NCBI GenBank assembly: GCA_017513905.1
Contig: JAFWMR010000012.1
Location: 1-39,933, forward strand
Direction of reading: 5' to 3'
Origin: Candidatus Saccharimonadota bacterium
Lineage (GTDB): Bacteria; Patescibacteriota; Saccharimonadia; Saccharimonadales; Saccharimonadaceae
Length of the DNA: 39,933 bases
The position numbers were made by a program, and so were the translations under genes. Shown here piece by piece: positions 1 through 39,933 of the stretch; within the stretch, counting starts at the first letter, position 1; the number at the start of each line of letters is the position of its first letter. The notes below the pieces were generated by a model that was not told where the DNA came from, made no database searches, and saw nothing but the letters and a program-made list of their open reading frames with translations.

Positions 1-501
1 GTCATTTTGTGCATTGATTAAGGCTTTACTAGCTGAAGACACTAGCGTGACAAGACCAACAATTAAGGCTACTGGAATCACAGAAGCGATAATAACGGCG
101 ATTTTCGCACCTATACTCATATCGCGGAATCTAGCTTTAACTCCTTCTACGTATATACGAGAGGATTGTTGGTTGACGATAGGTGGGTCTAGGCTTTGAT
201 TATACTGATTTGGTTGGATTGGTCTAAATTGATTATTATCTGGTTGGTTTGGGCCGTATGGGCCTTGACCATCGTCGTAGTACTGGCCATCGTCATATGG
301 CTGATTTGGATCATAAGGACCCTGACTGTCATCGTAATATTGATCGTTGTCGTATGGTTGGTTTGGGCCGTATGGGCCTTGACCATCGTCGTAGTACTGG
401 CCATCGTCATATGGCTGATTTGGATCTGACTGAGGGGGTTCTATACCAAAAAGATTTTGTAGGATTGAGCCTTTGTTTGATTCTGGTGGATTATTCTGCA
501 T
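1..501 (-). CDS. Tandem-repeat, Tyr/Asp/Gln-rich single-pass membrane protein (3' end outside window)
   Basis: I do not recognise a named family. The reading frame is open for 167 codons from the ATG at 501 and runs off the left edge. After a polar start come about three 19-residue repeats of the form PNQPYDDGQYYDDGQGPYG (residues about 26-85), then a Gln/Asn/Pro-rich stretch. A hydrophobic segment near residues 137-158 follows the basic stretch VKARFRDMS, so the repeat head probably lies in the cytoplasm if the segment is a single anchor; that topology is inferred. A Shine-Dalgarno GAAGGAAA precedes the start. The gene lies 20 bases downstream of the DUF5684-type gene and probably shares its transcript. 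Both proteins carry low-complexity Pro/Gln/Asn regions. Confidence 0.75.
   Translation of the reverse strand, partial: MQNNPPESNKGSILQNLFGIEPPQSDPNQPYDDGQYYDDGQGPYGPNQPYDNDQYYDDSQGPYDPNQPYDDGQYYDDGQGPYGPNQPDNNQFRPIQPNQYNQSLDPPIVNQQSSRIYVEGVKARFRDMSIGAKIAVIIASVIPVALIVGLVTLVSSASKALINAQND
241..426. repeat. Perfect 72-base direct repeat within a 57-base tandem array
   Basis: Positions 241-312 and 355-426 are identical, offset by 114 bases, which is two 57-base units. The middle unit is diverged. The array encodes the 19-residue Tyr/Asp/Pro repeats of the left-edge membrane protein. Identity at synonymous positions suggests recent duplication or gene conversion. Confidence 0.9.
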
Positions 502-521
502 AATTTTTCCTTCAGTATGAA

Positions 522-1145
522 TTAAACCGTCGGTATGTTAGGTGGTTGATTCGGTTGGACTGGGCTGATTGTAGTAGGCTGTTCTGGAGGCAATGGAGCT
601 TGTTGGTTTGGAGCGGAGGGAGCCGATTGCTTAGACGATGGAACGATTGGCTGAGTTGGGATTGATTGACTTTGCTGTTGATCTGGCGGAAAAGGCGCAT
701 CGGAAGATTGAACAATTGGGCCTTGATCTGGAGACGGGATTTCGGCTTTAGAGAAGGCGAGAATGCCTCCAAAGGTAGGCCAAACCAATGCGGCGCCGAC
801 TGCGAATTTGCTGCTTTGACCAAAGCGTTTCGCTATCCGGTAGTATAGGCTTGCATAAAAGGTTTCCAGGGCGGCGATACTTAGAATAGAGAGTCCTAAG
901 AATGACATAATGATGCCCCCGCTGAGAAGAACAAAGTATATTGTGTAAGTATCTCGTGAATTGTCGATGATTTTTATTGTAGTGATGACGTCGTAGATTG
1001 GTATGAGGGCTTTCCAACCTTTTTCGCCGGCTTTGACGAAAATGCGCCACGAAACAATGATATTCCAGACGACGTAAAAAACTATGACGGCGATTACGGC
1101 AATGAAGATGAACAGATAAGTATTCGGAATACCGCTTGATAGCAT
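522..1145 (-). CDS. DUF5684-type membrane protein with Pro/Gln-rich tail
   Basis: This is a 207-residue membrane protein of unknown function. Hydrophobic segments lie near residues 10-30, 70-92 and 110-130. Between the first two is the motif AGEKGWKALIPIYD, characteristic of DUF5684 proteins, which are often annotated near signal peptidase. Residues about 135-207 form a low-complexity tail rich in Pro, Gln and Ser, probably cytoplasmic or surface-exposed. The start at 1145 is only 6 bases past an extended -10 box (TGT-TACAAT) with TCGACA 17 bases upstream of it, so the mRNA is probably leaderless. The next gene begins 20 bases after its stop. The family call comes from the motif only. Confidence 0.75.
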   Translation of the reverse strand: MLSSGIPNTYLFIFIAVIAVIVFYVVWNIIVSWRIFVKAGEKGWKALIPIYDVITTIKIIDNSRDTYTIYFVLLSGGIIMSFLGLSILSIAALETFYASLYYRIAKRFGQSSKFAVGAALVWPTFGGILAFSKAEIPSPDQGPIVQSSDAPFPPDQQQSQSIPTQPIVPSSKQSAPSAPNQQAPLPPEQPTTISPVQPNQPPNIPTV

Positions 1146-1151
1146 AAACTT

Positions 1152-1180
1152 ATTGTAACATAAGGAAGATAATATGTCGA
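1152..1180 (-). promoter_or_regulatory. Extended -10 promoter, leaderless start at 1145
   Basis: On the minus strand TCGACA (1175-1180) is followed after 17 bases by TACAAT (1152-1157), preceded by TG to give an extended -10. The ATG lies 6 bases further on, so transcription should begin at or within a base of the start codon. No Shine-Dalgarno is present. Confidence 0.6.
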
Positions 1181-1199
1181 ATCTTAAACTACAATGAAG

Positions 1200-1814
1200 C
1201 TATTTAATGATTTTGTCGATAATCCCGTAAGAAAGAGCTTCTTCGGCGGACATCCAGTTATCACGATCCATATCTTTTTCGACTTGCTCGAGTTTTTTGC
1301 CGGTGTTTTTGGCAAAAATCTCGGCGAGGCGTTTCTTAAGGAACACGCCTTCGCGAAGCATGATTTCTTGGTCAGTAATCTTCCCTTCTGTGCCGGAGGA
1401 TGGTTGATGGATCATGATACGTGCATTCGGTAAGCAATAACGATGGCCCTTTGCTCCGCTAGATAAGAGCATGGCGCCCATAGAGGCTTGGAGACCAATA
1501 CCGATTGTTTCGACATCTGGCTCGACGAAATTCATGGTGTCGATAATGGCTAGGCCGTCGTAAACAGAGCCGCCTGGAGAGTTGATATAGAGCTTAATGG
1601 GCTTTTTTGGATCTTCATGAGCAAGGAATAGAAGTTGCGCGACGACTAGGTTGGCCGTATGCGGATTGACGTCTTCGCCGAGAAAAATAATGCGATCGGT
1701 GAGAAGCCTTGAGTAGATGTCATAAGCACGCTCGCCGCGATTGGTTTCTTCGACTACGGTTGGGACGAGATAATCTAGATTTTTAGATGTTGGGGTAAGG
1801 ATTTTTTTATTCAT
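1200..1814 (-). CDS. clpP: ATP-dependent Clp protease proteolytic subunit ClpP
   Basis: This is the serine peptidase that forms the barrel of the Clp protease; substrates are unfolded and threaded in by ClpC. The 204-residue length is usual. The catalytic triad is visible: Ser111 in GLQASMGA, His136 in MIHQP and Asp185 in DRDNWM. The oligomerisation region with YINSPGGSV is intact. There is a good Shine-Dalgarno (AAAGGAAA). The gene follows a membrane HExxH protein, which itself overlaps the end of clpC, so the protease and its ATPase sit in one probable transcript with a third protein between them. No clear terminator follows; the next promoter begins within 50 bases. Confidence 0.97.
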
Positions 1815-1828
1815 ATGATTTCCTTTCT

Positions 1829-2872
1829 TTATTCTTCAATCTGTGTGGTTGACGAGTTAGAGTTGATGATACTTTGAAGTTCGGATGAACGGATGATGGA
1901 TGAGTTATAGACATCTGCTTTTGAGTTGTAGGTATTAATGAGAGCGTTGACTGCAGTGTTTTCGGCATTTAAGGCTTGTTGTTCGGTGACGAGTTCGGCT
2001 CGGCGAGCATAGAAAGCGTAGGATGATGCGAAACAACCAGCTTTATTGGCGCAAGTATTGAATTCGCCAACGGCTGCGTCAAAAGCAGCAACACGGGCGT
2101 CAAGAGCAGAAGACCTTTTCTCGATTTCTTTTTTTAGCGTTTCTAGCTCGGAGCCAAGTTTGGTGATTTGCTCCTTTAGTTCATTGAATGGAGCAATGTA
2201 GGAGGCATAAAAAGCGGTGATAATATCTTGGTCAGTAAAATATTTGGCATAGTGTTTTTCTAGAGCGTCTGGAAGTTTAGCGATTTGAGTGGCTGCACGG
2301 ACGTAAAGTTCACCGATTTGTTCCTCGACGGGATATGATTCGATTATCTCCTCGAGACTTTCTGAGTGTTCTGAATAAACTTGCTCAAGAATAGGGACGA
2401 GTTCGGATTTTTCAAGACCAGGCAAGCGGGTCCAGACGGCATGGAGGAATTCGTGAGCTGCGGTCGACTCGCGGATGCCACTTAGCGAATCGTCGTCGAC
2501 GTTATAAACGTAGATTCTGTCGCTCGTATAACAGCCGAGGACGGAAACGGCTTCGTCGTGAGACTCGCATGACATGTTGAAATCGTCGCGCGAGGCAAGA
2601 ATTGGGTGGGTAGCGTTGAAAATACGAGTGCCCTCCGAGGTCAAATGCAATGAATTGCGAACTGCCCACATATCCGGAGTAGGATTGTAGCCAATGCCTT
2701 TAAAGGCATCGATAATGGCCGTATGATAGAGCAAAAAAATGACAACTAAAACAATGGCGATAATAGGGGTAAAAATCCAAAAATGATGTTTTTTTGTCGC
2801 AAAATCCGTACGCGCTTCGTTCATTTGAATTGATGGGAGATTTTGTGGTATATTTTGAGCCATACTAGGCAT
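1829..2872 (-). CDS. Membrane-anchored HExxH zincin-like protein with coiled coil
   Basis: This is a probable membrane-bound metallopeptidase of unknown substrate. Of 347 residues, about 32-49 form one transmembrane segment after a basic KKHH stretch, which suggests the rest is outside the membrane. Residues 140-144 read HEFLH, a HExxH zinc-binding motif preceded by STAA. A Glu in GELYVR (about residue 188) is a plausible third ligand. Two Cys (about 102 and 114) lie before the motif. Residues about 210-270 form a heptad-rich coiled coil, and the tail is Ser/Asn-rich. The start overlaps the clpC stop by 8 bases (a second ATG three codons later is also possible), and clpP begins 14 bases after its stop. 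Activity is inferred from the motif only. Confidence 0.8.
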
Positions 2873-5348
2873 GTTCTACCCCTAATTTGAGTTGATTTTT
2901 GCTAACCGTGACGGCGGCGACGTCACCTTTTTTGAGCTGACCTTTGATAATTGCTTCAGATAGTAATGATTCAAGATTGTCCTCGATGGCGCGACGAAGC
3001 GGTCGAGCACCGTTTTTTGGGTCAAAGCCACGATCGATGAGATATTTTTTGACCTTATCATCGATCTTCAAGCCGAGGTTTTTGGTGGCGAGACGTTTTT
3101 TGAGGTCGGAGATGAGATTGTCGAAGATACGCTCAACATTTGCTTCTGTTAATGGACGGAACACGAGGATAGAATCGAGACGGTTAATAAGCTCTGGGCG
3201 CATAGCTTTTTTCAAGGCTTTCATGGCATATTCTTTTGATTCTTCATACTCACGGTCAAGTTCTTTTTTAGTCTTTTTACCATTTGTTTTTTCTGCAAAA
3301 CCAAAAGAGTCGTCGCGATAGGCGTCATTGGCGCCGAGGTTTGATGTCAAAATGACGATAGTGTTGTTGAATTTGATTTTGTTTCCCTGCCCGTCAGTTA
3401 GAATGCCGTCTTCGAGAATTTGAAGGAGCATATTAAAGACATCCGGGTGGGCTTTTTCGATTTCGTCAAATAGGACAACGGAATATGGACGACGGCGGAC
3501 CGATTCGGTGAGTTTGCCACCATCATCATAGCCTATATATCCAGCTGGAGCACCAACAAGACGAGATACGTTGTGTTTTTCGCCAAATTCAGACATGTCG
3601 ATTTTAATAAGGGCATTGTCGCCACCGAACACTTCACGAGCGATGACGCGAGCGAGTTCGGTCTTACCTACGCCGGTTGGGCCCATAAATAGGAAGGAGC
3701 CGATAGGGCGGGCGGCATTAGTAATGCCAGAACGACCGCGACGAATAGCTTTGGCGACGGAACTAACGGCTTCGTCTTGACCAATGATGGATTTTTTGAG
3801 ATGAGACTCGAGATTGGCAAGTAGCTCCATTTCATCGCCGTGGACTTTAGAAACAGGGATGCCGGTTTTAAGAGAAATGGCGGTGGCGAGGTTTTCTTCC
3901 GTTAAGACAGGAATATCTTCTTCTTTGACGCCTTTCTTTTCGAGTTCTTTAATTTTTGCCTTGGTTTGCTCGACTTTAGTCTTAAATTCTGCTGCAGCTT
4001 GGTAATCATCTTTTTCGGCAGATGACTCCATTTTGTCTTCTAAGGTACCGAGTTCGATTTTGAGCTTTTTTAGTTCCCCGCCGCCCTTTTTGTCGGCTTC
4101 GACTTTAGCAATAGCAGAGGCCTCATCAATAACATCGATGGCTTTGTCGGGCATAAATCGATCGTTGATGTAACGGCTAGACATATTGATAGCTGTTTCT
4201 AAGATTTCATCTGGTATGGAAACGCCGTGATGTTTTTCGTAATGGGATTTAATACCTTTTAAGATACGAAGTGTAACGCCAGGCGCTGGTTCTTCGACAA
4301 TAACAGTTTGGAAGCGGCGAGAGAGGGCTTTGTCTTTTTCGATATGTTTGCGGTATTCGTCGAGCGTAGTGGCACCGATAAGGCGGATTTTGCCACGAGC
4401 CAGAGCAGGCTTTAAGATGTTGGCGGCGTCCATGGTCCCCTCGCTAGATCCTGCACCGGATAGGAGGTGGAGTTCGTCGATAAATAGAAGAATAGAGTCA
4501 TCAGACGAAGCTTCATCAATGATACCTTTGATACGCTCTTCGAATTCGCCGCGATACTTGGTGCCGGCGAGAAGCGAGCTAAGGTCGACTTGATAAATAT
4601 GTTTACCGATTAAAAGGCTTGGGACTTCGTTCTTGACGATTTTCTGAGCGAGACCCTCGACGATAGCGGTTTTACCAACACCAGCCTCGCCAATTAAAAC
4701 TGGATTCGATTTGGTGCGGCGGCAAAGGACCGTAACGGTGCGTTCGATTTCTTGATCGCGGCCAATGACATTATCTAGTTTACCGGTGCGTGCCATTTCT
4801 GTAAGGTCTGCGCCGAATCGAGATAACCAGCGAAGAGGAGTTTTTCGGGCGTATTTTTGCTTTTCCTTGGAGAATTTGGCGGCTTCAGCTTGTCTGTCGA
4901 CGAGTTTCTCGATTTCGTCAGCTAGCTCATCTAGGTTGACACTGAGTTTTTCGAGGAGAGAGGCAGCGTTAGAATTTCCTTGGTTAATAAGGGCGTAGAG
5001 AAGATGTTCCGTACCGATAGTTTCTAGACCTTGATCGCGAACAAAGTTGCGTGCCATCTGTAAAGTCAAAATAGTGGATTCGGATAGCGACATCATTGCC
5101 ATTTGACCTTCATTTGTTGTGTCGACAGCTGGTTTGCCTAGGGCTTTTTCGGCATCTTCTAGAGTTACATGCCAGTTGAATAGGAGTTTGGCCCCTTCGC
5201 TGGCGTCCATAGCAAGGATACCTAGGAGCAGATATTCAGTACCCATGTATCCTTTATTATATTTCTTGGAATAAAAATCGGCTTTCTGGAGCGAGAAACG
5301 AGCGTTCTCGGAGAGATGATTCATAATATCGGAGAATTCGTCTTGCAT
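2865..5348 (-). CDS. clpC: Clp protease ATP-binding subunit ClpC (Hsp100 AAA+ unfoldase)
   Basis: This ATPase unfolds damaged or tagged proteins and feeds them to ClpP. In order, the 827 residues show a double Clp-N domain (about 5-150), AAA+ module 1 with Walker A GEAGVGKT (220-227) and Walker B LLFIDE (287-292), a middle domain with a UVR-like coiled coil (about 425-470) typical of ClpC, AAA+ module 2 with Walker A GPTGVGKT (556-563), and the C-terminal D2-small domain. No part looks missing. The start is 7 bases after a consensus TATAAT, so the message is probably leaderless. A CIRCE operator covers the -35, pointing to HrcA heat-shock repression. The end overlaps the membrane zincin gene. 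Confidence 0.97.
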
Positions 5349-5355
5349 ATGCTCT

Positions 5356-5393
5356 ATTATATATAATTAGCAGTCGCAAGTCAAGAGTGCTAA
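5356..5393 (-). promoter_or_regulatory. clpC promoter with overlapping CIRCE operator
   Basis: TTGACT (5379-5384), a 17-base spacer and TATAAT (5356-5361) form a near-consensus promoter. Across it lies TTAGCAGTC (5367-5375), 9 bases, then GAGTGCTAA (5385-5393). The CIRCE consensus for HrcA is TTAGCACTC-N9-GAGTGCTAA, so 17 of 18 arm bases match with exact spacing. HrcA binding here would occlude the -35 box. Confidence 0.85.
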
Positions 5394-5399
5394 AAACAA

Positions 5400-5432
5400 T
5401 AAAAAATGCCCCGTTCTCGATGAGAGCGGGGC
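5400..5432 (-). terminator. Rho-independent terminator after the gene at 5482
   Basis: An 11-base stem (5408-5432, loop GAT) is followed on the minus strand by a T-rich run. It separates the accessory gene pair from the clpC promoter. Confidence 0.85.
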
Positions 5433-5481
5433 TGGGGGTGGGAGGGGATTATGCGGAGCGGGCTGTATGGCAGCTGAGGCT

Positions 5482-6123
5482 TTAAGCCGATTCCGCAGGA
5501 TTGTTGTAGCTGCGCCGAATGGGCCAGAGGGTGATTACCAGATGCTTGAGCATGCTGGGATCATAAGCAAACAATTTCAGCAGTTCCTGGCGTTTGTCGG
5601 GATTACCGATGCTATCAAGCCGATGGCGCAGGATTTCTTCCCGCAGGTCGAAACCCTTGTCATCAAGACCGCCACCGTAGTAGTTGCAGTAGTTGCCGGC
5701 GCTCCGGCAAGCTTGCATTGCTGCGAACAGCTCAGCAAGGTTTTGGAACGTATCAGCAAAGCGCGGACTAATCTCGTGGCGCGAATTTGCGAAAATGGTT
5801 GCATTCCAGCGCTCAGGTTTGAGCTCTTGGTGCAAACGCTCGATTGTAGCGTCAAATTCTGCCTTCATCAGTCCTTCCCTTGCGGGCTGCTGATAGATAC
5901 CATTGCACGGATACCGACGCAAAATTTCTGCAATGTCTTTCTGAGTAATGACGGGGAAGACGTATTCTGTATCTGAGGCCTTGTTGCATTTCGAGATCAA
6001 CCTGACCTCGATTTCGTCGGGATGGAACTCTTTCAAGATAACGACGACGTTGCCGTTGTCGTTATCGATTCGGGCTTCCCATGCCCACCATACGTTGTGC
6101 ATGTATTTATTGTCGCCGTTCAT
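5482..6123 (-). CDS. Uncharacterised 213-residue soluble protein
   Basis: I do not recognise a family. The protein has no signal peptide or membrane segment and looks cytoplasmic. It starts with an aromatic-rich stretch (HNVWWAWEAR), has a central region rich in Glu, Arg and Leu that looks helical, and a Cys/Tyr cluster (ACRSAGNYCNYYGGG, about residues 137-151). A clear Shine-Dalgarno (AAAGGAG) lies 8 bases before the ATG. It follows the gene at 6169-6573 after a 45-base gap and ends in a strong hairpin terminator, so the two probably form one transcript. It belongs to the class of small accessory genes in this window that have their own promoter and terminator. Confidence 0.7.
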   Translation of the reverse strand: MNGDNKYMHNVWWAWEARIDNDNGNVVVILKEFHPDEIEVRLISKCNKASDTEYVFPVITQKDIAEILRRYPCNGIYQQPAREGLMKAEFDATIERLHQELKPERWNATIFANSRHEISPRFADTFQNLAELFAAMQACRSAGNYCNYYGGGLDDKGFDLREEILRHRLDSIGNPDKRQELLKLFAYDPSMLKHLVITLWPIRRSYNNPAESA

Positions 6124-6168
6124 CTTGAACGTCTCCTTTCTGTTTAGTCGTGTGTCGCCGGACTATGA

Positions 6169-6573
6169 TTAGCCGGCGTAGTCTTCCCAACTCGGGAGAT
6201 TTGATGCTCTGAACGGACGTGTAGTCGTGAGTCTGGGGATTTGCTCCAACAGGATCTTGCAGTACAGTTCCCAGTATTTGTAACCGATTCCGTACCAGCA
6301 GGATTCTGGGTTGGTGTCTCCGTTCTTGAGGTAGCCGAAATGGGATCGGACGGCCGTCCAGGTGCTTTCACCTTTGTTGACGATGCGATCGATTGCCGTG
6401 GTAGCGTATTCTATGATTGTCGCTTCAGGGTCAAAATCACGCTCAGGGAGCGTCTCCTCGTCGACGGCAGCGATTCCGTCTGCCATTCTCCAGTCTTGCT
6501 TTTGCAGCAGTTCTCTGCGAACTGACGGCGTTGGCCTATCCAGGGATACGAATTCGATTCCATTAGTAGTCAT
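6169..6573 (-). CDS. Uncharacterised 134-residue soluble protein
   Basis: I do not recognise a family. The protein is acidic, has no membrane segment or signal peptide, and is rich in Trp and Tyr in its second half (ESCWYGIGYKYWELYC, about residues 88-103). A strong Shine-Dalgarno GGAGG is correctly spaced from the ATG at 6573. The promoter lies at 6640-6668, giving a leader of about 60 bases. It is the first gene of a probable two-gene unit with the 213-residue protein downstream. Confidence 0.7.
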   Translation of the reverse strand: MTTNGIEFVSLDRPTPSVRRELLQKQDWRMADGIAAVDEETLPERDFDPEATIIEYATTAIDRIVNKGESTWTAVRSHFGYLKNGDTNPESCWYGIGYKYWELYCKILLEQIPRLTTTRPFRASNLPSWEDYAG

Positions 6574-6639
6574 GTGTGCACATCCTCCGAATTTCTAAAG
6601 TACTCCTAGCTTTCCTCCCAGAAGCCAGGGTCTGTTTGC

Positions 6640-6668
6640 ATTATAGCACAAACAGTATAAAAAGTCAA
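6640..6668 (-). promoter_or_regulatory. Near-consensus promoter for the 6573 gene
   Basis: TTGACT (6663-6668), 17 bases, TATAAT (6640-6645). This is among the strongest promoters in the window. It drives a leader with a GGAGG ribosome-binding site. Confidence 0.8.
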
Positions 6669-6744
6669 GCATTATATCATTAAATCTGCTTTTATCTAGG
6701 TTAGTCTAAGAGGTGTAAATTAGTATTATTTTTTAATTTTCAAT

Positions 6745-6770
6745 TAAAAAGCCTCGCTTGAGGGCGAGGC
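6745..6770 (-). terminator. Terminator after the secreted-protein gene at 6788
   Basis: GCCTCGCttgagGGCGAGGC (6751-6770) is followed on the minus strand by TTTTTAATTG. It ends the unit that starts at 7372. Confidence 0.85.
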
Positions 6771-6787
6771 TGGAGAGGGAGGAGAGG

Positions 6788-7372
6788 TTAGTTGATGATG
6801 TCGACGTCGACGAGATGTGTGGGGTCCATGCGATTCAGATTGATTACGTCGTTGTAGATTGGAATGATTTCGTCGGAGTAGAGTCTGTAGCTATAAGTGA
6901 GTTCGGTATCGAACTTGCGTGCGTCGACTGGATCGTTGACGGAGATGTAATACATCAGCTTCGAAACCAGTTCGGCATTGAACTCTCTCGGATCGGTGAT
7001 GATTTCTGCGACGCAGAGGCATTCTTGGTCCGTAATGAAGACAACCCAGACTACATTTCCTGAGATGACGATGTGAAAATCACGATTATTTCTAGTTAGG
7101 CAATAGTCCTTCTCGTAGACGGTACCGTCCGTGATTCTGGGGTTGAATCCGCAGCAGGCGGCAAATCCAGAGACAGAGATCTTGTTCGTGGCGCTCTTCA
7201 TGCAGATGCTGAGGATATACTCATAGCTGTAGTTGTTTTCGACGATGGGATCGCCGAGGCCGCTGGCAACAGGCTGCCAATAGTTCTTGGCAGAAGGTGA
7301 TTCGGTCGCAAAGGCTGTGACTGATGTTACTATGAGCGCAGTAGCCAGTAGAGCGACGAGGATCTTTTTCAT
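6788..7372 (-). CDS. Secreted six-cysteine protein, unknown function
   Basis: The ATG at 7372 is chosen because the longer frame begins at a TTG one codon upstream, and the Shine-Dalgarno GGAGGGG is correctly spaced for this ATG. The N-terminus (MKKILVALLATALIVTSVTA, then FATE) is a typical Sec signal peptide with cleavage near residue 22. The mature part of about 170 residues has six Cys (one in SICMK, a CC pair, one in DYCLT and two in ECLCV), consistent with disulfides outside the cell. There is no C-terminal anchor, so it is probably released or loosely held. I do not recognise a family. The leader contains a short hairpin (ACGAGC...GCTCGT) near its 5' end. Confidence 0.75.
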   Translation of the reverse strand: MKKILVALLATALIVTSVTAFATESPSAKNYWQPVASGLGDPIVENNYSYEYILSICMKSATNKISVSGFAACCGFNPRITDGTVYEKDYCLTRNNRDFHIVISGNVVWVVFITDQECLCVAEIITDPREFNAELVSKLMYYISVNDPVDARKFDTELTYSYRLYSDEIIPIYNDVINLNRMDPTHLVDVDIIN

Positions 7373-7423
7373 CAATATCCCCTCCTAAGAAGAAAATGTA
7401 CGAGCCGTGATAGCTCGTTTGCT

Positions 7424-7452
7424 ATTATAACATGAAATGCTTATTTTTACAA
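7424..7452 (-). promoter_or_regulatory. Promoter of the secreted six-Cys gene
   Basis: TTGTAA (7447-7452), 17 bases, TATAAT (7424-7429). The leader is about 50 bases and has a 5' hairpin and a strong Shine-Dalgarno. Confidence 0.75.
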
Positions 7453-7506
7453 TGTAGCAAACTATCCACTTGCACAAACCGCTCGAAGTTTATCATAGTG
7501 CAGATA

Positions 7507-7537
7507 TAAAAAAGCGGCTCAGAGAGGCCGCTTTTTT
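7507..7537 (-). terminator. Terminator downstream of fusA
   Basis: A stem AAAGCGGC...GCCGCTTT is flanked by A and T runs on both sides, so it can work in either direction. It lies about 95 bases after the fusA stop with no other gene between. Confidence 0.85.
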
Positions 7538-7548
7538 GGTTATAGCAA

Positions 7549-7650
7549 TTACTTCGAATTACGCTTTAGTCCTTTGGACGAAAGCTTATTCTTGTAATAC
7601 TCTTAAGAAAACTATGTTTTCTTAGTCGTTTTACTTCGAATTGCGCTTTT
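7549..7650. repeat. Duplicated fusA 3'-end tag
   Basis: The fusA terminal codons with the stop (7631-7650) recur almost exactly at 7551-7569 (TTACTTCGAATT, one mismatch, CGCTTT). A short inverted repeat (TAAGAAAAC...GTTTTCTTA) lies between them. It looks like a small tandem duplication of the gene end. Confidence 0.6.
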
Positions 7651-9730
7651 CGATGATCTCGGCTGCAACGTTGGGTGGTACTTCCTCGTAGGCGAAGAGC
7701 TCCATGGTAGAAGCTGCACGGCCTTGACTCATAGAACGAAGATCGGATGTGTAACCAAAGAGGTTAGCAAGCGGGCAGAAGGCGCGAATGACCTTGGTGC
7801 CGCCAGGGAGATCCTCCATTTCGTCGATGCGGCCACGGCGAGAGTTGATATCGCCAATGACGTCGCCCATGAAGTCTTCAGGAGTGGTGATTTCCATTTT
7901 CATGACTGGCTCAAGGAGAACCGGGTTGGCTTTCTTGATACCTTCGCGAGTAGCGAGTGAACCAGCGAGTTTGAAGGCGAGCTCAGAGGAGTCGACATCG
8001 TGGTAAGAACCATCATAGAGGGTAGCTTTGACGTCTACGACTGGATATCCAGCGATAACGCCACCGTTAAGAGTCTCTTCAATACCCTGTTGGACAGGTT
8101 TACGGTATTCTTGTGGAACAACGCCACCTTTGATCTGATCGATAAACTCGAAGCCTTTCCCTGCTTCGTTCGGCTCAAACTTTACCCAAACGTCACCGTA
8201 TTGGCCGCGGCCACCAGATTGCTTGATGTGCTTACCTTGGGCTTCGGCAGTACCACGAATAGTTTCACGGTAGGCGACTTGTGGAGCGCCTGTATTGGCT
8301 TCAACGCCATGCTCACGCTTCAAACGATCGATAATGATTTCTAGGTGAAGCTCACCCATACCGGAGATGATAGTTTGACCAGTTTCTTCGTCAGTGTGAA
8401 CGCGGAAGGTTGGGTCTTCTTCAGCGAGCTTAGAGAGCCCAATACCCATCTTCTCTTGGTCGGCTTTAGTCTTTGGTTCGACGGCGATAGAAACAGGTGG
8501 ATCTGGGAATTCGATAGATTCGAGGCGAATTGGGTGAGCTGGGTCGCAAATGGTGGTACCAGTAGTACAATCTTTAAGTCCTACGACGGCGGCGATATCG
8601 CCAGCGCCAACTGAAGTGATTTCTTCACGCTTATCAGCGAACATACGGACGATACGGCCAACACGCTCTTTGTTACCGGTGGAGGCGTTGAGGATAAAGG
8701 AACCAGTTTCGAGCTTACCAGAATAAACACGGATGAAGATGAGTTTACCGACGAATGGGTCAGTAGCGATCTTGAATGCGAGAGCACAGAGTGGCTCTTT
8801 GTCGTCGGCTTTGCGAATTTCTTCGTCGCCGGTCTTTGGTGAGTGGCCAACGGTTTGACCTTGGTCGCGGTCAAGAGGAGATGGGAGATAATCAGTAACG
8901 AGGTCTAGGACCTTTTCGACGATCACGCCACGGCCATCGCCACCGGTGACGAGATAGAAGTCACCTTCGAGGACGCGACGGCGGAGAGCAGCTTTGAGCT
9001 CTTCGGTTGTAATGGCTTCTTCGCCACCTTCGAAGAATTTCTCCATGAGTTTTTCATCGGCAGAAACAGCTTCTTCGACGAGGACGGCACGTGCGTTCTT
9101 GGCTTTTTCGACCATGTCGGCTGGAATTTCGCCAACGGTGAGCTCGTGATCAGCATAATCTTTGTAAGTGTATGCTTTCATATCAACGAGGTCGACGACG
9201 CCGCAGATGTCTTTTTCGAAGCCGATAGGAAGATGAATCGCGACAGCGTTTTTAGAAAGACGTTTATGGATGGATTCAAGAGACTTGTAAAAGTCACCGC
9301 CGATTTGGTTGATTTTGTTAACGAAGCAGATGCGAGGTACGCCGTACTTAGTGGCTTGGCGCCAGACGGTCTCGGACTGAGCCTCAACGCCCATTTTACC
9401 GTCGAAAACTACGACAGCACCATCAAGGACGCGGAGAGAGCGTTCGACCTCAGCAGTGAAATCGATGTGGCCTGGGGTATCGATAATATTGATTTTGTGG
9501 CCTTTCCAGTAGGCGGTAACAGCGGCGGAGGTGATGGTGATACCACGTTCCTTTTCCTGCTCCATCCAGTCGGTGGTAGCACCGCCGGTGTCACCCTTGA
9601 CGAGGTCAATTTTATGTTTTAGGCCAGTGCGATAAAGAATAGCTTCGCTGGTCGTGGTTTTTCCGGCGTCGATGTGGGCAATAATACCGATGTTGCGGAA
9701 CTTTGATAGGTCTTTGACTTCTTGAGCCAT
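7631..9730 (-). CDS. fusA: Elongation factor G (EF-G)
   Basis: This GTPase drives ribosomal translocation and, with RRF, ribosome recycling. The length of 699 residues is usual. The P-loop AHIDAGKT is at residues 18-25. Switch [10 protein letters not shown] follows near 80-90, and the NKxD equivalent VNKINQIG near 138-145 reads NKIN rather than NKMD, which is unusual for this motif. Domains II-V continue to the end. The start follows a Shine-Dalgarno AAAGGAAA. Promoter and leader are described separately. It is transcribed alone, apart from the usual rpsL-rpsG neighbours. Confidence 0.97.
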
Positions 9731-9781
9731 GTTTTTCCTTTATTAAATATTTTTAGACAATAAAATAAAAGTTCAGAGATA

Positions 9782-9810
9782 ATCTTAGCATATTTTTACT
9801 TCTTCGACAA
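9782..9810 (-). promoter_or_regulatory. fusA promoter
   Basis: TTGTCG (9805-9810), 17 bases, TAAGAT (9782-9787). The leader is about 45 bases and carries AAAGGAAA before the ATG. Confidence 0.65.
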
Positions 9811-9827
9811 GGGAGAATTTATGGGGT

Positions 9828-10142
9828 CTAACGACGCTTATTCTCGCGTCCTGCGGTGGTGTTAGCCGTATAGAGAGATTGCGCAGTTCTGGCGTTAGCG
9901 GCCATCAGCTTTTGAGTGAGGCTATCTAGCTTGTCGAAAGCGCGATTAGTTTCTTTTTCCCTTAATTCGGTAATACGACTCATTTCTTCAATGTTCCGTT
10001 TGAATCGTAATGTATGCTCGCCAAAGCTTCTTGCTTGATCACGAGTGGTGGTCATTTCGACAGTAGTAGGCGCTGACTCTGGGCGAACGCCAGAGTCAGG
10101 CGTATTTGGCTGGTGATTGATATGATTAAGACCCCGGATCAT
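9828..10142 (-). CDS. Small coiled-coil protein translationally coupled to pgk
   Basis: I do not recognise a family. The 104-residue protein is polar, with a disordered start (Asn, Pro and Thr-rich) and a helical region from about residue 35 to 90 rich in Glu, Arg and Lys with Leu/Met at heptad-like spacing. It has no Cys and no membrane segment. The ATG shares its A with the pgk stop (TAATG), so it is probably translated by re-initiation after pgk. No terminator is obvious after it; the fusA promoter starts 18 bases on. Confidence 0.6.
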   Translation of the reverse strand: MIRGLNHINHQPNTPDSGVRPESAPTTVEMTTTRDQARSFGEHTLRFKRNIEEMSRITELREKETNRAFDKLDSLTQKLMAANARTAQSLYTANTTAGRENKRR

Positions 10143-11215
10143 TATTTATTCTCGATAGCCTCTAGGCCTGGTAAACTATTGCCGCTTAAGAATTCGAGTG
10201 CTGCGCCACCGCCGGTACTAAGGAGCGTAAATTCGAGCGAAGGGTCCTTCTGCATAGCTTCTTCGGCAAATCCGGTGGTGTCACCACCGAGGATGATAGA
10301 TGTAATGTCTTTTGATTCGCCAAGTGTCTTAAGGAAAATGGTGGAGCTAGTTGCGAAGGTAATATCTTCTGCTTTGCCGAGCAATCCATTCCAGATAACA
10401 GTCTTACTGTTTTTGGCAGTTTCTACAAAGTGGTTAGTCGAAACTGGTCCGCAGTCGAGTTTGTTCCCTTCTGCATCTTCGTCGAAATCTTCGGCGATGT
10501 AAATATTTTCTGCGGGCTGTACGGCTCCGTCGGCGGCGATTTTCCCACCTATGCAGATAGAATCAGCTTTGTCTTTGAACGCTTCGATTAGTGGAGCCTT
10601 GTCGTCTACTTTGGCACCACCAAGCATGAGCATGAGCGGTCTCTCTGGTGATTGCATGATTTTCTCGAGTGAGGAAATTTCTTTTTCTAGTAGGAGGCCG
10701 GCATAGACTGGAAGATTTTTGGCGACGGCGGAAGTGGAGGCATGGGCGCGGTGAATTACGGCGAAGCCATCTTGGATAAACACAGTGGCAGCAGTGGAGT
10801 CAATGATTTCACGGATAAAATCTTCGCTGTTCTTCTCTTCGCCTGGATAAAAGCGGAGGTTTTCAAGTAACAAAACGCCGCCGTTTTCGAGATGTGATAC
10901 AGCATCTTCAACGTCTGGGCCAGAAACATCATCTACGAAGTTTACTGGTACGCCTGGGAGTAATTCGGCTAACTTTAAGGCGACTGGCTTTAGAGAGAGC
11001 TCTTTGACTCTTTGCCCTTCAGGACGCCCAAGGTGGGAGATGAGGATGATTTTCTTAGCGCCATGTTCTCTCAAATAATTAATAGTTGGGAGCGATGCTC
11101 GAATGCGGAAATCACTTGTGACTTTGTCATCTTGTAGCGGCACGTTATAATCCGTACGAACAAGAACGGTTTGATTTTTGACTTTGACGTCTTTGATAGT
11201 TAATTTGTTTTCCAT
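10142..11215 (-). CDS. pgk: Phosphoglycerate kinase (compact form)
   Basis: The enzyme interconverts 1,3-bisphosphoglycerate + ADP and 3-phosphoglycerate + ATP in glycolysis. Family signatures are present: VLVRTDYNVPL near the start (usual RVDFNVP), SHLGRP near residue 60, an IHRAHAS motif near 160, MLGGAKVDDK near 200, VIWNGLLG near 275 and STGGGAALEFL at the end. At 357 residues it is about 35-40 shorter than usual. The loss falls after IGGKIA (about residue 225), where most homologues have a longer segment before the nucleotide-binding loop. It lies 21 bases after pyk with its own Shine-Dalgarno (AAAGG), so one glycolytic operon is likely. Confidence 0.95.
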   Translation of the reverse strand: MENKLTIKDVKVKNQTVLVRTDYNVPLQDDKVTSDFRIRASLPTINYLREHGAKKIILISHLGRPEGQRVKELSLKPVALKLAELLPGVPVNFVDDVSGPDVEDAVSHLENGGVLLLENLRFYPGEEKNSEDFIREIIDSTAATVFIQDGFAVIHRAHASTSAVAKNLPVYAGLLLEKEISSLEKIMQSPERPLMLMLGGAKVDDKAPLIEAFKDKADSICIGGKIAADGAVQPAENIYIAEDFDEDAEGNKLDCGPVSTNHFVETAKNSKTVIWNGLLGKAEDITFATSSTIFLKTLGESKDITSIILGGDTTGFAEEAMQKDPSLEFTLLSTGGGAALEFLSGNSLPGLEAIENK

Positions 11216-11236
11216 GAACTGTACCTTTCTGGTTAT

Positions 11237-12667
11237 TTAGATGTAGCGGATTTTGATTGTATCGGTGCCGTGGTCAACGCCATGCGCGCCGGAGATGATG
11301 ACAGCTAGAAGCTCGTTCTTCCCTTCTTCTGGTTTGAGATAGCCAGAGTTTTTAAGTTCGCGGGCTAGGTCGATTCCGTAATCATCGGAATATGGACGTA
11401 CGAAAGAGGCGTTGGCGTATGTTAATGCTAGCTGTGAAGCGACGCGGGCATTGGATGTAACAGAAATGATTGGGACATTTGGACGTTCTGCGGCAAGAGC
11501 TTCAGCGGTGGCGCCTGTATGAGTTTGGCAAATGATAACATCGGCTTCAATTTTTTCGGCAAGACGTGCTACGGCGCTAGATATGGCGTCGTAAATTTTA
11601 ATGTCACTGGACGGAGCCTCGGATGGCGCAATACGAGTATGGTTCTGAGTGTAGAGGATTACTTTCTTCATAGCTTTGACTGCCTCGAGAGGGTATTTTC
11701 CATTCGCGGTTTCGTCAGAAAGCATGACGGCGTCGGCGCCTTGAATTACTGCGTTAGCAACGTCGGAGACTTCAGCGCGTGTTGGCTCAGGATTTTCTAC
11801 CATTGAACCCATCATCTGAGTAGCGACGATGCAGAGTTTACTGTGCTTGCGGCAAAGCGTAACGAGCTTGCGTTGAACAATTGGTACGACTTCAGCACCA
11901 GCCTCAACGGCCATATCGCCGCGAGCGACCATAATACCGTCGGATGCTTCGACGATGGCTTCTAGTGTTTCGTCGTTTTCGATGGCTTTCTTGGTTTCAA
12001 TCTTAGCAATGATTTGAGCAGATGAGCCGTGAGAAAGCAAGACCTGGCGTAGTTTGTCGATGTCGGCAGCTGACTGGACGAATGAAAGGGCAACATAGTC
12101 GAAGTCGCGCGAGGCGCCAAACTCAATATCGGCCATGTCCTTGTCGGTGATGATGTCGCCGCCAAAGTCGGTATCAGGCAGATTAAGACCTTTTTTACTC
12201 ATAATATAACCGTCGTTTTGAACGCGGACTTTGATGGCAGTTTTGCTAGGAATATCGATGACTTCGGTTTTGATTTTACCATCAAAGATGAAGAGTGGCT
12301 CACCTGGATGTACTTTTTCTGCAAGATTGTATTGGACTGGCAGGATTTTACCACCGTCGTGAGTATCGCAGGCATAATCAAGAATGAGCTCATCGCCAGC
12401 ATGAACGTCAAGATGGTTCCCTTTTAGCTCGCCAAGGCGGATTTTAGGGCCCTGGAGATCTTGCACGATAGCGACAGAACGGCCTTTCTTAGTGGCTGCT
12501 TTGCGAATCCATGCGATTTGTTCGTCTCGCTCTAAATAATTACCGTGAGAAAAGTTCAGGCGACAACCATTAACGCCGGCCATGATGAGGTCGGTAATAG
12601 CCTCTTCAGACATGACAGCTGGGCCAATAGTAGCCAAGATTTTGGTACGTTTGAATAGTTTGCTCAT
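11237..12667 (-). CDS. pyk: Pyruvate kinase
   Basis: The enzyme makes pyruvate and ATP from phosphoenolpyruvate and ADP. The 476 residues cover the TIM barrel and C-terminal regulatory domain. Visible motifs are TKILATIGPA (N-terminus), CRLNFSHGN (about 34-42), DLQGPKIRLGEL (about 69-80), IIAKIETKKAIEN (the active-site Lys region), MVARGDMAVE and the ATQMMGSM/PTRAEVSDVANAV region. The start lies 6 bases after an extended -10 (TGC-TACACT) with no Shine-Dalgarno, so the message is probably leaderless. It is the first gene of pyk-pgk-small ORF, and it diverges from the membrane protein at 12725 with only 57 bases between start codons. Confidence 0.96.
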   Translation of the reverse strand: MSKLFKRTKILATIGPAVMSEEAITDLIMAGVNGCRLNFSHGNYLERDEQIAWIRKAATKKGRSVAIVQDLQGPKIRLGELKGNHLDVHAGDELILDYACDTHDGGKILPVQYNLAEKVHPGEPLFIFDGKIKTEVIDIPSKTAIKVRVQNDGYIMSKKGLNLPDTDFGGDIITDKDMADIEFGASRDFDYVALSFVQSAADIDKLRQVLLSHGSSAQIIAKIETKKAIENDETLEAIVEASDGIMVARGDMAVEAGAEVVPIVQRKLVTLCRKHSKLCIVATQMMGSMVENPEPTRAEVSDVANAVIQGADAVMLSDETANGKYPLEAVKAMKKVILYTQNHTRIAPSEAPSSDIKIYDAISSAVARLAEKIEADVIICQTHTGATAEALAAERPNVPIISVTSNARVASQLALTYANASFVRPYSDDYGIDLARELKNSGYLKPEEGKNELLAVIISGAHGVDHGTDTIKIRYI

Positions 12668-12673
12668 GCTTCA

Positions 12674-12682
12674 AGTGTAGCA
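12674..12682 (-). promoter_or_regulatory. Extended -10 box of pyk, leaderless start
   Basis: TGC-TACACT ends 6 bases before the ATG of pyk. The -35 region (TATAAA at 17 bases) is weak, as expected for an extended -10 promoter. Confidence 0.55.
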
Positions 12683-12688
12683 TGTATC

Positions 12689-12718
12689 TTGTAAAATTTA
12701 TAGCTGTTATGTTAAAAT
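12689..12718 (+). promoter_or_regulatory. Promoter for the 12725 gene, leaderless start
   Basis: TTGTAA (12689-12694), 18 bases, TAAAAT (12713-12718), then 6 bases to the ATG. No Shine-Dalgarno precedes the start. It overlaps the divergent pyk promoter region. Confidence 0.6.
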
Positions 12719-12724
12719 TACAAT

Positions 12725-13222
12725 ATGAAGAAAGGTCTGTTTAAGGCGACTAAAAAACGCGACGGTTTGACTGCTAAGATGAGTGCGAATATTCGTAGGC
12801 GAAATGATCCTGTTGTCGCACGAAGGTTTGTAACTATTGGCGTGATTGTCTCGACGATAATGGTTGCAGTGTCTCTTTTTGTGACGGTATATTTTAATCC
12901 GGAGCGCGTAGCGAAACGCAAATTGGCAGAACTCGCGACGGCTTATTATGAGTCGTATTATTACGAGCGGTTTATGGAGGCAATTGACCCGGAATTGAAA
13001 GACGAGAAGATGGAAACTTATGAACGTACTGGGCTCCAGCCTGTATTATTGAGACAGCTGCTACTTTATCAAAATGGCAAGTATGCGAGTTATAAGCAAT
13101 ATTTCGAGACAGATGGATTTTCTTGTGATAAAAATACTACGAGTGCAAAGTTTTATCCGGTGTATCCATACGGAGCTAAGGATTATACGGTAGAGTATAA
13201 TCTAGCTTGTGATTTTGAATAA
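12725..13222 (+). CDS. Membrane-anchored protein, unknown function
   Basis: I do not recognise a named family. The 165 residues begin with a strongly basic tail (about 1-33, Lys/Arg-rich) followed by one transmembrane helix (about 36-57). The N-terminus is therefore probably cytoplasmic and the remaining 105 residues outside. The outer part has a Tyr-rich helix (TAYYESYYYERF) and two Cys (in SCDKN and ACDFE) that could form a disulfide. It ends in a terminator shared with the convergent zinc-ribbon gene. The start is placed at the ATG directly after the -10 box. Confidence 0.75.
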   Translation: MKKGLFKATKKRDGLTAKMSANIRRRNDPVVARRFVTIGVIVSTIMVAVSLFVTVYFNPERVAKRKLAELATAYYESYYYERFMEAIDPELKDEKMETYERTGLQPVLLRQLLLYQNGKYASYKQYFETDGFSCDKNTTSAKFYPVYPYGAKDYTVEYNLACDFE

Positions 13223-13233
13223 TATTGGTAGCT

Positions 13234-13259
13234 AAAACCCTGCTTCGTAGCAGGGTTTT
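13234..13259. terminator. Bidirectional terminator between convergent genes
   Basis: AAAACCCTGC...GCAGGGTTTT forms a 10-base stem with an A run on one side and a T run on the other. It serves the plus gene ending at 13222 and the minus gene ending at 13270. Confidence 0.88.
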
Positions 13260-13269
13260 GAGAGGGATA

Positions 13270-13479
13270 TTAGACAGAGGAGGGGACGTACCAGCGATGG
13301 CACTTTGGGCAGGACCGCATATCCTCGCCGTTGATTTTGATTGGCTCCAGTGAGCAGTTACACTTTGGGCAGTATCCGCGTTGTAGTCTGAGCTGTTCTG
13401 ATAGTCGTCTGTGTTCATTCGCAACATTGTGGGCATTTTCCATCGCTTTGAAAGCGATAAATTTTGGCGCTGGCGCCAC
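13270..13479 (-). CDS. Small zinc-ribbon protein
   Basis: This 69-residue protein has CPKC near residue 37 and another CPKC near residue 58, the four-Cys spacing of a zinc ribbon. A basic, helical N-terminus precedes it. It could bind nucleic acid or a protein partner; nothing in the sequence decides which. The start is a GTG at 13479 with AGAGGTGAG just upstream. It has its own promoter and shares a terminator with the convergent gene. Confidence 0.75.
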   Translation of the reverse strand: MAPAPKFIAFKAMENAHNVANEHRRLSEQLRLQRGYCPKCNCSLEPIKINGEDMRSCPKCHRWYVPSSV

Positions 13480-13538
13480 AATCTCACCTCTCTTCTCTTT
13501 TGAATAAAGAGCTTTAGCACTCGCTAAGCTGTCTTTCT

Positions 13539-13567
13539 ATTATAACATAAAAGTCTTTTTTAGGCAA
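13539..13567 (-). promoter_or_regulatory. Promoter of the zinc-ribbon gene
   Basis: TTGCCT (13562-13567), 17 bases, TATAAT (13539-13544). The leader of about 50 bases carries a small palindrome (AGCTTAGC-GAGT-GCTAAAGCT). Confidence 0.75.
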
Positions 13568-13642
13568 TAGCATTTTCTTGAGATATTTTAGTTCACTGGC
13601 TGTAATCAATATTGCAGTTAGATTGATTAAAGGGGTATGCTA

Positions 13643-13677
13643 AAAATGTTAGCGCCTTTATTGAGGCGCTAACATTG
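13643..13677 (-). terminator. Strong terminator after the adhesin gene
   Basis: A 12-base perfect stem (AATGTTAGCGCC with its complement, 13645-13675) is followed by TTTTTA on the minus strand. Confidence 0.88.
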
Positions 13678-13692
13678 TCTTTAATGAGGCGT

Positions 13693-16600
13693 CTATTTTT
13701 TTGTACGCTTGCTCAGGTGTATCAAACCTAGGATTATTAGGGCAACAGAAGATGATGTAAGCATGCACATTAGTAATGTGAATGAATTGAATTCGTTCGT
13801 TTCATTCATATTGAGCTTAGCCTTGCTAGACCCTGATGTGTTCGGAACTTCAGGGGCGATCTTTTCGTAATGATAGATAATTGCACGATCTTCTTCTGTG
13901 AAGGTGAGGTCGATTTCTCCGTCATCGACAATAACGTAACCTTCAATCTCTGGGATTTCATGTTCGCATTGATCTCCAACATATCCTTCTGCTTGTTCCG
14001 GCTCTTTTATCTCGTTGTCGTCTTGGTCTACATATTGGAAGGTAATTACAGCTGGAGTTCGTACGAGTGTTTGAATCGTGTCTGCTGCATCGTTATCTTT
14101 GTCGTCGAGTTCAATGGTTGCTTCGATAGTGGTGACTAATATGTCGTCTGCTCTTGCGCCTTCGAAAACTAGTTCAATTGCGTGTTCGATAGAGATATCG
14201 CCCTCGATGTAAGAGTTGTAAAGCGATTCAACTTCCCAGGTTATCGTATTGTTTTCGGCGTCATAGATCCCACCGTCTAGTTCGGAGTCATCTTCCGTGA
14301 TAGGATAAGGAATTTTAAGCGTAAGCGTTATGTTAGTGTCGCCTATATAATCAACTACGTGAGCAAAGTAGTCTATCGAATAAGAGACTGGTGAAAGTTT
14401 GTTATCTATGGTTTCTGGTCCGGTAATGGAGACTTCAGAATTAATTTGAGGATCCTTTTTTTGATAATAGTATATTACGTCAATATTCACCGCACGTACC
14501 GTACCGGTATAATTGGCTGGGCGTTCGGAGACGAGCTCGTAGTTCGCGAATTCATCTGGGATTTCTTCGAGCGGCATAGTTGTATATGTCTCGCCATATT
14601 CATACTCTTCGGTTGTGTCGTCGGCAATTGGAGTAGTTGTGTCTTTAATGTAGTAGTGAGTTGTGACGATACCAATTTTCTTCTTGTAATAATATGTGAC
14701 GGTAATATTGCCAGATACAGTTCCGGATGTTTGACCTACGATGGAATCGATTTCGTAATCAGTATCTACGTCTCCTTGTGGCGCTTCGTAATGTTGCCCC
14801 CAATATACTGTAGTGATACTATCCGGTATTAGTTGTGTCGAAGTGCCGGCTTTGTAGTAGTGAACGACTAGTCTAGCAGTTTTTTGGTTGTAAGTAAGGC
14901 TGTAAGTATTTCCCGTGAGTTGTTCTGTTTTGTTGTAATTCGTTAGATCCGGTGAAGAGAATGTATATGTCAGTTTATCTCCTGTATTAGCGTATTTTGG
15001 TAGATCGACTGTAAAATTACCATTCCCTGAAGTATTGACGCTAAAGGTTTGTTGGGTATTGTCACTCGCAGTAATTGTGATTGTTATTGTGGATGGACGA
15101 GTGCCGAATTGGTTGTTTTGGTCATTAAATGTGACATTCCCGGAATAAGTGGTCGTTTCAACATATTCGACTACGCCGATATTATAGCGAGCTTCACCAG
15201 AAGTCTGGCTTGGGGAAACTGGCGTTATACGTGCGGTTGTGTGGGCGGGCGTAGAGGTCCTATCCCCTTCCGCTTGATTATCAGTGTTGTAATTACCCGT
15301 GTTGGATACATCGCCCTTCTGAGTAAATAGATAAGTTGTACCCGCTCCGCCTAGAGGGTGTTTATTCGTGACGACCATGTAATAGCTATCTGGATTTGTG
15401 ATTAGCTCTATGATGCCGTATTGTCCATTTGTGTTGGTTTCTGTAGAACGGACGAGGCGGTCTGATGTTTTGTCGTAAAGATCTATTTTCCACCCTGCTT
15501 CTTTAAGGCTTTGTTCGCCTGAATCTTTCTTTCCGTTTTCGTTAGTATCAACGAAGATTTCACCGAAGACAGTACCATTTGTTAATTGTATAGAGACGTA
15601 GCTGCCTTTGTACCAGCCAGCAAATACGTCGTTCGACGAATTTACAAGTTGTTGGAAGAATAGAGGTCGCCAGGTGTTGATTGAGCCATCAGAGGCACTG
15701 TCTAGGCTTGTAGTCTTAAGTAGATATATAAAGTCATAAACATCTGCCCTGTCTGGTTGGTTGGCTGGTATATCTGCCGCGGTTATCTTGACGCAGTTTA
15801 CCTCTTGCCAGTCAGAATCTGTCCAGCCCGTGGTATTCACCGTGAATTTTGCGCTTTCACTATCTAATTCATTGCCATTATCTGATGGCGTGACGTTTTT
15901 GCCGTAGGCGATAACGAAGTGTTCGTCGTCTGGATTTGTAATGGCGCCGTCAAGTGTAGCAGAGAATTCAAAAGGTAGATTGTTGTAGCTTAATGAACCC
16001 CAATCTTGATCTTTTTTAGGTATTGGAGAGTAGACTGTTACGGGATTTGTGATTTCTACGCCAGAATTGTTTATCAGTGAGATTTTCATATCGGCAGCAG
16101 AGCCACTTACTGAGCCAATTGTGATTGGGTTTGAACCTTCGGTCCAAGTTAGCCAAGTGTCGGAGCTAGTGTGTTTTCCCGAGTTCTCTGTTAGTACGGA
16201 GGCTGATTGCCGAATCTGATAGTAATTTGTAGTTGCTTTTCTGATCATGCCCCCGTTTTCAACGATGCTTATTCCAAATGGATCACCAGAGGCATCATTT
16301 GACGTGATTGAGCCGTCATCTGGATCTTGGATGAACAACATGTTTGAAATGTTATTGGATTGATTCGGGGTAGTGACGCTGGTCTCAATCGAGAAGGAGA
16401 TGATTAATTGACTATAGGATAATTTGCCATCGCCTGTTATTGTGTTTGTAGATAGACTTGCCAAACCGTTTGCGACATTTCTACCGTCTAATATGTATAA
16501 TTTCGCCGTTTCTGTGTCTATTGTTGTAATTTGTCCAAAAAGACTGGTGATATCTTGATTGCCGCGTGCTGTTCCGTTTGTAACTGTTATGTTAGAAATT

Positions 16601-18447
16601 GGCAAGAAGTTGCCAGATGCATCTTTTGCTTCTGATCGCAAATAGATAATTGGGTTTCTCGTACCGTAAATATGCCCAGGTCCATTAGTTGCGCCATATG
16701 GAGTGACTGTGAACGAGAACGATAATGTTTCTCCTGCAATCTTTGATATTGTGGCTGGCGCTGTGATATTCATCCCTCCTGAACCACTTGTTACATTACT
16801 CGCGATTGTCGCGACGCCCGTGGTTTGCTCGCGATTATTAGCGTCGAATACTTCTATTGTGGCGATTCCTGGTTGGGATTCGTTAAGACGTTTTCCTATG
16901 AATACTAGCGCTCTCGAGCCATCATTTTGATTCGTATATCGTAGTTGTGTGGTCGCCGGAATGACGCCAATAAGATACTCTACTTCTGTAATATAGTCAT
17001 CTTTTTCTATGTCCAAATTAGTGTAAGAGATGGCGGCTGACATGCCGTATTCATTGCACGATGCGTTCACGGTTGCATCTTTCTCTATACCGCTCTGCGT
17101 TTTTATATGTACTGATTCGATTCTTCCTCTTGGAGTACACGGTAATCTTAACATCATAACTCCAAGAACAGCCGTGTCGAATGTGATATGAGCTTTTTTG
17201 GGTGAGCTATCTGCATTCCCTCGGTTGTTGACATAGCCGTAGCCAAGTACGCCAGTCATTCCCTCGCCTTCGCGAACCGGGCTGTTTACGTTGATATTGT
17301 TAGCGGTACCGATATTTGCTGGATCTAGGTTGTTCCATCCAACCGTAACGTCTTCTGCATTTGGTAAAATGATATATTTGGCTGTTTGCGTATTGCGATG
17401 CGCTATTGTTATGTCTGGGCTACCTGGTTGCCAATAAGATGTCTCTCCAGTAGCAGTAATCGTGATAACCTCGTCTGGCATTGCATTTTCTGAGAATGTT
17501 ACAGAGTATGGGATTGCTAGGTTGCCCGTAATTGCAGTGTTCGGAGTATATGTTAATATATAGTTGCCGTTAGCGGCATCTGAACTATCAAAAGAGTATT
17601 GTTCGCTATCTGTTGCCGTAGATTGTATTATTGCGTTTCCTTCGATATGGAAGGTGAATTTAATCTTGGTGATTAATCTAGTTACATTATAGTGGCTGCT
17701 AAGAACATAATTTGAACGAGACGTTCGAATGTAATCTTTATTAACAGAAAAGGTGGAACCAGCGCCGACATAATTTGTTGGTGTTGAGGTTGCGAATTGA
17801 CCACCAATGCTAACACCAGTCGGGACATTTACATCGACGCTTGCTTCTTCGAGCTCGTTATCGATGTATGTTTTTACGACGATTGCGTCTTTGATGTATC
17901 CAAGGTTGATGACGTTGTCCGCTTTGACTTTAATATTAATAGTAATCGCTTTACTACCTTCAGTGAAATAATAAACGCGTGTTCCGGATTCGGCGAATGT
18001 GTATCCTAACACTGGTTCTTGATCTAATGCAATCGTTTCGATACCGTTCGTTCCTTTGGATGTATTAAGTTGGGAGAGGAGATTTTGATCATTGGCAGCA
18101 TCGTCAACCCACGACATTCCAACTGGTAGCGATATAGACATTTTTTTCTGTCCATCAGTAATTGGCAAGTTGTTCAGGGTAATTTTAGCGTCGTAGATTT
18201 TAGATGCCGCGATATGTGAACCTGTTTTTATATAGCTAAAGTTAACAATAGCATCGTTTATCCCGGGAGAAAAATCTACCTCGCCATCTTCGCCATTGAT
18301 TATGGCGGACATATATTGAGATTCCGCATGCGAAAACTGTGGGCGAATAAATGTCGTATAAATTGCGGTTGCGATACAAATGCATACCGCTACGAATAGT
18401 ACGGCGTATTTACTTTTTATTTTTGGTTTTTTGTGAATTGATTTCAT
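13693..18447 (-). CDS. Giant cell-surface adhesin with SdrD-B-like and MucBP repeats
   Basis: This 1584-residue protein is a probable adhesin. Residues 1-42 are a basic signal peptide (KKPKIKSK then a hydrophobic core, cleavage near FSHAES). Residues about 43-960 are Thr/Ser/Asn-rich beta-type domains without a name I can give. An SdrD-B-like domain begins GEIFVDTNENGKKDSGEQ (about 966). A Cna-B-like domain spans about 1106-1191. Two MucBP repeats (starting RLVVHYYKAG and IVTTHYYIKD) cover about 1192-1332, and a third MucBP-like copy (ITFQYVDQDDNEIKEP) about 1465-1530. The end has PNTSG, a membrane helix and KRTKK, like a degenerate LPxTG sorting signal. MucBP domains bind mucin-type or host-surface ligands, and attachment to a host cell is an inference. 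It has its own terminator. Confidence 0.9.
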   Translation of the reverse strand: MKSIHKKPKIKSKYAVLFVAVCICIATAIYTTFIRPQFSHAESQYMSAIINGEDGEVDFSPGINDAIVNFSYIKTGSHIAASKIYDAKITLNNLPITDGQKKMSISLPVGMSWVDDAANDQNLLSQLNTSKGTNGIETIALDQEPVLGYTFAESGTRVYYFTEGSKAITINIKVKADNVINLGYIKDAIVVKTYIDNELEEASVDVNVPTGVSIGGQFATSTPTNYVGAGSTFSVNKDYIRTSRSNYVLSSHYNVTRLITKIKFTFHIEGNAIIQSTATDSEQYSFDSSDAANGNYILTYTPNTAITGNLAIPYSVTFSENAMPDEVITITATGETSYWQPGSPDITIAHRNTQTAKYIILPNAEDVTVGWNNLDPANIGTANNINVNSPVREGEGMTGVLGYGYVNNRGNADSSPKKAHITFDTAVLGVMMLRLPCTPRGRIESVHIKTQSGIEKDATVNASCNEYGMSAAISYTNLDIEKDDYITEVEYLIGVIPATTQLRYTNQNDGSRALVFIGKRLNESQPGIATIEVFDANNREQTTGVATIASNVTSGSGGMNITAPATISKIAGETLSFSFTVTPYGATNGPGHIYGTRNPIIYLRSEAKDASGNFLPISNITVTNGTARGNQDITSLFGQITTIDTETAKLYILDGRNVANGLASLSTNTITGDGKLSYSQLIISFSIETSVTTPNQSNNISNMLFIQDPDDGSITSNDASGDPFGISIVENGGMIRKATTNYYQIRQSASVLTENSGKHTSSDTWLTWTEGSNPITIGSVSGSAADMKISLINNSGVEITNPVTVYSPIPKKDQDWGSLSYNNLPFEFSATLDGAITNPDDEHFVIAYGKNVTPSDNGNELDSESAKFTVNTTGWTDSDWQEVNCVKITAADIPANQPDRADVYDFIYLLKTTSLDSASDGSINTWRPLFFQQLVNSSNDVFAGWYKGSYVSIQLTNGTVFGEIFVDTNENGKKDSGEQSLKEAGWKIDLYDKTSDRLVRSTETNTNGQYGIIELITNPDSYYMVVTNKHPLGGAGTTYLFTQKGDVSNTGNYNTDNQAEGDRTSTPAHTTARITPVSPSQTSGEARYNIGVVEYVETTTYSGNVTFNDQNNQFGTRPSTITITITASDNTQQTFSVNTSGNGNFTVDLPKYANTGDKLTYTFSSPDLTNYNKTEQLTGNTYSLTYNQKTARLVVHYYKAGTSTQLIPDSITTVYWGQHYEAPQGDVDTDYEIDSIVGQTSGTVSGNITVTYYYKKKIGIVTTHYYIKDTTTPIADDTTEEYEYGETYTTMPLEEIPDEFANYELVSERPANYTGTVRAVNIDVIYYYQKKDPQINSEVSITGPETIDNKLSPVSYSIDYFAHVVDYIGDTNITLTLKIPYPITEDDSELDGGIYDAENNTITWEVESLYNSYIEGDISIEHAIELVFEGARADDILVTTIEATIELDDKDNDAADTIQTLVRTPAVITFQYVDQDDNEIKEPEQAEGYVGDQCEHEIPEIEGYVIVDDGEIDLTFTEEDRAIIYHYEKIAPEVPNTSGSSKAKLNMNETNEFNSFTLLMCMLTSSSVALIILGLIHLSKRTKK

Positions 18448-18636
18448 ACATCTCCCGTTTGCTGACGATTAGTTTGATCAACTCACACACTATACTTGTT
18501 TGGATTTTATATTAATATACAGAAAAAAGCAATAGCGTTTTACGGGTTTTGCGTTTGAGATAAGTGTGACATCGTCAATTTCTGAAGCTAACGGGCATAA
18601 TAATTGAAGGAAAGAACCGAATTATTGGATTTAATT

Positions 18637-19020
18637 TTATACGCTCGGAATATATGTGCCATTATCATCGACATTCCCTGCGCGGTTTGCAAACGCGAAG
18701 CCAGATTTGCCTGGTGCCTTATCGAAAATACGATAGAAATTATTAGTACTTTCTGAAGCGCTTCATAATGTAGCCGTGACATTGCTAACATTCCAGTTCG
18801 TTATCATAGAGAGGTTGGAGATTGATAAGTCGCTGGAAAACATCCGACATATATTGGATACCTTAACTGTGCCCCAGTTGGCGAGGCCGTAGATGTCGGC
18901 GAGAGAACTAGCGTTTTCGAACATACTCTTCATACTGGTGACATTTTCTGTGTTCCAAATATTCGGATTGTCATTCTTGCCCGTAGCTAGTGCGTCTACG
19001 TTGGCGATTTGGGTCCTGCG
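18637..19020 (-). pseudogene. Remnant of a DUF285 (BspA-like) surface protein
   Basis: The minus strand between the adhesin and the tRNA reads as 128 codons of DUF285-type repeat, with WNTENVTSMKSMF, then ANWGTVKVSNICRMFSS and NWNVSNVT. It is broken by an in-frame TGA at 18763-18765 and resumes with FDKAPGKSGFAF before ending at TAA (18637-18639). It has no start codon or signal peptide. It is a different subtype from the intact DUF285 gene at 19891, because it lacks that gene's long GYSATTFSLDLS inserts. This decayed copy fills the 650-base gap after 18447. Confidence 0.7.
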
Positions 19021-19055
19021 ATACTACCTTTCTTAAAAAGAAAAGATAAAATCCA

Positions 19056-19082
19056 CAAAAAATACGCCTCACTAGCGCATTA
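19056..19082 (-). terminator. Terminator after tRNA-Glu(UUC)
   Basis: AATGCGC...GCGTATT forms a 7-base stem (one G-T pair) followed by T residues on the minus strand, 14 bases after the tRNA 3' end. Confidence 0.6.
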
Positions 19083-19095
19083 TATATCAAATAGA

Positions 19096-19170
19096 TGGTG
19101 ATCTCTGCGAGAGTCGAACTCGCATTGACGGGATGAAAACCCGTTGTACTAACCGTTATACTAAGAGACC
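19096..19170 (-). tRNA. tRNA-Glu (anticodon UUC)
   Basis: A full cloverleaf is seen on the minus strand: acceptor GGTCTCT paired with AGAGATC, an anticodon stem CGGG/CCCG around TTTTCAT (anticodon TTC) and a T-arm with GTTCGAC. The 3' CCA is encoded. Confidence 0.95.
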
Positions 19171-19180
19171 ATACTAATTT

Positions 19181-19209
19181 ATTATAACAAAGATTCGTAA
19201 AAAAGACAA
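19181..19209 (-). promoter_or_regulatory. Promoter of tRNA-Glu(UUC)
   Basis: TTGTCT (19204-19209), 17 bases, TATAAT (19181-19186), 11 bases before the tRNA. Confidence 0.75.
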
Positions 19210-19271
19210 GCTTGCAACTATAAGTTTTAAAATCACTTTTTTCATGTAATAAATTCAGCACCCACACATTC

Positions 19272-19300
19272 TGGACAGAGCAGCACTATCGTGTTATACT
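19272..19300 (+). promoter_or_regulatory. Promoter of tRNA-Glu(CUC)
   Basis: TGGACA (19272-19277), 17 bases, TATACT (19295-19300), 13 bases before the tRNA. Confidence 0.7.
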
Positions 19301-19313
19301 TATATGAACCAAT

Positions 19314-19390
19314 GGTTCCGTCGTCTAGTGGTCTAGGACGTCTGGTTCTCATCCAGAAAATCGCGGGTTCGACTCCCGCCGGAATCACCA
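19314..19390 (+). tRNA. tRNA-Glu (anticodon CUC)
   Basis: Acceptor GGTTCCG pairs with CGGAATC (one G-T). The anticodon loop TTCTCAT lies between TCTGG and CCAGA, so the anticodon is CTC. The T-arm has GGTTCGACTC and the 3' CCA is encoded. It is divergent from the tRNA-Glu(UUC) gene. Confidence 0.95.
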
Positions 19391-19426
19391 CATTAGGACG
19401 TCAATATGGAGACATAGTGGCGTGTA

Positions 19427-19456
19427 GAAAGCCCCCGATTTCTCGGGGGTTTTCTA
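19427..19456 (+). terminator. Terminator after tRNA-Glu(CUC)
   Basis: GAAAGCCCCCGA...TCGGGGGTTTTC is a GC-rich stem followed by a short T run. Confidence 0.85.
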
Positions 19457-19459
19457 TTA

Positions 19460-19890
19460 TCCTGAACCAATTTTTTAGAGAGTGTGTCAAATCGGTTACA
19501 TCAATTGCGAGAACCGATTTCCTTTTCCGCTACTACGATTGCTTACAATTATCGTAATCGTTCTTTTCTGAATATAACTTTACATAAAAAGCTAGCATTT
19601 TCTGGGAGAATCCGTCTTGGAATCTGTGCCGGAATCTCTCTTGGAATCTGACCTTGAGGTTCTCCGTCCTCTTCTGGCTGGAGTCTGGGCCAGAAGAGGC
19701 ATTTAAGGGAAACGATTATCTTGCTGTTTACCAGCAAGATTTTTTTGTAGACGGCGGGCGTAATAGTACCAGAAAAACACTCTTCCATTTTTCTTATGCT
19801 AATGTTACTATGATTACAAGTAGAGTTGGCCAACAATATAAAATAAACAAGTAATAAAGTTGCTTAACTTGAGAGGTCATAGTTATTACC
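19460..19890. other. 431-base region without a convincing gene
   Basis: Short open frames on both strands show no family signature. The stretch holds three near-copies of GGAATCT within about 45 bases (19619-19650), a stem CTTCTGGC...GCCAGAAG (about 19670-19697) and a plus-strand hairpin with a T run at 19718-19746. It could be a small structured RNA or a decayed gene. I cannot decide from sequence. Confidence 0.4.
19718..19746 (+). terminator. Orphan plus-strand terminator
   Basis: ATCTTGCTG-TTTAC-CAGCAAGAT (9-base perfect stem) is followed by TTTTTT. No annotated plus-strand gene precedes it, so it may end an unrecognised transcript. Confidence 0.75.
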
Positions 19891-22041
19891 ATGTCAAACC
19901 GTAAAGCATATCTAGGAGTAGGCTCTTTACTTAGCTTAACTCTTATTTCTGGAGCCGTCCTTTCTGCTCCAAAAGCTAATGCCGATACATCTGCTATAGT
20001 AAATCTCACAGTTAATGTTCCTGCTGCTTGTTCTCTCACTCCAGCCAACACTTACCTAACTAACACTATTAATCCAGGAACTAATAAAGAAATCGGTACT
20101 GCTAATCTCAAAGCTGTCTGTAATGACCCATCTGGCTTTGCTATTTATGCTGTAGGCTATACTAATGAAGAATACGGTAATACCAACCTTATTACCGACT
20201 TAGGTTCTAATCATAGTATTCATACTGGTACTGGTACTTCTACTTCTAACTGGAATATGACTATTGCTAATGACGATGATGTCACAGGTGATCATGTTGC
20301 TACTATAGAAAACGGATTCAACCAAGCTAGAAGCATTCCAGAAACCTATACTAAGATTGCTTCTTTTGATTCTACTACCGATCAATCTACTGGCGCTAAC
20401 TTACTCACTAGGTTTGATGCCTATATTGCGCCAAATCAAGCTGCAGGGACTTATGAAGGTAAGGTTAAGTTTACTCTGGTTCACCCATCCAATGAACAGA
20501 ATCCTGCTGGTTACCTTTACTACGATGCTAATGGCGGAGAAAACGCTCCTGAGCGTCAAGCTGGTGAAGAGGGATCAGAAACTGGAACATATAACTACAC
20601 CATCTCTTCCCAAATTCCTCATAAGTACGAGTCTGTCTTCCTAGGTTGGTCCGAAGACCCTGAAGCTACTGAGCCGGAATACCAGCCAGAAGAAGCTATT
20701 ACTTCAAACAAACCCCTTACGCTTTATGCGGTCTGGCGACAGGCACAGATAGCTATGCTTGAGATGGGAAAAAGTATTAACGCCAAGTTTAAAAATCTTG
20801 CTAATAACACTACTAATGCAAGTGATTCTACGCAAGACACCGAAATCCAAAATCTCCGCCGTGCTAACACACTCCCTGACGACTTCGTTGTCTCTGCTAC
20901 CAACACTATTTCTATCCCTCGAAGTACTCCCGTCTATATATTCTTCAATGATGGAGTTATGTATTACTACACTACAGCCGACATTATTTATCTGAATTCT
21001 GATTCAAGTTATATGTTCAATAACCTTCGTTCGATAAATGGCACTTTTAGCCTTTCTGATTTGGACGCTTCAAAAGTAACAATTATGAATCGAATGTTTG
21101 AATATACTGGCTATTCATCTACCAACTTCTCTCTCGATCTCTCTGGTTGGGATGTTTCAAGCGTAGTATATATGTATGGCATGTTCTCTAACGCTGGCTA
21201 TTCATCTACCAACTTCTCTCTTGATCTTTCTGGTTGGGATACTCAAAATGTTGTTGACATGAATTACATGTTCTCAGATGCTGGCCACGATGCTTCTTCC
21301 TACAATCTTAATATTTCCGATTTAAATACTTCTAAGGTAACCGGTATGCATGGTATGTTCTATCGTTCGGGTTACAACGCTAATTCAATTAATTTCGATT
21401 TTTCTCATTGGGACACATCAGATGTAACAGATATGGCCGCCATGTTCTCTCAGATCGGTTATAATGCTACTACATTCTCTATTAATGTTTCTGGCTGGGA
21501 TACTTCTAAAGTGACGAATATGGGCAGTATGTTCTACTACGCTGGCTACTCCGCCACTACTTTCTCGCCTGACCTCTCTGGTTGGGATACTTCTAGCGTA
21601 ACAAACATGAGTAATATGTTCTACTGTGCTGGCTACTCCGCTACTACTTGGTCTCTTGGCAATCTTTCCAATTGGGACACTTCCAGTGTAACAAATATGC
21701 ATCAAATGTTTTACTATGCTGGGACCAACGCCACCACCTTCTCTCTCAACCTCTCTAATTGGAATAGCTTCAATGTGACTGATATGATAGAAATGTTCGT
21801 CCGAACTGGTTACAATGCTACCACTTATCATCTTAATCTTTCTCATTGGAATACATCAAGCGTGACAAGCAGTATGTCACAAATGTTTTCTAATGCAGGC
21901 CGCAACGCTACAATCTGGTCAGTAACTATTCCACAAACCAATGGAAACGGAATAACTAATACAACTAGCCAGATGTTTGGTAACACTAATTCAATTTATG
22001 CTCCACCAGCTAGTGGGAGAAGCTTCACACTGGCGCAATAG
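19891..22041 (+). CDS. Secreted DUF285/InlB-B repeat surface protein
   Basis: This is a probable surface or released repeat protein. A signal peptide (SNRKAYLGVGSLLSLT..., cleavage near ANA-DT) covers residues 1-32. A beta-rich domain with two Cys (AACSL and AVCND) spans about 33-200. An InlB-type B repeat (LYYDANGG ... FLGWSEDPE ... LYAVW) covers about 203-283. A Ser/Asn linker follows. DUF285 repeats of about 30 residues (GWDTSxVTNMxxMF with GYSATTFSLDLS) cover about 370-690. No LPxTG motif or C-terminal helix is seen, so retention is unexplained. Codons end mainly in T or C on the plus strand, opposite to other plus genes here, which suggests recent inversion or transfer. The start choice is supported by the signal peptide; no clear promoter or Shine-Dalgarno is visible. 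Confidence 0.88.
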   Translation: MSNRKAYLGVGSLLSLTLISGAVLSAPKANADTSAIVNLTVNVPAACSLTPANTYLTNTINPGTNKEIGTANLKAVCNDPSGFAIYAVGYTNEEYGNTNLITDLGSNHSIHTGTGTSTSNWNMTIANDDDVTGDHVATIENGFNQARSIPETYTKIASFDSTTDQSTGANLLTRFDAYIAPNQAAGTYEGKVKFTLVHPSNEQNPAGYLYYDANGGENAPERQAGEEGSETGTYNYTISSQIPHKYESVFLGWSEDPEATEPEYQPEEAITSNKPLTLYAVWRQAQIAMLEMGKSINAKFKNLANNTTNASDSTQDTEIQNLRRANTLPDDFVVSATNTISIPRSTPVYIFFNDGVMYYYTTADIIYLNSDSSYMFNNLRSINGTFSLSDLDASKVTIMNRMFEYTGYSSTNFSLDLSGWDVSSVVYMYGMFSNAGYSSTNFSLDLSGWDTQNVVDMNYMFSDAGHDASSYNLNISDLNTSKVTGMHGMFYRSGYNANSINFDFSHWDTSDVTDMAAMFSQIGYNATTFSINVSGWDTSKVTNMGSMFYYAGYSATTFSPDLSGWDTSSVTNMSNMFYCAGYSATTWSLGNLSNWDTSSVTNMHQMFYYAGTNATTFSLNLSNWNSFNVTDMIEMFVRTGYNATTYHLNLSHWNTSSVTSSMSQMFSNAGRNATIWSVTIPQTNGNGITNTTSQMFGNTNSIYAPPASGRSFTLAQ

Positions 22042-22162
22042 TAACCGACAATATCGTTTTACAGATTTCCATCTTTCTCCCACCTTTTCTCCGTTTTGCA
22101 ACTTCCTTTATCCGTATCATGATGCGACTCAACTGGCACACTTAAACTTTTATCAATCATGA

Positions 22163-22171
22163 TGGTATAAT
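22163..22171 (+). promoter_or_regulatory. Extended -10 promoter, leaderless start at 22178
   Basis: TGG-TATAAT, 6 bases before the ATG. TTAAAC lies about 18 bases upstream as a weak -35. No Shine-Dalgarno is present. Confidence 0.6.
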
Positions 22172-22177
22172 GAGCTT

Positions 22178-22495
22178 ATGATTGATATTGTTGCTGTTGC
22201 TTTAATTACGTTTGGTATTATGCAGATGATAACTGGAATTGTGACTATTATTGGTAAGTTTGATCCATTACTCTCGCAGGAGCGTAAGAAACTTCCTTCA
22301 AAATTCCGTAAAGAAGCTGGGATGCTGAATGCTGTTTCTATGATTGCAACCAGTGTGATTTTTTATATTTTGGGGATAGGCATGTTATTAGGGTCTGAAA
22401 TACTACAAGTGATGTCAGCTGTATTGATGGCAGTTTTTGTCCCGGTAATGTTGATTATAAGTATAAAAATTGAAACTAAACATCTCCGCAAGTGA
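22178..22495 (+). CDS. Small three-helix membrane protein
   Basis: I do not recognise a family. The 105 residues contain hydrophobic segments near 3-27, 49-71 and 76-97, joined by a basic loop (LSQERKKLPSKFRKE) that should be cytoplasmic. It ends in a short basic tail. The ATG follows an extended -10 by 6 bases. A hairpin terminator overlaps the last codons. Confidence 0.7.
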   Translation: MIDIVAVALITFGIMQMITGIVTIIGKFDPLLSQERKKLPSKFRKEAGMLNAVSMIATSVIFYILGIGMLLGSEILQVMSAVLMAVFVPVMLIISIKIETKHLRK

Positions 22496-22520
22496 ATTTG
22501 CGTATTCGCGGACTTTTTTT
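22485..22520 (+). terminator. Terminator after the 22178 gene
   Basis: TCCGC...GCGGA with an inner CGCAA/TTGCG pairing is followed by a seven-T run. The stem overlaps the end of the coding sequence. Confidence 0.7.
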
Positions 22521-22542
22521 AAAAGATGTAAATTGTATTTGA

Positions 22543-22564
22543 AAACCTCCCGCGATGGGAGGTT
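22543..22564 (-). terminator. Terminator after the 22588 gene
   Basis: AAACCTCCC-GCGA-TGGGAGGTTT (9-base stem), followed on the minus strand by TTC. Confidence 0.75.
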
Positions 22565-22587
22565 TCTATATAAGAATAGGATGTGAT

Positions 22588-22905
22588 TTAAAAGCTGTTG
22601 GGGGAAAAGATAACACGGAAGCTGTCGGTGGCGTGTATGAGGTTGGAGACGGATATGCCATCGCGGCCGACTCCGGTCGAGCCAACAATTACGGCATTGT
22701 CATGAGGAATACCAAGAAATTGAGCGTCACTTCTGTTATGGAGAATGATACCGATATTAGGGTTGATATCAATGCTGGAAATATCTATTTTGGAGGGTTC
22801 GATAGTGACGATGTTGCCGCCGTCGTCGTATAGAGAGATGGGGCTGGTGGTAAAATTGACCAGACTTTTGAAGATTCTGACCTTTTCTCTTCGCGAGTTC
22901 AACAT
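22588..22905 (-). CDS. Small soluble protein, possible phage-type NLTPH family
   Basis: The 105-residue protein has no membrane segment. Residues 17-38 (VNFTTSPISLYDDGGNIVTI, then EP) resemble the start of a small-protein family common in phages and mobile regions, whose members begin with NLTPHxIxIYDENG and IEPSG. The later FLGIP and VIVGSTGV segments fit the same layout. The similarity is recalled, not searched, and function is unknown. A Shine-Dalgarno AAAAGGAAG precedes the ATG. It has its own promoter and terminator, like the other accessory genes. Confidence 0.65.
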   Translation of the reverse strand: MLNSRREKVRIFKSLVNFTTSPISLYDDGGNIVTIEPSKIDISSIDINPNIGIILHNRSDAQFLGIPHDNAVIVGSTGVGRDGISVSNLIHATDSFRVIFSPNSF

Positions 22906-22952
22906 TAAAACACTTCCTTTTCATGTACTTGTTTTGGATAAACAACTTTTAA

Positions 22953-22981
22953 AGTATAACATGTATACGCAGAAAAGTCAA
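22953..22981 (-). promoter_or_regulatory. Promoter of the 22905 gene
   Basis: TTGACT (22976-22981), 17 bases, TATACT (22953-22958). It lies between the stop of the DUF3048 gene and this gene. Confidence 0.75.
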
Positions 22982-22998
22982 GCTGGCAGTAGTTATAG

Positions 22999-24474
22999 TT
23001 ACTTGTATTCTACACCGGTGCCAGAGTAAAAGGCTGGAATGGCCGAAATCCAGGTTTTGCCTGGAACGAGCTTGACGTCGTTCCCCTCTTTGTCGCGGAA
23101 AACAATTTGAGATTCCTTAGAGGATTTTTCCCAAGTCCCATTTATGACAGTGCCATTTTGAAAGATATAAGCGTCGCCGGCGCCGGTCGTCGAGATGTCT
23201 TCGTGGTAATTATCATAGGAGGCTTTGCGTTCCTGAACTATCATGCCAATGACTGTATTGGCGGTTATCTGAACTTCTTCGCAGACCAGTTCCGGAGTGA
23301 CTTCCTCAGTTTTGCCGGTGCAGTCGTAGCTGGTATGAATTTGGCCGGTTTCGTAGGAGCGTTTATAGGTGTTAGTATCGGTATCATAATCGTAGACCGG
23401 GTTGAAGTTTGGCATGACTCCGATCCGCATAGTAATATGTGTGACTTTTGGCGCGAGTGCATCGGTATCTCCAGATGATGGTTGGTCGATCTTCAGCTTT
23501 TCTTTAGCTTGGACATCTATTTTGTTGCGATTGGCTTCGACTGGAGTAAATCTGGAGAAAGATTTGATATCAGAAGAGAGATATCCGTTGATAGTATTGA
23601 AACCATTTAGATATTCATTAGAAGTAAAGAGGTTATTCCACAAGCGTTGGACAGTGTAATTGGTAGACGATCGCCACATGTATGCATAGTTCTCTGTCAG
23701 GTCTCGAACGCCATATTTCTTAACGGCGTCAAGAGCTTCGTTTGAACCGCCGGCGTGAACAACTGTGCAATCAAAAGGCAGATCCCAGTTGAGATAATAG
23801 AGTCTGAGCGAACGAATAGGCCCGATTACGGCGGGTGGGTCTTGGAAGATGGCCGCAAAGCGCGTGATGCCAGATTCGGCGATAGCTTCAAAAACGACCT
23901 GAGCGTCTTGGAGACCGGCTTGAGGGCGAGCTCCATCCACGCCGTTAGGAATTTGAACACAGAAGGTGGGGTGAGAGTTGATCTCTTCCGAAGTGATTTC
24001 TAGACCAGAAAGACGGGAATAGTAATGCGGTACGTCCGGCTCTTCCTCCGTGATGTCAGGGGTGATAATGACTTCTGGTTCTGGTTCAACTTCTTCGATT
24101 GGGGCTTTGCCCATCAGCTCATCAACGTTGCCATGAAAGACTACGAAAAAAACAACAACAAGCCCGAGGATAAAAATACCGACGGAGGATAGGGAGATGA
24201 TGAGGACTTTTTTTGATTGCTTTTCCTCTGGAGTTTTTTTGGGTAATTTAAGATTTTTGACGCGCTCTTTTGCCATTTTTTTGGCAAGAGTTTCGGCTTC
24301 CGCCTCTTCCTCGTCAACATCGTCTTCTTCGTCGTTATCGTCTTTTGGCCTTGGTTCGGTTGCGGGCTGGGTTTCTGGACTAGGTGTTTCAGTGGTTGGA
24401 GTTTCCTGGACCGCAGCTTCTGGAATAGGAGTTTCTTCTGGAGCCGCATTTGGTAGAGGAGGAGTATCTTGCAT
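22999..24474 (-). CDS. DUF3048 (YerB-like) membrane-anchored protein
   Basis: This 491-residue protein has an acidic, Pro/Thr/Glu-rich N-terminal region (about 1-60), a basic stretch with Lys-rich KKMAKERVKNLKLPKK (about 63-80), a transmembrane helix (about 88-110) and an extracytoplasmic part. The outer part carries the DUF3048 core: FCVQIPNGVDGARPQAGL (about 170-187), VVFEAIAESGITRFAAIF and GPIRSLRLYYL, then a C-terminal half ending with KLVPGKTWISAIP. YerB-type proteins are envelope proteins of unclear function. The unusual N-terminal extension puts the tail in the cytoplasm. The ATG lies 6 bases after an extended -10 (TGA-TATACT), so it is probably leaderless. Confidence 0.88.
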   Translation of the reverse strand: MQDTPPLPNAAPEETPIPEAAVQETPTTETPSPETQPATEPRPKDDNDEEDDVDEEEAEAETLAKKMAKERVKNLKLPKKTPEEKQSKKVLIISLSSVGIFILGLVVVFFVVFHGNVDELMGKAPIEEVEPEPEVIITPDITEEEPDVPHYYSRLSGLEITSEEINSHPTFCVQIPNGVDGARPQAGLQDAQVVFEAIAESGITRFAAIFQDPPAVIGPIRSLRLYYLNWDLPFDCTVVHAGGSNEALDAVKKYGVRDLTENYAYMWRSSTNYTVQRLWNNLFTSNEYLNGFNTINGYLSSDIKSFSRFTPVEANRNKIDVQAKEKLKIDQPSSGDTDALAPKVTHITMRIGVMPNFNPVYDYDTDTNTYKRSYETGQIHTSYDCTGKTEEVTPELVCEEVQITANTVIGMIVQERKASYDNYHEDISTTGAGDAYIFQNGTVINGTWEKSSKESQIVFRDKEGNDVKLVPGKTWISAIPAFYSGTGVEYK

Positions 24475-24480
24475 ATGCTT

Positions 24481-24489
24481 AGTATATCA
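24481..24489 (-). promoter_or_regulatory. Extended -10 of the DUF3048 gene, leaderless start
   Basis: TGA-TATACT, 6 bases before the ATG. No recognisable -35 and no Shine-Dalgarno are seen. Confidence 0.6.
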
Positions 24490-24518
24490 CAATGCAAGCT
24501 AGTGGTCGATAGCTAGGA

Positions 24519-25976
24519 CTATTGTTGGTCCAGCAATAAGGCGTTTTTTACCTTGCCGAGTCTCGACATAGTAACTTCTTTGCCAAGGACATTTAACGTA
24601 AGATCGAGCGCTGGGGAAAATGGCGCAAATGAGACAGAAATGCGAATTAGACTGAAGAGCTCAGCTGGTTTTTTGCCGGTGGTTTTCAATAGTTCGTTGA
24701 GAGCGTTTTTGAGGTTCTCTTCACTCCAGTCGTCGATGGATGATAGTTTCGCCGTGACGGTTTCAAGAAGCGAGGCGAGCTCTTGTTCGGATAATTTCTT
24801 GACAAATTTATTCGTGAGAAGCTGTTCAATATCGAATTTCGGATCTTCGAAGAAATAACCAGTCATTTCGCGAAGATCAGAAAGAGTCTTAAGGCGATCG
24901 TAGATGATAGCTAGGACACGTTTCTTGTAGCTATCGTCGTACGACTTGGCGGATTTAGGCCAAAAACTTACGGTTCTTTCATAAAAAGCGTCAATTCCCT
25001 GTTCATCGACGAGTTTTCTAATCCATTGGCCGTTCATCCAAAGTAATTTGACTTCGTCATAACGTGCGCCGGAATTTTGGATACGATCGAGTGAGAACTT
25101 CTCTATAAGTTCAGACTTTGTATAAATTTCTTGTTCAGTGCCGTCGTTCCATCCTAAGCAGGCGAGGTAATTCAACATTGCTTCTGGCAAAACACCGTCA
25201 TCACGATATTCTGTGACAGACTTGGCGCCATCGCGCTTACCAAGTTTTTTGTTTCCTTGTGGTGCAAGGATGTGGGGCAGAGAGACAAGGAGAGGCTGTT
25301 CGATACCGAAAGCTTCGTATAAAGCAAGATAATTAGGAGTACTAGACAGATATTCGACGCCGCGAGCAACCATATTCACGTTCATGAGAAAGTCGTCGAC
25401 GATATGAGCAAAGTTGTAGGTTGGCAGCCCATCTTTTTTGATAAGGACAATATCATCTTGAACTTCAGGGCCAGCGGAGAGATTTCCCATGACTTCGTCA
25501 TGCCATTTTCTGGGTTTCGGGTCGGATTTGAAGCGGATTGGCATGCCTGGTTGCCATTCTGGTGAGTTTTCTGGACGATGATTGCGATAGAGGTATGGGA
25601 CTTTCTTGGCATTATCTTCGTCACGGTAACTTTGAATGGTGTTAGGATCGGTTGGGTCGGCGTAGGCGCGACCGTCGGCTATGAGCTTTTTGGCCCATTC
25701 TAGATAGAGATCTTTTCGCTCGGTTTGAAAGTATGGAGCGTGGGGACCACCAATTTCTGGACCTTCGTCCCACTCGAGCCCGAGCCATTTCAAGGTGTCC
25801 ATGATAAGTTCAGTAGCACCTTTAACGTAACGGGCTTGGTCTGTATCTTCAATGCGAAGAATGAATGTACCACCAGACTGGCGTGCTGCTAGATATGGGT
25901 AAATAGCGGAACGGACGTTGCCGATATGGATGTAGCCCGTTGGAGACGGTGCAAAACGAGTGATGATCTTTTTCAT
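24519..25976 (-). CDS. gltX: Glutamyl-tRNA synthetase
   Basis: This class I synthetase charges tRNA-Glu. The 485 residues start with FAPSPTGYIHIGNVRSA: the HIGH motif reads HIGN (17-20). The second motif reads KLGKRDG (about 243), where KLSKR is usual. The Rossmann catalytic core and the C-terminal helical anticodon-binding domain are both complete. It may also charge tRNA-Gln if the organism uses GatCAB, which the window cannot show. Both tRNA-Glu isoacceptors lie about 5 kb away. The ATG lies 7 bases after TATAAT with no Shine-Dalgarno, so it is probably leaderless. Its -35 sits in the loop of the terminator of the upstream gene. Confidence 0.96.
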   Translation of the reverse strand: MKKIITRFAPSPTGYIHIGNVRSAIYPYLAARQSGGTFILRIEDTDQARYVKGATELIMDTLKWLGLEWDEGPEIGGPHAPYFQTERKDLYLEWAKKLIADGRAYADPTDPNTIQSYRDEDNAKKVPYLYRNHRPENSPEWQPGMPIRFKSDPKPRKWHDEVMGNLSAGPEVQDDIVLIKKDGLPTYNFAHIVDDFLMNVNMVARGVEYLSSTPNYLALYEAFGIEQPLLVSLPHILAPQGNKKLGKRDGAKSVTEYRDDGVLPEAMLNYLACLGWNDGTEQEIYTKSELIEKFSLDRIQNSGARYDEVKLLWMNGQWIRKLVDEQGIDAFYERTVSFWPKSAKSYDDSYKKRVLAIIYDRLKTLSDLREMTGYFFEDPKFDIEQLLTNKFVKKLSEQELASLLETVTAKLSSIDDWSEENLKNALNELLKTTGKKPAELFSLIRISVSFAPFSPALDLTLNVLGKEVTMSRLGKVKNALLLDQQ

Positions 25977-25983
25977 GGATATA

Positions 25984-26012
25984 ATTATATAATAAAAAAG
26001 ACCGGTAGTAAA
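25984..26012 (-). promoter_or_regulatory. gltX promoter embedded in a terminator
   Basis: TTTACT (26007-26012), 17 bases, TATAAT (25984-25989), 7 bases before the ATG. The -35 overlaps the loop of the hairpin 25998-26020. Confidence 0.65.
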
Positions 26013-26020
26013 CCGGTCTT
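25993..26020 (-). terminator. Terminator after the DUF4367-like gene
   Basis: AAGACCGGT...ACCGGTCTT (9-base perfect stem, 5-base loop) is followed by TTTTATT on the minus strand. It lies 12 bases after the stop at 26032. Confidence 0.88.
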
Positions 26021-26031
26021 AATGTATGTTT

Positions 26032-26916
26032 TTATAATGATGTAACTATGGATTTAATCTGTTTCTTGGTTAGGTTATTACCCGAGGCATTGATTTTGTA
26101 GAGAATATTACCATTAATCCAAGCGGCATCGCTGCCTGCGATGAAGATGGTAATGCCCTGCTCACGGACTGAGGTGTAATTGTTACCCCAAGTACTTTTA
26201 ACGTAAGACGCCTCAAGGGTATCGTTGTCCCAAGAAGTTTTTTCTTCGGAAATAGTAAAGGATCCACTTTCTGAATCGCTGAAGGTCATGGAAATCTTTT
26301 TGTCTTCGGATACTATATCCGATAATGAATAACCGCGAGGAACGTAGGTAGGATAGGTCGCGTCAATACCGGTCTGCATAGCGGCGACACGTACGGAAAT
26401 ATCAGGTGTATTAACGGATACGAAGTAGCCGACGGCACCTACAACGAGAGCAGCACAACCGAAAGCAAGCAATAACTTCTTGGCTCCGAGGGAGCGTTTG
26501 CTAGTGATGGCTGGAGTAGCATTTTCTGCTTCTATAGTAGCAACGGACTTGAGCGCAGATTTTACGGCGCTATCTTTGACTGCTTTAGCCTTCTCGGTCT
26601 TAGGTGAAGTGATGAGGTTCTTTTCAATAGTTACTGAAATTGGGCTGGATTTGGAACCTGTTGCGGCTGGTGTAGCAGCGGCTTCACGGAGAGTTTTGCC
26701 AGCTTTGAGTGAAGCTAGGCGTTCCCGATTAATTTTATCAGCTAATGCTTGACGTCGTTTGAGATCTTCTGCGCGGCGTTTAGCAACAGAATCAATAGCA
26801 GCAACTTTCTCTGGTCTCTTGACGTATTTCCTATTCAAGGTCGTCGAGCGCTGGGTACGACGGTGAGACGCGGAACTCGAGATGCTAGTGCGATTGACGC
26901 TTTGATCTTTATCCAT
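26032..26916 (-). CDS. Membrane-anchored protein with DUF4367-like domain
   Basis: Residues 1-145 are long, strongly basic and low in complexity (Arg, Lys, Ala and Ser-rich), probably disordered in the cytoplasm. A transmembrane helix follows (about 147-168). The outer part, about 185-294, resembles DUF4367: TYVPRGYSL, then SFTISEEKTSWD, REQGITIFIAG, AAWINGNILYKI and a final helix. These domains are found in envelope and anti-sigma-like proteins; the role here is unknown. The ATG lies 7 bases after TATAAT (26924-26929), so it is probably leaderless. A hairpin terminator ends the unit just before gltX. Confidence 0.78.
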   Translation of the reverse strand: MDKDQSVNRTSISSSASHRRTQRSTTLNRKYVKRPEKVAAIDSVAKRRAEDLKRRQALADKINRERLASLKAGKTLREAAATPAATGSKSSPISVTIEKNLITSPKTEKAKAVKDSAVKSALKSVATIEAENATPAITSKRSLGAKKLLLAFGCAALVVGAVGYFVSVNTPDISVRVAAMQTGIDATYPTYVPRGYSLSDIVSEDKKISMTFSDSESGSFTISEEKTSWDNDTLEASYVKSTWGNNYTSVREQGITIFIAGSDAAWINGNILYKINASGNNLTKKQIKSIVTSL

Positions 26917-26923
26917 AATTATA

Positions 26924-26929
26924 ATTATA
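26924..26929 (-). promoter_or_regulatory. -10 box of the DUF4367-like gene, leaderless start
   Basis: TATAAT lies 7 bases before the ATG; a second TATAAT overlaps the start region itself. The -35 is weak (TAAGAA at 17 bases). Confidence 0.45.
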
Positions 26930-27048
26930 ACCTCGCTTGTTGATAGTTCTTATATCTATAATAAGTTAAGCAGTTTAGAAAAGCAAGAGCTATTTTTATC
27001 AAATTATTTATGTTATAATTTCTATAAATTATATAGTGTATCCGAAAT

Positions 27049-28620
27049 ATGGACGAACAAGAAAAAATAGAAAGACTCGCACATATTCGTTTGATAATTA
27101 CAGAAATATTAATGTTCCTTGCTGTGATTTTTTTGGTAGGTTTTCTTACTCTAATTGTGATGGGCTATTCGTTTAACCTCAGGGAGATTGGTGGATCTGG
27201 GGATGTGGTAGAACGCTCGGGTTTAGTACAAATTTCTTCTATTCCGACGGGTGCAACCATTTATATCGATGGCGAGGCGCCGTTGTTATTATCAACAAAT
27301 GCGAGCCGAACAATGTTGTCTGGGGAGCATGAAATTAGTCTTGCAAAGGGTGGGTATGACGGGTGGAAAAAGACGATTAATGTAGTCGAGGGCATGATGT
27401 ATAGATTGAACTACCCAAGGCTTTTTAAAGAAGAGCGCGAGCCAGAAGAAGTAGTACGTTTCTTGAACTCAGTCGATACCAAAGACAGATTGGATAGGGT
27501 TGAGGAAGACGAGGCTGTAAAAACTTATGGTGGAAAACTGAGTTTTGTGAGCGTGTCGCCAAATAATGAAAATATGGTGTTGGTTCTAGATGGTTTGTTC
27601 TATATTCTGAACATAAATGACAATAGGCCTGTACTAAAAGTTTTGGAAGTGCCGGATACTGACGGGGTAAATGTTGTTAAAGTTACAACAATTGATTCAG
27701 TAGAATGGAGTGGTAGTAGCGAAAGAATGCTTGCAAAAATAAATGATAAATGGGTGATTGTAAACATACGCGATACAAAGGATACGTTGTGGCTTGATAA
27801 AATAGTAAAAACAAATGTGATGCGTGATATAAAGATTGAAAGCGAATCTGGTGATAGATTGCTGATTCTGAATGTGGCGGGCGAACTAATGGAGCTGAGC
27901 GTGCGGGATAAGAAATTAAGTGAAACATTACTAGATGGAGTAGAAAAATTCGATAATGATGGTGAGAGGATTGTATATCTTACGAGAGCTAAAATTGATT
28001 CTACGGCAGAAGCGTTATTAAGTGGAGAATCTACGAATAAAGAGGAATGGCAGGTACGCGCATATAGGATGGGAGAGAGCGAGAGCTACGTAGTTAAACG
28101 ATTTAGGTTGGCCGAGAATGAGGAGCTCGGAAGTTTGAGATTGGCCACTATGAGATATTTCCAAGAGAGTTACGTAGGAATAGCACATGAAGGCGAATTT
28201 GAAGTGTACAGTAAGACTGGTTGGGTAGCGGAAGATGAAGACATGAAAAAGATCTATGATAGTGAGTTCGATGCTTCGATTGCTGAGATCAAAAAACGTG
28301 GTAAAGGAATGGTCTTTGAATTACAAGATCGCGATGGAAACGTTGAAATATTTGATATAGAGGCGATGGGGATAACGCGCGTAAATGCTACGGACACTGA
28401 ATGGATAGATGAATATTTGCGATATAGATTGGCCGACGGGAAGTTAAGTGTTCTTGATTATGATGGGCTAAATGAGCGTGTATTGGTAGAATCGGATGCG
28501 ATTTCTGGGCATACAGTAGCAATTTCTGGTAATAACCGTTGGCTGTATTATTTTATCGATATTAAGGAAACTGAAACTGGACAACGGGGAGAAGTTTTAG
28601 TACGCGAGAAGATTAATTAA
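27049..28620 (+). CDS. PEGA-domain membrane-anchored protein
   Basis: The 523-residue protein has a cytoplasmic N-terminus, one transmembrane helix (about 17-42) and a PEGA domain (about 58-125: VQISSIPTGATIYIDGEAP, then LSGEHEISLAKGGYDGWKKTI). The remaining 390 residues look like beta-propeller-type repeats (for example LSFVSVSPNNENMVLVLDG and SVEWSGSSERMLAKI), with no catalytic motif. PEGA domains are thought to help surface proteins bind the envelope. No Shine-Dalgarno precedes the ATG. TATAAT lies at 27014-27019 and TATAGT at 27032-27037, so any leader is short. It converges on the ribosomal cluster. Confidence 0.85.
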   Translation: MDEQEKIERLAHIRLIITEILMFLAVIFLVGFLTLIVMGYSFNLREIGGSGDVVERSGLVQISSIPTGATIYIDGEAPLLLSTNASRTMLSGEHEISLAKGGYDGWKKTINVVEGMMYRLNYPRLFKEEREPEEVVRFLNSVDTKDRLDRVEEDEAVKTYGGKLSFVSVSPNNENMVLVLDGLFYILNINDNRPVLKVLEVPDTDGVNVVKVTTIDSVEWSGSSERMLAKINDKWVIVNIRDTKDTLWLDKIVKTNVMRDIKIESESGDRLLILNVAGELMELSVRDKKLSETLLDGVEKFDNDGERIVYLTRAKIDSTAEALLSGESTNKEEWQVRAYRMGESESYVVKRFRLAENEELGSLRLATMRYFQESYVGIAHEGEFEVYSKTGWVAEDEDMKKIYDSEFDASIAEIKKRGKGMVFELQDRDGNVEIFDIEAMGITRVNATDTEWIDEYLRYRLADGKLSVLDYDGLNERVLVESDAISGHTVAISGNNRWLYYFIDIKETETGQRGEVLVREKIN

Positions 28621-28637
28621 AACTGGATTAATGTTCT

Positions 28638-28676
28638 AAAAAAACTAGCTCGGATAGTTCCGGGCTAGTTTATTTT
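28638..28676. terminator. Bidirectional terminator between the PEGA gene and rpsH
   Basis: AACTAGCTCGGA-TAGT-TCCGGGCTAGTT (12-base stem, one G-T pair) is flanked by an A run and a T-rich stretch. It ends the ribosomal cluster directly after S8. Confidence 0.85.
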
Positions 28677-28684
28677 GGTTTGCT

Positions 28685-29086
28685 TTACCAGACCTTTACG
28701 AGAAGTTCTCCGCCAAGACGGGACTTCACGGCTTCATGACCAGTCATAATACCTTTACTCGTAGAAATAAGGACGAGACCACGGCCGGATTTGACTTTCG
28801 GGATTTCATCGGCCGATACGTAAACACGGCGACCAGGTTTAGAAACTTTTTCAATCTCGTGGATAGCTGGAACTTTGCCGGCTTCAGCGATTGTGATGTG
28901 AAGAATGTTTCTAGGCGTGTTGTCGACGAGCTCGTAATTGGCGATGTAGCCAGATTTCTTGAGAGACTCGATGATAGCAACTTTGAGCTTGCTAGTCGGG
29001 AGATAGATTTCGTTCTTCCCTACCATGAGGCAGTTACGGATACGAGTTAAGAGGTCTGCGATTTGATCTGTTGATTGAATAGACAT
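28685..29086 (-). CDS. rpsH: 30S ribosomal protein S8
   Basis: S8 binds the central domain of 16S rRNA early in assembly. The 133-residue length is usual, with DLLTRIRN at the start and STSKGIMTGHEAVKSRLGGELLVKVW at the end, the C-terminal signature containing the STSKG motif. It lies 16 bases after rpsN with its own Shine-Dalgarno. It is the last gene of the cluster: L6, L18, S5, L15 and SecY, which normally follow, are absent, and a terminator and convergent gene come next. Confidence 0.96.
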   Translation of the reverse strand: MSIQSTDQIADLLTRIRNCLMVGKNEIYLPTSKLKVAIIESLKKSGYIANYELVDNTPRNILHITIAEAGKVPAIHEIEKVSKPGRRVYVSADEIPKVKSGRGLVLISTSKGIMTGHEAVKSRLGGELLVKVW

Positions 29087-29102
29087 ATCTTTTTCCTTTC
29101 TC

Positions 29103-29372
29103 CTACCAGCTACTCTTTGTTACGCCAGGGATTTCTCCCTTCGATGCTTTTTCGCGGAATGTTATGCGGCTCATACCAAAGCGGCGCATATAACCACGGG
29201 GACGGCCATCTAGCATATCACGGTTTTTGAGGCGAGTAACAGAGGCGTTTCTTGGGAGCTTTTGAAGACCTTCGAGGTCGCCAGCGGCTTTAAGAGCGTC
29301 ATGTTTCGCTTTATACTTTTCATACATTTTTGCTCGTTTTTGATCGCGGAGGACGGCGGATTTCTTAGCCAT
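29103..29372 (-). CDS. rpsN: 30S ribosomal protein S14
   Basis: S14 sits in the 30S head. At 89 residues it is the long type without zinc-binding Cys. Visible features are the N-terminal [16 protein letters not shown] and the conserved [21 protein letters not shown]-type block (here [18 protein letters not shown]), ending GVTKSSW. The start shares a base with the L5 stop. Confidence 0.95.
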
Positions 29373-29953
29373 TATTTCGCTCCTTTCTCAAACGGCATAC
29401 CAAGCATTTCTAACAACTTTTTGCTTCCTTCCTTGGAACCATTTTTAATAATAAAGGTGATTTCGAGACCGTGAAGTACGGCAGAATCTTCGAAGGTAAT
29501 TTCTGGGAATACGGTTTGTTCGCGTAGTCCTAGAGAGTAATTACCCTGTTTGTCGAATGATGCAGTTGGTACACCGTGGAAATCGCGGACATGCGGTAAT
29601 GCGATGTTGATAAGACGGTCGACAAATTCGTACATTTTGTCGTTTCTCAGTGTGACTAGATAACCGACTGGAGCACCCATGCCTTTGCGAATTTTGAAGG
29701 TCGCAATGGATTTCTTCGCAAGGCGAGAAGTTGGAGCCTGGCCAGTGATTTTTTCTAGTGTTAGCTCAACAGTTTCGGTGAAACGTTTATCTTCGCGTTT
29801 TTTGCCGACGCCAGCAGAAACAACAACTTTTTCTAGCTTTGGAACTTCGTTGATATTTGAAAGTCCAAGCTCTTTTTGGAGTTTCTTCTCAAGCTCTTTG
29901 TTATAAAGCTCTTTGAGACGTGGGGTGTATTTATCAGTAGTCTTGGTAGCCAT
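29372..29953 (-). CDS. rplE: 50S ribosomal protein L5
   Basis: L5 binds 5S rRNA and contacts the P-site tRNA. The 193 residues include [14 protein letters not shown], then LTGQ-like [25 protein letters not shown]-type sequence ([14 protein letters not shown] here) and [16 protein letters not shown]. It directly follows rplN with a gap of one base, so L24 is not encoded here. Confidence 0.96.
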
Positions 29954-29954
29954 A

Positions 29955-30323
29955 TTATAGTACCTCCGGTGCTAAGCTGATAATCTTATTGAATCCAAGA
30001 TCACGTAATTCACGTGGAACTGGACCGAAAACGCGAGTGCCGCGTGGAGTCTTGTCGTCATTGACGAGTACGGCAGCATTGTCGTCGAAGCGGATGGTAG
30101 AACCATCTGGGCGACGAATCTGCTGGCGAGTACGGACAATAACAGCGCGTACGACTGCCTTTTTCTTGACAGCGCCGGTTGGAGAAGCGTCCTTGACCGA
30201 GCAAGTGACGATATCACCAACACGGGCATAGCGGGCACGAGTGCCGCCGAGAACGCGGATAACTCCGAGCTCTTTGGCGCCACTGTTGTCAGCAACCTTT
30301 AGTCTAGTTTCTTGTTGAATCAT
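29955..30323 (-). CDS. rplN: 50S ribosomal protein L14
   Basis: L14 lies at the subunit interface and contacts L19 and 16S rRNA. The 122-residue length is standard, with [19 protein letters not shown] at the start and [13 protein letters not shown] near the end. The start overlaps the S17 stop by one base. Confidence 0.97.
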
Positions 30324-30643
30324 TATTTCTCTCCTTCACCGTCTTCAGCGGGTTTGTTTTCCCCGAGAACATCGGTGACGTCTTCTTTGAGCTCGACTGA
30401 ACCGTGAGAACGTTCTAGGACCTTGACTAGTTTGAAAGACTTGGTCTTAGAAAGTGGACGGCATGGGGCGATTTCGACCTTGTCGCCGAGATGAGCTTCG
30501 TTTTTCTCATCGTGAGCAGTATATTTACGAGTCTTCGTGTACTGCTTACGATAGAGCGGGTGGGTTTCGCGATTTTCGATGGAGACAGTAATGGTCTTGT
30601 CACGTTTATCGGAGGAAACGATCCCGACTAATGTGTGTGCCAT
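30323..30643 (-). CDS. rpsQ: 30S ribosomal protein S17
   Basis: S17 binds 16S rRNA early in assembly. The OB-fold core is recognisable: [38 protein letters not shown] and [20 protein letters not shown]. At 106 residues it is longer than usual because of an acidic tail after residue 85. It starts 2 bases after rplP, so L29, usually between them, is missing. Confidence 0.96.
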
Positions 30644-30645
30644 AA

Positions 30646-31065
30646 TTAGAACTCCTCTTTCTTAATAATTTTTGTACGAACTGGAAGTTTGTGACCAGCT
30701 AAGCGAAGTGCTTCCTTAGCTTGTTCATCGGTAACATCTGCAATCTCAAACATAACGGTGCCGGCTTTGACTTTGGCCACAAAGAATTGAGGTTCGCCTT
30801 TGCCGCTACCCATTTTAACATCGAGCGGTTTCTTAGTAACTGGAGTGTGCGGGAAAATGCGGATCCAAATTTTACCACCACGCTTGATATAACGGGTAAT
30901 AGCTTGACGTGCAGCTTCGATTTGGCGGGAGTTGACACGTTCATTCTGTAGAGAGATTAGACCATAATCACCGAAGGCAACTGTGTTGCAACGAGTAGCG
31001 ACACCTTCATTTTTGCCCTTGCGGACTTTGCGGTGAGCGGTTTTCTTAGGTAAAAGTATAGCCAT
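30646..31065 (-). CDS. rplP: 50S ribosomal protein L16
   Basis: L16 helps organise the A site. The 139 residues carry the family pattern: [17 protein letters not shown] near the start, [23 protein letters not shown] and [26 protein letters not shown], with VMFEI near the end. A gap of 2 bases separates it from rpsC. Confidence 0.97.
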
Positions 31066-31067
31066 GA

Positions 31068-31694
31068 TTATTTCTCCCCTTTATAAATCCAAACTTTAAC
31101 GCCAACGATACCGGCGATGGTTTGAGCATGATGACAGTAGAAATCAATATCGGCTCGGAGAGTGTGTAGAGGCACGGAACCTTCGATGAATTTTTCGCGG
31201 CGGGACATCTCAGCGCCGTTTAGACGGCCGGAGACCTCGATACGAACACCTTGTGCGCCAGCAGACATTGTAGATTGGCAGGCCATCTTGACTGCACGAC
31301 GAAAATTCATACGTTTACCAAGTTGAAAACCGATATTTTCGGCAACGAGCTTAGCATTAAGTTCTGGTTTCTTAACTTCTTCAACGTTAATGCGGATAGG
31401 TCCAGATATGAGTTTTTCTAGATCTTTCTTCATTTCATTGATGCCTGCACCTTGCTTGCCGATAACGGCACCGGCTTTGGCGGTAAGAATTGTGATAGTG
31501 GTGAGGTTCGCAGAGCGCTCGATATTAACCTTTGCAATGGTTGGACGAGCCTTAAAACGTTCCTCGACATATTCGCGAATCTTGATGTCTTCGATCAGCC
31601 AGTTTTTGAAATCAGTCTTCTTGGTGTACCATTTAGATGACCAATCTTTGCTGACTTGGAGACGATAGGAAATTGGGTTAACTTTTTGTCCCAT
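31068..31694 (-). CDS. rpsC: 30S ribosomal protein S3
   Basis: S3 is part of the mRNA entry channel. The 208 residues include MGQKVNPISYRLQ, a KH domain with VIGKQGAGINEMKKDLE (about 78-92) and the C-terminal GVRIEVSGRLNGAEMSRRE block. The start overlaps the L22 stop by one base. Confidence 0.97.
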   Translation of the reverse strand: MGQKVNPISYRLQVSKDWSSKWYTKKTDFKNWLIEDIKIREYVEERFKARPTIAKVNIERSANLTTITILTAKAGAVIGKQGAGINEMKKDLEKLISGPIRINVEEVKKPELNAKLVAENIGFQLGKRMNFRRAVKMACQSTMSAGAQGVRIEVSGRLNGAEMSRREKFIEGSVPLHTLRADIDFYCHHAQTIAGIVGVKVWIYKGEK

Positions 31695-32110
31695 TACTTT
31701 TTCTCCTTATCTTCTTTTTTAGTGTCAGCTTTTTTGTCTGACTCCGCTTTGGCTTTCTTTTCTTTCTCTTCACCAGCAACTTCGACAAAGATGTTGGAAG
31801 AGATCTTTTCAAACGGAAGAGCACGGCCACGGGAAGCTGGGACATATCGACGAATGCGAGTGCCAGCGGTGACGGAGATGCGTGCGATGCGAACGGTCTT
31901 GGTATCGATTGATGGATATTTGTTCAAGAGATTCGCATTAGCTGATTCAACAGCTTTGAGAACTGCACGGGCGGCGCGGCGTGGAGTATGCTCAAGGATG
32001 ACAATAGCGTCGGAGACGTAGCGATCGCGTACTAATGAGGCGACAACGCTAGTCTTTCTAGGCATTGAATCTGTGCCTTTGATATAGGCGTGAGCAAAAA
32101 CGGTATTCAT
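31694..32110 (-). CDS. rplV: 50S ribosomal protein L22
   Basis: L22 lines the exit tunnel. MPRKTSVVASLVRDR (about residues 16-30), HTPRRAARAVLKAVESANAN and the tunnel loop YVPASRGRALPFEKISSNI are recognisable. After residue 112 there is a Lys/Glu-rich extension of about 25 residues, longer than most homologues. The start overlaps the S19 stop by one base. Confidence 0.95.
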   Translation of the reverse strand: MNTVFAHAYIKGTDSMPRKTSVVASLVRDRYVSDAIVILEHTPRRAARAVLKAVESANANLLNKYPSIDTKTVRIARISVTAGTRIRRYVPASRGRALPFEKISSNIFVEVAGEEKEKKAKAESDKKADTKKEDKEKK

Positions 32111-32409
32111 TATGCTCCTTCCTTTCCAGCAGCGGCAGCAGCTTCAGCAGCTTTTTTACCACCGTGGCGTTTGAATTTACGGGTAGGGGCAAACTCTCCG
32201 AGTTTATGACCGACCATGTTCTCTGCAATGAGGACTGGGACGTGGGTTTTGCCGTTATGTACGGCAATGGTGCGACCGACCATCTCTGGGGAGATGGTAG
32301 ATTGGCGAGCCCAGGTCTTGATAACGGTACGATCTTCGAGGGAGAGGGCCTTGATCTTCTTTTCTAGCTTGTAGTCCACGAAAGGACCTTTTTTCAAACT
32401 ACGAGACAT
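32110..32409 (-). CDS. rpsS: 30S ribosomal protein S19
   Basis: S19 sits in the 30S head and contacts S13. The 99 residues start [19 protein letters not shown] and include [24 protein letters not shown] and [17 protein letters not shown]. The short Ala-rich tail is ordinary for this family. The start overlaps the L2 stop by one base. Confidence 0.97.
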
Positions 32410-33245
32410 TATTTCCTCTTTCCTTCGTGACGACTACGCACGATCATTTTATTAGTTTTCTTATTATGACGAGTACGATAACCCAAGGTGAGCTGACCCC
32501 ACGGAGTACGTGGTGCTTTGCCAGAACCGTGACGACCGCCGTCACCACCACCGTGTGGGTGGTCGGTAGCGTTTTGTACGACACCGCGGACGGTTGGACG
32601 AATGCCCTTGCGGCGATTGCGGCCAGCGGCGCCTTTCTTAACGTTCTGGTGTTGGATATTGCCGACTGTACCAATGCTGGCTTCGCAGGTCTCGAGGACT
32701 TTGCGGACTTCGCCGGAAGGCATACGAAGAGTGGCGTAACCGTCTTCGCGAGCCATGAGCTGAGCGGAGGAACCAGCAGCGCGGACCATTTGGGCGCCCT
32801 TGCCTGGTGTAAGTTCGATACCATAGACGAAGGTACCGACAGGGATCTTGGCGAGTGGGAGGCGGTTGGATGTTTCAACTGCGACATCCTCACCTGTTTC
32901 GAAGGTGGATCCCTTAGCCATTTCGGTATTAGCGATTACGTAGTAGTAATTTCCGTCTTGGTCTTTAACGCGAGCGATGCGAGCAGAACGGTTTGGATCG
33001 TACTCGATTTCTTCAACGGTGAGCTTGAGACCATTAGGAAGGTTGTGGCTCAATAAGCGATAGTGACGCTTGACACCACCACCACGATGACGAACAGTGA
33101 TGCGACCTTGATTGTTCTTGCCGGCCTGTTGCTTCTTAGCAAGCGTGAGAGACTTTAATGGCTTCTTGGTTGTGATTTGATCGAAGTCCTGTGTTGTCTT
33201 CTGGCGCTGCGCCGGAGTGGTCGGGCGATAGGCTTTAATTGACAT
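32409..33245 (-). CDS. rplB: 50S ribosomal protein L2
   Basis: L2 is essential for subunit association and peptidyl transfer. The 278-residue length is usual. [13 protein letters not shown] (about 52-64) and the catalytic-centre region [18 protein letters not shown] (about 222-239) with its invariant His are present. It shares one base with the rplW stop. Confidence 0.97.
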
Positions 33246-33691
33246 TATTTATTCTCCTTGTCTGCTTTCTTGTCGGCCTTTTTGGCTTCCTTTGCGCTGA
33301 CTTTAGTTTCTTTCTTATCTTCGGGAGTTTCGAAAACCTTGATACTATTACCTTCAGCAAGTGTCACATAAGCTAACTTATGATCACGGCGGAAGGCGGT
33401 GCCAGGATAGGCATGCTTGCCACGAGAGAAGCGGCACTTTTTGCCTTTGCGGGTAAGAGTGCGAACATCTGTGACTTTGACATTGTAATCTTTTTCAACA
33501 CGAGCTTTGATAGCTTGTTTGGATGTTTCTTCAGTAACGAAGAAAGCATATGTGCGCTTTCCTTGCTCGAGATAGGTTTTCTCGGTGGCACGCGGTTGGA
33601 GGAGATTAAGGATGATTTTGTTTCCTTGTGACTCCTTCTTGGCTTTCTTGTCGGTCTTGACGGTAGTTTTGACTGCAGTATCTTTAGCCAT
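33245..33691 (-). CDS. rplW: 50S ribosomal protein L23
   Basis: L23 lies at the tunnel exit and is a docking site for trigger factor and SRP. The core, about residues 27-115 (LLQPRATEKTYLEQGKRTYAF ... VEKDYNVKVTDVRTLT), is recognisable. At 148 residues it has Lys-rich extensions at both ends, so it is longer than the usual 95-100. A gap of 2 bases separates it from rplD. Confidence 0.93.
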   Translation of the reverse strand: MAKDTAVKTTVKTDKKAKKESQGNKIILNLLQPRATEKTYLEQGKRTYAFFVTEETSKQAIKARVEKDYNVKVTDVRTLTRKGKKCRFSRGKHAYPGTAFRRDHKLAYVTLAEGNSIKVFETPEDKKETKVSAKEAKKADKKADKENK

Positions 33692-33693
33692 AA

Positions 33694-34323
33694 TTATTCC
33701 TCTTTCCCTTCTGTCTTAGTCTCACCGAGGAGCCAGTTTTCAATTTCTGGTAAGGATTTCTCCGTGATGATGATTCGATCAGCGCTGAGAATATCAAAGA
33801 CGTTTAGATAAGTAGGACGGACAACCTTAACGTTGTTGAGATTGCTGGTGGCACGAATTACAAGCTCATCCTTGACAGGAACGACTAAGAGAACACAGCC
33901 TTCGTTCTCGATCTTGTTTTTAGTAAACATAGCGAGAGTTTCTTTAGTTTTACCGTTTGGACAATCGAAAGTATCGATGATGGTAACCTTCTTGTCTTTG
34001 TTTTGTAGGCTGAGGGCTTGGCGAACAGCGAGTTTCTTAGAATTCTTTGCAATCTTCTTCTCGAAATTTTCTTCACCAGTGCGGCCAAAGGCAACACCAC
34101 CGTGGCGCCAGATTGGGTTGCGGGTAGAGCCGAAACGAGCGCGTCCGGTACCTTTTTGCTTCCATGGCTTCTTGCCACCACCACTAACTTCGCCACGCTT
34201 CAAAGTTTTGGCGTGAGAAGAGCGAGAATTTGCAAGATAGGAATCATAGGCGAGTTTTAGTAGTTCGTGGTTTTCGACTTCGATGCCGAAAATTTCTTTG
34301 TTGAGTTTTACTGAATCGGCCAT
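33694..34323 (-). CDS. rplD: 50S ribosomal protein L4
   Basis: L4 reaches into the exit tunnel, and in many bacteria it also regulates its own operon. The 209 residues include KTLKRGEVSGGGKKPWKQKGTGRARFGSTRNPIWRHGG-type sequence, the tunnel loop with the invariant KPWKQKGTGRAR (about 52-63). It starts 1 base after rplC. Confidence 0.97.
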   Translation of the reverse strand: MADSVKLNKEIFGIEVENHELLKLAYDSYLANSRSSHAKTLKRGEVSGGGKKPWKQKGTGRARFGSTRNPIWRHGGVAFGRTGEENFEKKIAKNSKKLAVRQALSLQNKDKKVTIIDTFDCPNGKTKETLAMFTKNKIENEGCVLLVVPVKDELVIRATSNLNNVKVVRPTYLNVFDILSADRIIITEKSLPEIENWLLGETKTEGKEE

Positions 34324-34324
34324 A

Positions 34325-34942
34325 TTATTCCTTTCCCTCGATGGTGAGATTACCCTTCTTTGGACCTGGGACTGCGCCCTTGAGGCCTAAGAGGTTGTTT
34401 TCTTTGTCGATGTAGGCGACAACGAGGTTTTTGACGGTCACTTGATCATGACCCATGCGACCAGGCATACGCTTGCCCTTGAAGACCTTTTGAGGATACA
34501 TAGAGCCGATAGAGCCGACTTTTCTAATATCGCCTTTGAAGCCGTGGGTATTGCGAGATTCCTGGAAATTCCAGCGTTTTACTGTACCGGCAAAGCCTTT
34601 ACCTTTGGAAATACCGGTAACGGTGACTTTGTCGCCAAGTTCGAACGCTTCAACAGTAATAGTGTCGCCGAGTTTAACATCAGCGATATCATCGCGACGA
34701 AACTCTTTAAGAACTTTAGGGTTGATGTTTTCTCCAGCCTTTTTGACGTGGCCGGAAACCGACTTGCTCAGATTCTTACCCTTACCAAACCCGAGCTGAA
34801 CAGCGTTATAACCATCGGTTTCGACGGTTTTAATCTGAGTCACTGTAGCTGGGCCGGCTTCAACGATGGTCACAGGGGTGACAACACCATCTTTGCCGAT
34901 GATTTGGGTCATACCAACTTTGGTGCCGAGAATGACTTTCAT
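34325..34942 (-). CDS. rplC: 50S ribosomal protein L3
   Basis: L3 is an early 50S assembly protein near the peptidyl-transferase centre. The 205 residues begin MKVILGTKVGMTQI and include KGKGFAGTVKRWNF and GSIGSMYPQKVFKGKRMPGRMG. It is the first gene of the cluster here. S10, which normally precedes it, is absent. The leader upstream is highly structured. Confidence 0.97.
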   Translation of the reverse strand: MKVILGTKVGMTQIIGKDGVVTPVTIVEAGPATVTQIKTVETDGYNAVQLGFGKGKNLSKSVSGHVKKAGENINPKVLKEFRRDDIADVKLGDTITVEAFELGDKVTVTGISKGKGFAGTVKRWNFQESRNTHGFKGDIRKVGSIGSMYPQKVFKGKRMPGRMGHDQVTVKNLVVAYIDKENNLLGLKGAVPGPKKGNLTIEGKE

Positions 34943-34976
34943 TCTTTCCTTTCCCTTAAATTTAACATTATTAAAT

Positions 34977-35025
34977 CTAGACTTATAAGCAGTTTCTCTT
35001 TGAAGAGACTTGCTTTTTCGTCTAG
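34977..35025 (-). promoter_or_regulatory. Structured leader of the ribosomal-protein cluster
   Basis: An outer stem CTAGAC (34977-34982) with GTCTAG (35020-35025) encloses an imperfect hairpin AGCAaGTCTCTT/AGAGAaACTGCT. It lies between the promoter and the rplC start. By analogy with L4-regulated S10 operons it could be an autoregulatory site, but no family was identified. Confidence 0.5.
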
Positions 35026-35044
35026 GTATAGAAATACGTATATC

Positions 35045-35073
35045 ATTTTATCACAAGATACAAGATTTAGCAA
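35045..35073 (-). promoter_or_regulatory. Promoter of the rplC cluster
   Basis: TTGCTA (35068-35073), 17 bases, TAAAAT (35045-35050). The predicted leader is about 95 bases. Confidence 0.65.
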
Positions 35074-35084
35074 GGGGTGAAATA

Positions 35085-35107
35085 TGAAAAATCCGGCTAT
35101 GCCGGAT
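35085..35107 (-). terminator. Terminator after the 35121 gene
   Basis: ATCCGGC-ATA-GCCGGAT (7-base stem), followed by TTTTTC on the minus strand, immediately upstream of the rplC promoter. Confidence 0.8.
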
Positions 35108-35120
35108 ATATAATAGATAA

Positions 35121-35462
35121 TTAATCGTCGGTGAAATGATAGCCGCTTTTTGCATATAGAGAGTGTAATTTTTTCATGTACTGTTCGTGCTCAGCATTCA
35201 TGGCCGCGATGGATTCATCTTGGATTTCGTCTGCTTTAGATTTGGCTGCTTCAAGTTTAGCATGGATTGTAGCCCACATCTCATGCGAGTCGAGCTTTTC
35301 TTCCAATGTACTAGTGTAACAGTTTTGAAAGAGATCGAAGACTTTGCGATCGTGTTCGGCTTCAATTTCTTGGAGGCGGCTTTTATGCTCCTGGTTGAGC
35401 AGTTCACGCTCTGCTTCTAAAGCTCTTACCCTCCTTCGGCGTTCAAAGAATCCGTGAAACAT
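35121..35462 (-). CDS. Small coiled-coil protein
   Basis: I do not recognise a family. Nearly all 113 residues are predicted helical with heptad spacing. After a basic start (FHGFFERRRRVRALEAER) come Glu/Lys/Gln-rich heptads to about residue 95. One Cys is present. There is no membrane segment. A Shine-Dalgarno AAAGGAG precedes the ATG. It is the left-most unit of the accessory-gene array, with its own promoter and terminator. Confidence 0.7.
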   Translation of the reverse strand: MFHGFFERRRRVRALEAERELLNQEHKSRLQEIEAEHDRKVFDLFQNCYTSTLEEKLDSHEMWATIHAKLEAAKSKADEIQDESIAAMNAEHEQYMKKLHSLYAKSGYHFTDD

Positions 35463-35506
35463 ATGCTATCAACTCCTTTGAAGAGCTAGGTGTAAACCTT
35501 GTTAAT

Positions 35507-35535
35507 AATATATAATGAATAGTTGTTTTGGTCAA
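35507..35535 (-). promoter_or_regulatory. Promoter of the 35462 gene
   Basis: TTGACC (35530-35535), 17 bases, TATATT (35507-35512). The leader is about 40 bases and ends in AAAGGAG. Confidence 0.7.
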
Positions 35536-35645
35536 TATATTGTATCGAAGTTTGTATCCTTGATTTTCTATTGATATTATTATATAGTTTATATTGACGA
35601 TGTCGAGAGATTATGGCATTGTACTTTTATAATAGGGGTGATTTG

Positions 35646-35930
35646 ATGCTAACCTATAAGGTGTTCGAAGCAAGTAACGAAATCCCATCCTACGCCTTTG
35701 AAGAAATCGAGGCAAAGATTAACCGCGTCGCGAAAGTCGGGTTCAGACTCGATAATGTAGAGTTGACCTGTGAAGATCGCGGAGACAGTCAGACTCGACT
35801 TTATTATGTCGTTGCAGTGATGTCTATGACTGGCAAGAAAAACAAACACGGCAAGAAGAGCAAGAAGGATAAGAACGCCAAGAAGGTGAAAGCTACTGAA
35901 ACTGTGGATGAACCCGATAAATCGAATTGA
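35646..35930 (+). CDS. Small basic protein with Lys-rich tail
   Basis: The ATG at 35646 is chosen because GGGGTG lies correctly upstream; a longer frame from 35613 has no such site. The 94 residues have a folded N-terminal part (about 1-60) and a Lys-rich tail (KKNKHGKKSKKDKNAKKVK) that could bind nucleic acid or the ribosome. I do not recognise a family. The promoter is unclear (TTGACG at 35594-35599 is a candidate -35). It is the only plus-strand gene of the array and converges on the 36008 gene, each with its own terminator. Confidence 0.65.
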   Translation: MLTYKVFEASNEIPSYAFEEIEAKINRVAKVGFRLDNVELTCEDRGDSQTRLYYVVAVMSMTGKKNKHGKKSKKDKNAKKVKATETVDEPDKSN

Positions 35931-35947
35931 CTCATACCTACTGTATA

Positions 35948-35970
35948 ACCCCGCTTCGGCGGGGATTTTT
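35948..35970 (+). terminator. Terminator after the 35646 gene
   Basis: CCCCGC-TTCG-GCGGGG followed by ATTTTTG. Confidence 0.88.
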
Positions 35971-35974
35971 GTAT

Positions 35975-35997
35975 AAAAAAGCCTCACTAGGTGAGGC
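35975..35997 (-). terminator. Terminator after the 36008 gene
   Basis: GCCTCAC-CTA-GTGAGGC followed by TTTTTTATAC on the minus strand. Confidence 0.88.
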
Positions 35998-36007
35998 GAA
36001 GGAGTCA

Positions 36008-36502
36008 TTAGATATAATAGTGTTTTTTGATCTGCTTTCCGAGCTCTTTCCAGGTTTCTGGATTACGTTCGTTGAGCAGTCTTTCGACGAGGGCCCTGAT
36101 TTCGGTGGCAACTTGATCTTTTGTCATGCTTTTAAGAGCGGGCACGTCGCTTAAATCTATGACATTTGATGGTAAGTATAGTTCATTCCATGTGCAATTG
36201 AAGGATGGATGTGCAAGTGCATCGAGGTCTGCTAGGTAGTAGAAATATCGAATGTCTGGCAGGATAAGATCTTCGGCGCCATCGACACCTTTGATGACCG
36301 TAGCTTCGTAATACGGCAGAAAAATAGGGAGTTCGGTTCCCTCTTCCATTTTCCGTATTTCCGTTTCAGGGTTAGATTTGACGATTACGTGGGAGAATAA
36401 GGTTTGTCTGATTTTCTGTGAGCGTGGCCGTTCGTTGAGCTTGGCTTTTTTTGCCTGATACGTAGCGATTCTTTTTGCACGCATCTCTACAAGAATGTTC
36501 AG
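36008..36502 (-). CDS. Uncharacterised soluble protein, start codon uncertain
   Basis: I do not recognise a family. About 164 residues, soluble, with a basic N-terminal part (KRIATYQAKKAKLNERPRS) and a mixed alpha/beta body; the C-terminal half has helix-rich EIRALVERLLNER. The Shine-Dalgarno AAAAGGAG ends 8 bases before an in-frame CTG (36502), which I take as the start. A GTG at 36511 overlaps the Shine-Dalgarno itself, and the first ATG (36484) is 21 bases downstream of it. The promoter is at 36549-36576 and the terminator follows 11 bases after the stop. Confidence 0.6.
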   Translation of the reverse strand: MNILVEMRAKRIATYQAKKAKLNERPRSQKIRQTLFSHVIVKSNPETEIRKMEEGTELPIFLPYYEATVIKGVDGAEDLILPDIRYFYYLADLDALAHPSFNCTWNELYLPSNVIDLSDVPALKSMTKDQVATEIRALVERLLNERNPETWKELGKQIKKHYYI

Positions 36503-36548
36503 ATTAATCACTCCTTTTCAATGTGCGTAGTAGAAGACTAGTTATTGT

Positions 36549-36576
36549 ATTATATCATAAATGTAGTTTTTTGCAA
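36549..36576 (-). promoter_or_regulatory. Promoter of the 36008 gene, fused to the upstream terminator
   Basis: TTGCAA (36571-36576), 16 bases, TATAAT (36549-36554). The -35 directly follows the T-tract of the terminator at 36578-36601 (TTTTTC-TTGCAA). Confidence 0.75.
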
Positions 36577-36577
36577 G

Positions 36578-36601
36578 AAAAAGCCCTGCTCGGGGCAGGG
36601 C
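36578..36601 (-). terminator. Terminator after the 36622 gene
   Basis: GCCCTGC-CCCGA-GCAGGGC followed by TTTTTC on the minus strand. Confidence 0.88.
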
Positions 36602-36621
36602 AAAGGGGTGATAGAAATAGT

Positions 36622-36924
36622 TTATTCAATTGGACTCTTGTCTTGATTATCTGTTTGTACTTCTTGCTCTTTTTCCTGTGTTTTGTCTGGGATGATTACG
36701 CAGTCTCTGTACATTGTTAGATATGCCCTAATGAATAAAAAGAGAGGAATACTGACGGTAATTAAGGCGATGAAGAGTAAAATGACGCTGGTTATGGAAT
36801 TGCTTCTGCCGCTGGCGGTGACGGATCCATACCAGACTGCGAAGAGAACTCCAGTTGGAAGTAAGATTGAACTCCATAGACTCGTCGAAAGAAGGGCGCC
36901 AATTGGGTCAAACTTATTTTTCAT
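36622..36924 (-). CDS. Small two-helix membrane protein
   Basis: The ATG at 36924 (MKNKFDP) is chosen for its AGAGGTGAG Shine-Dalgarno; the longer frame from 36948 has none. The 100 residues have two hydrophobic segments (about 15-37 and 46-67) and a charged, Gln/Asp-rich C-terminal tail (about 78-100) that should lie in the cytoplasm. I do not recognise a family. It has its own promoter and terminator. Confidence 0.7.
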   Translation of the reverse strand: MKNKFDPIGALLSTSLWSSILLPTGVLFAVWYGSVTASGRSNSITSVILLFIALITVSIPLFLFIRAYLTMYRDCVIIPDKTQEKEQEVQTDNQDKSPIE

Positions 36925-36967
36925 GTGCTCACCTCTGTTTAGATTCACATCGTAGATGCGTTTTTAT

Positions 36968-36996
36968 ATTATAACATAAGAACCTTTTTTGAGCAA
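36968..36996 (-). promoter_or_regulatory. Promoter of the 36924 gene, fused to the upstream terminator
   Basis: TTGCTC (36991-36996), 17 bases, TATAAT (36968-36973). It abuts the terminator T-tract (TTTTTC-TTGCTC). The leader carries a small GCATC/GATGT hairpin. Confidence 0.75.
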
Positions 36997-36997
36997 G

Positions 36998-37017
36998 AAA
37001 AACCCCGCTAGGCGGGG
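36998..37017 (-). terminator. Terminator after the 37023 gene
   Basis: CCCCGC-CTA-GCGGGG followed by TTTTTC on the minus strand, 6 bases after the stop. Confidence 0.85.
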
Positions 37018-37022
37018 CGTGA

Positions 37023-37580
37023 TTAGCAAGGGGTGCATTCTTTGACGGCGAAATTACCTATACTGCCATAAGTGGGCGAGCTATTGATGCTGGTGTAATC
37101 TCTGAGGTTTCCGTTGATGTTCTCTGAGAAATTGGTGACGTAGCCGTTTTCCCATTTAATTTGGTACCTTTCATCATTCTTGCCGTCCATTGTCTTGACA
37201 AGTATTGTCCCGCTGCTGTATGTTAGTGGGATTTTGAACCAGATGAATTTACGCTCGTCGTGAGGAGTAATCGGATCTGCATCCGACGGGATATAGAAGC
37301 CAAATCCAAGGCATCCGATTTTGATATCAATGGCTCCAAAGCGTAGACTTTTAAAGTCTTCGCCGATTTCGGCAGCGCTAAATAACGGTTCGTATTCCTC
37401 GTTGTGGAACTCAATTTGGGTCTGCTCAGTGTCGATTATGGCCATTCTAGCAAGTTTTTGAAATCTGTCCAAGTCGTTCCATTCTGAATTATTGAAGGTG
37501 ATATCAACATCTGGTAGATAGAGTTTGGAAAATGCGATTAAATAAGCATCAAGCTGTTGACGGTATTCTATTATGCGCAA
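37023..37580 (-). CDS. Uncharacterised soluble protein with C-terminal CxxC
   Basis: I do not recognise a family. About 185 residues, no membrane segment. The N-terminal half is helical (RIIEYRQQLDAYLIAFSKLYLP), the rest beta-rich, and the last residues are ECTPC, a terminal CxxC that could bind metal or be redox-active. The start is taken as the TTG at 37580, because AGAGGTG is correctly spaced for it; a GTG at 37589 lies inside the Shine-Dalgarno. Own promoter and terminator. Confidence 0.6.
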   Translation of the reverse strand: MRIIEYRQQLDAYLIAFSKLYLPDVDITFNNSEWNDLDRFQKLARMAIIDTEQTQIEFHNEEYEPLFSAAEIGEDFKSLRFGAIDIKIGCLGFGFYIPSDADPITPHDERKFIWFKIPLTYSSGTILVKTMDGKNDERYQIKWENGYVTNFSENINGNLRDYTSINSSPTYGSIGNFAVKECTPC

Positions 37581-37631
37581 GTATAACACCTCTTTCTTTT
37601 TTTGATGTGCGAGCCAAAGGCTATACTATAT

Positions 37632-37659
37632 ATTATAACATCTTCTTGATTATAAACAA
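37632..37659 (-). promoter_or_regulatory. Promoter of the 37580 gene, fused to the upstream terminator
   Basis: TTGTTT (37654-37659), 16 bases, TATAAT (37632-37637). It follows the terminator T-tract (TTTTC-TTGTTT). Confidence 0.7.
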
Positions 37660-37680
37660 GAAAACCCCGCCGTAGCGGGG
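37660..37680 (-). terminator. Terminator after the 37695 gene
   Basis: CCCCGC-TACG-GCGGGG followed by TTTTC on the minus strand. Confidence 0.85.
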
Positions 37681-37694
37681 TGAACGAGAATGTA

Positions 37695-38042
37695 CTAGAT
37701 GTGGTTTTCGCATAGACAAAGATAAGCATTGAAGTTAACGATGTGAGCATTGGTCTGATTAACGATGCCGTTTAAGATGATGCATGATTTGATTGCGTCT
37801 TGATTCATAATCGGATCTCTGCGTCGTAAAGCGGTCTGTTGGTAATCGCCAGCCATTTTTGCGCCGGAATAGACTTCTTGTTTGAGTAGTTTAAGCGCAC
37901 GGTCGATTTTTTTGTCGGCGAGAACAATCATGTATTTGTCTGCTTGATTGTATGGACGTGGACAGCTTGCTAAGAGCCCCATAATGCTAACCCATTCTCC
38001 TAACGAATCGACGATAGCCTGGAGTTCGCGAATGTTTTTCAT
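37695..38042 (-). CDS. Small helical protein, paralogue of its upstream neighbour
   Basis: The 115 residues look all-helical and soluble. It resembles the preceding gene product: both have an N-terminal helix, an NRPY/PRPY motif about 30 residues in, then a D..., a LKxLxQ segment, a G(D/N)Y motif and a later helix with Asn-Ala-Tyr. It starts inside the last codon of that gene (ATGA overlap), with AAGGGGGG as Shine-Dalgarno. I do not recognise a family. The two may form a heteromer, which is inference. Confidence 0.7.
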   Translation of the reverse strand: MKNIRELQAIVDSLGEWVSIMGLLASCPRPYNQADKYMIVLADKKIDRALKLLKQEVYSGAKMAGDYQQTALRRRDPIMNQDAIKSCIILNGIVNQTNAHIVNFNAYLCLCENHI

Positions 38043-38434
38043 GTAATCCCCCCTTGCGAACCGACGCGCTCCAGAAGTTGTTGTTGATATGCATTGAATA
38101 GGTCTCCTTGTTCGTCGGCCTGTGTGGCAAGATGTGCGATAGCCTGGCAGACCCCAAGAGCACGAAAGAATTCGGTTTGGCCATTAATTACTGGACATTT
38201 TCCGGAGCGAACATCTGTGGCGACATCTTTGACGTAGTTTCCAACGGAGTTAGATGCATTTGCTATGTCTTGTTGCAAAGCTTTGAGACGTTCAGCCGTC
38301 ATAGGGACTATGGCATTCCAGGCTACCATATCGTAGGCGGTATATGGGCGATTTAGGTTAGAGATTTGGGATATTGTTTTTAGATTATCTTTGATTTGCG
38401 TGAGCTCAGATTCCATTTCTTCTAATGTGCGCAT
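38039..38434 (-). CDS. Small helical protein, paralogue of its downstream neighbour
   Basis: The 131 residues are soluble and helical with an N-terminal coiled coil (MRTLEEMESELTQIKDNLK). NRPY near residue 28, LKALQQD and GNYVKDVA match the downstream protein in order and spacing. A single Cys pair (GKCPV and GVCQA) is present. A Shine-Dalgarno AGGGGGG precedes the ATG. It is the first gene of the only two-gene unit in this array. Confidence 0.7.
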   Translation of the reverse strand: MRTLEEMESELTQIKDNLKTISQISNLNRPYTAYDMVAWNAIVPMTAERLKALQQDIANASNSVGNYVKDVATDVRSGKCPVINGQTEFFRALGVCQAIAHLATQADEQGDLFNAYQQQLLERVGSQGGIT

Positions 38435-38462
38435 GTCTCATCCCCCCTAGTATGATTAGTAT

Positions 38463-38491
38463 ATTATATAATTATTTATCATTTTTGACAA
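38463..38491 (-). promoter_or_regulatory. Promoter of the paralogue pair, fused to the upstream terminator
   Basis: TTGTCA (38486-38491), 17 bases, TATAAT (38463-38468). It follows the terminator T-tract (TTTTC-TTGTCA). Confidence 0.8.
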
Positions 38492-38492
38492 G

Positions 38493-38514
38493 AAAAGGCC
38501 CCACTGGGCCTTTT
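38493..38514 (-). terminator. Terminator after the 38548 gene
   Basis: AAAAGGCCC-AGTG-GGGCCTTTT (read on the minus strand) followed by C-TTG. It is nearly symmetric and could act both ways. Confidence 0.8.
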
Positions 38515-38547
38515 TGAGGGCTTTGCGGGGCTTGTAATGGGGGAGGT

Positions 38548-39252
38548 TTAGAAACGCGCGAGGGGCACGAGCCCGTTGTTGGACTTGTAATATACGACGC
38601 TTTCTTTGCTGATGTAGAACTTGTCTTCCAGTAAATGGACGAAATTCCACATTATCATAGAGAATTCGCCTTCTGGATCGTAGGGTTCAGAGTCTTCTTC
38701 GCTGACGGTCGTTGTTAGCCAAGGATAGAGCTCGAGTGCTGTAGGTTCAACCTTAAGAAATAGCTCGATGAATCGTGTTCTGTGCTCTGGATGAGCCGTG
38801 AGCGTGTACGGATACACACTGTAGAACTCCAGTCTTAGCTTTCCGTACTCGTGATCGTATTCGAATAGCTCATCATCTCCGTAGTCAGGACCGCATTCTA
38901 CGGGTTCGATAGCGGCGGCGGCGGGCGGCTCAGTTTGATAGCTGGGCGCCGGAGCATTGATGGGCGGCTCGGTCTCGAAGATCGCCACGGGGGATTCGGT
39001 GTGAAGAGGCGCGGTGGGACGTGCCACGGGCGACTCCGTCGTGAGCGGGCAGTTTGTCGGCTTAGCCTGAAGAGGCATGGGCGGTTCGGTCGTGTAACTG
39101 GGGAAACCATGAGGTTCCTCCGTTACTACTGCGGTTGGAGCTGCAGTAGGTTCAGAATCGGCCTTTGTACCGATAGCGATTCCGATGGTCAGCGCGAGGG
39201 CGACGATCATAATGATAGACAGCCACAGATAGTGGTTCGCTTTGTTAGACAT
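38548..39252 (-). CDS. Membrane-anchored protein with TEPP/TESP-repeat stalk
   Basis: The ATG at 39252 (MSNKANHYLW) is chosen for its GGGAGGG Shine-Dalgarno; the longer frame from 39342 would begin upstream of the leader. Of 234 residues, about 9-28 form a signal-anchor helix. Residues about 31-118 are a Pro/Thr/Ala-rich stalk with TTEPP, TTESP, HTESP, ETEPP and QTEPP motifs repeated about every 14 residues. Residues about 125-234 form an acidic globular domain. It is probably a surface protein held away from the membrane by the stalk. Function unknown. Confidence 0.75.
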   Translation of the reverse strand: MSNKANHYLWLSIIMIVALALTIGIAIGTKADSEPTAAPTAVVTEEPHGFPSYTTEPPMPLQAKPTNCPLTTESPVARPTAPLHTESPVAIFETEPPINAPAPSYQTEPPAAAAIEPVECGPDYGDDELFEYDHEYGKLRLEFYSVYPYTLTAHPEHRTRFIELFLKVEPTALELYPWLTTTVSEEDSEPYDPEGEFSMIMWNFVHLLEDKFYISKESVVYYKSNNGLVPLARF

Positions 39253-39313
39253 GGTATACCCTCCCTGTAAAGGTACGTAGTCAGAGATGTTTCTTAACAA
39301 CTCTGCTACGCTC

Positions 39314-39342
39314 ATTATAGCACATTTTGTTAAAAAAGTCAA
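39314..39342 (-). promoter_or_regulatory. Promoter of the 39252 gene
   Basis: TTGACT (39337-39342), 17 bases, TATAAT (39314-39319). The leader of about 55 bases has a long 5' hairpin (CGTAG-CAGAG with CTCTGA-CTACG). Confidence 0.8.
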
Positions 39343-39376
39343 TAATGCTTAAGGCAATTGCGCTAGTAAACAGGTA

Positions 39377-39402
39377 AGAAAAAGCCACCCGTGAGGGTGG
39401 CT
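39377..39402 (-). terminator. rRNA operon terminator
   Basis: AGCCACCC-TCAC-GGGTGGCT followed by TTTTTC on the minus strand, 11 bases after the 5S gene. Confidence 0.88.
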
Positions 39403-39412
39403 TCTCCATAAA

Positions 39413-39518
39413 TTGGCATCTTGCTAGTTTCCCGCTATCGCAGTATAATCGCCCCTACCAGGCTTGACTTCTGTGTTCGGAATGAGAACAGGTATTTCCC
39501 TGGCGGTATGGACGCCAA
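39413..39518 (-). rRNA. rrf: 5S ribosomal RNA
   Basis: The minus strand begins TTGGCGTCCATACCGCCAGG and ends with the complementary AGCAAGATGCCAA. The conserved loop sequence CCGAACACAGAAG is present. About 106 bases, slightly short for a 5S RNA; ends are estimated from the terminal helix. Confidence 0.9.
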
Positions 39519-39624
39519 AATACGCGCGAAATCTTTGATTTTGCGAGCTATTGGTATCCATTTGATGCTAAAGATTTTAATTGGCTCGGGGTTTGATATG
39601 AAATCAAGCTCCGATTGCTAGACT

Positions 39625-39933
39625 AAGTGCAAGACATAAAAAGGCGATGGACCGATTAGTATGCTTCGTCTCCACATGTTGCCATGCTTCCAACTTGCAC
39701 CTATCAACCAGATCTTCTTTCTGGGGTCTCATAGGGAATCCTTATCTTGGAGTAGGCTTCGCGCTTAATATGCTTTCAGCGCTTATCCCTTCCGAACATA
39801 GCTACTCGGCAATGCAGCAGGTGGCTACAACCGATACACTAGAGATTCGTCCACCCTGGTCCTCTCGTACTAGGGGCAGATCTCCTCAAGATTCCTAACG
39901 ATCATGCCGGATATAAACCGAACTGTCTCACGA
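39625..39933 (-). rRNA. rrl: 23S ribosomal RNA, 3' end (partial)
   Basis: The minus strand holds the sarcin-ricin loop region (TAGTACGAGAGGACC) and the conserved domain VI end (CATACTAATCGGTCCATCG). The gene runs off the right edge; its 3' end is estimated. A spacer of about 105 bases with no gene separates it from 5S. Confidence 0.93.

Follow-up and report, generated by a model that had tools for sequence, protein, structure and literature searches.

The CIRCE element and the promoter of clpC

This locus raises the question of whether an HrcA operator placed on the promoter of a clpC gene, itself predicted to start without a leader, is genuine and, if so, whether it puts a Clp ATPase under the class I heat-shock repressor. 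The window, i.e., the whole stretch of DNA analysed (39,933 nucleotides of contig JAFWMR010000012.1 from a Candidatus Saccharimonadota bacterium), carries at positions 5367-5393 the plus-strand sequence TTAGCAGTCGCAAGTCAAGAGTGCTAA. This is an inverted repeat, TTAGCAGTC-N9-GAGTGCTAA, one mismatch away from the CIRCE consensus TTAGCACTC-N9-GAGTGCTAA, and it is the sole match at three or fewer mismatches in the window, where 0.03 would be expected by chance (100 shuffles). The motif scan and the comparison with relatives confirm the element, palindromic and assigned to the minus strand of clpC, as a genuine sequence feature. The mismatched base in the arm is probably not a sequencing error, since 3 of the 27 clpC promoters of the window's genus (G000, G102, and G129) share the same base.

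Along the minus strand, the CIRCE (5393-5367) embeds in its spacer the -35 hexamer TTGACT (5379-5384), recognized in the sequence and by a promoter scan; 17 nucleotides separate it from the -10 hexamer TATAAT (5356-5361), and seven more (5349-5355), without a Shine-Dalgarno sequence, lead to the clpC ATG at 5348. The promoter is of the sigma-70 type (11/12) and is the single promoter match in the region 5000-5800, where shuffles gave a mean of 0.7. The operator of HrcA/CIRCE regulons is thus present here at a promoter and overlaps its -35. In this respect, the original prediction of a one-mismatch CIRCE overlapping the -35 and the spacer of clpC was correct, the stretch 5356-5393 running exactly from the -10 through the CIRCE. 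Upstream, a terminator-like hairpin (5432-5408) followed by a T-rich tail (5407-5394) occupies positions 5394-5432 of the same strand; it separates the clpC promoter from the gene before it and so sets clpC apart. A simple terminator scan of 5000-5800 reported nothing, whereas folding revealed this strong hairpin with its T run (-17.5 kcal/mol, z -4.6).

The gene itself (2865-5348, minus strand) encodes an Hsp100 ATPase of 827 amino acids, whose Pfam matches are Clp_N, AAA, AAA_2, and ClpB_D2-small. It combines Clp_N with two AAA modules and takes the name ClpC from its closest relatives of solved structure, which are ClpC proteins (E 1e-210); the curated NCBIfam models of ClpB and ClpA also match it, none of them over the cut-off. 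A UVR motif in the middle domain is a feature of ClpC, and no Pfam UVR match was obtained at E 0.001, although the middle segment aligns with the ClpC of S. aureus. The end of clpC is overlapped by an ORF of 347 amino acids taken from the ORF list (1829-2872, minus strand), which has no Pfam or NCBIfam match and is likely co-transcribed with clpC. Then comes clpP (1200-1814, minus strand), assigned by family models; this contiguity, with clpC overlapping the ORF that precedes clpP, makes it probable that clpP belongs to the clpC operon and is co-regulated with it.

The CIRCE-bearing genes of the genome

The original prediction implied an hrcA gene and the same element at groES and dnaK. Both were found in the assembly (919,513 bases, 98.95% complete): hrcA lies on contig C23, its product matching Pfam HrcA and HrcA_DNA-bdg over the cut-off, and the operator is common to hrcA, dnaK, and groESL, being present at dnaJ as well. 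In all, the motif scan at three or fewer mismatches disclosed seven places in the genome, namely dnaJ, dnaK (two), clpC, groESL, hrcA-grpE, and one inside a coding sequence of contig C21. The last one (C21:63896), with three mismatches, was dropped as probably due to chance.

Counted along the CIRCE, the -35 starts at position 10 in clpC, hrcA, dnaJ, and the upstream element of dnaK, and at position 15 in groES. In three of the five promoters (clpC, dnaJ, and hrcA), the ATG follows the -10 by 6-7 nucleotides with no Shine-Dalgarno sequence, which is a leaderless-type layout; dnaK and groES have leaders with a Shine-Dalgarno sequence. The two CIRCE elements of dnaK are about 49 bp apart (near 3289 and 3338 of locus L008), one lying over the -35 and the other in the leader.

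A compact HrcA

HrcA matches were retrieved from 143 of the 147 genomes of the class, none of the 147 exceeding the TIGR00331 cut-off. The protein of the window's genome aligns to this model in two pieces of 118.3 and 61.9 bits, against a cut-off of 197.2. Among the matches displayed, the first piece ends at about model position 78-125 and the second begins at about 177-206; since the matches are split in this way, a middle stretch of the model is missing. The protein has 249 amino acids from the ATG in the window's genome (L001:367-1113) and 229-239 in the other sequences aligned, for a model of 338 positions. The alignment included 25 of 31 hrcA loci, the other six having no usable frame or start. 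Of 30 hrcA loci, 27 had an open frame; because five or more of the starts were called wrongly, CIRCE elements at hrcA are not counted class-wide.

The fold is that of HrcA: the structure model (pLDDT 89.4) retrieved as best Foldseek hit 1stz (E 4.7e-13, TM 0.78 over the query), a solved structure named as an HrcA homologue. Judging from model matches and lengths, the HrcA of the class is a compact form and not a TIGR00331 equivalog. The structure 1stz is that of a T. maritima protein with an inserted dimerising domain, and it is possible that the compact HrcA has lost this domain, on which nothing was found in the literature searched. In four genomes (G025, G042, G048, and G133), a second search, run without a positive control of its own, also gave no HrcA match. 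One of them, G133 (locus L030), belongs to the window's genus and carries a CIRCE at clpC; the lack of an HrcA match in both searches may reflect a gap in an assembly that is 97% complete, or else a real loss of the gene.

Conservation of the operator

The N-terminus of ClpC was found in 140 of the 147 class genomes (seven gave no clpC match, and second clpC-like matches per genome were dropped), and about 500 bp upstream of clpC were retrieved in all 140, the end of a contig limiting one stretch to 322 bp. A CIRCE with no more than four mismatches is present in 115 of these 140 regions, 69 times without any mismatch; the reversed motif, used as a control, is never found at this threshold (0/140, best five mismatches). 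Within the window's order (families f1-f16), the operator is present in 106 of 111 genomes, the exceptions being G085, G140, G141, G050, and G052. Outside it, three families carry it (f18, 3/3; f20, 5/6; f22, 1/1), and f17 (0/12) and seven other single-genome families (0/7) do not. All 30 genomes of the window's genus have CIRCE sites at two or fewer mismatches, with no reversed-motif site in any of them, and the same threshold holds for all seven named relatives retrieved, five of which are ruminant gut assemblies and at least one of which (L182) is identical in sequence to one of the 140.

In the 115 clpC sites, the arms of the repeat are near-invariant and the N9 spacer is variable; substitutions are similarly frequent at the paired positions 3 and 25 (15/115 and 16/115), as in a palindrome. 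The fitted -35 starts at CIRCE position 10 in 68 sites, 12 in 31, 13 in two, 14 in ten, and 15 in four, i.e., always within positions 10-15, the fit having permitted starts at positions 6-24 of the CIRCE only; in 109 of the 115 the promoter has a penalty of 4.5 or less. The link between HrcA and clpC is dispensable, because 25 of the 140 genomes lack the CIRCE at clpC and 24 of these 25 (all but G025) still have an HrcA match. In 23 of the 25, nusA lies on the same strand within the upstream stretch retrieved, as it also does in 46 of the 115 genomes with the operator.

Among Patescibacteria of other classes, a CIRCE at four or fewer mismatches accompanies the Clp-like match in 17 of 60 genomes, and the reversed motif in none. 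These 60 were drawn from 109 matched genomes, 20 being those whose loci had been retrieved and 40 being chosen by hand, mostly in score order; the region considered was the stretch around the match plus about 560 bp upstream of it, and some matches lie in short frames, so that the start of clpC is not certain for each. At four loci of Patescibacteria outside the class (L239, L236, L246, and L249), the start of a short ORF lies between the CIRCE and the clp ATPase, resembling McsA-type zinc-motif proteins. In Firmicutes, the gene order is ctsR-mcsA-mcsB-clpC, and by analogy these loci look as if HrcA had taken the place of CtsR in such an operon.

The predicted leaderless start of clpC

The seven nucleotides between TATAAT and the ATG, together with the lack of a Shine-Dalgarno sequence, correspond to what is expected of a leaderless start (a -10 about 6-10 nucleotides from the ATG), and this distance fits the prediction that clpC is leaderless or nearly so, with an expected leader of 0-2 nucleotides. 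In the class, the leaderless layout (ATG 5-11 nucleotides past the -10) is found at clpC in 34 of the 115 CIRCE-bearing genomes: 27/27 in the window's genus, 3/7 in genus g8, 3/3 in family f7, and 1/2 in family f9, G054 being counted by virtue of an upstream in-frame ATG. In the remaining CIRCE-bearing genomes, the ATG lies at least 25 nucleotides past the -10. The operator is therefore widespread and its leaderless placement restricted, a distribution that, as far as these counts show, suggests a later and repeated change.

It might be argued that the CIRCE is real and that clpC is nonetheless transcribed with a leader or starts at a second site, in which case only the leaderless part of the reading would be wrong. 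A second in-frame Met occurs at residue 9, and in other genera the clpC start is mostly 25-240 nucleotides past the -10. However, all 27 genomes of the window's genus keep 6-10 nucleotides between the clpC -10 and the ATG, no Shine-Dalgarno sequence precedes that ATG, and hrcA and dnaJ of the same genome share the layout, so that we consider a leader or a second start unlikely.

A -10-like hexamer 5-11 nucleotides before the ATG was seen in 8 of 37 starts of the window, clpC included, the starts having been hand-picked from the ORF list and the count having no chance control. For four other ORFs (22999-24474, 24519-25976, 26032-26916, and, on the minus strand, 522-1145), the hexamer is 6-7 nucleotides from the ATG. 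The layout is thus probably used elsewhere in the genome, where leaderless genes would be frequent. The idea that a leaderless start is special to clpC was dropped, hrcA and dnaJ being alike and similar starts recurring in the window. Accordingly, the original prediction, which had regarded an HrcA operator on a leaderless clpC as notable, stands as far as the arrangement is concerned, but the arrangement is the norm of the lineage and leaderless-type starts are common.

In three of the genomes lacking the operator (G085, G141, and G140; loci L084, L091, and L100), clpC lies downstream of nusA and has TATAAT right before its ATG; these would apparently be leaderless promoters released from HrcA.

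CtsR and other possible regulators

A different reading would have clpC mainly under CtsR or another heat-shock regulator, with the CIRCE playing a secondary role. No CtsR gene was found in the 147 class genomes with two Pfam families, a search in which, of 14 control genomes, only Lactococcus lactis matched and B. subtilis did not. B. subtilis does have CtsR; the family search, positive in a single control, may therefore have missed it in the class too. Likewise, a CtsR box (a tandem heptad operator) was found in none of the 140 clpC upstream regions. CtsR control was consequently rejected on the two families and the operator, all negative, the control of the family search being weak. The comparison of regulators covers CtsR; in addition, the genome encodes a sigma factor, perhaps the housekeeping one, with a match to the rpoH model that stays under the cut-off. 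The clpC promoter, on the other hand, resembles the ordinary sigma-70 type. CtsR control of clpC is known in Firmicutes, for instance in L. plantarum, according to the portion of PMC3842655 available; for the clpC examined here, a main regulator other than HrcA seems highly improbable.

That the clpC CIRCE is a chance or relic match without HrcA control, as its one mismatch, the 25 of 140 relatives managing without it, and the probable chance match within a coding sequence of the same genome might suggest, is scarcely credible, given the 0.03 matches expected in the window, the 115 against 0 for the reversed motif, and the conservation of the arms while the spacer varies.

Comparison with known systems

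The class I regulons of Bacillus, Lactobacillus, and Chlamydia have the same operator consensus, as given in the available parts of PMC3842655 and PMC8762339. Here too, hrcA has its own CIRCE and groESL and dnaK are targets. The present system differs from them in having clpC as a conserved target, in the location of the -35 inside the CIRCE at five promoters of this genome, in the leaderless type of three of these five, and in the shortness of HrcA. As in the CtsR system of Firmicutes, clpC would be under a dedicated stress repressor (in L. plantarum CtsR, as reported in the accessible text of PMC3842655), but here the operator is that of HrcA, and neither CtsR, searched for with a weak gene-level control, nor its box was found.

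Another reduced genome, that of Mycoplasma gallisepticum, has CIRCE elements at clpB and lon besides dnaK and dnaJ (PMC4245973, in part); Clp/Lon genes come under CIRCE in both, clpB and lon there and clpC with clpP here, and no link between CIRCE and leaderless starts appears in the portion of PMC4245973 available. In Bifidobacterium, CIRCE elements at groES, groEL, and hrcA are described, which is shared with the present genome, but clpC is listed under the activator ClgR and not under HrcA (PMC9004370, from the available extract). The TM7x transcriptome deals with chaperone and clp expression, HrcA being unmentioned in the accessible part of PMC10768705.

A model for clpC regulation and its significance

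We consider it very probable that the element is a functional HrcA operator placing clpC, and probably clpP downstream of it, in the class I heat-shock regulon. What is observed comprises the element, its conservation, the geometry of the promoter, the presence of hrcA, and the genes that bear the operator; from it we infer HrcA binding, repression, heat induction, the transcription start, and the operon extent at clpC. At normal temperature, HrcA bound to the CIRCE would cover the -35 embedded in the spacer and keep the sigma-70-type RNA polymerase off. Upon heat or protein stress, HrcA would lose its DNA binding, and the polymerase would start just before the ATG, yielding a leaderless or near-leaderless clpC mRNA alongside the transcripts of hrcA-grpE, dnaK, dnaJ, and groESL. 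By blocking RNA polymerase at clpC-(ORF)-clpP, HrcA would do the job that CtsR does in Firmicutes, and a single repressor would tie folding to proteolysis, spanning the shares that HrcA and CtsR have there. The switch is of a known kind, its target set in these bacteria is a variant, and its function is presumed from sequence.

A broader conjecture is offered tentatively, and we regard it as rather doubtful: Patescibacteria might run a one-repressor circuit in which a compact HrcA governs both folding (groESL, dnaK, dnaJ, and grpE) and ClpCP proteolysis, and the leaderless CIRCE promoters of the window's genus might have been kept because their mRNAs are translatable when ordinary initiation fails under stress.

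Patescibacteria are host-dependent and genome-reduced, and the literature searched yielded no paper on HrcA in Saccharibacteria or other Patescibacteria, nor a description of their HrcA heat-shock regulation. The analysis provides a set of promoters in which operator and -35 are interlocked, and the class-wide link between HrcA and clpC would represent a concrete regulon for cultured Saccharibacteria. It also suggests that the role of CtsR may be replaceable by HrcA, with folding and proteolysis placed under one sensor.

Follow-up and report, generated by a model that had tools for sequence, protein, structure and literature searches.

The stretch of DNA analysed here, called the window (39,933 nucleotides), is a contig of a 0.92-Mb genome assembled in 23 contigs, and its closest named relatives, on the evidence of rplC, are metagenome assemblies labelled 'Candidatus Saccharibacteria', the majority of them from the ruminant gut. 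The right end of the window carries the 23S and 5S rRNA genes, and between these and the S10 operon lies an array of eight open reading frames (ORFs), which are on the minus strand like the operons around them, with the exception of a single plus-strand ORF (35646-35930). The original prediction had described seven units, almost all on one strand; its orientation stands, but the locus holds eight ORFs, two of which (o6 and o7) share a promoter. The features are listed below from right to left, with the basis of each in brackets.

39635-39933, minus: 3' end of the 23S rRNA gene (Rfam RF02541); the contig ends inside the gene
39411-39519, minus: 5S rRNA gene, upstream border of the array (Rfam RF00001)
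39384-39401, minus: terminator hairpin of the rRNA operon, with a T-rich tail (sequence; fold, −17.5 kcal/mol)
39314-39342, minus: promoter of o8, TTGACT-17-TATAAT, unfused to a terminator (sequence)
38548-39252, minus: o8, 234 aa, with an N-terminal membrane or signal segment and a Pro/Thr/Glu-rich stalk (ORF; inspection)
38463-38512, minus: fused joint 4, hairpin, TTTTC, TTGTCA-17-TATAAT, upstream of o7-o6 and their putative driver (sequence, fold)
38039-38434, minus: o7, 131 aa, a predicted three-helix bundle (pLDDT 93)
37695-38042, minus: o6, 115 aa, a divergent paralogue of o7 (ORF, homology)
37632-37681, minus: fused joint 3, hairpin, TTTTC, TTGTTT-16-TATAAT (sequence, fold)
37023-37589, minus: o5, 188 aa, an orphan (ORF)
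36968-37018, minus: fused joint 2, hairpin, TTTTTC, TTGCTC-17-TATAAT (sequence, fold)
36622-36924, minus: o4, 100 aa, with two membrane segments (inspection)
36549-36601, minus: fused joint 1, hairpin, TTTTTC, TTGCAA-16-TATAAT (sequence, fold)
36008-36511, minus: o3, at most 167 aa, with an uncertain start (ORF)
35981-35997, minus: terminator of o3 (sequence)
35949-35964, plus: terminator belonging to o2 (sequence)
35646-35930, plus: o2, 94 aa, the sole plus-strand gene of the array (ORF)
35507-35535, minus: separate promoter of o1 (sequence)
35121-35462, minus: o1, 113 aa, coiled-coil-like (ORF)
35091-35107, minus: terminator of o1 (sequence, fold)
35045-35073, minus: promoter of the S10 operon, resembling that of an empty site in a relative, L110 (sequence)
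34325-34942, minus: rplC, which opens the S10 operon and forms the downstream border of the array (ORF, homology)

Products of the array genes

The array genes have no match above cut-off or noise in Pfam, NCBIfam, PHROG or PADLOC; the PADLOC search returned no known anti-phage gene, and none of the family searches points to an integrase or another mobility gene here. Fold searches with o7 (pLDDT 93) and o3 (pLDDT 79) yielded nothing with E < 0.001, and o7 has no significant match in the PDB. The o3 and o6/o7 families each occur in only 4 of 147 genomes of the genus, isolated copies at other loci included.

In the array homologues tested, codon position 3 varies most, and the codon has changed at 44-64% of conserved residues, similar to the 46% of rplD. 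Judged from these sequences, the array ORFs are coding, diverge fast and are subject to purifying selection on their proteins. By inspection, roughly one-third to one-half of the array proteins carry membrane or signal segments; the products are probably fast-evolving small accessory proteins of the surface and the cytosol, while a role at the surface or in host interaction is a guess.

An ATG is absent from the start region of o3 (window 36460-36520) and from that of its homologue in the related genome G002 (L033:590-625), and is present at the corresponding place in a second relative, G099. Translation of o3 and of the G002 homologue could possibly begin at a GTG that overlaps the ribosome-binding site, or at a non-standard start codon (ACG in G002).

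Fused terminator-promoter joints

At four minus-strand junctions, a hairpin, a T-tract and a C had been predicted to run directly into TTG, with TATAAT following after 16-17 nt, and all four are present as claimed. The hairpins have stems of 7-9 bp and loops of 3-5 nt ahead of their T-tracts and have folding energies between −12.9 and −15.2 kcal/mol (z between −2.8 and −4.5 against shuffles), and a GC-rich stem together with TTTTCTTG is common to many units. At the sequence level, accessory genes of the array are flanked by a promoter and a terminator of their own, a trait of morons. The idea that each gene is insulated holds, as far as sequence can tell, for the four fused joints but not for o6 and o7, where the start of o6 overlaps the stop of o7 (ATGA) behind one common promoter, nor for the first and last junctions of the array, both of which are unfused; between 5S and o8, for example, ~40 nt separate the terminator from the promoter.

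The joints are strongly enriched in the array. Defined strictly as a hairpin, a TTG within 8 nt and a perfect TATAAT at 16-18 nt, they number 4 in the 4.3-kb array (35085-39402) and 0 in a 157-kb sample from elsewhere in the genome, on which, together with whole-genome pattern searches, the own-genome statistics are based. Among 1000 dinucleotide shuffles, 999 contain none and one contains 1. A loose whole-genome pattern search gave nine matches, four of them in the array, and those inspected outside it have no hairpin. When terminators are counted instead, and a joint is scored if a −35 box lies within 12 nt of the terminator, 4/5 are fused in the array compared with 3/48 elsewhere in the genome (Fisher p = 0.0006); the fractions are 7/10 and 5/10 in the arrays of two relatives, and 28/370 in relatives' S10 loci at large.

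These counts bear on a simple explanation, namely that gene packing in a compact genome yields fused joints by itself and that the genes are ordinary fast-evolving orphans. The genome measures only ~0.92 Mb, and the joint is not specific to the array, because 6-8% of terminators elsewhere are fused as well. The rates in the arrays of three genomes are nevertheless far from this background, the 157 kb sampled elsewhere contain no strict joint, and packing alone predicts neither the empty site nor the reordering described below, which makes it an unlikely account of the locus.

The site in related genomes

The relatives compared are metagenome assemblies. The same layout of 5S, array and rplC exists in G002 (locus L033) and G099 (locus L090), with 5-7 fused joints each, or 8 in each by a looser joint scan. 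Between the flanks lie ~12 orphan genes in G002 and ~8 in G099, and all those identified are codirectional with the flanks. No other S10 locus among 80 has more than three fused joints in its upstream 10 kb.

The concatenated S10 proteins of the three array genomes are ~95% identical, whereas the array proteins are either missing from one another's arrays or only ~24-63% identical. For example, o7 has homologues that are 45% identical in the G099 array and 43% identical at a different locus in a further genome, G072; the o4 homologue in the G002 array is ~28% identical, with a better kept promoter and 5' UTR (79%); the o3 family has one copy in the G002 array and two in that of G099; and o5 has no homologue at the relatives' loci. 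The comparison of gene content beside the rRNA operon that was originally proposed therefore finds recurring fused joints with mostly different content. Family order has changed too: it is o7, then o4, then o3 in the window, with o3 (twice) ahead of o7 in G099, and o3 first and o4 later in G002. Identical gene order in distant relatives, which would have argued against gain of cassettes, was looked for and not found.

In L110 the site is empty. Here the 5S gene (242-350) is followed by a terminator, the S10 promoter and rplC at 537, with no gene in between, and the S10 proteins are 90% identical. A further site, L111, is partly filled, with different genes and one fused joint; one of its ORFs resembles glutathione peroxidase by inspection. 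In the tree of S10 proteins the three array genomes group together, and L110 and L111 are their sisters, L111 being sister of L110. In L112, rpoB-rpoC lie upstream of rplC, and the rRNA-S10 neighbourhood may therefore itself be derived. An empty site with conserved flanks (L110) and differing content at the window, L033, L090 and L111 are the traits by which genomic islands are recognized.

The tree also accommodates an ancestral array inherited vertically, in which lineages have lost different genes, the proteins have diverged very fast and no gene has been newly gained. G002 and G099 keep some neighbours in the same order (F5-F4, F6-F7 and ncRNA-F8), as such inheritance would have it, and the three array genomes are united in the tree with the empty L110 and with L111 as sisters. 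The conflicts in order, however, require moves in addition to losses, many genes have no counterpart, and relatives of array families reside at other loci, so that purely vertical inheritance is rather improbable. The architecture of the locus is real, non-random and evolutionarily active.

Several observations in the relatives stand beside this comparison. In G002, an adjacent pair of paralogous genes (L033:2100-2950) has nearly identical 5' UTRs (GGTTACTGGGGATCATCCCAGCACC...), which suggests duplication of a unit. ORF-poor stretches of ~450-570 nt (L090:4380-4950 and L033:5985-6440) occupy the same relative place in their arrays, each bounded by a TTGACT-17-TATAAT promoter on one side and a terminator on the other; they have no credible Rfam match and contain no tmRNA or tRNA, and are candidates for a structured non-coding RNA. 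Other chromosomal sites, L200:4857-6300 in G072 and L091:7600-9100 in G074, hold shorter rows of orphan genes that likewise show fused joints; the two promoters of L091 are nearly identical.

Units of turnover and candidate mechanisms

Six pairs of homologous genes follow different upstream neighbours; in all six, the DNA becomes similar at the promoter and stays so across the 5' UTR and into the gene. From the −35 box to the start codon these pairs align with z of 5.7-14.9 against shuffles, compared with 0.5-2.6 for the 100 bp before the hairpin. Part of this contrast is true by definition, as no alignment is expected between different neighbours; it is the promoter side whose alignment is informative. 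In three pairs with the same upstream neighbour, the upstream DNA aligns as well (z 3.3-6.7). This pattern indicates that a gene moves together with its promoter and 5' UTR. What turns over is therefore the combination of promoter, gene and terminator, with the fused joint as the seam. Together with the empty L110 and the differing, reordered sets of G002 and G099, these seams lend good support to the cassette-like gain suggested by the original prediction. The conserved promoters and 5' UTRs and the enriched joints are compatible with its other suggestion, strong selection for independent expression.

The locus is thus quite probably an accessory island that resembles morons, made up of autonomous transcription units and placed at the rRNA/S10 boundary in a small clade of Saccharibacteria from the ruminant gut. 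An inserted unit would comprise its own promoter, a 5' UTR, a gene or gene pair and an intrinsic terminator, and would nearly always be oriented like the flanking operons; since the units lie end to end, a terminator would be fused with the −35 box of the unit behind it. We infer that the joints act as terminators and promoters in vivo, keeping transcripts of the rRNA operon and of neighbouring units from running on and restarting transcription within ~50 nt, and units could therefore be added, lost and reordered without disturbing their neighbours or the essential S10 operon. Turnover may proceed through recombination in or near the joints, and the supply of units would probably come from duplication and from uptake of DNA from relatives.

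The phage moron is the closest concept to the array. Like morons, the units are single accessory genes with their own promoter and terminator, lying between conserved operons and varying in content among relatives; unlike morons, they are many, stand head to tail on a bacterial chromosome between rRNA and S10 genes, have fused terminators and promoters, and are accompanied by no phage genes. That phage morons are prophage genes under their own promoters (PMC6814406) would fit a prophage or satellite remnant of which only moron genes are left. Such a remnant is very unlikely, given that PHROG matches do not rise above noise, that none of 2.9 million viral contigs holds a relative of the o3 family or of the 225-aa family, and that the locus has neither an integrase nor a capsid gene and is flanked by rRNA and S10 genes.

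An integron-like cassette array, with a novel recombinase that uses the hairpins as recombination sites, would share with the locus its row of small orphan genes in mostly single-gene units and one orientation, the short inverted repeats at their boundaries, and an order that is shuffled and exchanged between relatives. The integron integrase TIGR02249, however, scores over cut-off in 0/3 genomes and at the locus itself no integrase does, weaker integrase matches being of a kind present in 14/14 control genomes. The attC sites described in PMC11014356 measure 101-127 bp; attC sites do not terminate, and integron cassettes are generally promoterless (PMC11014356). By their hairpins the joints look unlike attC sites, with stems and loops far below that size and T-tracts behind them, as in terminators; most units bear a promoter, and every fused joint has a promoter-like site, the reverse of promoterless cassettes behind one promoter. 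We regard an integron as extremely unlikely.

Patescibacteria genomic islands (for example PMC12455944) resemble the array in the variable accessory content of a streamlined candidate-phylum genome; the regular terminator/promoter seam and the single-gene units set the array apart. A limited search of papers on islands in Saccharibacteria and on arrays of fused terminators and promoters found no description of this layout.

A more specific form of the accessory island is a tentative possibility, namely a cassette system that operates without an integrase, in which the fused joint serves both as insulator and as recombination seam, and ordinary recombination through short shared joint sequences captures and shuffles units. 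If true, this would give a minimal-genome bacterium a standing platform for trying new genes beside its most active operons. More generally, the accessory island would illustrate how a reduced, probably host-dependent genome can reserve a safe site for gaining and testing genes, where newcomers bring their own on and off switches and leave the ribosomal operons on either side undisturbed. The locus furthermore offers a testable case of promoter-gene-terminator as the unit of turnover, an inventory of fast-evolving Saccharibacteria proteins that possibly act at the host-cell interface and, in the joint, a natural design for a compact insulator.

Of seven genomes searched, five contain 1-4 copies each of a near-identical 29-bp promoter, TTGCAAAAATAAGCATTTTATGNTATAAT, spacer included, which lies at 7424-7452 (minus strand) in the window and at loci L231-L244 in G002, G099, G072 and G159; a control search with the reversed sequence gave zero matches. 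It mostly precedes unrelated small orphan, membrane or lipoprotein-like genes, in and outside arrays, and one such gene in G099 (L241) looks by eye like a member of an array family. This recurrence suggests either a common regulator, with the genes as a candidate regulon, or dispersal of whole promoter-gene units. Elsewhere in the window (13693-22041), a putative surface protein of 1584 aa and a repeat protein of 716 aa are encoded beside two tRNA-Glu genes.
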